Below are positions 1 through 41,639 of a stretch of 41,639 bases of DNA, piece by piece. The position numbers and the translations under genes are program-made. Position 1 is the stretch's first letter. Each line of letters opens with the position of its first letter. The stretch covers positions 1-41,639 of IMG/VR virus record IMGVR_UViG_3300032088_000019. One strand, written 5' to 3'. Under the pieces are notes generated by a model. It saw only the letters and a program-made list of their open reading frames with translations. It did no database searches and was not told where the DNA came from. The DNA is from a virus.

Positions 1-522
1 TTCCCTAGTAATTACTTCGCTTGTTATTTTCTTATCCTTAATCCACCAGTACATCAGCTTGATGCGCTCTAGTTCTGGACGGAATAGAAACAGTATGCAT
101 GCGGACACTTGTAGCTGAGTGAAGTCGTCTGACATACGCCCTGTCTTGTAGTCTACTAATACTGCATCGCTACCTTTGATGGCTAGGTAGTCAACGATAG
201 AGCGAAACCAAACATCCCTATCGAACCAGCCTGTTGGTCCCATGTCTTCGGTAATGGCTAGCTGTTGCTCGGTTAGTATCTCGTCAGGCTTAGGCTTAGG
301 GTTGGCGAACTTGGCTGCATATTTTTCTAGGTGGGTCATGTGCATGGGAAGTTTCTTGCCCTTCTTAACACGCATTTCTAGGGCTGCGTGTACTTCCTTA
401 CCATAGTCAGCGGCGCTACCAAACACAGGACTAACGTCCTTAACAACACTGGTGTGGTAGAACTTCTTAGGGCATAACTCATAGGCATTGAGCCTACTGA
501 AACTAACAGCTGGTTTTTTCAA
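1..522 (-). CDS. PD-(D/E)XK (RecB/Cas4-type) nuclease, C-terminus cut by window edge
   Basis: The minus-strand reading frame is open from a TTG codon at 522 to the left edge (174 codons). The N-terminus SFSRLNAYELCPKKFY is typical of Cas4/RecB-like nucleases. It is followed by GKEVHAAL (His45) and then the catalytic core IVDY (Asp111), VDYKTG (Asp124, Lys126) and a downstream Gln138 in QLQ, which matches the PD-(D/E)XK order H, D, DxK, Q. The family contains single-strand exonucleases used in phage recombination and replication, which fits its place next to DNA polymerase. TTG is the only possible start because an in-frame stop lies three codons upstream. The gene overlaps the end of the DUF3310 gene by 20 bp, suggesting coupled translation. 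Family assignment is strong; exact polarity and substrate are unknown. Confidence 0.85.
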   Translation of the reverse strand, partial: MKKPAVSFSRLNAYELCPKKFYHTSVVKDVSPVFGSAADYGKEVHAALEMRVKKGKKLPMHMTHLEKYAAKFANPKPKPDEILTEQQLAITEDMGPTGWFDRDVWFRSIVDYLAIKGSDAVLVDYKTGRMSDDFTQLQVSACILFLFRPELERIKLMYWWIKDKKITSEVITRE

Positions 523-745
523 GTTTAGTACTCACTTCTATTGCTTTACGTATATACCAGTCGGCTTTTTCCAAGTCCTCTGCCCGACTTCCCTTTAGTC
601 CAGCTCTCCATAGGTACTTCATAGCTGTACCCCTACAATGGGCTATGAACCCAATGTCGCCTAGCGAAGCGTGGATTGCATCAATACATTCTATCCCTCC
701 CTGATTGTAGTGGGGTGGGTTGGTAACCATATCTGACTTACTCAT
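503..745 (-). CDS. DUF3310-domain protein (related to the T7 gp1.7 C-terminal region)
   Basis: An 80-residue protein that is almost entirely one domain. NPPHYNQGGIECIDAI, AMKYLWRAG and EDLEKADWYI are the conserved blocks of DUF3310, a small phage domain also found at the end of T7 gp1.7, a nucleotide kinase. This protein has only the DUF3310 part, so kinase activity cannot be assumed. A good ribosome site (GAGGAG) precedes the ATG. It lies between the DNA polymerase terminator and the overlapping nuclease gene, so it probably belongs to the nucleotide and DNA metabolism group. Domain recognition is confident; function is inferred. Confidence 0.85.
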   Translation of the reverse strand: MSKSDMVTNPPHYNQGGIECIDAIHASLGDIGFIAHCRGTAMKYLWRAGLKGSRAEDLEKADWYIRKAIEVSTKLEKTSC

Positions 746-770
746 TGTCAGTCTCCTCTGGCAATGTTTT

Positions 771-804
771 TAAAAAAGTACCGGCTGTTGAGTCCTGCGC
801 CGGT
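771..804 (-). terminator. Rho-independent terminator after DNA polymerase
   Basis: Read on the minus strand, ACCGGC and GCCGGT form a 6-bp stem (plus positions 780-785 and 799-804), followed by a run of six T. It lies 94 bp past the polymerase stop and just before the DUF3310 ribosome site. A second inverted repeat with 8-bp arms, TTCCGCTC and GAGCGGAA, sits beside it at 819-853. Together they fill most of the 152-bp gap. Confidence 0.7.
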
Positions 805-897
805 GGACAGGTAAGGGATTCCGCTCTATTTTAAAGTCACGCCGTGAGCGGAAGGCACTCAACTTGCCTACTATGGACCGACATGACCGACAACAAT

Positions 898-2715
898 TTA
901 TTTACACTGTGCGTAGTTTTCACCTACATTTATCTCGCTGTCTAGTGGTACGTCCTTCATCCAAGGGGGGCGGCGCATAAACACAGCCCTCAAACCATGG
1001 CGAAGTTTTTCAACGTCTTTGTCTTCACATACAAACACAAGCTCATCGTGAACACTAAGCGCGGCTAGCTGATTGAACTCAGCTAACTTCAGCTCAGCCC
1101 TTGTCATTATTATTCTAGCCAGCGCTTGTACTATGTTCTCTACTAACTTAGCACCATATAAAGTATACGTACTCTTACCTACATAGTACGTGTAGTTTCC
1201 TGTTGACTCATCCTTACTAAGTCCGTTGTAAACTATTGGCATGTTGTTGGGTAACCATACTGTGCCAGCTGCATCAGTGGTGCATGGACCGAACTTAACT
1301 GGTCTGCCCTCCGCCATACATTGCACAACGTGGTCGGCTTCTTTCCAGAGCGCACGAATCTTCCAGAAGGTTGTGCGGTAAGTGCGTACTGTTGACGCAC
1401 AGAACTCATGGGATAGCTCATGCCCATCGGCTTGCATCTGTTCATAGAACCTATCCGGTCCCATTCCGTAGCCTAGCCCTAGTATGCATGTCTTACCTAT
1501 GAATCTTTCGTCAGGGTTATCCGTCTTGTTAATGCTCCGACCGTATATCTTCTCAGCGAATAGAGAGTATACATCCTCACCCCTACTGAACTGCTCCATA
1601 AGGTCAAGCTGCCCTGCTAGCGTTGCTGTTATGCGTGCCTCAATCTGTGAGTAATCGGCAGCGACAACTTTATGCCCCTCAGGTGCTACTAACCCTTGCC
1701 TTAGTACCGACCCACGCTTCATGTTTTGTAAGTTAGTCTTGTCTGTACCACCGAACCTACCTGTACGTGCAGCCCAATACATAAGTGCTGCTGGAAAGCT
1801 ACCACCTGTTAGGTTGCTTATGTTTTTAAATCTTTCTAGTCGGGTTACTAACTGCGTTGACTTAATGGCTAGCCTAGCCTTACATATAGTTTTTACATTA
1901 GCGCCATTAACATTCATAAGCTTTTGGAAATCTACATCGTCCTTAGCAAATGCATACGTAGACTTACCAGTAGTAGGGCTTATCTTCATAGGGACATCTA
2001 CACCCAAGTCCTTCAGCACCTTAGCGAACTGAGGATTAGATGCTAGCTTAGTCTTTGGTATGCCTGACGCAGTAATAAGTAAGTCACGGTCAATCACATG
2101 CTGGTCAAGGGCATCTTGGAATACTCCAACGTCACCCATTAGCTGCGGCTCAGAGAACTTACGTATAGTAAGGTGAACTTGTTCTCGCTCATCTACTGGC
2201 ATGCCGTACTCAGTAACATACTTATGGTACAGCTTCACGGTCAGGTCAGTATCCTGCCTACAGTACGCCATGTACTTTTCCATAGCGTCTTCAGAGAAAT
2301 CTTTGCGGCGCATACCAATCGCTGCGACAGCTTCATCACCCTTAACACCAAGCCCTAAGTACTGAGTAGTATTGTTAAGAGACATGCTATCCGTAAATGG
2401 CACAACGTATGGGCGCGATGCCATCATCGTACAGAACATACGGTGCGGGTGTATGTCGAACACCCACGCTAGTATTGCAGCCTCAAAGTGTGCGTTGTGA
2501 GCTACCATTAAACCAGTACCCCAATCGAACTTATCTAACCACGCCTTAGTATCAAGTCTTGAACCAGTGAACGACTCAGCAGGCTCGTCATTGACAGCTA
2601 CTGAAACACCGATTACTTGGAAGAGCGGGTTTAATATATACTCAGGGTAAGATAGACCACGTAGCCCGTAACCGGAATCATAATATGTCTCGAAGTCAAT
2701 AGTGTACCTGTCCAT
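898..2715 (-). CDS. DNA polymerase, family A (Pol I/T7 type) with 3'-5' exonuclease domain
   Basis: A 605-residue replicative polymerase. The N-terminal proofreading exonuclease shows Exo I (DFE, Asp7 and Glu9), Exo II (AHNAHFE) and Exo III (YCRQD). The polymerase half has motif A DYSQIEAR (Asp354), motif B with Lys408 in FIGKTCILGLGYG, and motif C HDE (Asp557), so all catalytic residues are present. Length is a little under T7 gp5 (704). The frame is open further upstream to 2988, but those 91 codons antisense the esterase gene. The ATG at 2715 has a good AAGGG site 7 nt away and starts directly with the exonuclease fold, so it is preferred. A strong sigma70-like promoter lies just upstream. 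Confidence 0.95.
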   Translation of the reverse strand: MDRYTIDFETYYDSGYGLRGLSYPEYILNPLFQVIGVSVAVNDEPAESFTGSRLDTKAWLDKFDWGTGLMVAHNAHFEAAILAWVFDIHPHRMFCTMMASRPYVVPFTDSMSLNNTTQYLGLGVKGDEAVAAIGMRRKDFSEDAMEKYMAYCRQDTDLTVKLYHKYVTEYGMPVDEREQVHLTIRKFSEPQLMGDVGVFQDALDQHVIDRDLLITASGIPKTKLASNPQFAKVLKDLGVDVPMKISPTTGKSTYAFAKDDVDFQKLMNVNGANVKTICKARLAIKSTQLVTRLERFKNISNLTGGSFPAALMYWAARTGRFGGTDKTNLQNMKRGSVLRQGLVAPEGHKVVAADYSQIEARITATLAGQLDLMEQFSRGEDVYSLFAEKIYGRSINKTDNPDERFIGKTCILGLGYGMGPDRFYEQMQADGHELSHEFCASTVRTYRTTFWKIRALWKEADHVVQCMAEGRPVKFGPCTTDAAGTVWLPNNMPIVYNGLSKDESTGNYTYYVGKSTYTLYGAKLVENIVQALARIIMTRAELKLAEFNQLAALSVHDELVFVCEDKDVEKLRHGLRAVFMRRPPWMKDVPLDSEINVGENYAQCK

Positions 2716-2744
2716 GATAGCCCTTATGCTGTGTGGATAATGGG

Positions 2745-2773
2745 AGTATACATTGGGGGAAAGTGTTTGGCAA
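2745..2773 (-). promoter_or_regulatory. Sigma70-type promoter for DNA polymerase
   Basis: On the minus strand TTGCCA (2773-2768) and TATACT (2750-2745) are separated by exactly 17 nt, each matching 5 of 6 consensus bases. Transcription would start near 2738, giving a leader of about 22 nt with the AAGGG site before the polymerase ATG. Confidence 0.65.
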
Positions 2774-2781
2774 CCTATATA
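2753..2781 (+). promoter_or_regulatory. Possible weak promoter for the SGNH esterase gene
   Basis: TTGGGG and TATATA with a 17-nt spacer, overlapping the divergent polymerase promoter. The predicted start (near 2788) would cut into the GAGGTA ribosome site at 2785-2790, so the call is weak. The gene nevertheless needs its own promoter because its neighbours run the other way. Confidence 0.35.
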
Positions 2782-2797
2782 TGTGAGGTAATACAAA

Positions 2798-4435
2798 GTG
2801 AGTGCAGAAAATAGCGTATCAAGAAGTGTATCGAAGAGTGTCGGAAGAGACTTAACTGGTAGTGGTGGGGGTAGTGGTGATAACCCTGACCATGTACGTG
2901 CCTTAGCTGATGCGAACGCTGCAATACTAAACCTTACTAGCGCATCCACATACGCCACGGATATAGTCTGGCAGTGGGTATACAACACCTCATACGCTGA
3001 TCAATGGAAGCACATAGACCGGGTTTATATCCCTAGGATTAACGCGGCTTCGGCGTTCACCTGCTTGAAGACTGGCACTGTAGCTACAGCTAGTGATGCT
3101 AACGGTTCGGACGTACCACAAGATGGGTTCTCTATGTCCGCTACTACTAGCGTTGACTTGAACACCTCCCTTGCCAGCCTGTATGGTACTACTAGCGTTG
3201 ACGCTTGTGTTATTGGTACGTTTATAAGCGCGGTTTCTTCTGAGACAGGGTTCTATAACGTAATAGATGGTGACCCTGACAGTTCTGATGTTGGTGTTTC
3301 TGGTAACGTAGGTACTGGCACGGCGGTTTTAAATTGGTTGGGTGGGTATTTCCCTGCTGCTTCTACCGTGCCTAACTCGGCGTTGGTAGGTAAATTAATA
3401 CAACTGCAAAGTGATGCGACCGCTACTGCTGGTACAGCTTTGCTATCATTACCTGATGGTACTACGTACTCAAGTACCAACTATACAGGGCAGACTGACC
3501 TACCCTCTACACTAACTCAGCATAAACCAAACGCATCAGCAGGTGCGTCTGTACAAACTTGGGCTATGACATACGTAGCAAGCTCTGACTTGGATTACCT
3601 TAGCTTCGCGGCTGATACTACCGAGATGCTTGAAGCTCTTACAGAAACTATACATCCTTGGACTGAGGTGTTTAGCGGTGGCGATAGTCTACAGCGGTAC
3701 AACTCAGTCCCATACCCCGCTGCCGATGACACGGTCTTCTACGGTATGGAGCAGTACTTCACAGCCTTCGTTACCACGCTCAACAGGCATGCTGTTACAG
3801 GCTCTACACTAGCTGAACTAAACGTGAACATGGCGGCTGATATGGCAGGGGAGAATAACGACAGCGCAATCATAGGTTCTGGTGTTAACGACATAGCAAT
3901 ACTCTACAACCGTGGAGATTTGTCTGTTGCTGAAATCATTACTAACATGGCGGCTAGAGTAGACACTTGCTTCGCTAACCTAGCTACTAACAATATTAAA
4001 TACATATACTGGCGCAACATCATGCCCGCTAAGGGCAGTCCTTATTCGAGGGGTACGGCTGCTGATGGTTCGTTCGATAACTACGATGAAGTTATGGAAA
4101 TACTTAACGCACACCGTGACAAGATTGTAGCTGAGTGTGCGGCTAGACCAAACGCATACACCGATACCAGATTGTACGGGATACTGGAATCCTCTGACCC
4201 AGACTATGCTGACTTCATAGAGGGCGCATTTAATACAGGGCAGACGGGTGAATGGGACGGGTACGGGAACAATCATGCTGGGTATACAACAGGAACTAAG
4301 CCAAGATTTTCCGCTACCGCAAGCGGTGCAATTATGGACGGACTACACACCAGTGAAGCTGCCGCTAAGCTTTGCGCGGCTATAGTCGGTGGCACTATCA
4401 GGGCAGTTAGATACTACAAGGGGCTTAGACCATAG
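2798..4435 (+). CDS. SGNH/GDSL-type hydrolase with phage structural N-terminus (likely carbohydrate esterase of a tail spike or fibre)
   Basis: A 545-residue protein starting at GTG with GAGGTA upstream. The N-terminus is Ser- and Gly-rich (SVSRSVSKSV, GSGGGSG), as in virion-attachment tips, followed by about 250 Ser/Thr/Ala-rich residues of probable beta structure. The last 260 residues carry the SGNH hydrolase blocks: GGDS (Ser297, block I), GVND (Asn364, block III) and DGLH (Asp514, His517, block V), so the triad is intact. Relatives remove acetyl groups from surface polysaccharides. It is the only plus-strand gene among leftward genes; its 3' end overlaps the next leftward gene by 11 bp, tail to tail. 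Fold call is strong; virion location and substrate are inferred. Confidence 0.8.
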   Translation: MSAENSVSRSVSKSVGRDLTGSGGGSGDNPDHVRALADANAAILNLTSASTYATDIVWQWVYNTSYADQWKHIDRVYIPRINAASAFTCLKTGTVATASDANGSDVPQDGFSMSATTSVDLNTSLASLYGTTSVDACVIGTFISAVSSETGFYNVIDGDPDSSDVGVSGNVGTGTAVLNWLGGYFPAASTVPNSALVGKLIQLQSDATATAGTALLSLPDGTTYSSTNYTGQTDLPSTLTQHKPNASAGASVQTWAMTYVASSDLDYLSFAADTTEMLEALTETIHPWTEVFSGGDSLQRYNSVPYPAADDTVFYGMEQYFTAFVTTLNRHAVTGSTLAELNVNMAADMAGENNDSAIIGSGVNDIAILYNRGDLSVAEIITNMAARVDTCFANLATNNIKYIYWRNIMPAKGSPYSRGTAADGSFDNYDEVMEILNAHRDKIVAECAARPNAYTDTRLYGILESSDPDYADFIEGAFNTGQTGEWDGYGNNHAGYTTGTKPRFSATASGAIMDGLHTSEAAAKLCAAIVGGTIRAVRYYKGLRP

Positions 4436-4892
4436 AGGGGATGGTTTCTGATACCCTTTTTATGTCCGATATTTCAAGCTCTATTTCAAGCTCTTCTAGT
4501 ACTCCGAGCGGTTTCCCGTGTACTCTGAATCCACTCTCTGCGATTTCGTGTACTACTGGAAGTACATCGACAGACTGCCGATCAATGAACGAACAAGCCA
4601 CCGATGTTTGAATCTCCTTACGTTTAGGGAGTGATCGGCAGTGGAGTATGTACTTCTCCACCACATCGTTTGGCAGAGATACGAGTGTGGCTTTGGCTTC
4701 TGTAATGCCTGTTACCTCGTACCACTCACTAGGTAAACGCAGAGTTGCACGAGGTAACACATACATACCAACTAGGGTGCGTGCTAGGAGTCTCCTACTC
4801 GCTACGTCCATAGTATGGAACTTTTTGTACTGGTAGTGCATACGGGTTTTGTAAAACATAACCTTGTCTTCTTCTTCTTTTAGTATACTCAT
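4425..4892 (-). CDS. Unrecognised protein containing a block shared with the AAA+ ATPase gene
   Basis: A 155-residue protein of unknown family. The ATG at 4892 forms a 4-bp ATGA overlap with the preceding stop and is preferred over a GTG four codons upstream. The middle of the protein (KEIQTSVACSFID) nearly repeats KEIQTSAACSFIE of the AAA+ ATPase at 9131-10213. The DNA match is 37 of 38 bases, and the adjoining RQSVDVLP codons are an inverted copy of 20 bases of the same gene. A second short match (HTMDVA) is to the 327-residue gene nearby. This suggests the gene is a recombinant patchwork. The C-terminus is rich in Glu, Leu and Ile (possible short helix). Confidence 0.7.
   Translation of the reverse strand: MSILKEEEDKVMFYKTRMHYQYKKFHTMDVASRRLLARTLVGMYVLPRATLRLPSEWYEVTGITEAKATLVSLPNDVVEKYILHCRSLPKRKEIQTSVACSFIDRQSVDVLPVVHEIAESGFRVHGKPLGVLEELEIELEISDIKRVSETIPSMV
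4561..4654. repeat. Imperfect inverted repeat flanking a copy of AAA+ gene sequence
   Basis: Arms 4561-4584 and 4632-4654 are inverted copies differing mainly in a central 6-7 base patch. Between them, and sharing the TCA at 4582-4584 with the left arm, lies a 38-base segment (4582-4619) that recurs with one change at 9219-9256. The left arm contains, inverted, the 20 bases that follow that segment at 9257-9276. The whole sits inside an open reading frame. Confidence 0.85.
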
Positions 4893-5620
4893 AGCTTTAG
4901 CCACTTATCTTGCTTACCAAGCCACCCTGATAGACTGCTCGTCTCTCTCTGATGTCCAGTGCCTTGGTTATTTATAGTATAGAGCAGGCACAGGTTAGGG
5001 CTAACATCAAGCCAGCGGTCTAGCTTAGCCCGCACCTCCCTGTTTTCCTCTGTATCGTGGGTGAGTATGGTATCGCGTATGTAATCCCTACTTTTCTGCA
5101 ATGACATTCCCTGCTCCCTATCTCCGGCATAGTACTCCGCCGCCACCACGTACTTACCGTTATATCCCGACACTTGCTGTAGGTTATACGCGGCTTGCCC
5201 CATCCATCTTTCCTTTTCGGAAGGTATGAACATATTAATTTCCCCGCGCACCCTGCCAGTACTCATTAGCAGCATAGCTGCCTCGATATGTGTTGCTTGC
5301 TGGTGATCTAGGTTAGTAATAAGAATACTTCTCCTCGTAGAAGTAAGTGATACATACGCAGTAGGTAACTCCAAGTATGAAGCGATAGGTGCTAGGAAGC
5401 TGAACCCCTTCCCGCTTACAGCTTGGTGAACACCTGACCTAATGGATTTCCTAATTGCATTGCGGCTAGCGAATACATTATCGAACTTCTTAAAGTACTC
5501 CGCTTTCCTAGTTACTAATCCCTCATTAGTTGCGATACACCCTAGTGGTGTGAACGTCCATGTGTCCCCGCCGGAAGAGGGCTTGCTGACTGTGGTTGAG
5601 TTTATATATTTGGTTTTCAT
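4889..5620 (-). CDS. Unrecognised 243-residue phage protein
   Basis: No family recognised. The protein looks soluble and mixed alpha/beta, with no signal peptide or membrane segment. It follows a clear AAGGAG ribosome site and ends in a 4-bp overlap with the next gene, so both are likely cotranslated. It is the second gene downstream of the terminator that follows the AAA+/DUF3150/VWA cassette, on the same strand, so it may act with those proteins. A Gly-Trp-Leu-Gly-Lys motif close to the C-terminus loosely resembles DWLGKG in the 327-residue neighbour, which hints at distant kinship but is too short to prove it. Confidence 0.75.
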   Translation of the reverse strand: MKTKYINSTTVSKPSSGGDTWTFTPLGCIATNEGLVTRKAEYFKKFDNVFASRNAIRKSIRSGVHQAVSGKGFSFLAPIASYLELPTAYVSLTSTRRSILITNLDHQQATHIEAAMLLMSTGRVRGEINMFIPSEKERWMGQAAYNLQQVSGYNGKYVVAAEYYAGDREQGMSLQKSRDYIRDTILTHDTEENREVRAKLDRWLDVSPNLCLLYTINNQGTGHQRETSSLSGWLGKQDKWLKL

Positions 5621-5643
5621 AGTTGTTTCTCCTTAGTATTAAA

Positions 5644-6627
5644 TTACTGTTCATCCATTGGCAGGCGGTCAGTATCCCTAGTTACATCTAGCCTGCACGT
5701 ACCTTCCATGGGGGTGTTCCTCAAGGAAAATTGGGCTATGTTCCGCACATCTTCATCCCCGTTCGCTACACGCTTCTCATGCACAACCTTGTTTATCAGC
5801 CCCTTACCTAGCCAGTCGCTTAGTAGCTGGAGCTTGTACTCCATTGACACGCGCTTACTTAGGGGCGTGGGTGGCAAAGCAACCGCTACTGTACTAGGGC
5901 GCTCTACAGTGGATAAAGTATCAGATATCGTTTCTTCATTGCTCCATATCTGCTCAAGCTTGTAGCCATGAGCCAACATCTCCCGCTCATACTTTTTATC
6001 CGCAGCGATCTTGTCTTTGAAGTACTTAGGTAATGAGGGCTTGCGTGTGTACTGACCTGCTGTTTCCAGTATATGGTCAGGAAGTATCGTACTGATGTCT
6101 GGCACTAGAGCCTTGAGCTGACCAACAGTCCTAGCATGGGTATGTATGAGGTTAGTTACTTCCTGCAACATGTTAACCACCGCTGCCATCCTCATGGTCT
6201 CGATACATACATCCAGCATCTCTTTATAGATAGGATGCCCCACATCTATAAGCGGTACTCCGATTCGCCCAGATACCTCTGGCAAGGTGAGCGTCTCCTT
6301 CCGATTTGTAAGGCGTGGGTTTCTGCGGGTGACAGAGTTACCCCCCACTTGCTTACCTATACGGTAGTTATACCTGTACCTCATTCCGTCTGGCGCGGCT
6401 ACGTCCATCGTATGCCTATAGCCACGCTTTAATATTGATTTGGAATTGGTCTTGGTTGCTACCGATAGGAACAATTTGTTATCAGGGGTAAGCGATTCCG
6501 TCCACCATCTGTCTGAGTTGGCTACCACCCGTAAACGAATGGGGTCAACGCAGTGGTCTATAAGCGAATCGAAACGCTGTTCCACCCTATCCCTATCGCT
6601 AACCGTTAATCTATATTGAGTCGTCAT
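5644..6627 (-). CDS. Unrecognised 327-residue phage protein
   Basis: No family recognised. The protein is basic in its first half (many Arg in RYRYNYR and RRNPRLTNRK) and has a helical middle part around residues 140-230 with charged repeats. It has no membrane segment and no Cys pairs suggesting zinc. The ATG follows AAGGAG at good spacing, directly after a terminator-like hairpin that separates it from the VWA gene. It heads a three-gene set (327, 243 and 155 residues). Its HTMDVA segment is shared, in the same frame and nearly base for base, with the 155-residue protein. A nucleic-acid-associated role is possible from charge alone. Confidence 0.75.
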   Translation of the reverse strand: MTTQYRLTVSDRDRVEQRFDSLIDHCVDPIRLRVVANSDRWWTESLTPDNKLFLSVATKTNSKSILKRGYRHTMDVAAPDGMRYRYNYRIGKQVGGNSVTRRNPRLTNRKETLTLPEVSGRIGVPLIDVGHPIYKEMLDVCIETMRMAAVVNMLQEVTNLIHTHARTVGQLKALVPDISTILPDHILETAGQYTRKPSLPKYFKDKIAADKKYEREMLAHGYKLEQIWSNEETISDTLSTVERPSTVAVALPPTPLSKRVSMEYKLQLLSDWLGKGLINKVVHEKRVANGDEDVRNIAQFSLRNTPMEGTCRLDVTRDTDRLPMDEQ

Positions 6628-6640
6628 TGTCTATCTCCTT

Positions 6641-6666
6641 AAAAAAGGGCGCTGTCTAAGCCGCCC
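6641..6666 (-). terminator. Rho-independent terminator after the VWA gene
   Basis: On the minus strand GGGCG and CGCCC pair over a 10-nt loop (plus positions 6662-6666 and 6647-6651) and are followed by six T (6646-6641). It ends only a few bases before the AAGGAG of the next gene, so it may be an attenuator within the operon. Confidence 0.65.
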
Positions 6667-6673
6667 AACAGCA

Positions 6674-7816
6674 TCATTTGTCTATGTCTAAACGGATTGT
6701 CTCCCCGTATGGACACACCTTATTGGTCGTACTAACCACAACTACAGGGTAAGGCGGCGCAACATCCCATCGTGTATAACCATCAGTAAGTATGATTAGC
6801 ACATCAGGTGTTATGTCCTCCTCAGCAAGAGTCTTATATATGGCAGGCATATACGTACCGCCGCCACCTTCAGCCACGTACTGCTCAATCTCACACACTT
6901 CCTCCATAGTGTGAGGTGGATAGGCTTGCGTATCACATGAGCCTACCTGTAGTACCTCAGGCGCGGCTTCGGTCAGTATCCCAGCTATCTCCGATAGGAA
7001 GTGTGTGAGTTCATGATCACCAATAGAACCTGATGTGTCTATGTACACCACAACATGCCCAGCATTAAATCCCGTTGTCCCGGGAAAGTATATGTGCGGA
7101 GGGCTGCTGATACGCCTACGGTTAGGGCGCTGCCATGTCGATGAGTCCTTACCAGCTTTAGAAGTAATCTCTAGCATCAGTTTCTCTGACCACTTAACCT
7201 GTGGCTCAAGTAACTCAGTCACATACCTCTTCATGCTTTCTGGCATAGAACCTGCTGCCTTAGCTGCTTGCGCAGCACCGGCTACAGCCTGCTTGACCTT
7301 TGCCTCATTAGGTGTGGATGAGTCATCACCTTCTTGATGTTCATCGAACCCGTTCTGGTCATCGTTGTCATCGTCCTTAAGCAGACAGTAGACATCATCA
7401 GCCAGCATAGCCCCTGTGTAATCAGGGTGGTATAGCCCCATACTAGGCAGCTTACCTATGCCATCGGAGTGCAGCGTGTGGTTGATGATGTAGTCTGTCG
7501 CCCTGTTCCAGCGCATGGGTGAGAACACCTTCATGTCAGGACCAAAGCCACGCTCGTTGTAAAGCTTTAGGCGTGGGCAATGGGCGAAGATTACATGCAG
7601 TACCTCATGCGCTAGCACGAAGATACGTTCCTCCACATTATTAAGCTCCTCTTTAAAGAACTTAGGGTTTATGTACAGCTTCTTACCATCAGTTGCAGCA
7701 GTGGGTACTGCATCTGTTTCCTCAATGGTAAGCAAGCCCATTAACAACACAGCATAGAAAGGCTGCGATGATATGAGGCGGGACATTGCCTCGGTTACTT
7801 CATATGAACGTGCCAT
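6674..7816 (-). CDS. VWA-like protein with HExxH metallopeptidase-like N-domain (DUF2201 type)
   Basis: A 380-residue two-domain protein. The N-terminal domain (about 1-140) has the zinc peptidase signature HEVLH at 70-74 with another His at 79, as in the putative metallopeptidase half of the DUF2201 family. An acidic linker (145-170, Asp/Glu-rich) leads to a VWA-like fold from about 250 with the metal-site motif DTSGS (Asp260, Ser262, Ser264) and a later LTDG. VWA proteins of this kind work as partners of MoxR-type AAA+ ATPases, and such an ATPase is two genes upstream. Good AAGGAG before the ATG; terminator-like hairpin after the stop. Whether the HExxH is catalytically active is unknown. 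Confidence 0.85.
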   Translation of the reverse strand: MARSYEVTEAMSRLISSQPFYAVLLMGLLTIEETDAVPTAATDGKKLYINPKFFKEELNNVEERIFVLAHEVLHVIFAHCPRLKLYNERGFGPDMKVFSPMRWNRATDYIINHTLHSDGIGKLPSMGLYHPDYTGAMLADDVYCLLKDDDNDDQNGFDEHQEGDDSSTPNEAKVKQAVAGAAQAAKAAGSMPESMKRYVTELLEPQVKWSEKLMLEITSKAGKDSSTWQRPNRRRISSPPHIYFPGTTGFNAGHVVVYIDTSGSIGDHELTHFLSEIAGILTEAAPEVLQVGSCDTQAYPPHTMEEVCEIEQYVAEGGGGTYMPAIYKTLAEEDITPDVLIILTDGYTRWDVAPPYPVVVVSTTNKVCPYGETIRLDIDK

Positions 7817-7858
7817 AGTTGTATCTCCTTAGAATACTTAATGGTTTATGTGTGACTC

Positions 7859-9076
7859 TTAACTTAGAAAGTCATCAGGGTCAAAGTCGAATGACGATGC
7901 CCCGCTATCATGTACTGCTTCTACCTCCTGTGGTTTAGGTTTAACTTCTGCTACTGGATCAACGATGCCTTGATCCATTGGGGTGATGCTCATAGGCTTA
8001 GGCTTAGGCTTAGGCTGTGGATTAGCTTGTGCCTCACTACCATCCATGGTTGACAGGGTTGCTAGTACGTCCACCGTATCATCCTCACTAGGTGCAGGCT
8101 TTGGTGCGGCTTGCTTCCCAGTTGGGGTAATGTCTGCGGGTACTTCGCTGCCCCTAAGCAATGCTATAGCTCTGTTGGCATGGGTTGCTACCTCAGCACT
8201 AAGCGCGGCGTTGCCCTTGAACACTGACACATCAACGTACTTGCTGGTGATTTTGTCATGGACATAGCGTGCGGCATCCTCTATAGATGTTCCCGCTACT
8301 CCGTCAGTGGTCGAAGCAATCGCACCAAGCAATCCTATCTCTCTCGATACGTTGGCAAGCATCGTGTTAAACATACGAGTCTTACCTCCGGTCGCTTCTT
8401 TAGTTAGCTGCACACTCATAACATCCAGCTTAGCCACAGCCCTATCAACAGCTTCCTGCTTAGCATTCTCCAGTTGCTTAAGCATTCGCTTCTGATACAT
8501 GGTCTGCAAACCCTCAGCCACCTTAGGTGGTACGGACATACGACTGAAGTCCGAGTCTGTGGGTATGGGTGTGACCGTCATCTGCACATCAAAGTACCGC
8601 TTGAACTCGTCAGGTGTAGGATATTCCTCCAATGCCGGAGCCATGCTACCCATCCTAGCGCGTGCGTCTGCGATAATCTGGGGTAACTCATTCGCTACCT
8701 CATCACGCAATACCTTTGCAGTGTCCCTGCGTACAGCGAACTCCCGTATAAAGTCCAAGCTATCCGACACTGGCAGTAGTCTATCGCCTTGCGCTGCGCC
8801 ACTTGTCTCACTGACCCAGCATAGGGTGCGTGAGTACAAGAAGTTACGCATGAGGTTGTATGCCCCACTAACCTGCTTGATGCGCTTGTTATTCTCACCA
8901 AACATATTGCGCACGTACTTCCCTGTCGCAGCGGTCGCACCATGTGCAGTATGCACTTCATCGGATATGGCACGGTCAACACGCTGACCACCATACGTCC
9001 GCACACGCACGTTTGCCAGCATATAGTTGCTGCTAACGATTGTGCCTATCTCTGTATTTGTTTCTTTGGTACTCAT
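7859..9076 (-). CDS. DUF3150-like protein, middle gene of the AAA+/VWA cassette
   Basis: A 405-residue protein resembling DUF3150 proteins in length, position and pattern: an N-terminal part with a turn rich in Arg and Lys, a central helical region with YPTPDEFKRYFDVQ, a Met/Gln/Lys-rich helix near 215-260, and a disordered acidic tail with a KPKPKP tract. In several phages this family sits between a MoxR-type ATPase and a VWA protein, as here. AAGGAG lies 7 nt before the ATG at 9076, so I take that rather than the in-frame TTG two codons upstream. Possibly the bridging subunit of an ATPase complex (inference). Confidence 0.6.
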   Translation of the reverse strand: MSTKETNTEIGTIVSSNYMLANVRVRTYGGQRVDRAISDEVHTAHGATAATGKYVRNMFGENNKRIKQVSGAYNLMRNFLYSRTLCWVSETSGAAQGDRLLPVSDSLDFIREFAVRRDTAKVLRDEVANELPQIIADARARMGSMAPALEEYPTPDEFKRYFDVQMTVTPIPTDSDFSRMSVPPKVAEGLQTMYQKRMLKQLENAKQEAVDRAVAKLDVMSVQLTKEATGGKTRMFNTMLANVSREIGLLGAIASTTDGVAGTSIEDAARYVHDKITSKYVDVSVFKGNAALSAEVATHANRAIALLRGSEVPADITPTGKQAAPKPAPSEDDTVDVLATLSTMDGSEAQANPQPKPKPKPMSITPMDQGIVDPVAEVKPKPQEVEAVHDSGASSFDFDPDDFLS

Positions 9077-9093
9077 GTCCAATCTCCTTAAAT

Positions 9094-9120
9094 ACCCCCC
9101 ACCATTATTGGTGAGGGGGT
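9094..9120 (-). promoter_or_regulatory. Intergenic hairpin, copy 1 of a recurring type
   Basis: On the minus strand a Pro-codon-like CCCCCTCACCA arm pairs with TGGTGGGGGG over an ATAA loop with one bulge. It lies between the AAA+ and DUF3150-like genes. No T tract follows, so it is more likely an RNA stability or processing structure than a terminator. Confidence 0.55.
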
Positions 9121-9130
9121 GTAGCTACGC

Positions 9131-10213
9131 TTACTTAAGTGTTGCAGCGACAAGTGCTTTGTTCTCACTTATCCACTTACCTAAGCTCGGCGTATTCATC
9201 AACGTACCCTCCGTCTTCTCAATGAACGAACAAGCCGCCGATGTTTGAATCTCCTTCGGCAGTCTGTCGATGTACTTCCATAAGCTCTCCACGTTATCTG
9301 AATTGACATGATGCACACAGTTCTGCACGATCATGTACACCGCATCCAGCCTCGAATCGTTAGGAATCTTAGCGGTCAGCGGGTTATCGATCACCTCCTC
9401 AATGGTAGGCAGCTCGTCCTTACAGCTAAGGAACGCAAACATATTCGCGGCTGCGCCCTCACCTATATATCCAGCCACCGCAGCCTGAGGTATAGCACCC
9501 GTTACGATGTTGTTAATGTCCCCACCACTAGCTGCGGTCATCCAGTTCCAAGCGAACGTATATGAGCGCGGCGTACAGAACGGGCGGGCTTCCTTAGGTA
9601 CTTCAGTGGCAAACACACCAGCTTGCTGCTTGGCAAACGCCACACCATAGGGATGCATACCAGTACGTTCCCAGTACTTAGTGTAGTCATCCATGTTGAA
9701 GTCAAGCTCAACTATGCACTCACGGTTAATGCTGTGCATCATTGGCTTACCCGCACCACTTCTATCAGCCTGCCTATTGGACAGAGCTACTACCCACCAC
9801 CCCTCAGGTAACTTGAAGTCACCGAACCTACGCTCCAACGTGACCATGTTAGCTGCCTTGTTGGTTAGGTTATCGGCTGCGTTCTTCTCCTCAAGTACCA
9901 ACACACCACGGGGATGTGCCTCAAGGTATGCCTTGGTTGGCATTAGCCCTGACCGTGTGAAGATAGACGTAGCATTACCCTCGGCATCTTTAGTGGGTAT
10001 ACAGAACCCACGGAAGTCCACCGCATCTATGCTAGGCATATCAACCACCACGATACCAAACTCCTCACCGTAGTGGTCACTCAGTACCTTCGGGAAGGTA
10101 GTCCGCGCAACGTCCGACTTACCACCTCCGGGCGGTCCCATTACATGCAACGTCTGCCGTGTCTCATATGTTGGCAGAATGAACAACGGGTTTTCTAAGT
10201 CTTGTATTCTCAT
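9131..10213 (-). CDS. MoxR-type AAA+ ATPase
   Basis: A 360-residue ATPase. Walker A GPPGGGKS at 26-33, Walker B VLVLEE at 104-109 and sensor 1 ALSNR (Asn146) are all intact, and the short N-terminus fits the MoxR/CobS branch. MoxR ATPases remodel protein complexes together with VWA proteins, and in this operon a DUF3150-like and a VWA-like gene follow in that order. The ATG has AAGGAG at ideal spacing. Near the C-terminus, codons for YIDRLPKEIQTSAACSFIE are the source or sister of the block duplicated in the 155-residue gene at 4425-4892. Family call is strong; the phage process served is unknown. Confidence 0.88.
   Translation of the reverse strand: MRIQDLENPLFILPTYETRQTLHVMGPPGGGKSDVARTTFPKVLSDHYGEEFGIVVVDMPSIDAVDFRGFCIPTKDAEGNATSIFTRSGLMPTKAYLEAHPRGVLVLEEKNAADNLTNKAANMVTLERRFGDFKLPEGWWVVALSNRQADRSGAGKPMMHSINRECIVELDFNMDDYTKYWERTGMHPYGVAFAKQQAGVFATEVPKEARPFCTPRSYTFAWNWMTAASGGDINNIVTGAIPQAAVAGYIGEGAAANMFAFLSCKDELPTIEEVIDNPLTAKIPNDSRLDAVYMIVQNCVHHVNSDNVESLWKYIDRLPKEIQTSAACSFIEKTEGTLMNTPSLGKWISENKALVAATLK
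9219..9276. repeat. Second copy of the block found at 4561-4654
   Basis: Positions 9219-9256 match 4582-4619 at 37 of 38 bases in the same orientation. The adjoining 9257-9276 matches 4561-4580 perfectly but inverted. Here the sequence is a normal part of the ATPase gene, so this is the likelier ancestral copy. Confidence 0.85.
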
Positions 10214-10260
10214 AGTTACTACTCCTTAACGCTAGGCTCAGTTCCCCTAGTCCTCAATTA

Positions 10261-10281
10261 CCTCACACCTTATGGGTGAGG
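10261..10281 (-). promoter_or_regulatory. Intergenic hairpin, copy 2
   Basis: CCTCAC and GTGAGG arms with an inner CC/GG pair and a TTAT loop, very like the hairpin at 9094-9120. It lies in the 85-bp gap between the zinc-ribbon-like gene and the AAA+ gene. Confidence 0.55.
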
Positions 10282-10298
10282 GTCGTACCCTTAATTAC

Positions 10299-10496
10299 TT
10301 ACTTACATCGGTGTGTCCTGAACCGACCTAATATCCTTGTGTACGTTGCGCGGCAAGACTTGCACTCTATACGTACTGCATCTATACCTTGCGCGGCTAA
10401 GTCATCTACTATTCTCTGGTTCTTTTCATACTCCTCGTACTGTTCGTACTTCCTAGTCGCTAACACCCTTGCCGATACCCTCTCAGCCCTACTCAC
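10299..10496 (-). CDS. Small zinc-ribbon-like protein
   Basis: A 65-residue protein. The first half is a charged helix with YEQYEEYEK. The second half carries CKSC and, 16 residues later, an RTHRC end, so Cys, Cys, His and Cys could bind one zinc ion. The GTG start overlaps the stop of the preceding gene by 4 bp, indicating coupling. Small zinc proteins of this size in phages are often nucleic-acid or host-polymerase binding, but nothing here identifies a partner. Confidence 0.65.
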   Translation of the reverse strand: MSRAERVSARVLATRKYEQYEEYEKNQRIVDDLAAQGIDAVRIECKSCRATYTRILGRFRTHRCK

Positions 10497-10786
10497 TCGG
10501 GAACCTCCACAGGTATATCCATGCCATAGAAGTCTGTGTATCTGCCACCTTTGATGGGGTATATAAACCTAGCCTCATCCAAGCACTCCCCACCCAGCAC
10601 CTCACTCCCGTCACCCAACAGCGTTACGCCACCCGTGACTGAGCGCAGCCCACCATTCTCTTGGCAGGCTACTGACAGGTCATGTACGTGGTACATATCT
10701 ATAGTTACCTCTGTTGTGTACCGACCGAACATAAATATAGCGGCAGCCATCAGCATCACCACTCCCAACTCCGTAAACTTATCCAT
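10493..10786 (-). CDS. Small membrane-anchored protein of unknown function
   Basis: A 97-residue protein with a single hydrophobic stretch at about residues 7-21 (LGVVMLMAAAIFMFG) followed by an outward or soluble domain containing two Cys residues (about 41 and 68) that could form a disulfide. A strong AGGAGG ribosome site precedes the ATG, among the best in the window. It is the first gene of a pair with the zinc-ribbon-like protein. Family not recognised. Confidence 0.65.
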   Translation of the reverse strand: MDKFTELGVVMLMAAAIFMFGRYTTEVTIDMYHVHDLSVACQENGGLRSVTGGVTLLGDGSEVLGGECLDEARFIYPIKGGRYTDFYGMDIPVEVPE

Positions 10787-10821
10787 ATTGTTTCCTCCTA
10801 CCGTGTCAAAAGTAACACGTA

Positions 10822-10847
10822 GTTACCCACCCCTAAGGATGGGCAAC
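10822..10847 (-). promoter_or_regulatory. Intergenic hairpin, copy 3
   Basis: GTTACCCA and TGGGCAAC arms with one mismatch and a CCCCTAAGGA interior that can pair further. It lies in the 71-bp gap between two small leftward genes and shares the CCCA/TGGG core with the other intergenic hairpins. Confidence 0.45.
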
Positions 10848-10857
10848 GACTTGCCAC

Positions 10858-11178
10858 TTAGTTTAGATTCCATAGTGTCCAGCTATCTTCATAGTCATCT
10901 TCAGCGTCACCGCGTGCCGCGTCCTTGCTTTGCATCACGGCAGCGTGATACCCCTCGTAGTATCCCAGCTGCTCCCTTTCTTTGGCTGTCCACTCTATCT
11001 CGTTGTGCAGGTAGTCGATGTACCACTCAAGCTCCAGCACTTTGACAGAGTGGGGGGAAATAATATTTTTTCCTCCTACCGTGTCATACTTTCGCTGTGA
11101 CCGCAGGTCAGCCCGCCACTTATAGCCTGCGTATCTCTCACGCAGGGATTCTTTCATACTCTTAGCTTTTTCTGACAT
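10858..11178 (-). CDS. Unrecognised 106-residue phage protein
   Basis: No family recognised. Highly charged and probably helical: basic at the N-terminus (KAKSMKESLRERYAGYKWR), then an aromatic-rich middle with several Tyr and Trp, then an acidic tail (DAEDDYEDSW). GAGGAGG precedes the ATG. It overlaps the previous gene by 17 bp, so the small genes from here to 11708 form a tightly packed translational unit. Early phage genes of this size often bind host enzymes, but there is no direct evidence here. Confidence 0.65.
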   Translation of the reverse strand: MSEKAKSMKESLRERYAGYKWRADLRSQRKYDTVGGKNIISPHSVKVLELEWYIDYLHNEIEWTAKEREQLGYYEGYHAAVMQSKDAARGDAEDDYEDSWTLWNLN

Positions 11179-11401
11179 GACGTTGTGCCTCCTCGATTAA
11201 TGTACGTACCAGCTTGGTTAATAGTTTGATGTCTGTATTTAAATCCTGTCGAGCCTTCCTGTTGGCATCTTTTAGTGCGCGCAATCGCACCTCCTGTTTG
11301 TTTACTTGCGCGGCTAATGATCTAACGTCACCACATAATGAATCTATCTGCCGCTTAACAGCGGGCGGTAACTCAGTCTCTTTACGTATTGGTGTCGGCA
11401 T
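11162..11401 (-). CDS. Small coiled-coil protein
   Basis: A 79-residue, basic and strongly helical protein. From about residue 14 to the end, Leu and Val recur at heptad-like spacing (VRSLAAQVNKQEVRLRALKD, LNTDIKLLTKLVRTL), predicting one long coiled coil and self-association. It overlaps both neighbours (20 bp upstream, 17 bp downstream). No family recognised; it could be an adaptor or inhibitor of a host factor. Confidence 0.65.
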   Translation of the reverse strand: MPTPIRKETELPPAVKRQIDSLCGDVRSLAAQVNKQEVRLRALKDANRKARQDLNTDIKLLTKLVRTLIEEAQRHVRKS

Positions 11402-11708
11402 TCGCTTTATCCTCGGCTATTCTCTCATGAAGACTGAGGTAGAGCAGGGCTTGCTCTCTCCCACAGGTAAGCAGCAGCTCTTCGCACCTATCCCAATAGA
11501 GCGCTTTCTCCTCAAACTCTTTAAGCCTATCCATAATGTCGGCTCTAGTGAACGGCACTCTGCCATCATACATATCACCAAAGGCAAGCTCAGATACCTC
11601 AAGCACCTCAAGTTCATGGGCAAGGATGATGCCTATTAGTGTTTCCTTACTCTCATTGCGCAGCTCATCAGCCCGCTGATTCCACTCATGTACAGCTTTG
11701 ACAACCAT
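11382..11708 (-). CDS. Unrecognised 108-residue phage protein
   Basis: No family recognised. The protein is acidic and helical, with EWNQRADELRNE, HELEVLEVSEL and a FEEKALYWDRCEELLL segment, and contains two Cys. It has no membrane segment. An AGGAGA ribosome site lies before the ATG. The end overlaps the coiled-coil gene by 20 bp. It is probably early-expressed with its neighbours. Confidence 0.65.
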   Translation of the reverse strand: MVVKAVHEWNQRADELRNESKETLIGIILAHELEVLEVSELAFGDMYDGRVPFTRADIMDRLKEFEEKALYWDRCEELLLTCGREQALLYLSLHERIAEDKANADTNT

Positions 11709-11764
11709 CTTCTATTCTCCTGTCATGTGTGTACGCTACAGGATTGTGCATAACACACAGCCAT

Positions 11765-11779
11765 ACCCACCCAATGGGT
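11765..11779 (-). promoter_or_regulatory. Intergenic hairpin, copy 4
   Basis: ACCCA and TGGGT arms over a CCCAA loop, followed by GAG. The TGGGTGAG string is shared with the hairpin at 10261-10281. It lies in the 93-bp gap between two small leftward genes. Confidence 0.4.
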
Positions 11780-11801
11780 GAGCATGACTCTATGCTAAAA
11801 C

Positions 11802-12050
11802 CTACTCATACTCCCCATAGTAACTTGCTGAAAATAGATTTCTTAGGGAGCGTTCGCGTTCATAGTGGTAAGCCTGAACCTCTTCTTGCAGTACTTCGAG
11901 TGCATCCCAATAGGATTCCGCAGCATATATGATGCTACCTTCCTCGTCATAGACTGCCCAGTTATCTCTGACTCGGGGTTGTGTGTTGCCGAATTCATCA
12001 CAGGGTGCATTGAGGTCTACAATGCAAGGGTCGGTTTGTTTCTTAGCCAT
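11802..12050 (-). CDS. Unrecognised 82-residue phage protein
   Basis: No family recognised. Acidic, with a beta-like core (NWAVYDEEGSIIYAAESYWDALEVL) that reads like a small modified-repeat domain of the type 'current value plus helix', and a Tyr-rich C-terminus. AAGGAG precedes the ATG. It is the first gene left of the repeat-rich region 12051-12640, so any leftward promoter there would serve it first. Confidence 0.65.
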   Translation of the reverse strand: MAKKQTDPCIVDLNAPCDEFGNTQPRVRDNWAVYDEEGSIIYAAESYWDALEVLQEEVQAYHYERERSLRNLFSASYYGEYE

Positions 12051-12081
12051 ACTATTCTCCTTGTGGTGGTGGTGGTGTGAT

Positions 12082-12132
12082 TAGTAACGTCTTACCTAAT
12101 GATATTGTAGTCGATAAGGTAAGACGTTACTA
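12082..12132. repeat. Perfect 16-bp inverted repeat (operator-like)
   Basis: TAGTAACGTCTTACCT at 12082-12097 and its exact inverse at 12117-12132, with a 19-nt spacer. On the minus strand the spacer contains TACAAT, a good -10 element pointing toward the gene at 12050. The arms could therefore be repressor or activator sites around a promoter, or a long RNA hairpin. Confidence 0.8.
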
Positions 12133-12369
12133 CTGTTTAACGGGGTGGCTTATTGCGCGGCTGAACGCCCATTGCGCGGCTGAATGTAGTCGGTCGTCCC
12201 TGTAGTCGTCCCATTGAAACCGTTGGTATCATTGGAGTCGACCCAAACGTCCCCGTATATGCCACTTTCAAAAGTAAAGGGGGGTGGTGGCAATAAATGC
12301 GGGTAAAAAGTTTAGCCTTTTAATCACTATATTTTTGGAGACCCCTTTATTCTCTGCATGAGCATATTA

Positions 12370-12476
12370 GGGCGGTTATAAATCTATTTCTAATAAAAAG
12401 GTATATAGAGCAACGGTTTCAGCCCTTCTGCCTTTCAAAATCCATGGGCGGTTAAGGGGACGACCGAGGGCGGTTA
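12370..12476 (+). repeat. Three direct copies of GGGCGGTTA
   Basis: Copies at 12370-12378, 12446-12454 and 12468-12476, the last two 22 bp apart (two helical turns). They adjoin an AT-rich tract. Iteron-like sites of this kind bind initiators or regulators; no binding protein is identified. Confidence 0.55.
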
Positions 12477-12597
12477 TCCCTGATGACCGACACTTTCTAG
12501 CTTTTGTCGGTGTGGTTTGTTGTCATTCATTGCCATGAAGCCGCGCAATGCAGCCTCATGGCAATAAAATAGCCGCGCCAATAACATCTCACCATTA

Positions 12598-12613
12598 AGG
12601 TAAGACGTTACTA
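12598..12613. repeat. Third copy of the 16-bp operator-like repeat
   Basis: AGGTAAGACGTTACTA, identical to the right arm at 12117-12132, 28 bp from the end of the 185-residue gene. It has no inverted partner nearby. Confidence 0.8.
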
Positions 12614-12640
12614 GCGCGGCGTACGTACCACCGTCAAGAA

Positions 12641-13198
12641 TTATCCCTGACGGTTTGTGTACGCTACCTGTAACATCGCAGCAGTAGCACCTTGAGCAAT
12701 CATTCGTTTCTCAAAGGCTAGCAACGCAGTATCAAGCGCGGCTTGCTTTTTCATGCGAGTAGTTGAAGCTTTCTTTTTGGCTTTCACTTCAACGGATGCA
12801 TCAACTTGAGCATTGTGCAGCTCAACCTCAATCCGTGGTGCATCCTTCTCACCTTCGACTGACATGGTATCCTTAAGGGCAGCGCGGCGTTTCGCGCCCA
12901 ACGCTTTAGCAGCCTTACCTTTTTGGGCAACGTAAACCCATTCGGAATCCTTGTTACCAACCAAAGACCAAGACGCGCCGACAACCTTACGGATAACAAT
13001 GATGTCTTCCTTGATTGTCCGTGCTATGCGCGATGCATCAAGCAACGTATTGAGCATAGGCATATCATCATGCGTCACCGCATGGGTGATAGCCGAGTCA
13101 CGCATCAGCTTGAAGTCAGCTGCTTTCTTTTTAGCCTTCGTACTTGTTGCTTCAACTAGCGCCGTTCGTGTTGCTTCAAGTGTCATTAGATTTCTCAT
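12641..13198 (-). CDS. Unrecognised basic 185-residue protein, isolated between the two control regions
   Basis: No family recognised. Ala- and Lys-rich, largely helical (STKAKKKAADFKLMRD, VKAKKKASTTRMKKQAALD), with a short central beta segment (IIVIRKVVGASWSLVGNK). The charge pattern suggests nucleic-acid binding. The ATG at 13198 has AAGGA nine bases upstream. It lies alone, with repeat-rich gene-free DNA on both sides, which is the usual place for a replication or transcription factor acting on those sites. A hairpin overlaps its stop codon. Function is not established. Confidence 0.65.
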   Translation of the reverse strand: MRNLMTLEATRTALVEATSTKAKKKAADFKLMRDSAITHAVTHDDMPMLNTLLDASRIARTIKEDIIVIRKVVGASWSLVGNKDSEWVYVAQKGKAAKALGAKRRAALKDTMSVEGEKDAPRIEVELHNAQVDASVEVKAKKKASTTRMKKQAALDTALLAFEKRMIAQGATAAMLQVAYTNRQG

Positions 13199-13235
13199 AA
13201 TATTATTTCCTTATGGTCACGCAGGAAGTCCCCTT

Positions 13236-13280
13236 GTGTACCGGTATGCGTTCTCATGGTGAAAACGCATAACGGTACAC
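13236..13280. repeat. 17-bp inverted repeat with one mismatch
   Basis: Arms 13236-13252 and 13264-13280 match at 16 of 17 positions over an 11-nt loop. Located 38 bp upstream of the ATG at 13198, it would lie in the leader or promoter of that leftward gene. Operator or structured leader. Confidence 0.75.
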
Positions 13281-13299
13281 ACTCACAATGTGAGTGTGT
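13277..13299. repeat. Perfect 23-bp palindrome (operator-like)
   Basis: ACACACTCACA, one A, TGTGAGTGTGT: eleven perfectly paired bases on each side, directly abutting the previous inverted repeat. A near-symmetric site with no loop is typical of a dimeric DNA-binding protein; the ribbon-helix-helix protein at 13801 is an obvious candidate. Confidence 0.75.
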
Positions 13300-13734
13300 C
13301 CGATATGTTAATTACCAATGCTGGCACGCTGTCCATGCTGCGCGCCGTGTTCACCTATCCCGAAGGCATAGGATCAGCACCTGTATGATATGACGTTGTC
13401 ACGCCTATCTGCGAAGCCCCATAGCGGCTATTGTCGCGATGCACCACCTAGCCAATTCGCCCTTCCACGCCCGCGCTACCGTTCGTGCTGAATCCGCCTA
13501 CCATCATGTTGATGTTATGCATCTACTAGGGGTTTTTGCTCGCCCGCGATCAAACGCGGCGCTGAGATGAAGGTCGGGGCGCGGCATGGACAGGGGGGAG
13601 TCCCCAGCGGGGTCTATTTATGTACCTCCACTCAATTTTTGTTATTTGAAACATCTATACGTTATTCCCGCCGCGCCCCTAACTAATATCGCTAAGCTTA
13701 GTGACACGAATGCGACACCGACTGTCGTACTGTC

Positions 13735-13763
13735 TTGCTTTCTCACTAATAACCCCCTATAGT
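13735..13763 (+). promoter_or_regulatory. Sigma70-type promoter for the rightward genes
   Basis: TTGCTT (13735-13740), a 17-nt spacer, and TATAGT (13758-13763, 5 of 6 consensus). Predicted start near 13770, leaving a 30-nt leader with AGAGGA before the ATG at 13801. Confidence 0.6.
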
Positions 13764-13800
13764 CTCCATATTATCCCCACCCACAAGCAGAGGATTAAAA

Positions 13801-14061
13801 ATGGCTCGACCCAATCGACAACTTAAAAAGTTAAACTTCTACCTGAGTGAGTCCACCCACAAATGCCTGCAGCACATAGCCGCGCTACGTGAGACAACAG
13901 TGTCAGAGTTGATGCGGGAAGGACTTCGCCAGTACGCAATAGCTGAACTAAAGACGGAGAAAGAAAGTGGAAGAATCACCACAGGACGACCTAGACAAGA
14001 TGCTGTCATCGATGCTACCACCGACACCGGCGGAGTTAACGCCAACGGCGCAGAAGGGTAA
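13801..14061 (+). CDS. Ribbon-helix-helix DNA-binding protein
   Basis: An 86-residue protein. Residues 9-45 fit the ribbon-helix-helix fold: a beta strand with basic and hydrophobic alternation (KLNFYLS), helix A (ESTHKCLQHIAALRE), a TTVSEL turn and helix B (MREGLRQYAIAEL). Such proteins bind palindromic DNA as dimers and commonly repress their own operon. It is the first rightward gene, has its own promoter and AGAGGA ribosome site, and two palindromes lie about 500 bp upstream. Its last 31 codons overlap the next gene in another frame, and that tail looks disordered. Target sites are inferred. Confidence 0.75.
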   Translation: MARPNRQLKKLNFYLSESTHKCLQHIAALRETTVSELMREGLRQYAIAELKTEKESGRITTGRPRQDAVIDATTDTGGVNANGAEG

Positions 14062-14479
14062 TGAGCACGATGCCAAGCTCGCGTTGGAGCTGGTCAGCAA
14101 TTTACGTCCAAGGTCAGAGGTGGCTGCCGCGTACGGATACACTTCGGCTCAGCTAAAAGCGCGGCTTAATAACGAAGCCTTTCGGGCGGTACTGAGGGAA
14201 GCGAAGCGGCTATGGTCAGCTGACACGAACTCGAAGGATAGGGCGCGGCTTAAGGCAGGGATGCTGGTTGAGGACTCGCTGCTGGATATCTACGAGATTG
14301 TTACGGACAGGAATGCGACACCAGCTGTCAGAAACCAAAGCTTCCAGAACTTAGCGAAGGTTGCAGGGCTGGACCAGCCGAACAAGAACTCTGATGCAGG
14401 GGGGCTGCGTATAGTTTTCAATATGCCAGACGGTGTGCAGGAAGTATCTTTACCAGCTATTGACATGGAAACAGATTAG
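13967..14479 (+). CDS. Putative terminase small subunit
   Basis: A 170-residue protein starting at GTG, with GGAG upstream inside the preceding gene. After a Pro/Thr-rich N-terminus, residues 37-75 look like a helix-turn-helix (LRPRSEVAAAYGYTSAQLKARL), followed by a long helical oligomerisation-like region (KDRARLKAGMLVEDSLLDIY, RNQSFQNLAKVAGLD) and a short C-terminal beta tail. This arrangement is common in phage small terminases, which recognise packaging sites and recruit the large subunit. The large subunit gene is 4 kb downstream, further than usual. Overlap with the regulator gene is 95 bp. Sequence-based recognition is moderate. Confidence 0.6.
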   Translation: MEESPQDDLDKMLSSMLPPTPAELTPTAQKGNEHDAKLALELVSNLRPRSEVAAAYGYTSAQLKARLNNEAFRAVLREAKRLWSADTNSKDRARLKAGMLVEDSLLDIYEIVTDRNATPAVRNQSFQNLAKVAGLDQPNKNSDAGGLRIVFNMPDGVQEVSLPAIDMETD

Positions 14480-14551
14480 TGGTGCAATTGCATTGCACAT
14501 GCGCCTCCGCAAAATAACGCACTTGCCGTCAGTGTCTCCTTCTGACGATGG

Positions 14552-14589
14552 AACCCCGATAGATTCTCCTCTATCGGGGTTTCTTTTTA
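14552..14589 (+). terminator. Strong rho-independent terminator
   Basis: Perfect 11-bp stem AACCCCGATAG/CTATCGGGGTT over an 8-nt loop, then TCTTTTTA. It closes the regulator/small-terminase unit. A second hairpin (CGTCAG/CTGACG) precedes it at 14527-14547. Confidence 0.9.
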
Positions 14590-14637
14590 TGTGACCCTAG
14601 ACTATATTAACCACTCAAACAGAGCGGAACACCAGCG

Positions 14638-14919
14638 ATGCCGAAGGATAGTGGTAAAAAATTAAAAGGGCTTTACGGTAGCTATAACAAGCCTAAGCGA
14701 ACTCCCAATCACCCTACTAAGTCCCATATGGTTGTGGCTAAGGAAGGGGATAAGGTTAAGACTATACGCTTTGGGCAGCAGGGCGTTTCGGGTGCTGGCA
14801 AAGACCCCCAGACAGCAAAGGAAAAAGCTAGGAAGAAATCATTCAAAGCCAGACATGCCAAGAATATATCTAAGGGCAAGATGTCTGCTGCATACTGGGC
14901 GGATAAAGTAAAATGGTAA
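14638..14919 (+). CDS. Small basic conserved phage protein (DUF6321-like)
   Basis: A 93-residue, very basic protein. The C-terminal half (FGQQGVSGAG, then KARKKSFKARHAKN and SAAYWADKVKW) matches a pattern I associate with DUF6321, a small domain seen in many podovirus-like genomes and probably nucleic-acid binding. The N-terminus contains GLYGSYNK, and a GLYGS motif recurs at the end of the 213-residue protein at 17755. A TATATT -10-like element at 14603, just past the terminator, may start this unit. The ribosome site is modest (GCGGA). Function unknown. Confidence 0.7.
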   Translation: MPKDSGKKLKGLYGSYNKPKRTPNHPTKSHMVVAKEGDKVKTIRFGQQGVSGAGKDPQTAKEKARKKSFKARHAKNISKGKMSAAYWADKVKW

Positions 14920-14941
14920 TAATGATCTGGGAGGTGTAGTA

Positions 14942-15268
14942 ATGATTGAATCACTATCGAGCTATGTTCTAGCTAGCTTTTCTGCTGGTATGGTGGCTAC
15001 TTTTTTGGTTGCGGGCTTAGCCCTTCGGTTTTACGGCAGAAAAGAAGAGCACTCGGACCGTGTTAAGCGGGACCAAGAGCGGGCTGAGTTCTCCATTTTG
15101 CTGAATGCCCACAAAGCAACTACGGTAGAGGCTGAGCTGAATCTTGCCATAAGTGCGTGTTGGCGTGCTGGTATACCAGCGAACACCAAGAACCTCACGA
15201 CTAAAATTAACAGCATAGCGATGATAAAAGAGGCGTATCGTAAAGAGTCGCCGCACAAAAGCTCCTGA
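14942..15268 (+). CDS. Membrane-anchored protein next to the lysis genes
   Basis: A 108-residue protein with one clear transmembrane segment at about residues 7-29 (SYVLASFSAGMVATFLVAGLALRF cut to its core), then a charged helical part (KRDQERAEFSILLNAHK) and a basic end. GGGAGGT is an excellent ribosome site. Its TGA overlaps the amidase ATG (TGATG), so the two are translationally coupled. The layout, one N-terminal anchor plus coiled region, would suit an inner-membrane spanin or an amidase partner, but neither is shown by sequence. Confidence 0.6.
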   Translation: MIESLSSYVLASFSAGMVATFLVAGLALRFYGRKEEHSDRVKRDQERAEFSILLNAHKATTVEAELNLAISACWRAGIPANTKNLTTKINSIAMIKEAYRKESPHKSS

Positions 15269-15732
15269 TGTCCACTCGCCAGAACACAAATCGGATAGTA
15301 ATACACTGCTCAGCTACGCCTCCCAGTATGGATATAGGTGCAGCGGAAATAGACCAGTGGCATAAAGACCTTGGGTGGTCGGGCATTGGCTATCACGAGG
15401 TTATTCGGCGGGACGGTCGGATAGAGTTGGGCAGGGACTACAGTCAGATAGGGGCGCACGCGAAGGGGTTCAACGAGGAGTCGTTGGGACTCTGCTTGGT
15501 GGGGGGTGTGTCAGAGGACAACGTAGCTGAGAGTAACTTCACCCAAGAGCAGTGGCGCTCTCTGCAGATAACAGTTAAGCACAAAGCGCTGCTGTACCCC
15601 GGAGTTAAGTTCAACGGACACAGGGACTTAAGCCCCGATGCCGATGGGGACGGAGTTATCGGACCAAAAGACTGGCTGAAACAGTGCCCGTGCTTCGATG
15701 TGGACTTGTTCATAAAAGAAATTGGGTTATGA
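15268..15732 (+). CDS. N-acetylmuramoyl-L-alanine amidase (T7 lysozyme type, Amidase_2) with EF-hand-like loop
   Basis: A 154-residue endolysin close in length to T7 lysozyme (151). Zinc ligands His13 (VIHCSAT), His118 (GHRD) and Cys140 (CPCF) are present, as are the catalytic Tyr42 (YHEVI) and Lys138. Between His118 and Cys140 there are 21 residues rather than the 7 of T7. The insert DADGDGVIG...D gives Asp at loop positions 1, 3, 5 and 12 with Gly6 and Ile8, a textbook EF-hand calcium loop. No signal peptide, so release depends on the holin. Start is fixed by the TGATG overlap. Whether it also inhibits an RNA polymerase, as T7 lysozyme does, is unknown. Confidence 0.92.
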   Translation: MSTRQNTNRIVIHCSATPPSMDIGAAEIDQWHKDLGWSGIGYHEVIRRDGRIELGRDYSQIGAHAKGFNEESLGLCLVGGVSEDNVAESNFTQEQWRSLQITVKHKALLYPGVKFNGHRDLSPDADGDGVIGPKDWLKQCPCFDVDLFIKEIGL

Positions 15733-15798
15733 AAAAAATTTTTTTGTAAGTTAAGAAAGGTCTATACTTAAGCTTTGCAGTGTACAAATAAGAGAATC

Positions 15799-16014
15799 AT
15801 GTTATGGCTGAGTTTAAAGAGCGGAGGAAGTCCGTCCCAGTTGTCAGAAAAAATGGCGAAACAAACGGGGCTTTTGGTGCTCTGTGTAATAAACTTGTAC
15901 AGGTTGGCGGTGCTGGTCTTGTTGTTATGGCTATCCCTGCTTTGGTTGGTATTGTGTGGCAGAACCACAATTCGTCTGTCCAAGCCAACGCCACACTTGC
16001 GCAGATGTCCATAG
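15799..16014 (+). CDS. Possible nested hydrophobic reading frame (doubtful)
   Basis: An ATG five bases before the start of the 129-residue gene opens a different frame of 71 codons with a Leu-rich hydrophobic core (VLVLLLWLSLLWLVL) and a basic tail, resembling a tiny holin. The frame would share the same AGAGAA ribosome site. Nested lysis genes exist (for example Rz1 inside Rz), but hydrophobic shadow frames of a membrane segment also arise by chance, so I rate this low. Confidence 0.2.
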   Translation: MLWLSLKSGGSPSQLSEKMAKQTGLLVLCVINLYRLAVLVLLLWLSLLWLVLCGRTTIRLSKPTPHLRRCP

Positions 16015-16193
16015 CACTTAATCACATGGTTGGCAGAGGTACCTTCGAGTCAGAAATAAACCGCCTAGACTCGTCTGACTACAACCTAGAAACCGTGATA
16101 ACCAGCAACCACGCTGAAACTACTATTATGCTCTTGCGCCAAGAGGATGCCATAAAAGCACACACTGATTTTCATCTATCGACTGGAGAATGA
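15804..16193 (+). CDS. Single-span membrane protein of the lysis group
   Basis: A 129-residue protein with a basic N-terminus (KERRKSVPVVRK), a transmembrane segment at about 33-52 (VGGAGLVVMAIPALVGIVW) and a 75-residue soluble part with a helical stretch. The N-in, C-out topology suggested by the charges fits an inner-membrane spanin or an accessory holin. It is followed two bases later by the holin gene. A -10-like TATACT at 15763 and an A7T7 tract at 15732-15745 lie upstream. Family not recognised. Confidence 0.6.
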   Translation: MAEFKERRKSVPVVRKNGETNGAFGALCNKLVQVGGAGLVVMAIPALVGIVWQNHNSSVQANATLAQMSIALNHMVGRGTFESEINRLDSSDYNLETVITSNHAETTIMLLRQEDAIKAHTDFHLSTGE

Positions 16194-16194
16194 T

Positions 16195-16500
16195 ATGTTA
16201 GCGCTACTAGCGAAATTGGGCATGACGCTCGCCGGGGACGTTGTAGGGATATTCAGCGCCAGCGGTAAAGCTAAGGCAGAGGCGACAGCGCAGCGGATAC
16301 AGAGCATGGGGCGCAGCTGGACCGATGAGTTTATTGTACTGGTGTTTTTCTTCCCCATAATCGTAAGTTGGTTTTCACCCACCCGTGCAGCGGAGTACTA
16401 CGCCGCGTTCGACAGCATGCCAGAATGGTACGCAGCTCTTATCATTGGCATAACTGCTGCGGTGTTTGGTCTAGGTAAACTACAAGGACCCTCAAAATGA
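16195..16500 (+). CDS. Holin (3TM-type)
   Basis: A 101-residue protein with an N-terminal amphipathic helix, a charged middle (KAKAEATAQRIQSMGRSW) and two hydrophobic spans (VLVFFFPIIVSWF and YAALIIGITAAVFGLG), resembling the holin family found in gene transfer agents and many marine phages (GTA_holin_3TM). It would form the membrane lesion that releases the amidase. GGAG precedes the ATG. Its end overlaps the lipoprotein gene by 4 bp. Family assignment is by pattern, supported by position. Confidence 0.7.
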   Translation: MLALLAKLGMTLAGDVVGIFSASGKAKAEATAQRIQSMGRSWTDEFIVLVFFFPIIVSWFSPTRAAEYYAAFDSMPEWYAALIIGITAAVFGLGKLQGPSK

Positions 16501-16682
16501 AGTATGTTATTGTGCTATTTATGACCTTCGGGCTTCTATCTGCCTGTACGATAATTGACTCAGAAGGTGATGTAGACTTCCACCAGAGCCATACGGCTGA
16601 ACGTGAACTCCACCTCCCTGAGTTTCATTCAACAACCAATGCGGATGCGAGCGCGCTTACTCTTAGACCCTCTTCTAACTAG
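16497..16682 (+). CDS. Small lipoprotein, candidate outer-membrane spanin
   Basis: A 61-residue protein with a type II signal peptide: basic start, hydrophobic core (VIVLFMTFGLL) and lipobox LSAC with Cys17 as the lipid-bearing residue. The mature part is about 44 residues and has no other feature. Small lipoproteins directly after a holin often act as outer-membrane spanins. The partner inner-membrane spanin could be the 129- or the 108-residue membrane protein. ATGA overlap with the holin gene indicates coupling. Confidence 0.7.
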   Translation: MKYVIVLFMTFGLLSACTIIDSEGDVDFHQSHTAERELHLPEFHSTTNADASALTLRPSSN

Positions 16683-16686
16683 AGCT

Positions 16687-16714
16687 TTGAAAACTCTACT
16701 AATTAGGGTATAAC
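16687..16714 (+). promoter_or_regulatory. Sigma70-type promoter before the basic-protein genes
   Basis: TTGAAA (16687-16692), a 16-nt spacer and TATAAC (16709-16714), each 5 of 6 consensus. Predicted start near 16721, 22 bases before the next ATG. It separates lysis genes from the packaging and head genes. Confidence 0.6.
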
Positions 16715-16742
16715 TGTACAAACGAATTTAAAGGGAATCAGG

Positions 16743-16910
16743 ATGGCTAGCTACAAGAAAGCCCCAGCTAAGACTGGCAGACTTAAAGTACCGCCCAAAA
16801 CTAGCAAAAAAAGTGTTGCTAAAGCTAGCGAGAATGAGGGTATGGTTGAAAACTACTTTGATTTAAGTGCTGTTAAACCACAACGCAGAGATTACGGGAA
16901 AAAGAAATGA
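16743..16910 (+). CDS. Small basic protein (55 residues)
   Basis: Short gene with GGAATCAGG upstream and an ATGA overlap with the following gene. The product is Lys/Ala/Pro-rich (YKKAPAKTGRLKVPPKTSKK) with a less basic end (MVENYFDLSAVKP). Composition matches the two larger basic proteins that follow, so it belongs to the same group. Unknown function; likely DNA or capsid associated on charge alone. Confidence 0.65.
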   Translation: MASYKKAPAKTGRLKVPPKTSKKSVAKASENEGMVENYFDLSAVKPQRRDYGKKK

Positions 16911-17758
16911 GCAAAAGCCAACAAGCTATTCAAGCTGAGCAAGCTGAGAAAGCTGAGAAAAAAGCTGATGGTACAAAAAAGAAATTTGTACCCCTAATTG
17001 AAAGAATGCTTGGTAAGAACACCCTTGCCGAGAAGAACAGAGAACGCTGGTCTGCTAGTAATAAAGCAAATAAGCTTAAAGAAAAAAATAAGATGGCTCA
17101 GCAAAACCGTAGGGACGCAACAGCCGCTGAGAAGGAAGCTAATAACACTGAAGAAAGCAAGCCTAAAGAAAGAAAAAAATCCAACTTTTCGGGGGATTTC
17201 AATGAAGCTTTTGGTCGCAGTAAGGATGCAGCGGTTGCTCGCGGAGCCAACAACAGAAGCAAAAAGGCACTGACTGCCAAAGAGAGAATGAAAGGCTCCA
17301 AGTACGATGATAAGGAGTTTGGTACTGCGTTCAAGGCAGCACGTAAAGCCGGTATGAAAGCCTTTATGCACGGCGGTAAAAAGTACAATACAAAAACTGA
17401 AGAAGAGAAAGACAGCGGGCGTAAGATGTCAGGACCTGCCGAGAAAACAACCAGAAAAAACCAAGCCTCTTCGACATACGGCAAGAAGAAAAAGCCGAAT
17501 GTTAGTAGAAGCGAAGCTAAGCCTGATAGGCAGACTAAGCTTAAGGGCGCTGACAAACTTGAGGGGCTTTCCAAAGACTTAGCCAAAACTTTGACTAAGG
17601 CTAAAGACCGGAAGAAAGTAAACACGCCCCCAGAACCCAAGAAGTCTACTAAGAAGCGGTCTAAGCCAGATAACTTCTATGGACCAAATGGTAAGCTGAA
17701 GGGAGCTGGAGGACAGACGAAAGCTGCACTTAGCAACTTGTTCGGTGGAAGGAAATGA
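16907..17758 (+). CDS. Lys-rich disordered protein with a conserved 'FGTAFKAARKAG' box
   Basis: A 283-residue protein, roughly one quarter Lys plus Arg, probably disordered. Near residues 146-166 is EFGTAFKAARKAGMKAF followed by HGGKKYNTKT, a box I have seen in many unrelated phage proteins (F..AF..AR..G...F...GK.Y.T). An upstream FNEAFGRSKDAAVARG may be a degenerate second copy. It overlaps both neighbours by 4 bp. Position before the large terminase and the charge suggest a virion or DNA-associated protein. No enzymatic motif seen. Confidence 0.7.
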   Translation: MSKSQQAIQAEQAEKAEKKADGTKKKFVPLIERMLGKNTLAEKNRERWSASNKANKLKEKNKMAQQNRRDATAAEKEANNTEESKPKERKKSNFSGDFNEAFGRSKDAAVARGANNRSKKALTAKERMKGSKYDDKEFGTAFKAARKAGMKAFMHGGKKYNTKTEEEKDSGRKMSGPAEKTTRKNQASSTYGKKKKPNVSRSEAKPDRQTKLKGADKLEGLSKDLAKTLTKAKDRKKVNTPPEPKKSTKKRSKPDNFYGPNGKLKGAGGQTKAALSNLFGGRK

Positions 17759-18396
17759 GCATAGCAGGTAGGTATGCAGAGCGCGAAGCAAGGAAGGAAA
17801 GAGCCGCGAATACCGCTTCACGTAAAGCAGCGGAAGAGAAAGCCGCGTCAGCGGAAGCAGCTAAAGAAGCGCCAGCAGCTAAAGCCGCACCAGTTCTTTC
17901 TAAACGGAAACAAGCACTAAAAGACCAAGCTGCCGCAGACTTTAAGAAAAAGAAAGCCTTAGGAAATAACGTGAGTAGGGCTGAGCAAAAAGCCACAAGC
18001 AATAATGTACGTGCTAGCCGCGCAGCAGCCCGCCGTGCCGCACCCCAAGCTCAAGCTCAACAAAGCCTACCTAAGATGGCTGGTGGTAGAGCGCAAGCCC
18101 AACAAGCCCAACAAGCTCAACAGATGCGAAACCTACCTAAGATGGCTAAGGCTGGGCGAGCTACTAAGGCACCGGCTCGTGGCGCGATGCCCGCCGGTAA
18201 CCAAGCAGGAGCTAGAAATAAAGCTGCAGCTAAACAGTCACAGCTGCTGGCACAGCCGATGGGTAAAAGTAGTATGGGTCCCGTACCCGCGCTTAATAAA
18301 AAAGCTACTAAAGGATTCGCTGGTACTAAAAACCCAGCTACTAAGAAGGGCTTCGGCTCTGGATTTGGCGGACTTTATGGAAGTCGTGGAAAATAA
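17755..18396 (+). CDS. Ala/Lys/Gln-rich low-complexity protein
   Basis: A 213-residue basic protein. The first 70 residues form an Ala-Lys-Glu helix (EEKAASAEAAKEAPAAKAA), then Ala/Gln repeats (RAQAQQAQQAQQ) with LPKMA occurring three times, and a Gly-rich end with GFGGLYGSRGK. The terminal GLYGS echoes the 93-residue protein at 14638. ATGA overlap with the preceding gene. Histone-like composition suggests DNA or scaffold association, but low complexity prevents family assignment. Confidence 0.65.
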   Translation: MSIAGRYAEREARKERAANTASRKAAEEKAASAEAAKEAPAAKAAPVLSKRKQALKDQAAADFKKKKALGNNVSRAEQKATSNNVRASRAAARRAAPQAQAQQSLPKMAGGRAQAQQAQQAQQMRNLPKMAKAGRATKAPARGAMPAGNQAGARNKAAAKQSQLLAQPMGKSSMGPVPALNKKATKGFAGTKNPATKKGFGSGFGGLYGSRGK

Positions 18397-18399
18397 GTA

Positions 18400-18492
18400 G
18401 TGTACGAAGAAGACGATGATATATGGGGTTCTGCTGCTTTGCTGTGTGATTATTTTAGGATGCACGAGAGATACAGCCTAACCCACAATTAA
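18400..18492 (+). CDS. Possible 30-residue peptide
   Basis: GTG-started frame filling the gap before the large terminase: acidic start (YEEDDDIWGS) then LLCDYF and a basic end. The ribosome site (GGAAAA) is weak. Tight packing around it supports coding, but 30 codons could be chance. Confidence 0.35.
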   Translation: MYEEDDDIWGSAALLCDYFRMHERYSLTHN

Positions 18493-18514
18493 ATTAGTCA
18501 CAGTGAGATAACAA

Positions 18515-19972
18515 GTGGAAACGATTAGGTTCACCCCTACGCCCACATGTGCAAAGTTTATGCTCTCTGATGCTCCAATCCGTGCCCTAGTAGGCGCAGT
18601 TGGTTCGTCTAAGACAACCACATGTTTGTATGAAATAATGCGCCGAGCTGCTCTCCAAGAGAAAGCTTTGGATGGTCGCCGGTATACTCGGTGGGCTATC
18701 TGCAGAAACACACTTAAGTCCATGAAGGAAACCGTACTTAAGGACTTCTTAGAAATTTTTGGCGACATAGCTACACACCGTGTGGCTGACTCTGTAATCC
18801 TTATTGACGATGGGGAGATACACTGTGAGATTTTGTTCGTACCCCTAGAGTACGAAGACGATAAGAAGCGACTGCTGTCCTCGCAGTACACTGGAATATA
18901 CTTCAATGAGTTTTCCGAAATGGACCCAGACTTCATTCCGGCGGCGTATGGTCGTTGTGGTCGTTACCCCTCTAAGAGAAGAGGCGCACCAACATGGTAT
19001 GGGGTAATACTCGACTCTAATCCGGGTACTAGGGACTCACCTTGGTACGACATGCTCCACGAGAAACTGCCTAAAACATGGGAATATTTTGAGCAGCCAG
19101 CACCGTTGTTCTGGGACGATGAGCTAGAGGAGTTCATTGAGAATCCCCTAGCGGAGAACATAGAAAACTTACCACCTAACCCGTTGCGAAAGAAGGCTGG
19201 TAAACCCCCAGTGTGGGATTACTACTACAACCTTATAGAGGGCGCAACACCAGAGTGGGTAGACCGATATGTTCTAGGCAAGTGGGGCATATCACTTGAG
19301 GGTCAGCCCGTCTTTCAGCACAGGTTTACTCGGGACTTTCATGTTGTTAAGGATATGGAGCTTTCCTACCAGCACCCTATAATTATTGGTATGGACCTAG
19401 CACGATGTCCCGCTGCTGTATTTGGTCAAATAAATGCCTCCGGTCAGTTGCAGATACGTAAAGCATGCTACTGGGATGGTATTGGTCTTAACCTATTTAT
19501 GAATGAGATGGTAAAGCCGCTGCTTCAAGAGAGCTGGGCTATAGGTCGTCCTACTTACATAGTTGCTGACCCGTCTGGAAAAGTAAAAGACCGCTCTGAG
19601 ATTGACGACTTCCACTATCTTAGGTCAATGGGGTTCCAAGCCTTTCCTGCTAGCACTAACCTGATACCGCCTCGTATAGCCGCTGTTGACCACTGGCTGT
19701 TGAAGCAGTCAGGCGGTAAGGCTTCTATAACATTCCATGAGGAAGGCTGTGCGGATTTAATAACAGCTATGGAAGATAAGTACAGATATAAGAAGAAGAG
19801 GGATGGGTCTTTCGATGAGAAGCCTGATAAGGCTAGACCTTGGGCAGACCTTGTAGACGGGCTGCAATACCTATGCTTGGGTACAAATAAGAGGGTAGTT
19901 GCTCAGGTTATGAGGAAGCTAGCCCCAGTTGTCCGAGCTACTCCCGCACCACCTTCAGGGGGTTGGTGCTAG
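18515..19972 (+). CDS. terL: Terminase large subunit
   Basis: A 485-residue packaging motor. Walker A GAVGSSKT (27-34) and the Walker B region GIYFNEFSE (about 127-135, with Asn before the catalytic Glu, usual in this terminase type) mark the ATPase. The nuclease half has the acidic residues in IGMDLAR, VADPSG and WADLVDGL. The length is normal for a two-domain terminase. Starts at GTG with only a weak upstream purine stretch. It ends facing the inverted fibre-like genes, 20 bp away, and the portal gene follows after that insert. Confidence 0.92.
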   Translation: METIRFTPTPTCAKFMLSDAPIRALVGAVGSSKTTTCLYEIMRRAALQEKALDGRRYTRWAICRNTLKSMKETVLKDFLEIFGDIATHRVADSVILIDDGEIHCEILFVPLEYEDDKKRLLSSQYTGIYFNEFSEMDPDFIPAAYGRCGRYPSKRRGAPTWYGVILDSNPGTRDSPWYDMLHEKLPKTWEYFEQPAPLFWDDELEEFIENPLAENIENLPPNPLRKKAGKPPVWDYYYNLIEGATPEWVDRYVLGKWGISLEGQPVFQHRFTRDFHVVKDMELSYQHPIIIGMDLARCPAAVFGQINASGQLQIRKACYWDGIGLNLFMNEMVKPLLQESWAIGRPTYIVADPSGKVKDRSEIDDFHYLRSMGFQAFPASTNLIPPRIAAVDHWLLKQSGGKASITFHEEGCADLITAMEDKYRYKKKRDGSFDEKPDKARPWADLVDGLQYLCLGTNKRVVAQVMRKLAPVVRATPAPPSGGWC

Positions 19973-19992
19973 AGGGGCTAGTTATTCCGCTT

Positions 19993-20421
19993 CTAAGTGA
20001 CAACTGGGTAGAGAGTTTCAGTGTTGTATATATCCATACCCCATGTGGGATTAGTTTCCTGAAATAACCACGCCGAACCATTAGTGGTGGTGCCAAACTG
20101 AGAGGCATTTGCTGATAAAACAGTAGAAGTAGAACCATCGGAGACCCATGTAATCTGAGTCCATGCGTCCTGCTCTAAAACTCCAGTCGTTGTTATATAT
20201 AAAATATGAGTATCCGTGCTCGCTATGGATAGAACGTAATTGAAGTCAATGAAGCGCACACCCGATATTGTGTCCTTCACCCATGTCCCACCAAGCGGAC
20301 CGAGTATTGGCGCGGTACCAACTCCAGCAGCTAATACATACCCTTGGTCATCAGCAATATTAGTCTCAAACTCCAAATCGCCCGCTAACTTTATTACGCC
20401 AGCTGTGCTAGACATGAACAT
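19993..20421 (-). CDS. Fibre-like protein, second gene of an inverted pair
   Basis: A 142-residue protein of Thr/Ser/Gly/Ile-rich beta character (DLEFETNIADDQGYVL, TDTHILYITTTGVL) with no enzyme motif. The ATG overlaps the stop of the 290-residue gene (TAATG), so it is translated with it. Composition is like phage fibre or spike tips and head-decoration proteins. It runs against the surrounding head genes, and its stop faces the terminase stop. It may form the C-terminal subunit of a host-recognition fibre (inference). Confidence 0.6.
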   Translation of the reverse strand: MFMSSTAGVIKLAGDLEFETNIADDQGYVLAAGVGTAPILGPLGGTWVKDTISGVRFIDFNYVLSIASTDTHILYITTTGVLEQDAWTQITWVSDGSTSTVLSANASQFGTTTNGSAWLFQETNPTWGMDIYNTETLYPVVT

Positions 20422-21293
20422 TAGCCTACTCCTGTACCGTATACGATTGCGGTAGATGTTGAGTCCCAGTACACAGTCATTGCACCACCAGCAGCCAAGG
20501 TTCTATCGCCGGTCAAAGGCGCTCCTCCAGCGGTGTATGCTGATAACGTAAGTCCAGTACCTTCTTCGATATCCATAGGTAGTCCGGTAGCGTTAAGTAT
20601 TACTATCCAACGATTAATAACGCTCGCTGTAGCTACTGTTAAAGTTCTAGCTATAGAACCATCAAACTTTATTACGTTCTCCTCGTCAGCATCAGTAGTT
20701 GTGTAGTCAGCACTACTAATCCAGAACGGGGGACGGCGGGTACCAATACGTAGGTTAGTGTCACCATGCGCATCAAATACTACGTCACCTTCAACATCAA
20801 TACGGTTATCTGAGCTAGAGGCATCAAGTGTAAGTAAGTTTAGCCTTCCTTCGGTTGTGGAGTCGTCTACGCTTAACTCCATCGTACCTAATGTTGGCGA
20901 AGATACACCTGTGAAATTCCGCGATTGGAACTCCAACCCTAATGTAGTTGTGGCATTACCCGGTCTAAAGGCGAATGCCCCCCATGTATTCCAGTCTGCG
21001 AGTATGCTTGCTGGGTAGTTTGACATGGTTTGAAACGCCCGCTGCCAACCCCCTGCTACACCCGGCTCCCCAATTTGATTAAGTAGAGCTATAGGGCTTT
21101 GCTCGTTATCCCACCCTTCCGAAGGTACTGGTAAGAGTGGTATATAGTAAAATAGTCCAGTTGCGGCACTGCCTGAGTATACGCAGTAGTCATTCTCTAG
21201 GATATCAGCGCGGTTATCAATAAGGTCGTTCACCATGAAGTCTAGCGTGCGATATGCGGGTATAAAGTCCCTTCGTATTCTAGAAGCGGTCAT
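20421..21293 (-). CDS. Fibre or adhesin-like protein, first gene of an inverted pair
   Basis: A 290-residue protein. The first 60 residues (RRDFIPAYRTLDFMVNDLID) look like an attachment domain. The rest is beta-rich with Thr/Asp/Gly turns, and the last 80 residues resemble the repeated ends of phage fibres (VINRWIVILNATG, GDRTLAAGGAMTVYWDS). No membrane or enzyme motif. It begins at ATG 21293 with no clear ribosome site, back to back with the portal gene 53 bp away. The inverted position inside the head module suggests an inserted, exchangeable host-range cassette. Confidence 0.6.
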   Translation of the reverse strand: MTASRIRRDFIPAYRTLDFMVNDLIDNRADILENDYCVYSGSAATGLFYYIPLLPVPSEGWDNEQSPIALLNQIGEPGVAGGWQRAFQTMSNYPASILADWNTWGAFAFRPGNATTTLGLEFQSRNFTGVSSPTLGTMELSVDDSTTEGRLNLLTLDASSSDNRIDVEGDVVFDAHGDTNLRIGTRRPPFWISSADYTTTDADEENVIKFDGSIARTLTVATASVINRWIVILNATGLPMDIEEGTGLTLSAYTAGGAPLTGDRTLAAGGAMTVYWDSTSTAIVYGTGVG

Positions 21294-21311
21294 AAGTATG
21301 TACTCGATATG

Positions 21312-21340
21312 TTGACAAGCGTTTAGTTTACACTCATATT
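21312..21340 (+). promoter_or_regulatory. Strong sigma70 promoter directly before the portal gene
   Basis: A perfect TTGACA (21312-21317), 17-nt spacer, then CATATT (21335-21340). The expected start falls near 21347, which is the portal ATG itself, and no Shine-Dalgarno is present in the gap. The portal mRNA may therefore be leaderless. Confidence 0.65.
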
Positions 21341-21346
21341 ATCGCA

Positions 21347-23443
21347 ATGAGCGAAAAAAACATACTGCGAGTAGTAACGCCTAAGGAACTTGCTGATAAA
21401 GAAGCTGCTGAGGTTAGTTTTGGTATAGCCACAGATACAGACGCACCCAAGTACACTGAGCTGGTATCCCACTTACGAAAAGAGTTCGGTAACGCTCGGA
21501 GCGCACGGTACCAATCCGGCATATCACAGCGCATGATTGACTCATTACGTACTTATAGAGCGCTATATTCCCAAAGTAAAGACAGAGAGATAGGGGCTTT
21601 TGGTGGGTCAAAGGTTCATAGCCGAGTAACAGCTACAAAATGTCGTGGGGCTACCGCGATGCTTAGAGACTTATACCTTTCAGCTTCAGACCAGCCTTGG
21701 GTTCTAGCGCCAACCCCAGTCCCAACTATCCCAGAGAGTATCGCAGCGTCAATATCGGAGATGATTGCTGCTGAGGTAGGTATGCTGCAGGAAGCTGGCA
21801 TACCTATTACACCTGATATTTTAGCTGAGAGGCTAGAGCAGCTTACTCAGCAAGCTGAGCAGAACGCAGTAGCCACCTCTGTAGATGAGGCAGCTAAAAG
21901 TACAGAAGTACTAAACGACATACTTATAGAAGGTGGATACTATAAGGCAATGCGGGAGTTCTTAATCGACCTCCCCATCTTCCCCATCGCTGCCATGAAA
22001 GGTCCTATAGTTAATAACGTGGCTAAAACAAAGTGGGTAGATGGTGTCGCTGAGCTGGTGTATGAACCCCAGATGCAGTGGAAGCGCGTTAGCCCCATGG
22101 ACCTGTACTTCACTCCAGATTCTGGCACTTTAGAACAGTCCTATGTCTTTGAACACATCAAGATGGCTAAGACGGACTTAACGGCACTTATCGGAGTCCC
22201 CGGATACAACGAGGAGGCTATTCGTGCGGTTCTTGATGACTGGGAAGCTAAGCGACAGTCCCAAGAGTGGCGAGGTTGGTTTGAGACAGAGCGGGAAGAC
22301 CTTGAGTCCCGTGATTATTTTACATCTCGTGGCAAGCTAATTGACGCTATTGAGTACCACGGTGTAATTAACGCTGAGATGTTGGCTGAGTACGATGTGA
22401 TACCTAAGTCTGAGGACGGCAAGTATGACTCAGCTGAGATGTACATGGTTGACGTTTGGCTAATTGACTCTCAGGTACTAAAAGTACAGATTAATCCTTC
22501 TCTCGCTATGAAGCCCCCGTACTACGTAACTTCTTTCGAGAAAGTGCCGGGTTCTATATACGGGTATGGTCTTCCAGATATCCTTACAGACATTCAGGAT
22601 GTGTGTAACGCCACTATGAGAGCGCTGGTTAATAACGTGTCCATCTCCTCAGGACCACAGGTCATAGTTAATGACGACCGGCTAGCTCCGGGGGAGGCAG
22701 GCAATGAGTTATACCCGTGGAAGCGCTGGCATATTAGTGACCATCCAGATGGTAGCTCTAAAGGCACACAACCTATTTCGTTCTTCCAGCCGCAGTCAAA
22801 CGCACAGGAGCTGATGGCTATCTACGAGAAGTTCTCAGCCCTTGCTGATGAAGCGTCAGCACTACCAAGATATATGACTGGTGGGTCGGCTGGCGGTGCA
22901 GGACGTACTGCTTCAGGGCTAGCGATGCTAATGGAGAATGCCTCCAAGGTTATGCAGAATGTAGCCGCGAATGTGGACGATGATGTGTTAGACCCTAGTA
23001 TTACTCGTGTATATGAGATGGTTATGCTAACTCAGGGTGATAATAAGATTATCCGTGGCGATGAGAGCATTCAGGTACGAGGTGTAACCGTAGCAGTACA
23101 GCGGGAAACTGACCGCATGCGTAAACTTGAGTTCCTACAGATGACAGCTAATCCTATCGACATGGATATAGTTGGTGCTGATGGTAGGGCTGAAGTACTT
23201 AGAGAAGTTGCTACAGACCTTGGCATGGATGGCAATAAAATTGTACCATCTAATGCTGAGCTTCAGCAGGCTAAACAGCAACAGCAGATGCAGCAGCAGC
23301 AGCAGATGATGATGCAGCAACAACAGATGATGCAGCAACAGGGCGGACAAGGACAGCAAGGACCCAATCCACAAGAGGCTAGGAATCCTGCTATGCAAGC
23401 CCGTGAATCCCAAGAAAATGTAACTAGAGGTATAGTTCAATGA
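21347..23443 (+). CDS. Portal protein
   Basis: A 698-residue protein in the correct place after the large terminase. It has the size and look of large podovirus portals: a helical N-terminal part with QSGISQRMIDSLRTYRALYS, a wing/stem region with P.Y....EKVPGSIYGYGLPD and the conserved MRALVNN helix, and ALPRYMTGG..GAGRTASGLAMLM. The C-terminus ends in a Gln/Met tract (about 640-670, DNA 23262-23340). Portals form the dodecameric DNA gate. Start at ATG 21347 without ribosome site. ATGA overlap with the next gene. Confidence 0.9.
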   Translation: MSEKNILRVVTPKELADKEAAEVSFGIATDTDAPKYTELVSHLRKEFGNARSARYQSGISQRMIDSLRTYRALYSQSKDREIGAFGGSKVHSRVTATKCRGATAMLRDLYLSASDQPWVLAPTPVPTIPESIAASISEMIAAEVGMLQEAGIPITPDILAERLEQLTQQAEQNAVATSVDEAAKSTEVLNDILIEGGYYKAMREFLIDLPIFPIAAMKGPIVNNVAKTKWVDGVAELVYEPQMQWKRVSPMDLYFTPDSGTLEQSYVFEHIKMAKTDLTALIGVPGYNEEAIRAVLDDWEAKRQSQEWRGWFETEREDLESRDYFTSRGKLIDAIEYHGVINAEMLAEYDVIPKSEDGKYDSAEMYMVDVWLIDSQVLKVQINPSLAMKPPYYVTSFEKVPGSIYGYGLPDILTDIQDVCNATMRALVNNVSISSGPQVIVNDDRLAPGEAGNELYPWKRWHISDHPDGSSKGTQPISFFQPQSNAQELMAIYEKFSALADEASALPRYMTGGSAGGAGRTASGLAMLMENASKVMQNVAANVDDDVLDPSITRVYEMVMLTQGDNKIIRGDESIQVRGVTVAVQRETDRMRKLEFLQMTANPIDMDIVGADGRAEVLREVATDLGMDGNKIVPSNAELQQAKQQQQMQQQQQMMMQQQQMMQQQGGQGQQGPNPQEARNPAMQARESQENVTRGIVQ

Positions 23444-23790
23444 GTACATTAGGCGTAACAAACAGCAAAGACTACCCTAAAACTGGCAAGCCGGAAACTC
23501 ACGGTACCGAAAAGTTCATCGAGGGCTACGCCCCCGGAACTAGCGCACCTGAGTATCAACAAACTACTAACGATATGGACTACCCTAAAACTGGGAAGCT
23601 TATGAAGCCTGACCATAAAGGTCACCAGTCTTCAGAGAATACTAGCGATGGTTTCGTGGCTTCTCCTGCTTCGTCTGAGTATCAGCAGGTAACTAATGAT
23701 GACCAGTTTCCTAAAGGTGGAAAGCGCAACATGTTCCCGTCTGAAGGTAAAGGTCCTAACATTCGTGAGCCAATGCCAAAGGAGCTGTAA
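23440..23790 (+). CDS. Repeat protein with (Y/F)PKxGK motifs
   Basis: A 116-residue, Gly/Pro/Ser/Asn-rich, probably disordered protein. Three related units are visible: DYPKTGKPE, DYPKTGKLM and QFPKGGKRN; the last two are each preceded by EYQQ(T/V)TND, so an approximately 41-residue unit has been duplicated. The next protein carries a fourth motif (FPKSGQ). ATGA overlap with the portal and TAATG overlap with the next gene put it in the head operon. Perhaps a minor head or DNA-binding peptide; no family recognised. Confidence 0.7.
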   Translation: MSTLGVTNSKDYPKTGKPETHGTEKFIEGYAPGTSAPEYQQTTNDMDYPKTGKLMKPDHKGHQSSENTSDGFVASPASSEYQQVTNDDQFPKGGKRNMFPSEGKGPNIREPMPKEL

Positions 23791-24065
23791 TGAGCTACTA
23801 CAAACAAGTATCAAGCCCGACTTCTTTTCCGAAGTCTGGTCAGGTATCTAAGATTCGCTCAGAGTCAGCGTCTATTAAGGACTTAAGACTAGGGTCTATG
23901 TATGACGCAGCGGATGTTGGTTCTATCCCACCTTCCTATCGCACCATTGACTGCAACCAATACGCTAAAGAAGCTAGTGAGCGTAGTCGGCAGGGTAAGG
24001 GCGATGAGAAAAATGAGATTCGTACTGAAACATATATCTATGGTACGTACTTGCGTTCTAGATGA
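23790..24065 (+). CDS. Small protein with FPKSG motif
   Basis: A 91-residue protein. Residues 11-16 (FPKSGQ) repeat the motif found three times in the preceding protein. The rest is polar with a DAADVGSIPPSYRTI stretch and a basic region. The gene starts in a TAATG overlap and ends in an ATGA overlap, so the small genes between portal and scaffold are one translational chain. No family recognised; probably virion-associated by position. Confidence 0.65.
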   Translation: MSYYKQVSSPTSFPKSGQVSKIRSESASIKDLRLGSMYDAADVGSIPPSYRTIDCNQYAKEASERSRQGKGDEKNEIRTETYIYGTYLRSR

Positions 24066-24283
24066 AACTCGGTAAAGATATAGCTATAGCAGTTGCTGAT
24101 ATACCGGATGTCTACATACAAAAAGTACTGTCTGTTGTTGATGCGATTGAGAAGAAGCAGGTCGAGGCTATGCTAACTGCTGAGCCGAAAGACTTGTTAC
24201 CATTGCAGAAGTCGGTGCAGACCTTAAGGCAGCTACGTAAGGCTGTTGAAAGCGCACCGGAAGAAGCTAAACTTTATAAATAG
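24062..24283 (+). CDS. Small helical protein of the head operon
   Basis: A 73-residue, all-helical and charged protein (VYIQKVLSVVDAIEKKQVEA, LQKSVQTLRQLRKAVESAP) likely to form a helical hairpin or coiled coil. ATGA overlap upstream; the scaffold gene follows 11 bp later with its own GAGGA site. It could assist head assembly together with the scaffold. No family recognised. Confidence 0.65.
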   Translation: MKLGKDIAIAVADIPDVYIQKVLSVVDAIEKKQVEAMLTAEPKDLLPLQKSVQTLRQLRKAVESAPEEAKLYK

Positions 24284-24294
24284 AGGAATACCTA

Positions 24295-25341
24295 ATGACT
24301 GAAGCAGCAGCTCAGGTCAAGGCTCCGCCAAAGCAAGCACAGAAAGAAATAGCTGACGCGGAACGCATGCACAAGGAATTGTACCCGTCAAAGGACATCA
24401 CTTTAGATGACAACAGCCAAGATGAAATTGATGAGCTAGTAAGCTCATTAGAAGAGTCAGAACCATCTAAAGTCACCCCAGTAGCTGAAGTAGCTGAAAT
24501 AGTAAGCACTCCCGATAGTAAGCCTAGGGAAGACTGGAAGCAGAAGTACTACACCTTACAGGGCAAGTACGATGCCGAAGTGCCGCGCTTAAGTAGTGAG
24601 CTACGTGACCTTAAGGGTCAGATTAGCGAGATATCCTCACGCCAAGCCGCGCCTGTAGAGGAAGTATCTCCCCAGACTGTAGGTCATTCATTAATTACTG
24701 AAGAAGAAGTCGAACTCTACGGAGAGGACTTCATTGATGTAGTAGGTCGCCGCGCACAGGAAATCGCTCAAGCACGGGAGAGTGGTACCATAGCTGAGCT
24801 GCGGAATGAGATAGCGAATATTAAAGGCACAGTCAACGATACAGGCAAACGTATTGAACGGACTGAGCAAGAAAGTTTTTACGTTAAGCTCGATAGACAG
24901 CTCGAAGACTGGCGTGAAATAAATGTTGAACCAGAGTTTGTTGGCTGGTTGGACACAGTAATTCCCGAAACACGGGGATTAACTAGGAAATCTGTGTTGA
25001 TGGATGCGTTTAATAGTGGTAATGTCGAAGATACTGCGAACGTGTTCAGAACATATAAGTCCGCAAAGCAGGGAAACGCTCAACCCTCTGCGAGCAACAT
25101 GGTAGGTCAACCCGCTGACAAAGCGACACTTGATTTAAACCAATATGTAGCTCCATCAGCAGGTCAAGGTAGCCCCCAAGGTAATACTGGCGAGAAAACC
25201 TCCCAGAAAATTTGGACCCAGCAGGAAATCGCTTCGTTCTATGCAGATGTTCGTCAAGGTAAATTTAGGAAACGTCCTGAAGATAAATCCAAGATTGAAC
25301 AAGCAATAGTAAACGCTAGCGCACAGGGCAGGGTTCGTTAA
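24295..25341 (+). CDS. Putative scaffolding protein
   Basis: A 348-residue acidic protein immediately before the major capsid gene, the usual place for the scaffold. Acidic disordered N-terminus (DDNSQDEIDELVSSLEESE), a coiled-coil middle (WKQKYYTLQGKYDAEVPRLS, continuing LRDLKGQISEI; later IAELRNEIANIKGTV), a globular part near 200-260, and a Gln/Gly-rich linker leading to a basic C-terminal helix (FYADVRQGKFRKRPEDK). Basic C-terminal helices bind coat protein in P22-type scaffolds. Identification rests on order, charge and coiled coil. Confidence 0.75.
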   Translation: MTEAAAQVKAPPKQAQKEIADAERMHKELYPSKDITLDDNSQDEIDELVSSLEESEPSKVTPVAEVAEIVSTPDSKPREDWKQKYYTLQGKYDAEVPRLSSELRDLKGQISEISSRQAAPVEEVSPQTVGHSLITEEEVELYGEDFIDVVGRRAQEIAQARESGTIAELRNEIANIKGTVNDTGKRIERTEQESFYVKLDRQLEDWREINVEPEFVGWLDTVIPETRGLTRKSVLMDAFNSGNVEDTANVFRTYKSAKQGNAQPSASNMVGQPADKATLDLNQYVAPSAGQGSPQGNTGEKTSQKIWTQQEIASFYADVRQGKFRKRPEDKSKIEQAIVNASAQGRVR

Positions 25342-25370
25342 AATAAATTTAACCCTATAAGGCTATTAAC

Positions 25371-26345
25371 ATGACTACAATTACTCCCGGCTTTACTTTT
25401 CCGATTGGTACCGACCAGCCCGGCGCAACTCCCGGCGCTGCCGCACCTAACCAATTCTATGGTGGTACTTTCATACCAAGCCTATGGTCAGGCAAACTCG
25501 TAGAGAAATTCTATGATGCAACTGTACTAGCGGCAATTTCTAACACTGACTACGAGGGTGAAATCTCAAAGTTCGGTGATAACATTATCATCCGTAACAA
25601 ACCTTCAGTCACTATTCAGGCATACACCGCTGGTGCAGAGCTTGTTAGTGAGCGTCCTAGTGCGGACACTGTAAACCTGCCAATTGACCAAGGTAAGTAT
25701 TGGGCAACTGAGCTTGACGATGTTATGGAAATTCAGTCTGACATCGACCAGCTGTCAATGTGGGCAGATGACGCATCTGAGCAGATGAAGATTGAGATTG
25801 ATACCGATGTATTAGCGTTCTTAGAAGACAAAGCTGACGCAGCGAACAAAGGCGCAACGGCTGGTCGTAAGTCGGCTTCTATTGACCTCGGTGTAACTAC
25901 GGCTCCTCTGACCATTGATAAGAGCAACGTGATTGATATTATCATTCGCGCTTCTCAGGCTCTGGATGAGAACAATGTCCCTGAGTCAGGTCGTTGGATT
26001 GTTATCCCTGCTTGGGTAGCATCACGTATCAAGAACTCCGAACTGAAAGATGCATCATTGACCGGTGACGGCGCAAGCATCCTTCGTAACGGTCGTCTTG
26101 GTCAGATTGACCGCTTTACTCTGTACATGTCTAACCTTCTGCCACAGGCTACTGTCGGTGCTAATGAAGAGTACACAGTATATTTCGGTCATTCAGTAGG
26201 CTTGACCTTCGCATCACAGGTAACCAAAGTTGAAACTCTGCGTTCAGAGAAGACTTTCGGTACCATCATGCGTGGTCTGCAGGTCTATGGTCGTCAGGTT
26301 GTAAAGCCTGTCGGTCTTGGTCAAATTATCTGCACGCCTAACTAG
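25371..26345 (+). CDS. Major capsid protein
   Basis: A 324-residue protein after the scaffold. Typical coat features: N-terminal arm rich in Thr/Pro/Gly, then LWSGKLVEKFYDATVLAAISN, GDNIIIRNKP, a spine-helix-like region (IDVLAFLEDK area) and late beta strands (GRWIVIPAWVAS, RFTLYMSNLLP, GLTFASQVTKVETLRSE) ending in GLQVYGRQVVKP, consistent with an HK97-type coat fold. Codons look more optimised (GGT, CGT) than in neighbours, fitting high expression. A terminator-like hairpin follows directly. Confidence 0.9.
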   Translation: MTTITPGFTFPIGTDQPGATPGAAAPNQFYGGTFIPSLWSGKLVEKFYDATVLAAISNTDYEGEISKFGDNIIIRNKPSVTIQAYTAGAELVSERPSADTVNLPIDQGKYWATELDDVMEIQSDIDQLSMWADDASEQMKIEIDTDVLAFLEDKADAANKGATAGRKSASIDLGVTTAPLTIDKSNVIDIIIRASQALDENNVPESGRWIVIPAWVASRIKNSELKDASLTGDGASILRNGRLGQIDRFTLYMSNLLPQATVGANEEYTVYFGHSVGLTFASQVTKVETLRSEKTFGTIMRGLQVYGRQVVKPVGLGQIICTPN

Positions 26346-26354
26346 GAAACAAGT

Positions 26355-26384
26355 AGGGGTGGCTTAACCGCCACCCCTCTTTCC
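26355..26384 (+). terminator. Terminator or attenuator after the capsid gene
   Basis: Perfect 9-bp stem AGGGGTGGC/GCCACCCCT over a 6-nt loop, then CTTTCC. The short T run suggests partial termination, lowering expression of neck genes relative to capsid. Confidence 0.7.
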
Positions 26385-26386
26385 TC

Positions 26387-26737
26387 ATGGCATGGACTAT
26401 AAATGAAGCAATAGCGTCAATCAGAGAAATCCTCAAAGATGAGGTATCTGATGCTTACCGCTATTCTGATGAATCACTAATCCGAATTATGAATATCGGA
26501 TTTACTGAGCTACACACTAAACGCCCTGATGCATTTATTGTTAGCGAGCCGTGGACTGTTGCTAAAGTTAGTGATATGGATGCGGAGTTTCCTGTCGCAC
26601 TAAATTTCTTTAACCCGATTATCTACTTCGTATGTGGCTACGCTGAGCTGCGCGATGATGAATATTCACGGGACCAACGTGCTGCTATCCTACTAGAACA
26701 GTTTAGGATGGAAGTTACAGGGGATAAACGTGTCTAA
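26387..26737 (+). CDS. Head-tail adaptor (DUF6682-like)
   Basis: A 116-residue helical protein. The pattern INEAIASIREILKDE, YRYSDESLIRIMNIGFTELHTKRPD and a later YFVCGYAELRDDEYSRDQRA fits small phage adaptor proteins of the DUF6682 type, which dock under the portal. It is the first gene after the capsid hairpin. No Shine-Dalgarno is visible between the hairpin and ATG, so translation may depend on RNA structure or upstream flow. Overlaps the next gene by 8 bp. Confidence 0.7.
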   Translation: MAWTINEAIASIREILKDEVSDAYRYSDESLIRIMNIGFTELHTKRPDAFIVSEPWTVAKVSDMDAEFPVALNFFNPIIYFVCGYAELRDDEYSRDQRAAILLEQFRMEVTGDKRV

Positions 26738-27440
26738 CAGCGACTATAGGGACGGAATTGAGGACGACTGCAACGGTACCCTTCTTGAGATACTTGAGGA
26801 GATAGCCCCTAAGATACCCGGCGCGGTTACTCAGTACATACAGAAAGAACTGGTTTACTCGGTTAGAGAGTACTTCCGCCTGTCACAGTCGTGGCTAGAG
26901 TACCTTCGCCTACCAGCGCTAAACCAGAACATGATGCCGTATAATGTTAACCCTGTGGATAACAGCAACAGTAAGGTATACGCCATACTTGGTTTAACTC
27001 GTAATGGGCTACCCCTACACCGTGGCGCGGTTAATAATGTTACAACTGAGTTCGGTGCTAGGTTCGATGGCTCGATTACAAAGAACTCTTCCCCTCGCGC
27101 CTACTACTGCAATCCACCAGCAACCATATACTTCCTGTCAAATATACCAGACGGTGTAGAAGTAGATAACTTAATTGCTCAAGTTTCTTTAGTACCACTA
27201 ACAACAAACTTAAGTAACATGAGTATGCCAGAGTGGATTATTGAGCAGAATCGTGAGGGTATAATTGCTACAGCAATGTCTAGAATGTACCGTGAGATTA
27301 ACAAGCCGTACACTAGCAAGACTGACGCTGAGTACTATGGAAGGCTATCTAGATACTATATTGCGCAAGCTAAAGTTATGGCACAGAAGAACTACGGCAA
27401 TGGTGAGCACCAGTGGATGTTCCCAAGGGCGACTAGATGA
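26730..27440 (+). CDS. Neck/tail adaptor-like protein
   Basis: A 236-residue protein beginning at GTG inside the previous gene. A helical N-terminus (LLEILEEIAPKIPGAVTQYI, SVREYFRLSQSW) leads to a beta domain with PPATIYFLSNIPDG and IAQVSLVPLTT, then a helical end (EWIIEQNREGIIATAMSRMY). This layout is seen in tail tube or adaptor proteins of short-tailed phages (T7 gp11-like in position). Recognition is by layout rather than by signature, so the exact role is inferred. Confidence 0.6.
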   Translation: MSNSDYRDGIEDDCNGTLLEILEEIAPKIPGAVTQYIQKELVYSVREYFRLSQSWLEYLRLPALNQNMMPYNVNPVDNSNSKVYAILGLTRNGLPLHRGAVNNVTTEFGARFDGSITKNSSPRAYYCNPPATIYFLSNIPDGVEVDNLIAQVSLVPLTTNLSNMSMPEWIIEQNREGIIATAMSRMYREINKPYTSKTDAEYYGRLSRYYIAQAKVMAQKNYGNGEHQWMFPRATR

Positions 27441-27868
27441 GTGGTCATAACCAGATACTTCCAACGTATAGACAAAAAATGCTACTCGGGCAGGTTAGCT
27501 GGTCCGTTGCTACAATACGCTGCCTAGCACTTACTATAAAGTTGGGCGAGGCTGATATAGAAAATAATGTGTATACCTATGTGGCGGATTTACCTTCTGA
27601 TGATGTACTGGATGTACCCAGTGACATCGTTACGAATACGGCTGTAAGCTCCCTTGGTGTTGCGGAGTGTTCGGATATTGTTTTTACTGGACTTACTTCT
27701 GGTTCAAGAACCGTCCAGAGCTTTGTAATTTATGAAGATACTGGCGCTAGTAGTACAGACTTACTTATAGCCTATATCCCGTTAGCTAGCGGAATGCCAT
27801 TTACAGCAGGTGGGGGCATTACAACTCTTTCACGACCGTCAGGTGAAGCGGGGTTCTTCCGTGCTTAG
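27437..27868 (+). CDS. Virion protein of unknown role
   Basis: A 143-residue beta-rich protein (TYVADLPSDDVLDVPSDIVT, SRTVQSFVIYEDTG, DLLIAYIPLASGMPFTAGGG). No membrane segment or enzymatic motif. The composition and the repeated 'IVYEDTG...LIAYI' pattern are typical of small neck or fibre-base proteins. ATGA overlap with the adaptor gene. No family recognised. Confidence 0.65.
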   Translation: MSGHNQILPTYRQKMLLGQVSWSVATIRCLALTIKLGEADIENNVYTYVADLPSDDVLDVPSDIVTNTAVSSLGVAECSDIVFTGLTSGSRTVQSFVIYEDTGASSTDLLIAYIPLASGMPFTAGGGITTLSRPSGEAGFFRA

Positions 27869-28085
27869 TGGTATAAACTCAGCAGCTGTTAACTCATACC
27901 CAATTAACGGTGGTAAGCAGGTTATTGTATCTACTAGCGTACAGGCTTTTTACTGGGAAGATTCCATAGTTTACGCTTTTAGTGTTAATGAGAATGTAAA
28001 CACTGAGTGTGTAGCGATAGACTTCCTGCCCCGCGAAAATCGTACTGCATCCCTCCAATCACGTTCAAGCACGTTGTGTTGCTAA
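27861..28085 (+). CDS. Small virion-operon protein, possibly frameshifted
   Basis: A 74-residue protein if GTG 27861 is used (8-bp overlap with the previous gene); an alternative GTG at 27810 would add 17 codons. The middle has ITSVQAFYWEDS-like beta character and the end RENRTASLQSRSS, followed by two Cys. The last dozen residues look out of character, and the adjoining frame continues with hydrophobic sequence, so a frameshift or sequencing error near 28035 is possible. It ends in TAATG with the next gene. Confidence 0.5.
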   Translation: MLSGINSAAVNSYPINGGKQVIVSTSVQAFYWEDSIVYAFSVNENVNTECVAIDFLPRENRTASLQSRSSTLCC

Positions 28086-28405
28086 TGACTGTCTTAAGTA
28101 CATACACTAAACAAACTATAGAGAAGAAACGCTATAGAGTTGACTACAGCCGATGGCTTAACCAACCTACTGAGCGGATTGAATCTTATGAGGAACCAAT
28201 AGTTACTGTATTGAACTCTTCTACAGTACTTCCTGATAGTTTGCTTGTTACTATTGATTTTCTTGTACTAGAGAATCAAGCACTTGAGTATGTTGTAGCT
28301 AATGGCGAAAATAATATCCATTACAGAGTGTCAATAGTTATGACTACGACAGAGGACCAGATTGTTGAGACATCTATAGACTTCAGGATTAGAAACTATG
28401 AGTAG
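28085..28405 (+). CDS. Small virion protein with YxxDYSxWL motif
   Basis: A 106-residue protein. I use the ATG at 28085, which overlaps the preceding stop (TAATG), rather than an upstream in-frame ATG. YTKQTIEKKRYRVDYSRWL followed by a beta sandwich-like rest (VLPDSLLVTIDFLVL, NIHYRVSIVMTTTED) resembles the common phage pattern K.P.....Y.vDWs.WL, found in small head-fibre or neck-associated proteins. Overlaps the collar-type fibre gene by 8 bp. Confidence 0.6.
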   Translation: MTVLSTYTKQTIEKKRYRVDYSRWLNQPTERIESYEEPIVTVLNSSTVLPDSLLVTIDFLVLENQALEYVVANGENNIHYRVSIVMTTTEDQIVETSIDFRIRNYE

Positions 28406-29513
28406 GCTAGTATTCAGAAATCGAGTGAGTGTAGCTCTGGCTAATAATCAGAACACTGGAGGAGTAGAACCAAACTATAGTTCTACGGATACAGAGTTCT
28501 GGGTTGATGGGACTGGTACTGAGTTTCCTCCAGCGTCTGTGGGCATACTTAACGAATTTTTCATATCTATAAATAACCAAGCTGGTGTAACTGAAATTTG
28601 CTTGGTCACTGAAAGGACAGCCAATAAGCTAACTGTTTTACGAGGTCAGGATGATACTCTCGCAGTCGCATGGAACGTAGGCGACTTGGTGGAGATGCGA
28701 CCCCACGCTGGTAGTATGGATAGGATGCTACAAAACCGAGATGATAAACTTATTGGTCCACTTGACGCTAATGACCAAGATATTACTGACCCAGCTATAC
28801 GGGGGGGTTCAAGTTTTGGTATGGACATTAAGGCTACTGATGGTCTAGCGAGTAATACCTTAGTAGTTCCTCCTAATGGAGCACCAGTGACTATAGGGGG
28901 TTATGCGGTATGGACAACAAAAGAACACCCAGAGGATGACTCGCGGTATTACAACCCACCCGGAAGCATTATAATGTGGAACGGGGAGATTGCTCCCCCT
29001 GACTGGGCTTTGTGTGATGGCAAACCACCACCGGGTGGTGGTATTAAGCCTACTCCTGACTTGCGTGCTAGATTTATAATGGGCTGGAACTCTGGCGATG
29101 GTGCCTATCCCAAAGTTGCGGGCGCTCCTGCTGAGACAGAGACTATGCTCGCTGAAGCTGGAGACTATCTTCGTACAGTTACTGAACAACTGGGTCATAA
29201 CCATACGGGGCTGGTAGGGGACCATGCACTAACCGAAGCAGAGATGCCTTCGCATAGACATGACATCGTAACCGTGGATAATGAGTCTGGTGGTGGTTAT
29301 CCAGCTACAGGTGATATAAAAGACTACACAAAGGGGGGAGAGACCCAGTATACCGGCGGTGACGGTACACAAATCCCCGGTAATGGTTTACCACATGACC
29401 ATACTATTGATACTGACGGCGCACATAATCACACGCTTGATAAGGATGACCTAACACCGTATGTTGTTCTGGCTTTTATAATTAAATTGAACGCTGCGGG
29501 ACAAGTGCCATGA
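28398..29513 (+). CDS. Tail collar-type fibre protein
   Basis: A 371-residue protein. The N-terminal 120 residues are a beta domain shared in pattern with the next protein. From about 195, PPGSIIMWNGEIAPPDWALC with DGKPP and PDLRARFIMGW is the phage tail collar domain (microcystin-dependent protein type). A His-rich metal-binding stretch follows (GHNHTGLVGDHALTEAEMPSH, also GLPHDH and GAHNHTL), as in T4-like fibre needles where His pairs hold iron, and the end is PYVVLAFIIKL. Likely part of a host-binding fibre. Confidence 0.85.
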   Translation: MSRLVFRNRVSVALANNQNTGGVEPNYSSTDTEFWVDGTGTEFPPASVGILNEFFISINNQAGVTEICLVTERTANKLTVLRGQDDTLAVAWNVGDLVEMRPHAGSMDRMLQNRDDKLIGPLDANDQDITDPAIRGGSSFGMDIKATDGLASNTLVVPPNGAPVTIGGYAVWTTKEHPEDDSRYYNPPGSIIMWNGEIAPPDWALCDGKPPPGGGIKPTPDLRARFIMGWNSGDGAYPKVAGAPAETETMLAEAGDYLRTVTEQLGHNHTGLVGDHALTEAEMPSHRHDIVTVDNESGGGYPATGDIKDYTKGGETQYTGGDGTQIPGNGLPHDHTIDTDGAHNHTLDKDDLTPYVVLAFIIKLNAAGQVP

Positions 29514-30157
29514 GAATAAAGTTTAGCAATAATGCCGTTGGTAGCTTAACTGAGACTGTTACAGCTTCAGCGTCATACACAACCGTAAAGGTAAATTCTG
29601 AACTTATACCTCTACTTCCGACTATTGTTACTAGCGAAGACTTCTTCGTACTTACACTTGAAGATAGTGACGCTGCTGTAAAGGAAGAGACTGTTCAGGT
29701 TACTAATGTATCTGGCACTGACCTTACTGTTATACGAGACTGGGATGGCACTGGTCTAGGAGTGTTTGATACTACTACAAGCAGCATAGGGCTTCGCCTC
29801 ACAGCTAAGGCGCTTAATGATACCGTAGTAAAGATGCAGGACGATGCGCCGCTAACAGACGGTAGCAGAGTTATTGTTGATTCACAGGGATTACTTGTGG
29901 ATAGCCCCCCTGAGTTTGATAGGGTACACCAGTACTATAGCGTGAGTGGCTCTGGCACTACTGGACAGGTTGATTTTACTGTTACCGGTTCAGGCGCTGC
30001 CGCCTCTTTCGCTGCTTATCCCGGCACTGAGGAGGTTTACCTGTCCTTCCTCAGAATGCCTACAACTGAATACACAATATCTGGTAATGTTGTTACATTA
30101 GCTAGTCCTGTATACAACCGTACTAAAGTTAGTATAAGCTACATAAAGATAATATAA
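29510..30157 (+). CDS. Fibre-associated beta protein, paralogous to the collar protein N-domain
   Basis: A 215-residue protein. Residues 1-110 follow the same sequence of elements as the collar protein N-terminus: an RIKF/RLVF start, a Thr-rich strand, EDFF or NEFF, an ETVQV or EICLV strand, LTVIRDWDGT or LTVLRGQDDT, and a MxD or MDRM helix start. The C-terminal half (VHQYYSVSGSGTTGQVDFTV, YTISGNVVTLASP) looks like a fibre-tip or baseplate domain. ATGA overlap with the collar gene. Recognition by internal comparison only. Confidence 0.65.
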   Translation: MRIKFSNNAVGSLTETVTASASYTTVKVNSELIPLLPTIVTSEDFFVLTLEDSDAAVKEETVQVTNVSGTDLTVIRDWDGTGLGVFDTTTSSIGLRLTAKALNDTVVKMQDDAPLTDGSRVIVDSQGLLVDSPPEFDRVHQYYSVSGSGTTGQVDFTVTGSGAAASFAAYPGTEEVYLSFLRMPTTEYTISGNVVTLASPVYNRTKVSISYIKII

Positions 30158-30167
30158 AGGAACTGTC

Positions 30168-30590
30168 ATGGGAAATGCTTCACAATTACATAGAGCGGTT
30201 GCTAACCGAGTTTTCGATGGCAACCCTTACCTAGCCTCTAATCCGTACTATATGCACGCTGAGACTATTATGGGCGGTGCTTCTGTATGCTCATTTAGAC
30301 TTCTTGGGGACGCTGCTGATGGCAGTACCGTAGCCCTAAATGTACGTGCTAATATTTCCGGCTTTGAAACCACTGCCTCTATAGTCCTAGTATTGGGTAA
30401 TAACCCGAACGGACTAGGATATTGGAATCCAGTAGAAGTAGCTAACATGTTTATGTCAGATGGTCCATCTTCCCCAGATATTGGTACTCCTACAGCTGCC
30501 AACGGGATAATTTCGTATGACGTAACGAGTAATGCTGGTGGTATTGCTTCCGCACACCCAGCAGGCTCTACTTACACAGCACCAGTATAG
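30168..30590 (+). CDS. Virion protein of unknown role (140 residues)
   Basis: Starts after a clean AAGGA site. N-terminal helix (QLHRAVANRVFDGNPYLASN) then a beta-rich domain with many Gly, Ala and Ser (SVCSFRLLGDAADGSTVALN, FETTASIVLVLG), ending Thr/Ser/Ala-rich. No family recognised. In this place, between fibre and nozzle genes, decoration or fibre-linked proteins are common. Confidence 0.65.
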   Translation: MGNASQLHRAVANRVFDGNPYLASNPYYMHAETIMGGASVCSFRLLGDAADGSTVALNVRANISGFETTASIVLVLGNNPNGLGYWNPVEVANMFMSDGPSSPDIGTPTAANGIISYDVTSNAGGIASAHPAGSTYTAPV

Positions 30591-30599
30591 GGGTAACTA

Positions 30600-30878
30600 A
30601 TGTCGTATTCAGGTAATGGTAGATGGACTATATCAACTGCGGGAGCGCAAGAGTCACATCTGGTCACCACACTTAAGTCTACTACTAAAGACTACTTAAC
30701 CTGCATAGTTGGTGCTGGTCTTGAGCTTGATATAGAGATAAGCCCAGACAACTCGACTTGGGTAACCGTAGCTTCCCTTGGTGGTAGCAACTCCTTAGCA
30801 ACTGATGTCTATGTATCTGAGGGCTATAGAATACGCCCTAATGTTACTACGGGTACTGGTTCTTTTTTTGCTAAATAG
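30600..30878 (+). CDS. Small beta-rich virion protein (92 residues)
   Basis: Thr/Ser/Gly-rich beta protein with the pattern GAGLELDIEISPDNSTWVTV ... EGYRIRPNVTTGTG, reminiscent of small carbohydrate- or capsid-binding modules in which an 'n s. dgtnWt.v' motif repeats. GGGGT before the ATG. No enzyme motif. May decorate the head or extend the fibre. Confidence 0.6.
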   Translation: MSYSGNGRWTISTAGAQESHLVTTLKSTTKDYLTCIVGAGLELDIEISPDNSTWVTVASLGGSNSLATDVYVSEGYRIRPNVTTGTGSFFAK

Positions 30879-30887
30879 GGGGATGCT

Positions 30888-32858
30888 ATGCATCTCCAGC
30901 TCAAAAACTTTAGTGGGATAATACCAAAGATATCCCCTAGACTACTGCCAGAAAATGCTGCTGTAGTATCAGAATCTACTGACCTATACTCTGGTGAGAT
31001 TCGTGGTCTAAAAGTACCCACCTTTGTACGTACTGTTGGTGACGATGCAAGACGAGCTTTCAATGCATACATCAAGGATAACGAACCTACTTCGCCTACC
31101 AAAGGGGAATACGTTCCTGTATGGGTTGTATTCGATGACATAACAGTATCTTTCTACCGTGGTCCAACTGTAAACGATACCTACCAAAGACATTACTGGA
31201 GCGGTGAGAATACTTCACCCTCTGTTGTAGATGGTAACCAACTATTAGAGTTTGATGGGGACCTTTCCCTATGTGACGTATGGGTTTGGGGCATACCTAA
31301 CCCGGTAACGGTACCTTCAGTCGCAGCCGCTACGGGTTCTGAGCCTAATGTAGAAACACGCTCGTATGTCTTCACCTTTGTTAACGAGTGGGGGGAAGAA
31401 TCTGGACCATCCTTTGCCAGTGAGCCTAGGACCGGCGACTCTACTCCGGGGGCGGCGTGGACAATAACGAACCTACAACAAAGCTACCCAACCAGTAAAC
31501 TCTTTAACCCGCTAGAATTTATTCGTATCTATCGGACTATAGTGGGGGACAATACTGTAAGTTTTAGACTTGTTGATGAGGTACCCGCAACACTAAGCTC
31601 TACCTACGTTGACACTATATCCTCAGATGAAGTATCTCTTAATGAGGCACTTGATACTACTCTATACGCTCCACCACTAGGTGCTATGGACGCTACAGTA
31701 GCTGAGCCTAATGATGGAAATATAGAAGGGCTAGTGCAGCTCCCTAACGGTATGTTCGCCGCGTTCAATGGTACGGATGTTTACTACTCCCAGCCATACC
31801 GACCTTATGCGTTCCCCCCAACGTATGTAATATCCACTGGGGCGAATGTAATTGGTCTAGGGGTTTATCACTCTGGACTTATTGTATGTACCGACTCTAA
31901 CCCAAAGGTATTGTCAGGTGCATCGCCGCTCAACATGACGATGATAGACATTGACCAGCACGAGCCGTGCCTCTCAGCACGCAGCATTGTATCTTCCCAT
32001 GATGGTGTGTACTACGTGTCCAAGAATGGACTCGTACAGGTAACTGAAGCTGGGGCTAGTCTTGTTACTCAACAGTTTGTATCTAGCCCTGAGTGGCAGC
32101 AGATGCTAGTTCCAGAAAATGTTCAGGGGGCTGTTAGTTCCCAAGGCTATGTTGGGATACAGTCTCAAAGTGAAGGGTTTTTGCTTGGTCCTGAAATTGG
32201 TAACCGAGCCATGATTTCCATTGGTCGGCTCTCTTACATCAAGTCAATCCAAAATGATGCTCGCACTGCTGAAGTTTATATTATACGCAATGGGCAGCTG
32301 TTTAGATGGAACCCTGCGCGTGGGGTGGCGATGGCATATAAGTGGGAGTCTAAGACTTTTGAGACTCCATACCCACTAAACTTCGGGGCGTTTACAATTA
32401 AGTGGGAGGCACCTAGGACTTACACTAATGTAGTTGATGAAGTTACTGACTATACATACTGGAACGAGCATGTATGGAACTACGGGGCACTGCAAACATA
32501 TGACCAATTTTCCTATAACTCCAACACAATACCCCCACCACTAGGACCAAAGGTAGACACTGCAGCTTTTCCACCCGATGAGTACTACCCACTAATACCC
32601 AGTATAACGTGGGGCGGCAGTGAGCTTATAACAGAGGAGACACCTGACCTCTCAGATGGGGTTTTAGTTACAGTTTACGCTAAGCTAAAAAATGAAAAAG
32701 AGTTTAGAACTGTTTACAGTCGCTATGTTACGAGTGAATCTCAGCAGCGACTACCGTCTGGCTTTAAGGCTGACCTATGGCGTATAGAGATGCAGTCATC
32801 AGCGGATGTCTACTCGCTTACCATAGCGGAGACAGGTCGGGAGCTAGCTAAGGTATGA
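30888..32858 (+). CDS. Tail nozzle-like protein
   Basis: A 656-residue protein with the look of short-tail nozzles (T7 gp12 / P22 gp10 class): N-terminal NFSGIIPKISPRLLPENAA, then beta-propeller-like blades (RSYVFTFVNEWGEESGPS, FIRIYRTIVGDNTVSFRL, GMFAAFNGTDVYYSQPYRPY, GVYYVSKNGLVQV, AEVYIIRNGQLFRW). The phrase 'Y..T.vn.wG.EsgPs' and 'R.YR.' are typical of this family. It closes the tail tube before ejection. Strong AGGGGGA ribosome site; ATGA overlap with the next gene. Confidence 0.8.
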   Translation: MHLQLKNFSGIIPKISPRLLPENAAVVSESTDLYSGEIRGLKVPTFVRTVGDDARRAFNAYIKDNEPTSPTKGEYVPVWVVFDDITVSFYRGPTVNDTYQRHYWSGENTSPSVVDGNQLLEFDGDLSLCDVWVWGIPNPVTVPSVAAATGSEPNVETRSYVFTFVNEWGEESGPSFASEPRTGDSTPGAAWTITNLQQSYPTSKLFNPLEFIRIYRTIVGDNTVSFRLVDEVPATLSSTYVDTISSDEVSLNEALDTTLYAPPLGAMDATVAEPNDGNIEGLVQLPNGMFAAFNGTDVYYSQPYRPYAFPPTYVISTGANVIGLGVYHSGLIVCTDSNPKVLSGASPLNMTMIDIDQHEPCLSARSIVSSHDGVYYVSKNGLVQVTEAGASLVTQQFVSSPEWQQMLVPENVQGAVSSQGYVGIQSQSEGFLLGPEIGNRAMISIGRLSYIKSIQNDARTAEVYIIRNGQLFRWNPARGVAMAYKWESKTFETPYPLNFGAFTIKWEAPRTYTNVVDEVTDYTYWNEHVWNYGALQTYDQFSYNSNTIPPPLGPKVDTAAFPPDEYYPLIPSITWGGSELITEETPDLSDGVLVTVYAKLKNEKEFRTVYSRYVTSESQQRLPSGFKADLWRIEMQSSADVYSLTIAETGRELAKV

Positions 32859-33544
32859 CTTCCCCCCGAAAACCTCTGGCTCCTATGGACCAAAACCCAA
32901 TTAAGGAGCTGCGGTATCCCGCAGTACCAACCCCTACTAATTCGCAGGACTCTATATTCCGTACAGTGAATGCCCTATATCAGGCTTACCACGCCCTTAT
33001 TGGAGTACCGAATTCCACTGAAGTCACTGTAATAAGTAGAGGAAATTTACCAGAACAAGCTTCCTTAGAAAACTCTATATCAGCAGATGTATCTGGGCTG
33101 ACCACTTTTGATGGGTTTGTATATAATGATACTGTAGGCGGGTGGGTAAATAGTAACGTAGTCAGTGTTTTAGCGGCAGCTTGCACAGTCACATCAAGCC
33201 TTTCTCCCTCGAATAACTTTAATATATCCTCTGTATCTAACCCGTCTACCGGGGTGTACCGCTTTACGTTAGACACGGTACAGTACCTTGATACCTACCT
33301 GCTGTATAAGGCTGTACCATCACTGGTACTAAATCTTGGAGAAACAGACTCTGGTACGGGTAACTACAAGTTTAAGACATGTTCCCTTGGTACGGTTAAC
33401 TCCTCTGGGGGTACATTCGATGTACATGTGTACCAGCCCACTATCGGCACTAATACATGGCTGGATTCAGTGCCTACGGATTTAGCAGGAAATGATAGTA
33501 TTGCTGTTACAGTGTCTGTTATAAGAGATACGAGCGTCACTTAA
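32855..33544 (+). CDS. Virion protein of unknown role after the nozzle
   Basis: A 229-residue protein. The N-terminus is Pro-rich (SPRKPLAPMDQNPIKELRYP) followed by a helix (SIFRTVNALYQAYHALIG) and a Ser/Thr-rich beta domain (SGLTTFDGFVYNDTVGGWVN, STGVYRFTLDTVQYL), as in tail fibre connector or tail-needle shafts. ATGA overlap with the nozzle gene supports joint assembly. No family recognised. Confidence 0.65.
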   Translation: MTSPRKPLAPMDQNPIKELRYPAVPTPTNSQDSIFRTVNALYQAYHALIGVPNSTEVTVISRGNLPEQASLENSISADVSGLTTFDGFVYNDTVGGWVNSNVVSVLAAACTVTSSLSPSNNFNISSVSNPSTGVYRFTLDTVQYLDTYLLYKAVPSLVLNLGETDSGTGNYKFKTCSLGTVNSSGGTFDVHVYQPTIGTNTWLDSVPTDLAGNDSIAVTVSVIRDTSVT

Positions 33545-33561
33545 GAATTGGAGTAGAAGGT

Positions 33562-34707
33562 ATGTGGGGAGAAATTATACAAGGTGGTATAGAGCTAGGT
33601 GGTGCAGCTATAGCGTCTAAAGCTGCTGGTGGACCCGGTGCTGTACCGTCTGCCCCAAGCTACGATGCGGAGCTGGACGGACTGGCGGACGCAGCGAACA
33701 TGAACAAACAGTTCGCTGAAGAGCAGCGAGCGTATGCAAAAAATCTGGATGCCGAGCTTAAAACACTAGGTAATCAGATACTTGACGTTCAGCTACCCGC
33801 CATGGAAGAGATGTATCAGTGGGCTAACGAGGACAGGCAGCAGCACGCGGATATCTACCGACCCCTTGAAGCTGAGTTTGCTAAGCAAGCCGCAGAATAT
33901 GCTGGTCCCGGTGAGATTCAGCGTCAGCGCGCTCAGGCGGGACAGGATATAGGGCAGTCTTTTGAGCAACAGCGAGAACAGCGTCAACGAGAACTCCGAG
34001 AAGCAGGTGTAGTCGGTGCAGACCCTACTCAAGCTGGCTCTCGTATGGAGGGATTGGTAGCTAATCTTGAAGAAGCTAAAGCTCAAGCTGCTGGACAGAA
34101 CTTCGCCGCCGAACAGACCCGCCGAGAGGGTAGGGACCTAATGGGACAAGCTTCTCAGATGGGCAACTACTTAAATAACTCAGCTTCTGCCAACGCAAAC
34201 ACCGCTGCCAACATAGGTAATGTTGCGCTTAGTGGTCAGCAGCAGTCTGGGGCACTGGGTCTAGAGGGTCAGCGGGGTGCTGAAGGGTACCTCGGAGGAA
34301 TGTCCGAAGCATGGCAGGGTTCTGCTGACGTACGTAATACACAATTCCAAAACCAGATGGACTCGTATGCAGCACAACAGGCGCAAGCTGAAAGTGGTGC
34401 TGGCGGTATGGGGTCTATGATAGGTGGCATGGTTGGTATGATGGGCGGACCACTAGGCTCAATGGCTGGCTCAGCTATAGGTGGTATGATAGATAAGAAG
34501 GCGGCAGCGGCAGATGGCGGTCAAGTGAACGCACCGGGAAACAGCACCTCAGACTCAGGACTCATGGCTTTATCTGATGGTGAGTACATCCTACCAGCTA
34601 AGGTCGTTAATAATATGGGCGCTAGTATGCTGGATAAGTTTGTAGAGAAGCAGACTGGTACTAAGCCCACTCACAAACAAGCGCTACCAATCCCCGGAGG
34701 TATGTAA
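33562..34707 (+). CDS. Internal virion (DNA ejection) protein
   Basis: A 381-residue protein. N-terminal Gly/Ala-rich helix (IELGGAAIASKAAGGPG), a long Gln/Glu/Ala-rich helical middle (EEQRAYAKNLDAELKTLGNQ; QQREQRQRELREAG), then a Gly/Met-rich hydrophobic stretch near 295-330 (GMGSMIGGMVGMMGGPLG) and a C-terminal LSDGEYILPAKVVNNMGASM box that I know from podovirus ejection proteins. Such hydrophobic Gly-zipper segments insert into the cell envelope. Good ribosome site; TAATG with the next gene. Confidence 0.75.
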   Translation: MWGEIIQGGIELGGAAIASKAAGGPGAVPSAPSYDAELDGLADAANMNKQFAEEQRAYAKNLDAELKTLGNQILDVQLPAMEEMYQWANEDRQQHADIYRPLEAEFAKQAAEYAGPGEIQRQRAQAGQDIGQSFEQQREQRQRELREAGVVGADPTQAGSRMEGLVANLEEAKAQAAGQNFAAEQTRREGRDLMGQASQMGNYLNNSASANANTAANIGNVALSGQQQSGALGLEGQRGAEGYLGGMSEAWQGSADVRNTQFQNQMDSYAAQQAQAESGAGGMGSMIGGMVGMMGGPLGSMAGSAIGGMIDKKAAAADGGQVNAPGNSTSDSGLMALSDGEYILPAKVVNNMGASMLDKFVEKQTGTKPTHKQALPIPGGM

Positions 34708-35945
34708 TGAGCGGTTCAAATATGGGTACTTTCGGAGCCGCTGCACGGGGCGTGAAGGAAGGAGTAAGACGGAATCTCACCAACAAAAACTTGGACCTCC
34801 GTAACCAAGGGCGTGAGCAGCAGATGGAAGCTGCCGCCCTAGACGAAGAAAGACGCACAAAGCAGTATGAGGCTAATGAGTATTTTAAGCAGCATATGAC
34901 TGATAGGGTGGGTCAGATTTCTATAGATGACCTAGTACTGAAGCCTGTCGAGCCTGCGCAAGCAGGAGGTATGCCGGTAGAAGGAGAAGTACTACTTGAA
35001 GGGGTTGCTACAGGACCACAGCAATCACCTGCGCAACCGCAGCCGCAGCCCCAAGGTATGCCTTCACAAGCACCACAGCAAGTACCTATGGGTGCTCCTA
35101 CACAGCAAGTACCACAGCAGGCACCTATCGGTGCTACTGCACAAGAAGATTTTATGCCAGAACCGCAAATAGTTGAGCTTGCTAATGCGCGTAGGGCTGC
35201 GCATAGAGCGTGGGTTAAAGAGGGGAAGAACGCAGCTATGCTAGCCGGAGGCATGCAAGGACTTAAAGATTTTGAAATGGCGGAACTGCGTACCATGATG
35301 ATGGAGACTCAGGGCTACACCAGTGGCGCTATCATGGCTCTTAACCGTGGGGACAGTGCAAAAGGTGCCCTTCTTATGAACCTAGCGTTAGCCCACCAAG
35401 ACCAAGACATGGGCTACGAGTTTGTCGACAATGGGGACGGAACACTAAGCGCTGTAGACCATGAAGGTAATGGCAATGGTGAGCCTTGGAATGCTGTACA
35501 AGTGGCTCGGTTTCAGGAAGAGAACCTAAAGACTGTGGACAACTATGCTGACTTCTCTAGATTCCAGCAGGAAATGACCTCAGGAGCACTGGGGGATGAG
35601 AATACGGTTGCTGACACTGACCTCAAATTGTCACAAGCAGATTACTATAAAGCTGGAGCAGCCAGTGGCGGAGCCGGTTCTACAAGTAATAGGAACTTCC
35701 CAGCGGAACAGGTTATTTCGGCTGAAGCTACGGCTATTCAGGAAATTAATGAACTATATTTGGATACCGCCAATGCCACGGGTAATGCCGATGTTTGGAG
35801 TCCGCAGCACGCTAGCATGTTCGCGGAGTATGTTAAACTTATACTCAACGAGGTGGAGCAACAGAAAGGTTATCGACCGACTGTTCAGGATGTTGAGAAC
35901 GATGCGTATAAAATGGTTATAGAGCAGATAGGCGCAGGTAATTGA
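34707..35945 (+). CDS. Internal virion-like protein
   Basis: A 412-residue protein. The N-terminal helix is basic (GVKEGVRRNLTNKNLDLRNQ), followed by a Gln/Pro/Ala-rich linker (about 105-150, PQPQPQ and QQVP repeats) and a helical domain (ANARRAAHRAWVKEGKNAAM, FEMAELRTMMMETQGYTSG) with a short beta part (YEFVDNGDGTLSAV). The position between an ejection protein and the giant ORF matches the second internal virion gene of short-tailed phages. No catalytic motif seen. Confidence 0.65.
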   Translation: MSGSNMGTFGAAARGVKEGVRRNLTNKNLDLRNQGREQQMEAAALDEERRTKQYEANEYFKQHMTDRVGQISIDDLVLKPVEPAQAGGMPVEGEVLLEGVATGPQQSPAQPQPQPQGMPSQAPQQVPMGAPTQQVPQQAPIGATAQEDFMPEPQIVELANARRAAHRAWVKEGKNAAMLAGGMQGLKDFEMAELRTMMMETQGYTSGAIMALNRGDSAKGALLMNLALAHQDQDMGYEFVDNGDGTLSAVDHEGNGNGEPWNAVQVARFQEENLKTVDNYADFSRFQQEMTSGALGDENTVADTDLKLSQADYYKAGAASGGAGSTSNRNFPAEQVISAEATAIQEINELYLDTANATGNADVWSPQHASMFAEYVKLILNEVEQQKGYRPTVQDVENDAYKMVIEQIGAGN

Positions 35946-38900
35946 GCACTCCTAGAAGCGCAATACATAACCCCTCCAAGGTTTATGGTGGTGGTCCCGG
36001 CATGGACGAGTTCTCGGCTAGGGAGCGCGTAGACCAGCGGCGAGAAGAGAGAGGAATCCCTACTGGTGTAGCCGCGCAAGGAATACCTGTACTTAAGGGT
36101 AGTGGTGAGCCGTCCGCAGTAGCTATTGAGGGTGAGAACCAAGCCCAGTCAATGCGGGAAGCTATTAGCGCTGCTGCTGCAAAAGTAGCAAAGAATACCC
36201 CCGACCTTAATAAGCTAGATTCTAATAATAAAGACTGGTGGGGCAGTGATACATGGAACTCATGGGTTCGCGGTTGGGAGCGTGGCACCATGAGCTTGGA
36301 CATGATGATGGGCGACTCCAGTGAGCTGGCTGAGCAGTTCACTAACATTGAAAGGCATAAGATGTCTGCTGAAGACCAAGAGTCGGTGCAGGAATGGATG
36401 GATGCTGAAGGCTGGGGTGGTAAGGGTAAAGTAATGCTTCAGAACCTCGATGCTATTAGTAACTTCGCAATAGAGAGTTTAGCCCAGTCTGTACCAGCAC
36501 TTGGCGCACGAATATTTGCCCCAATAGCTATGGGTGCGATGGGTTCGGCGGCAGCGCCGATAGCTGGTACTGTCGCAGGGATTGGTACCGGCGTTGTGGC
36601 TGGTTCTGCTATTGGTGGTGCGCTGGATGGGCTTAATGAGTGGTCCGGTGTCATTACGGAGGAAATGACGGATGCTGGTGTTGACCTAACAAGTGAGGCT
36701 GAAGTAGCCGCGTTCCTTATGGACCCTAGTAAAATGGGTCCCGCCAGTGTGAAGGGCGCAAAGAAAGGGGCGATGATAGCCCTTGCCAGTGCGCTGGGAC
36801 TGGGTGTTGCTGGTAAAGTTTTCAAAGCTGTCAACCCTGTTACCAAGATTGGCAAAGCTGCCACTGGTGCGCTGGAAACTATGGTTGTCCTACCAGCTAT
36901 TGATGTGGCTGGTGAAGCCGCGTCCATTAAGGCTATGGGCGAAGACATCACAGGTCAGGAAGAAGAAGTACTACTTGAATACTTTGCTGGTGCACCCACC
37001 AATATTGTCCAGACCGCCATTGGCGTTAACGAAGCTAGAAAAGATGTACCTCCTTCAGGTATACCTCCTTCAGGTATACCTCCTTCAGGCAATGTACCTG
37101 ACTTAGGTTCTCCTGAGGACCCTACCTCTACCCCTAACGCTTCGACTGGCGCTGACGCTGAAGCTGCAGCTTTGGGTGCTCGTACTGGACAGGATACTAC
37201 GAAACAGACTCAACAAGATTTGTTCCCAGAAGGACCTGAGCCTGAGCCTCTTACCGGCGGTTCCCAAACAGATATGTTCCCAGAAGGACCTGAGCCAGCT
37301 ACTGCTCAGCCTACTGCTGGTGCTGCTCCTACGGCTACAGCTGCTCCTACGGATACTGGTATTCCTCAGGAAGAAGTTGATGCTCAAGCTGCTGCCGTTG
37401 CCAAGGCTACTGAAAAAGCCAATGCTGATGCTGATGCCGCCGCCGCCGCTGAAGCTGCTGAAGGTGAACTTCTTGATGCTGAAGCTGAAGCTGAAGCTGA
37501 AGCTGAAGCTGAAGAAACCCCCACTCTGCCGCCGCAAGCCAACCGTATCGAGATAATCCAGAACGATATAGAAAAAACCAGACTTGGTTTAGCTGGCGAA
37601 GTCGGTTCAGGGATATCGACAGATGCCTCTGGCAACTCTGTAAAGCCGAAACTTAATGATAAGAAGCAACAGTTTGTTTCTTTGCTCAAGAATCTTCAGG
37701 ACATGCTGGATGATGCGACCGCCGTATCTGGGGACACAGCTAAAGCTTTACGGACTAAGCTGGACCTAGTGGCGCAGCAATTAGGCTACCCAACTTGGGA
37801 TACCCTAAGGACTTTAAACAACAAGGGCGAGGCTCCAAACCTCACAATACCTAAAATGAAAGCAGCTATGTCGAGCATAGATGCTGCCTATAATACATTA
37901 TCGGAATCGGGCATCCAGCTTCCTGAGAGAGTTTCTGCTTCTCCGGGCAGACCCACTAAAGGTGGGGGGTACGCAGCGGCAGTGGGGGGGCTACCAAAAC
38001 CAACTCAGCGGCAGGATGACGCACCAGCTCAGGGACTCCCCACTGATGACACCAGCCTAGTTGATGGGAGTTTAGCGCCAAATTCTGGGAAATACTTGAC
38101 CCCATTTATGGGCAAGTACACTGGAGTCGTACTAAATGGTAAGCGCCTACTTGAGAAAACTATTGGCGCATCTACCCCAGCGGATTTAATCCGTGCCTCG
38201 TACGCTGAGTTAGATGCGTTAGTTGATGGGCTAACAGGAGAAAAGAAAGAAGCCGTACTTAATAAGATGTATGACTACGCCGCTGTCCTGCAAACTAAGG
38301 AAGGGGCTAATGCGCTCATTGGTGAAGGCAGTAACAAGCTTGCAGTAGGTACTATACTTGCTGCGGGTCGTAATAAATTAGGTAGTACACCTACATCTAC
38401 ACCTACATCTACACCTGCATCTACACCTGCATCTACAGCGGCTGCTTCCGCCGCTAAGAGAGCTGCTGAGAAAGCTGCTGCTGAGAAAGCTGCTGAGAGA
38501 GATGCTGAGATTGCTGAGATTGTAGGGGAAGAAGAAGAAGCAATAGAAGGCGGGGAACAATTAGGCGAAGACGAAGAAGCTGAAGCACCGGTAGCTGTCC
38601 CTCCCCGCGAACCAAAGCAGGTTGTCCGAGGAACGGAGAAGATATACGTTGGTAATGACCTAACAGAGTACACAGCGGGTACCCTTAACGACCACTTAAA
38701 AGGCTTGCTGAAGATAGCTAGTGCCGGAATGATGGGGGGCATGAAGCTTACCGGAGGTAATATTTCTGATATTAATGCTGAGATACAAGCGGTTATATTA
38801 GAGGTTGAGTCGCGGGAAGTTAAATATCAAGCGGCTTTAGATAAAGTATCTGCACTAAGAAGTAGTGGACTTAATTCACCGGAAGAAGTACAAGCTGGGA

Positions 38901-41639
38901 ATGCTGCTGAGAAAGCTGCTGAAGCTGCTAAAACTTTGGCGCTTCTTAAAGGGGAAAAGGGTCTTAGGACTAGCTTGAAAGTAAAGCTCTCTGAACTAGC
39001 TACCGGCTACCAAAACCGCAGAAAGAAACTTAATGCTGAGCTTGCAGCCCTAAAAGAAGCTCCGAGTACCACTGAGAATATGGCGGCTCAAGGTGAAGCT
39101 AGACAAGAAATCGAAGCCATTGCCCTCGCCATTGATGACGCTAAAAGACTGGTAAACGCATTAAATATGAATGTCGCTACGCAGAAGCAGAATCAGGCGA
39201 AGTACGATGCTAAGCAAAAGCGGGATATAGCGGATGAGAAAACTCTTAGGGGGTACGTCCAACGTAAGAGGGGAGACATTAGAAAGAATATAGCTAAATA
39301 CATAGAAGCTTACAAAGCAGCTGTTAGTGATGGCGAGACTGCTGCCTATGACTTAGATGGTGCACTGGAACTAGCCGAAGAGACTGTTGGATTTAACCCT
39401 AAAGTCCCTGCCGGTACGCCACCCGACAAGGTAGCCGAAGAATCTGCGAAGATTAAAAATAAAAACAAGCAGGCTGAAGTTGCAAACATACTCGTAGCTT
39501 ACAAAAAAGTTATAGATAGAGCTAAGCGACAGGTTGCTATACGTAAGTATGTTGCAAAAGCTAATGATGGCACTGGTAAAGCGATAACTAGAGCGAATAG
39601 CAGAGCTAGGGCTGTGGCGCTACTCCAAGCAGAGAAAAAGTATCCCTTAGATTCACCTGAAACCTATGCCGATGTGGAGATGACCGATATTACAGCGGAA
39701 GACTTCTATGAATCTTTCGGTAAAGGAAAACAAAAGGGCGACTACCAACCCTTGGAAGCATTGGCTAGGTCGCTTGGCGTAGACCCCAACCCTAGCCTCG
39801 CAGGAACTAGCCGCGCTCAGACAGAGGCAGATGGTGGGATTAAAACCACGGTAGCCAAGGGTTCAAAAACTAACACTAGAGGTAAGGGTGGCGCTGACGT
39901 TGGGAAAGACTATCGAAAAATGGCAGAGCAAGTGTTTAACACGCTCGCTGATGTAGACCCAACTGTAAACATACAAAACCTAACGTCCTCAAAAAAGGCA
40001 AAGAGAGCTGCTGAGAAAGCTGCGGCTAGAGAAGGCGTTACCAGCACAGCAGTTACTCCGACTGGTAAGCCTAGAAAGCAAACGACTCAGGATAGACTTA
40101 TTGCAGCAATCACTCGTAGGAGTGAACGGGAAGCTAGCCGAGCCGCTAAGCAGAAGGCAGCAGCACGCAAGGCGAAGGGTAAAAAGAAACCTGCAGGGTT
40201 GAAGTTTAAGGACGGCAAGCAACTTACTCCTAAACAGCGAAAACAAATAGCGGCAAATAAAAATAAAGAAAGAAAGGCGAAGAGAGAGGCTGAGCTAGAA
40301 GCAGAGCGTTTCCCTGTAGTAGACCAGCCGCGACAACGTGACAGTGACCTCTATCCTCCTCAAGTAGACCAGCCTCAGCCTGCAGTGGGTCCAGATGGAC
40401 GTACCAACTACTTTCCAAAGCTCGATGACTCTACACCTAGAGTAGAAGTATTAGATGTAATAGTTGAAGAGGTTCCAAAAATAGTAAGCGATGTCGAAGT
40501 AGAGTATTCAACCGTTGGTCCTGTATCGAGCGATGTTACTAAGGTAACTAAAGCTGCTATGCGTAAGCTGGTGGAACTAGCCGGTTACGTAGACGCTACG
40601 GGACCTGATGCAGCCCTGTATAACCTTATTAATAAAGCGGCAGCGGCAGCGAAAAAACTTGATGGTCTTGCCTATACTTCAGATAGCAGAGAAGCAGTTG
40701 AACTAGACTTTTATAATAAGATTGCTGCAGTAGAGGACCTACTAGCTACTAATAAGTACACTAAGCTAAATAAGAATGTAGGTAAAGATACAGATACAGG
40801 TACAGATACAGATACAGATACAGATACAGGTACAGATACAGAAGCTGAGCCTGAAGCTTATCGACCTTACACACCCGTGCCTACCGCTGAAGCTCAGAGA
40901 ATAATAGCAGCCTCTAAGAAAAAGAAAGAAGAAGAAGAAGCAGCCGCAGCCGCTAAGGAAGCAGCCGATAAAAAAAAAGTAGCAGCCGCTAAGAAGAAGG
41001 AAGCAGCCGCTAAGAAAGCAGCCGCTAAGGAAGCAGCCGCTGAGAAAGCAGCAGCTAAGAAGAAAGAAGAAGAAGAAGAAGCAGCAGCTAAGAAGGAAGC
41101 TGAGAAAAAGCCTATTGCTGAACAGGTAGAAGCACCCCTTACTGAGCGGGCACTTACTAAAGAAGAGATAGAAGAAGCTGTCGCAGCTACTGAAGCCAAT
41201 GAGTCCCTACCGCATATAATAAACATTATCACAGGGGACTTTAGTTCAGATAAACTGACTAAGTATCTATCAATACCTAAAAAGTCTCAGAAGGTACTGC
41301 TGAAGTACCTGAAGCTTGCGGAAGACGGTGACGTTAGGGACCTTAAAGGAGTACTGAATGAGTTTTATGAATCATTGCCTGATACCCACCCTTACAAAGC
41401 TATCCTTAAGGTGTCAATTGACAACCTACCCGCAGTCACAATCACTTTCGGTAGAAAGGGGAAAGAACTTGCTCCATACACTCTTGGAAGACTTTCCCGC
41501 TGGGGGGCAGCGCTCACTAAAACGTACACTTTCCGTTCCCCGGGTCGCGCTGGGGATATTTCACTAAACCCTTTCTCCGATTTTATAAAGAGCCAGAGAA
41601 TTCGGGCTGCAGGTGTTGAAGGTGGGAGTGCTGATGCAA
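35942..41639 (+). CDS. Giant internal virion / polyvalent-like protein, C-terminus beyond window
   Basis: The frame is open from TTG 35942 (overlapping the preceding stop as TTGA) to the right edge, 1,899 codons without a stop. Residues 60-130 are Trp-rich and polar (SWVRGWERGTMSLDMMMGDS). About 189-228 and 275-295 are Gly/Ala hydrophobic segments (GTVAGIGTGVVAGSAIGGAL) like those of ejection proteins. The remainder alternates globular helical parts with low-complexity Ala/Glu/Lys and short tandem repeats. Two QxD(L/M)F-PEG motifs lie near 425 and 445. Size and position fit a T7 gp16-like ejection protein or a polyvalent protein with enzyme domains further on; no enzyme domain is visible in this part. 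Confidence 0.75.
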   Translation, partial: MSTPRSAIHNPSKVYGGGPGMDEFSARERVDQRREERGIPTGVAAQGIPVLKGSGEPSAVAIEGENQAQSMREAISAAAAKVAKNTPDLNKLDSNNKDWWGSDTWNSWVRGWERGTMSLDMMMGDSSELAEQFTNIERHKMSAEDQESVQEWMDAEGWGGKGKVMLQNLDAISNFAIESLAQSVPALGARIFAPIAMGAMGSAAAPIAGTVAGIGTGVVAGSAIGGALDGLNEWSGVITEEMTDAGVDLTSEAEVAAFLMDPSKMGPASVKGAKKGAMIALASALGLGVAGKVFKAVNPVTKIGKAATGALETMVVLPAIDVAGEAASIKAMGEDITGQEEEVLLEYFAGAPTNIVQTAIGVNEARKDVPPSGIPPSGIPPSGNVPDLGSPEDPTSTPNASTGADAEAAALGARTGQDTTKQTQQDLFPEGPEPEPLTGGSQTDMFPEGPEPATAQPTAGAAPTATAAPTDTGIPQEEVDAQAAAVAKATEKANADADAAAAAEAAEGELLDAEAEAEAEAEAEETPTLPPQANRIEIIQNDIEKTRLGLAGEVGSGISTDASGNSVKPKLNDKKQQFVSLLKNLQDMLDDATAVSGDTAKALRTKLDLVAQQLGYPTWDTLRTLNNKGEAPNLTIPKMKAAMSSIDAAYNTLSESGIQLPERVSASPGRPTKGGGYAAAVGGLPKPTQRQDDAPAQGLPTDDTSLVDGSLAPNSGKYLTPFMGKYTGVVLNGKRLLEKTIGASTPADLIRASYAELDALVDGLTGEKKEAVLNKMYDYAAVLQTKEGANALIGEGSNKLAVGTILAAGRNKLGSTPTSTPTSTPASTPASTAAASAAKRAAEKAAAEKAAERDAEIAEIVGEEEEAIEGGEQLGEDEEAEAPVAVPPREPKQVVRGTEKIYVGNDLTEYTAGTLNDHLKGLLKIASAGMMGGMKLTGGNISDINAEIQAVILEVESREVKYQAALDKVSALRSSGLNSPEEVQAGNAAEKAAEAAKTLALLKGEKGLRTSLKVKLSELATGYQNRRKKLNAELAALKEAPSTTENMAAQGEARQEIEAIALAIDDAKRLVNALNMNVATQKQNQAKYDAKQKRDIADEKTLRGYVQRKRGDIRKNIAKYIEAYKAAVSDGETAAYDLDGALELAEETVGFNPKVPAGTPPDKVAEESAKIKNKNKQAEVANILVAYKKVIDRAKRQVAIRKYVAKANDGTGKAITRANSRARAVALLQAEKKYPLDSPETYADVEMTDITAEDFYESFGKGKQKGDYQPLEALARSLGVDPNPSLAGTSRAQTEADGGIKTTVAKGSKTNTRGKGGADVGKDYRKMAEQVFNTLADVDPTVNIQNLTSSKKAKRAAEKAAAREGVTSTAVTPTGKPRKQTTQDRLIAAITRRSEREASRAAKQKAAARKAKGKKKPAGLKFKDGKQLTPKQRKQIAANKNKERKAKREAELEAERFPVVDQPRQRDSDLYPPQVDQPQPAVGPDGRTNYFPKLDDSTPRVEVLDVIVEEVPKIVSDVEVEYSTVGPVSSDVTKVTKAAMRKLVELAGYVDATGPDAALYNLINKAAAAAKKLDGLAYTSDSREAVELDFYNKIAAVEDLLATNKYTKLNKNVGKDTDTGTDTDTDTDTGTDTEAEPEAYRPYTPVPTAEAQRIIAASKKKKEEEEAAAAAKEAADKKKVAAAKKKEAAAKKAAAKEAAAEKAAAKKKEEEEEAAAKKEAEKKPIAEQVEAPLTERALTKEEIEEAVAATEANESLPHIINIITGDFSSDKLTKYLSIPKKSQKVLLKYLKLAEDGDVRDLKGVLNEFYESLPDTHPYKAILKVSIDNLPAVTITFGRKGKELAPYTLGRLSRWGAALTKTYTFRSPGRAGDISLNPFSDFIKSQRIRAAGVEGGSADA
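37047..37090 (+). repeat. 15-bp tandem repeat, three copies
   Basis: TACCTCCTTCAGGTA-type unit three times inside the giant ORF, encoding PPSGI repeats. In frame, so copy-number change would not break the protein. Confidence 0.8.
37478..37515 (+). repeat. GCTGAA hexamer repeat
   Basis: About six consecutive GCTGAA units encoding alternating Ala-Glu in the giant ORF. Several further GCTGAA and GCTGCT units lie within 100 bp. Confidence 0.8.
38385..38437 (+). repeat. 12-bp tandem repeat, four copies
   Basis: ACACCTACATCT units (two as ACACCTGCATCT) encoding Ser-Thr-Pro-Thr/Ala, a linker in the giant ORF. The reverse strand is equally open and codes Arg-Cys runs, an artefact of the repeat. Confidence 0.8.
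40787..40841 (+). repeat. GATACA hexamer repeat
   Basis: About nine units of GATACA or GGTACA encoding Asp-Thr and Gly-Thr, a flexible acidic linker within the giant ORF shortly before a Lys/Glu/Ala-rich predicted helix (40915-41110). Confidence 0.8.

Follow-up and report, generated by a model that had tools for sequence, protein, structure and literature searches.

In the window, i.e., the whole stretch of viral DNA analyzed here (IMG/VR record G000, 41,639 bases), a small gene that we call S carries a 63-bp block assembled from two pieces of a MoxR-type AAA+ ATPase gene, M, which belongs to the same gene cluster and lies at a distance of 4.6 kb. This block is very probably a distant templated insertion with inversion, left behind by one complex error of replication or repair that involved template switching or foldback. 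The mutation class as such is already known; the block is a natural specimen of it that survives in a phage coding gene. Template switching, one of two origins that the original prediction had offered, is supported by an S ortholog without the block, by a donor sequence that is native to the ATPase gene and by the two-piece content of the insertion. The coordinates of the features are compiled in Table 1.

Table 1. Coordinates of the inserted block, its donor and its recipient in the window
Feature	Position	Strand	Description
63-bp in-frame insertion	4557..4619	-	two ATPase-gene pieces; encodes KEIQTSVACSFIDRQSVDVLP; missing from the L005 ortholog
Piece 1, direct copy of 9219-9256	4582..4619	-	37/38 identical; the single mismatch changes Ala to Val
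Piece 2, inverted copy of 9256-9280	4557..4581	-	25/25 identical
Arm apparently native to the recipient	4632..4657	-	sense GAAGTACAT..ACTGCCGATCA, encodes EKYILHCRS; resembles donor 9256-9280; aligns with EKYVLHLQP of the L005 ortholog
Recipient gene S	4425..4892	-	155 aa; no family matches
Donor gene M, MoxR-type AAA+ ATPase	9131..10213	-	360 aa; PHROG 1297 (E 7e-52), N4 gp24-like
Donor segment	9219..9280	-	62 bp; encodes KYIDRLPKEIQTSAACSFI; native ATPase sequence

Composition and reading frame of the block

Self-BLAST of the window returned the direct pair as its top non-trivial match (E 6.5e-12), at the positions and identity originally reported, and placed the inverted pair (E 3.9e-6) among the next-ranked ones. 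The inverted copy had been described as a perfect 20-nt match between 4561-4580 and 9257-9276; it is indeed perfect but extends over 25 nt. In 30 third-order Markov surrogates of the window, the longest inverted match was 20 nt, compared to the 25 nt observed. Altogether, 62 of the 63 block bases could be traced to the donor segment, the sole difference being a C to T change on the sense strand (G to A on the plus strand). Read in the sense of the two genes, both of which lie on the minus strand, S runs ...GAAGTACATACTCCACTGCCGATCACTCCCTAAACGT / AAGGAGATTCAAACATCGGTGGCTTGTTCGTTCATTGA / TCGGCAGTCTGTCGATGTACTTCCA / GTAGTACACG... and the donor ...GGAAGTACATCGACAGACTGCCG / AAGGAGATTCAAACATCGGCGGCTTGTTCGTTCATTGA / GAAGACG..., with slashes marking the borders of the pieces. 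The two pieces abut in S and also in the donor, which makes a chance origin of the block untenable.

The block comprises 21 codons and keeps the frame of S: codons located 3' of it still score as coding in the kept frame, at 0.05 per codon; the two alternative frames reach -0.35 and -0.26. Piece 1 is translated in the donor's own frame, giving KEIQTSVACSFI in S and KEIQTSAACSFI in the ATPase, i.e., 12 residues with one change, so that the matching frame noted in the original prediction holds. Piece 2 encodes DRQSVDVLP across the junction, and its sense strand in S is complementary to the ATPase sense strand at all 25 positions.

This complementarity, together with the 12 residues in the donor's frame, would fit a block that has a function, either because the S transcript is antisense to the ATPase transcript or because KEIQTSxACSFI mimics the C-terminal region of the ATPase. 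However, the block is missing from the only other ortholog, a frame is kept by chance at odds of about 1 in 3, and S and the ATPase gene share one strand and one gene cluster. Moreover, just two near-identical contigs carry the block, which precludes evidence from conservation. We consider such a function highly improbable. That the block has been retained as a regulatory module (a 25-nt antisense) or as a peptide module engaging a partner protein of the ATPase seems just as improbable; if true, one template switch would have linked two genes.

The hallmarks of diversity-generating retroelements are repeats whose differences are biased towards adenine, along with a reverse transcriptase nearby. 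An origin of this type is unlikely, as the copies differ at one position and no reverse transcriptase was found among the ten proteins scanned.

The description of the genome as otherwise short of repeats applies only in part, since tandem repeats coding for Ala/Lys/Glu are also present in the window, as are some hairpins. There are three copies of the 15-mer GGTAAGACGTTACTA (12082-12096, 12118-12132, and 12599-12613; 0.1 expected). Its first two copies face each other as a hairpin and the third follows 480 bases on, within a hairpin at 12572-12620; the 15-mer is possibly a regulatory site or an origin between divergent gene blocks. Two strong adjoining hairpins (47 and 41 bases, self-complementary) occupy positions 13235-13307 in a gene-poor stretch and are perhaps terminators or an origin. 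Finally, a 24-base leader with a core resembling a ribosome-binding site (sense TGACACGGTAGGAGGAAACAATAT) is found at 10785-10808 and 11063-11086, apparently directly before two gene starts, with 23 of 24 bases repeated.

Donor, recipient and their relatives

When viral sequences were scanned with single proteins, two-member alignments or DNA patterns, the same two IMG/VR relatives were recovered each time, plus one distant ATPase locus; a close pre-insertion intermediate of S was not found by any of these three approaches. The first relative, G001 (IMGVR_UViG_3300031766_000013, 45 kb), is almost identical to the window. The second, G002 (IMGVR_UViG_3300036716_000966), harbors locus L005, which encodes an ATPase with 83% protein identity. 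At the homologous place this ATPase reads RLPKEIQTSAA, and the far relative in locus L020 (28% identity) aligned through the donor stretch as YIERLAREMQ. Since the segment is found at the same place in the L005 and L020 ATPases, we conclude that the ATPase gene is the donor. Near the ATPase gene, a DUF2201 metallopeptidase/VWA-like protein is encoded at 6674-7816, and the two lie near one another in L005 and L020, too; the label HNH endonuclease, which this protein receives from PHROG 1314, looks like a misnomer.

The recipient most likely starts at the ATG at 4892, where it overlaps the gene upstream (4889-5620) by the 4 bases ATGA. Searches with the S protein against phage proteins, Pfam, and PHROGs yielded no match, nor did searches with S and the ATPase in bacterial and archaeal genome contigs or a comparison of the DNA of the region with 50,697 phage records. 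The AlphaFold model of S is of low confidence (mean pLDDT 42.4) and was left out of the argument. In L005, the S ortholog (5846-6268, 140 aa) has the same ATGA overlap at its start. The first two thirds of the ortholog align with S (BLASTP E 1e-13; 31-34% identity), up to EKYILHCRSL in S and EKYVLHLQPL in L005, whereas the tail of the ortholog is unrelated and has no block. Compared to L005, the 21 inserted residues match in the ATPase only. As the sole informative ortholog is this distant and its tail is unalignable, the exact target site of the insertion is one that we infer. The C-terminal tail of S also contains a perfect 12-base tandem duplication (TATTTCAAGCTC) at 4470-4494, which is consistent with a tail that tolerates change.

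At the donor gene, the window and L005 share ~75% of their nucleotides (~25% of bases differ), whereas the copy in S is identical to the donor at 62 of 63 positions. This makes the insertion younger than the split between the two lineages and agrees with the recent event proposed originally; gene conversion, proposed along with it, does not, in its strict sense, make a rearranged two-piece block. As to the presence of the block in relatives, it was missing from the distant L005 ortholog and unchanged in the near-identical G001.

Amplification is known to yield inverted chimeras, and the block could in principle be an artefact of this kind, such as an inversion produced by multiple displacement amplification, or an assembly chimera in a metagenome contig. 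However, G001, a separate contig with different ends, has the block in unchanged form, and a misassembly is accordingly unlikely. It differs from the window by four SNPs in 13.5 kb (6799, 11055, 12026, and 12032), none of them at either locus, and by six bases in length elsewhere, and is identical to it over 4300-5000. In addition, a kept frame and one diverged base would not be expected of a fresh artefact, and we regard a chimera as very unlikely. In G001, ~10 kb lie between the sequences that match the window's ends, and the part of the window at ~13.5-20 kb is absent. This layout suggests that the phage genome probably exceeds 50 kb and is either circular or circularly permuted.

Arms, junctions and a proposed mechanism

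Piece 2 pairs imperfectly with the arm at 4632-4657, around a perfect 11-bp core formed by ACTGCCGATCA (4574-4584) and TGATCGGCAGT (4632-4642); the window has just two occurrences of this 11-mer, where 0.03 would be expected. The hairpin formed by the arms is more stable than that of shuffled sequences (DNA z -3.05, RNA z -2.41). Imperfect inverted arms are therefore present as originally described, but the outer one does not seem to be part of an element: it lies in the portion of S that is common to the L005 ortholog, at least over EKYxLH, and appears to be recipient sequence that preceded the event and is like the donor by chance. The resemblance between the two, GAAGTACAT..ACTGCCGA, is reached by 0.7% of random windows (above 99.3%). 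On the donor side it stops at base 9256, which is likewise the end of both copied pieces.

Rickettsia palindromic elements are palindromic and insert in frame in genes. The in-frame palindromic insertion in S has this in common with them, and its imperfect inverted arms and stable hairpin would suit a small mobile element of this type at both loci. Unlike the Rickettsia elements, however, it belongs to no dispersed family of copies and derives from a native gene segment. Neither the window nor the 45-kb G001, which includes ~10 kb beyond the window, contains a third copy, and an exact 29-nt pattern covering piece 1 revealed none elsewhere in IMG/VR. Furthermore, a second arm is lacking from the ATPase copy, which is conserved native coding sequence in relatives, and the outer arm in S appears to be coding sequence of the recipient, at least over EKYxLH. 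The mobile element that had been suggested as the other possible origin is thus highly improbable.

A weak point of the template-switching model is that the junctions carry little homology. The first, AAACGT/AAGGAG, has essentially none, and the second has 1-3 nt at most, the insert reading TTCATTGA/TCGGCAGT and the native S arm GAGTGA/TCGGCAGT; similarities of 8-9 nt between S and the ATPase gene are found near the junctions. The arguments from junctions and resemblance are post hoc, as they were made with the sequence already seen.

Our model starts from what was directly observed, namely the make-up of the block from two pieces, its donor, its absence from the ortholog, and the kept frame. 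During copying or repair of S, a nascent 3' end would have taken M as an ectopic template, with the S strand possibly tethered to M through the chance resemblance of the arms. Once 38 bases of M had been copied, a foldback would have moved the end to the other strand, where it would have copied 25 bases of M in reverse sense before rejoining S, with the 21-codon insertion as the net outcome. The second junction may have used the TGA/TCA beside S's own arm, and the 11-base TGATCGGCAGT, which is otherwise absent from the window, would be its product. All that selection probably did was to filter for an in-frame, stop-free outcome in a C-terminal tail that tolerates change. A family A DNA polymerase is encoded at 898-2988 of the window.

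We infer one event rather than two. Alternatively, S could first have received an ectopically copied ATPase segment and gained the inverted arm later, through a quasipalindrome-type template switch. The native arm of S resembles the donor arm, and a transient, donor-converted arm could have templated a local foldback, an order of events with which the TGATCGGCAGT junction is also compatible. However, the inverted piece matches the ATPase at 25 of 25 positions and the present S arm only imperfectly, which would require a later change in the S arm, and a single event is simpler. Two successive events are therefore unlikely.

Relation to known systems and significance

Foldback or template switching in the course of repair yields two pieces of one distant locus in opposite orientation. 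The anatomy of the block has a precedent in insertions at DNA breaks in yeast, where 65% of complex templated insertions in rad27 mutants and 78% in rtt105 mutants consist of two fragments from one distant locus in inverted orientation (PMC11724301). In the rtt105 mutants the two pieces are adjacent with little or no overlap, and the microhomology between fragments has a median of 6 and a range of 2-11 (PMC11724301). The block in S likewise consists of two short, adjacent fragments from one distant locus, in inverted orientation. It differs in being natural and fixed in a phage coding gene, with pieces that abut at one base and microhomology of 0-3 nt.

In phage T4, templated mutations arise when strands switch sequentially to an imperfect repeat located elsewhere, as outlined in a review (Schultz, Carver and Drake 2006, reviewed in PMC3016281). 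As outlined there, the T4 mutations start from an imperfect repeat, whereas S has acquired a 63-bp two-piece insertion with inversion. Local template switching gave multi-codon changes in yeast genes (PMC8604942) and is able to create hairpins (PMC8794818). Template-switch mutations and quasipalindrome correction, like the event in S, give an inverted copy with a new stem and change the coding sequence. However, they are local, acting on short-range inverted repeats, whereas the template used here is 4.6 kb away and a direct copy accompanies the inverted one.

The block in S thus represents a clean natural phage case of long-range templated insertion with inversion, a class known mainly from yeast repair assays and cancer genomes. 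Errors of this kind can give a phage protein 21 in-frame codons in one step, although the effect on the phage may be nil.
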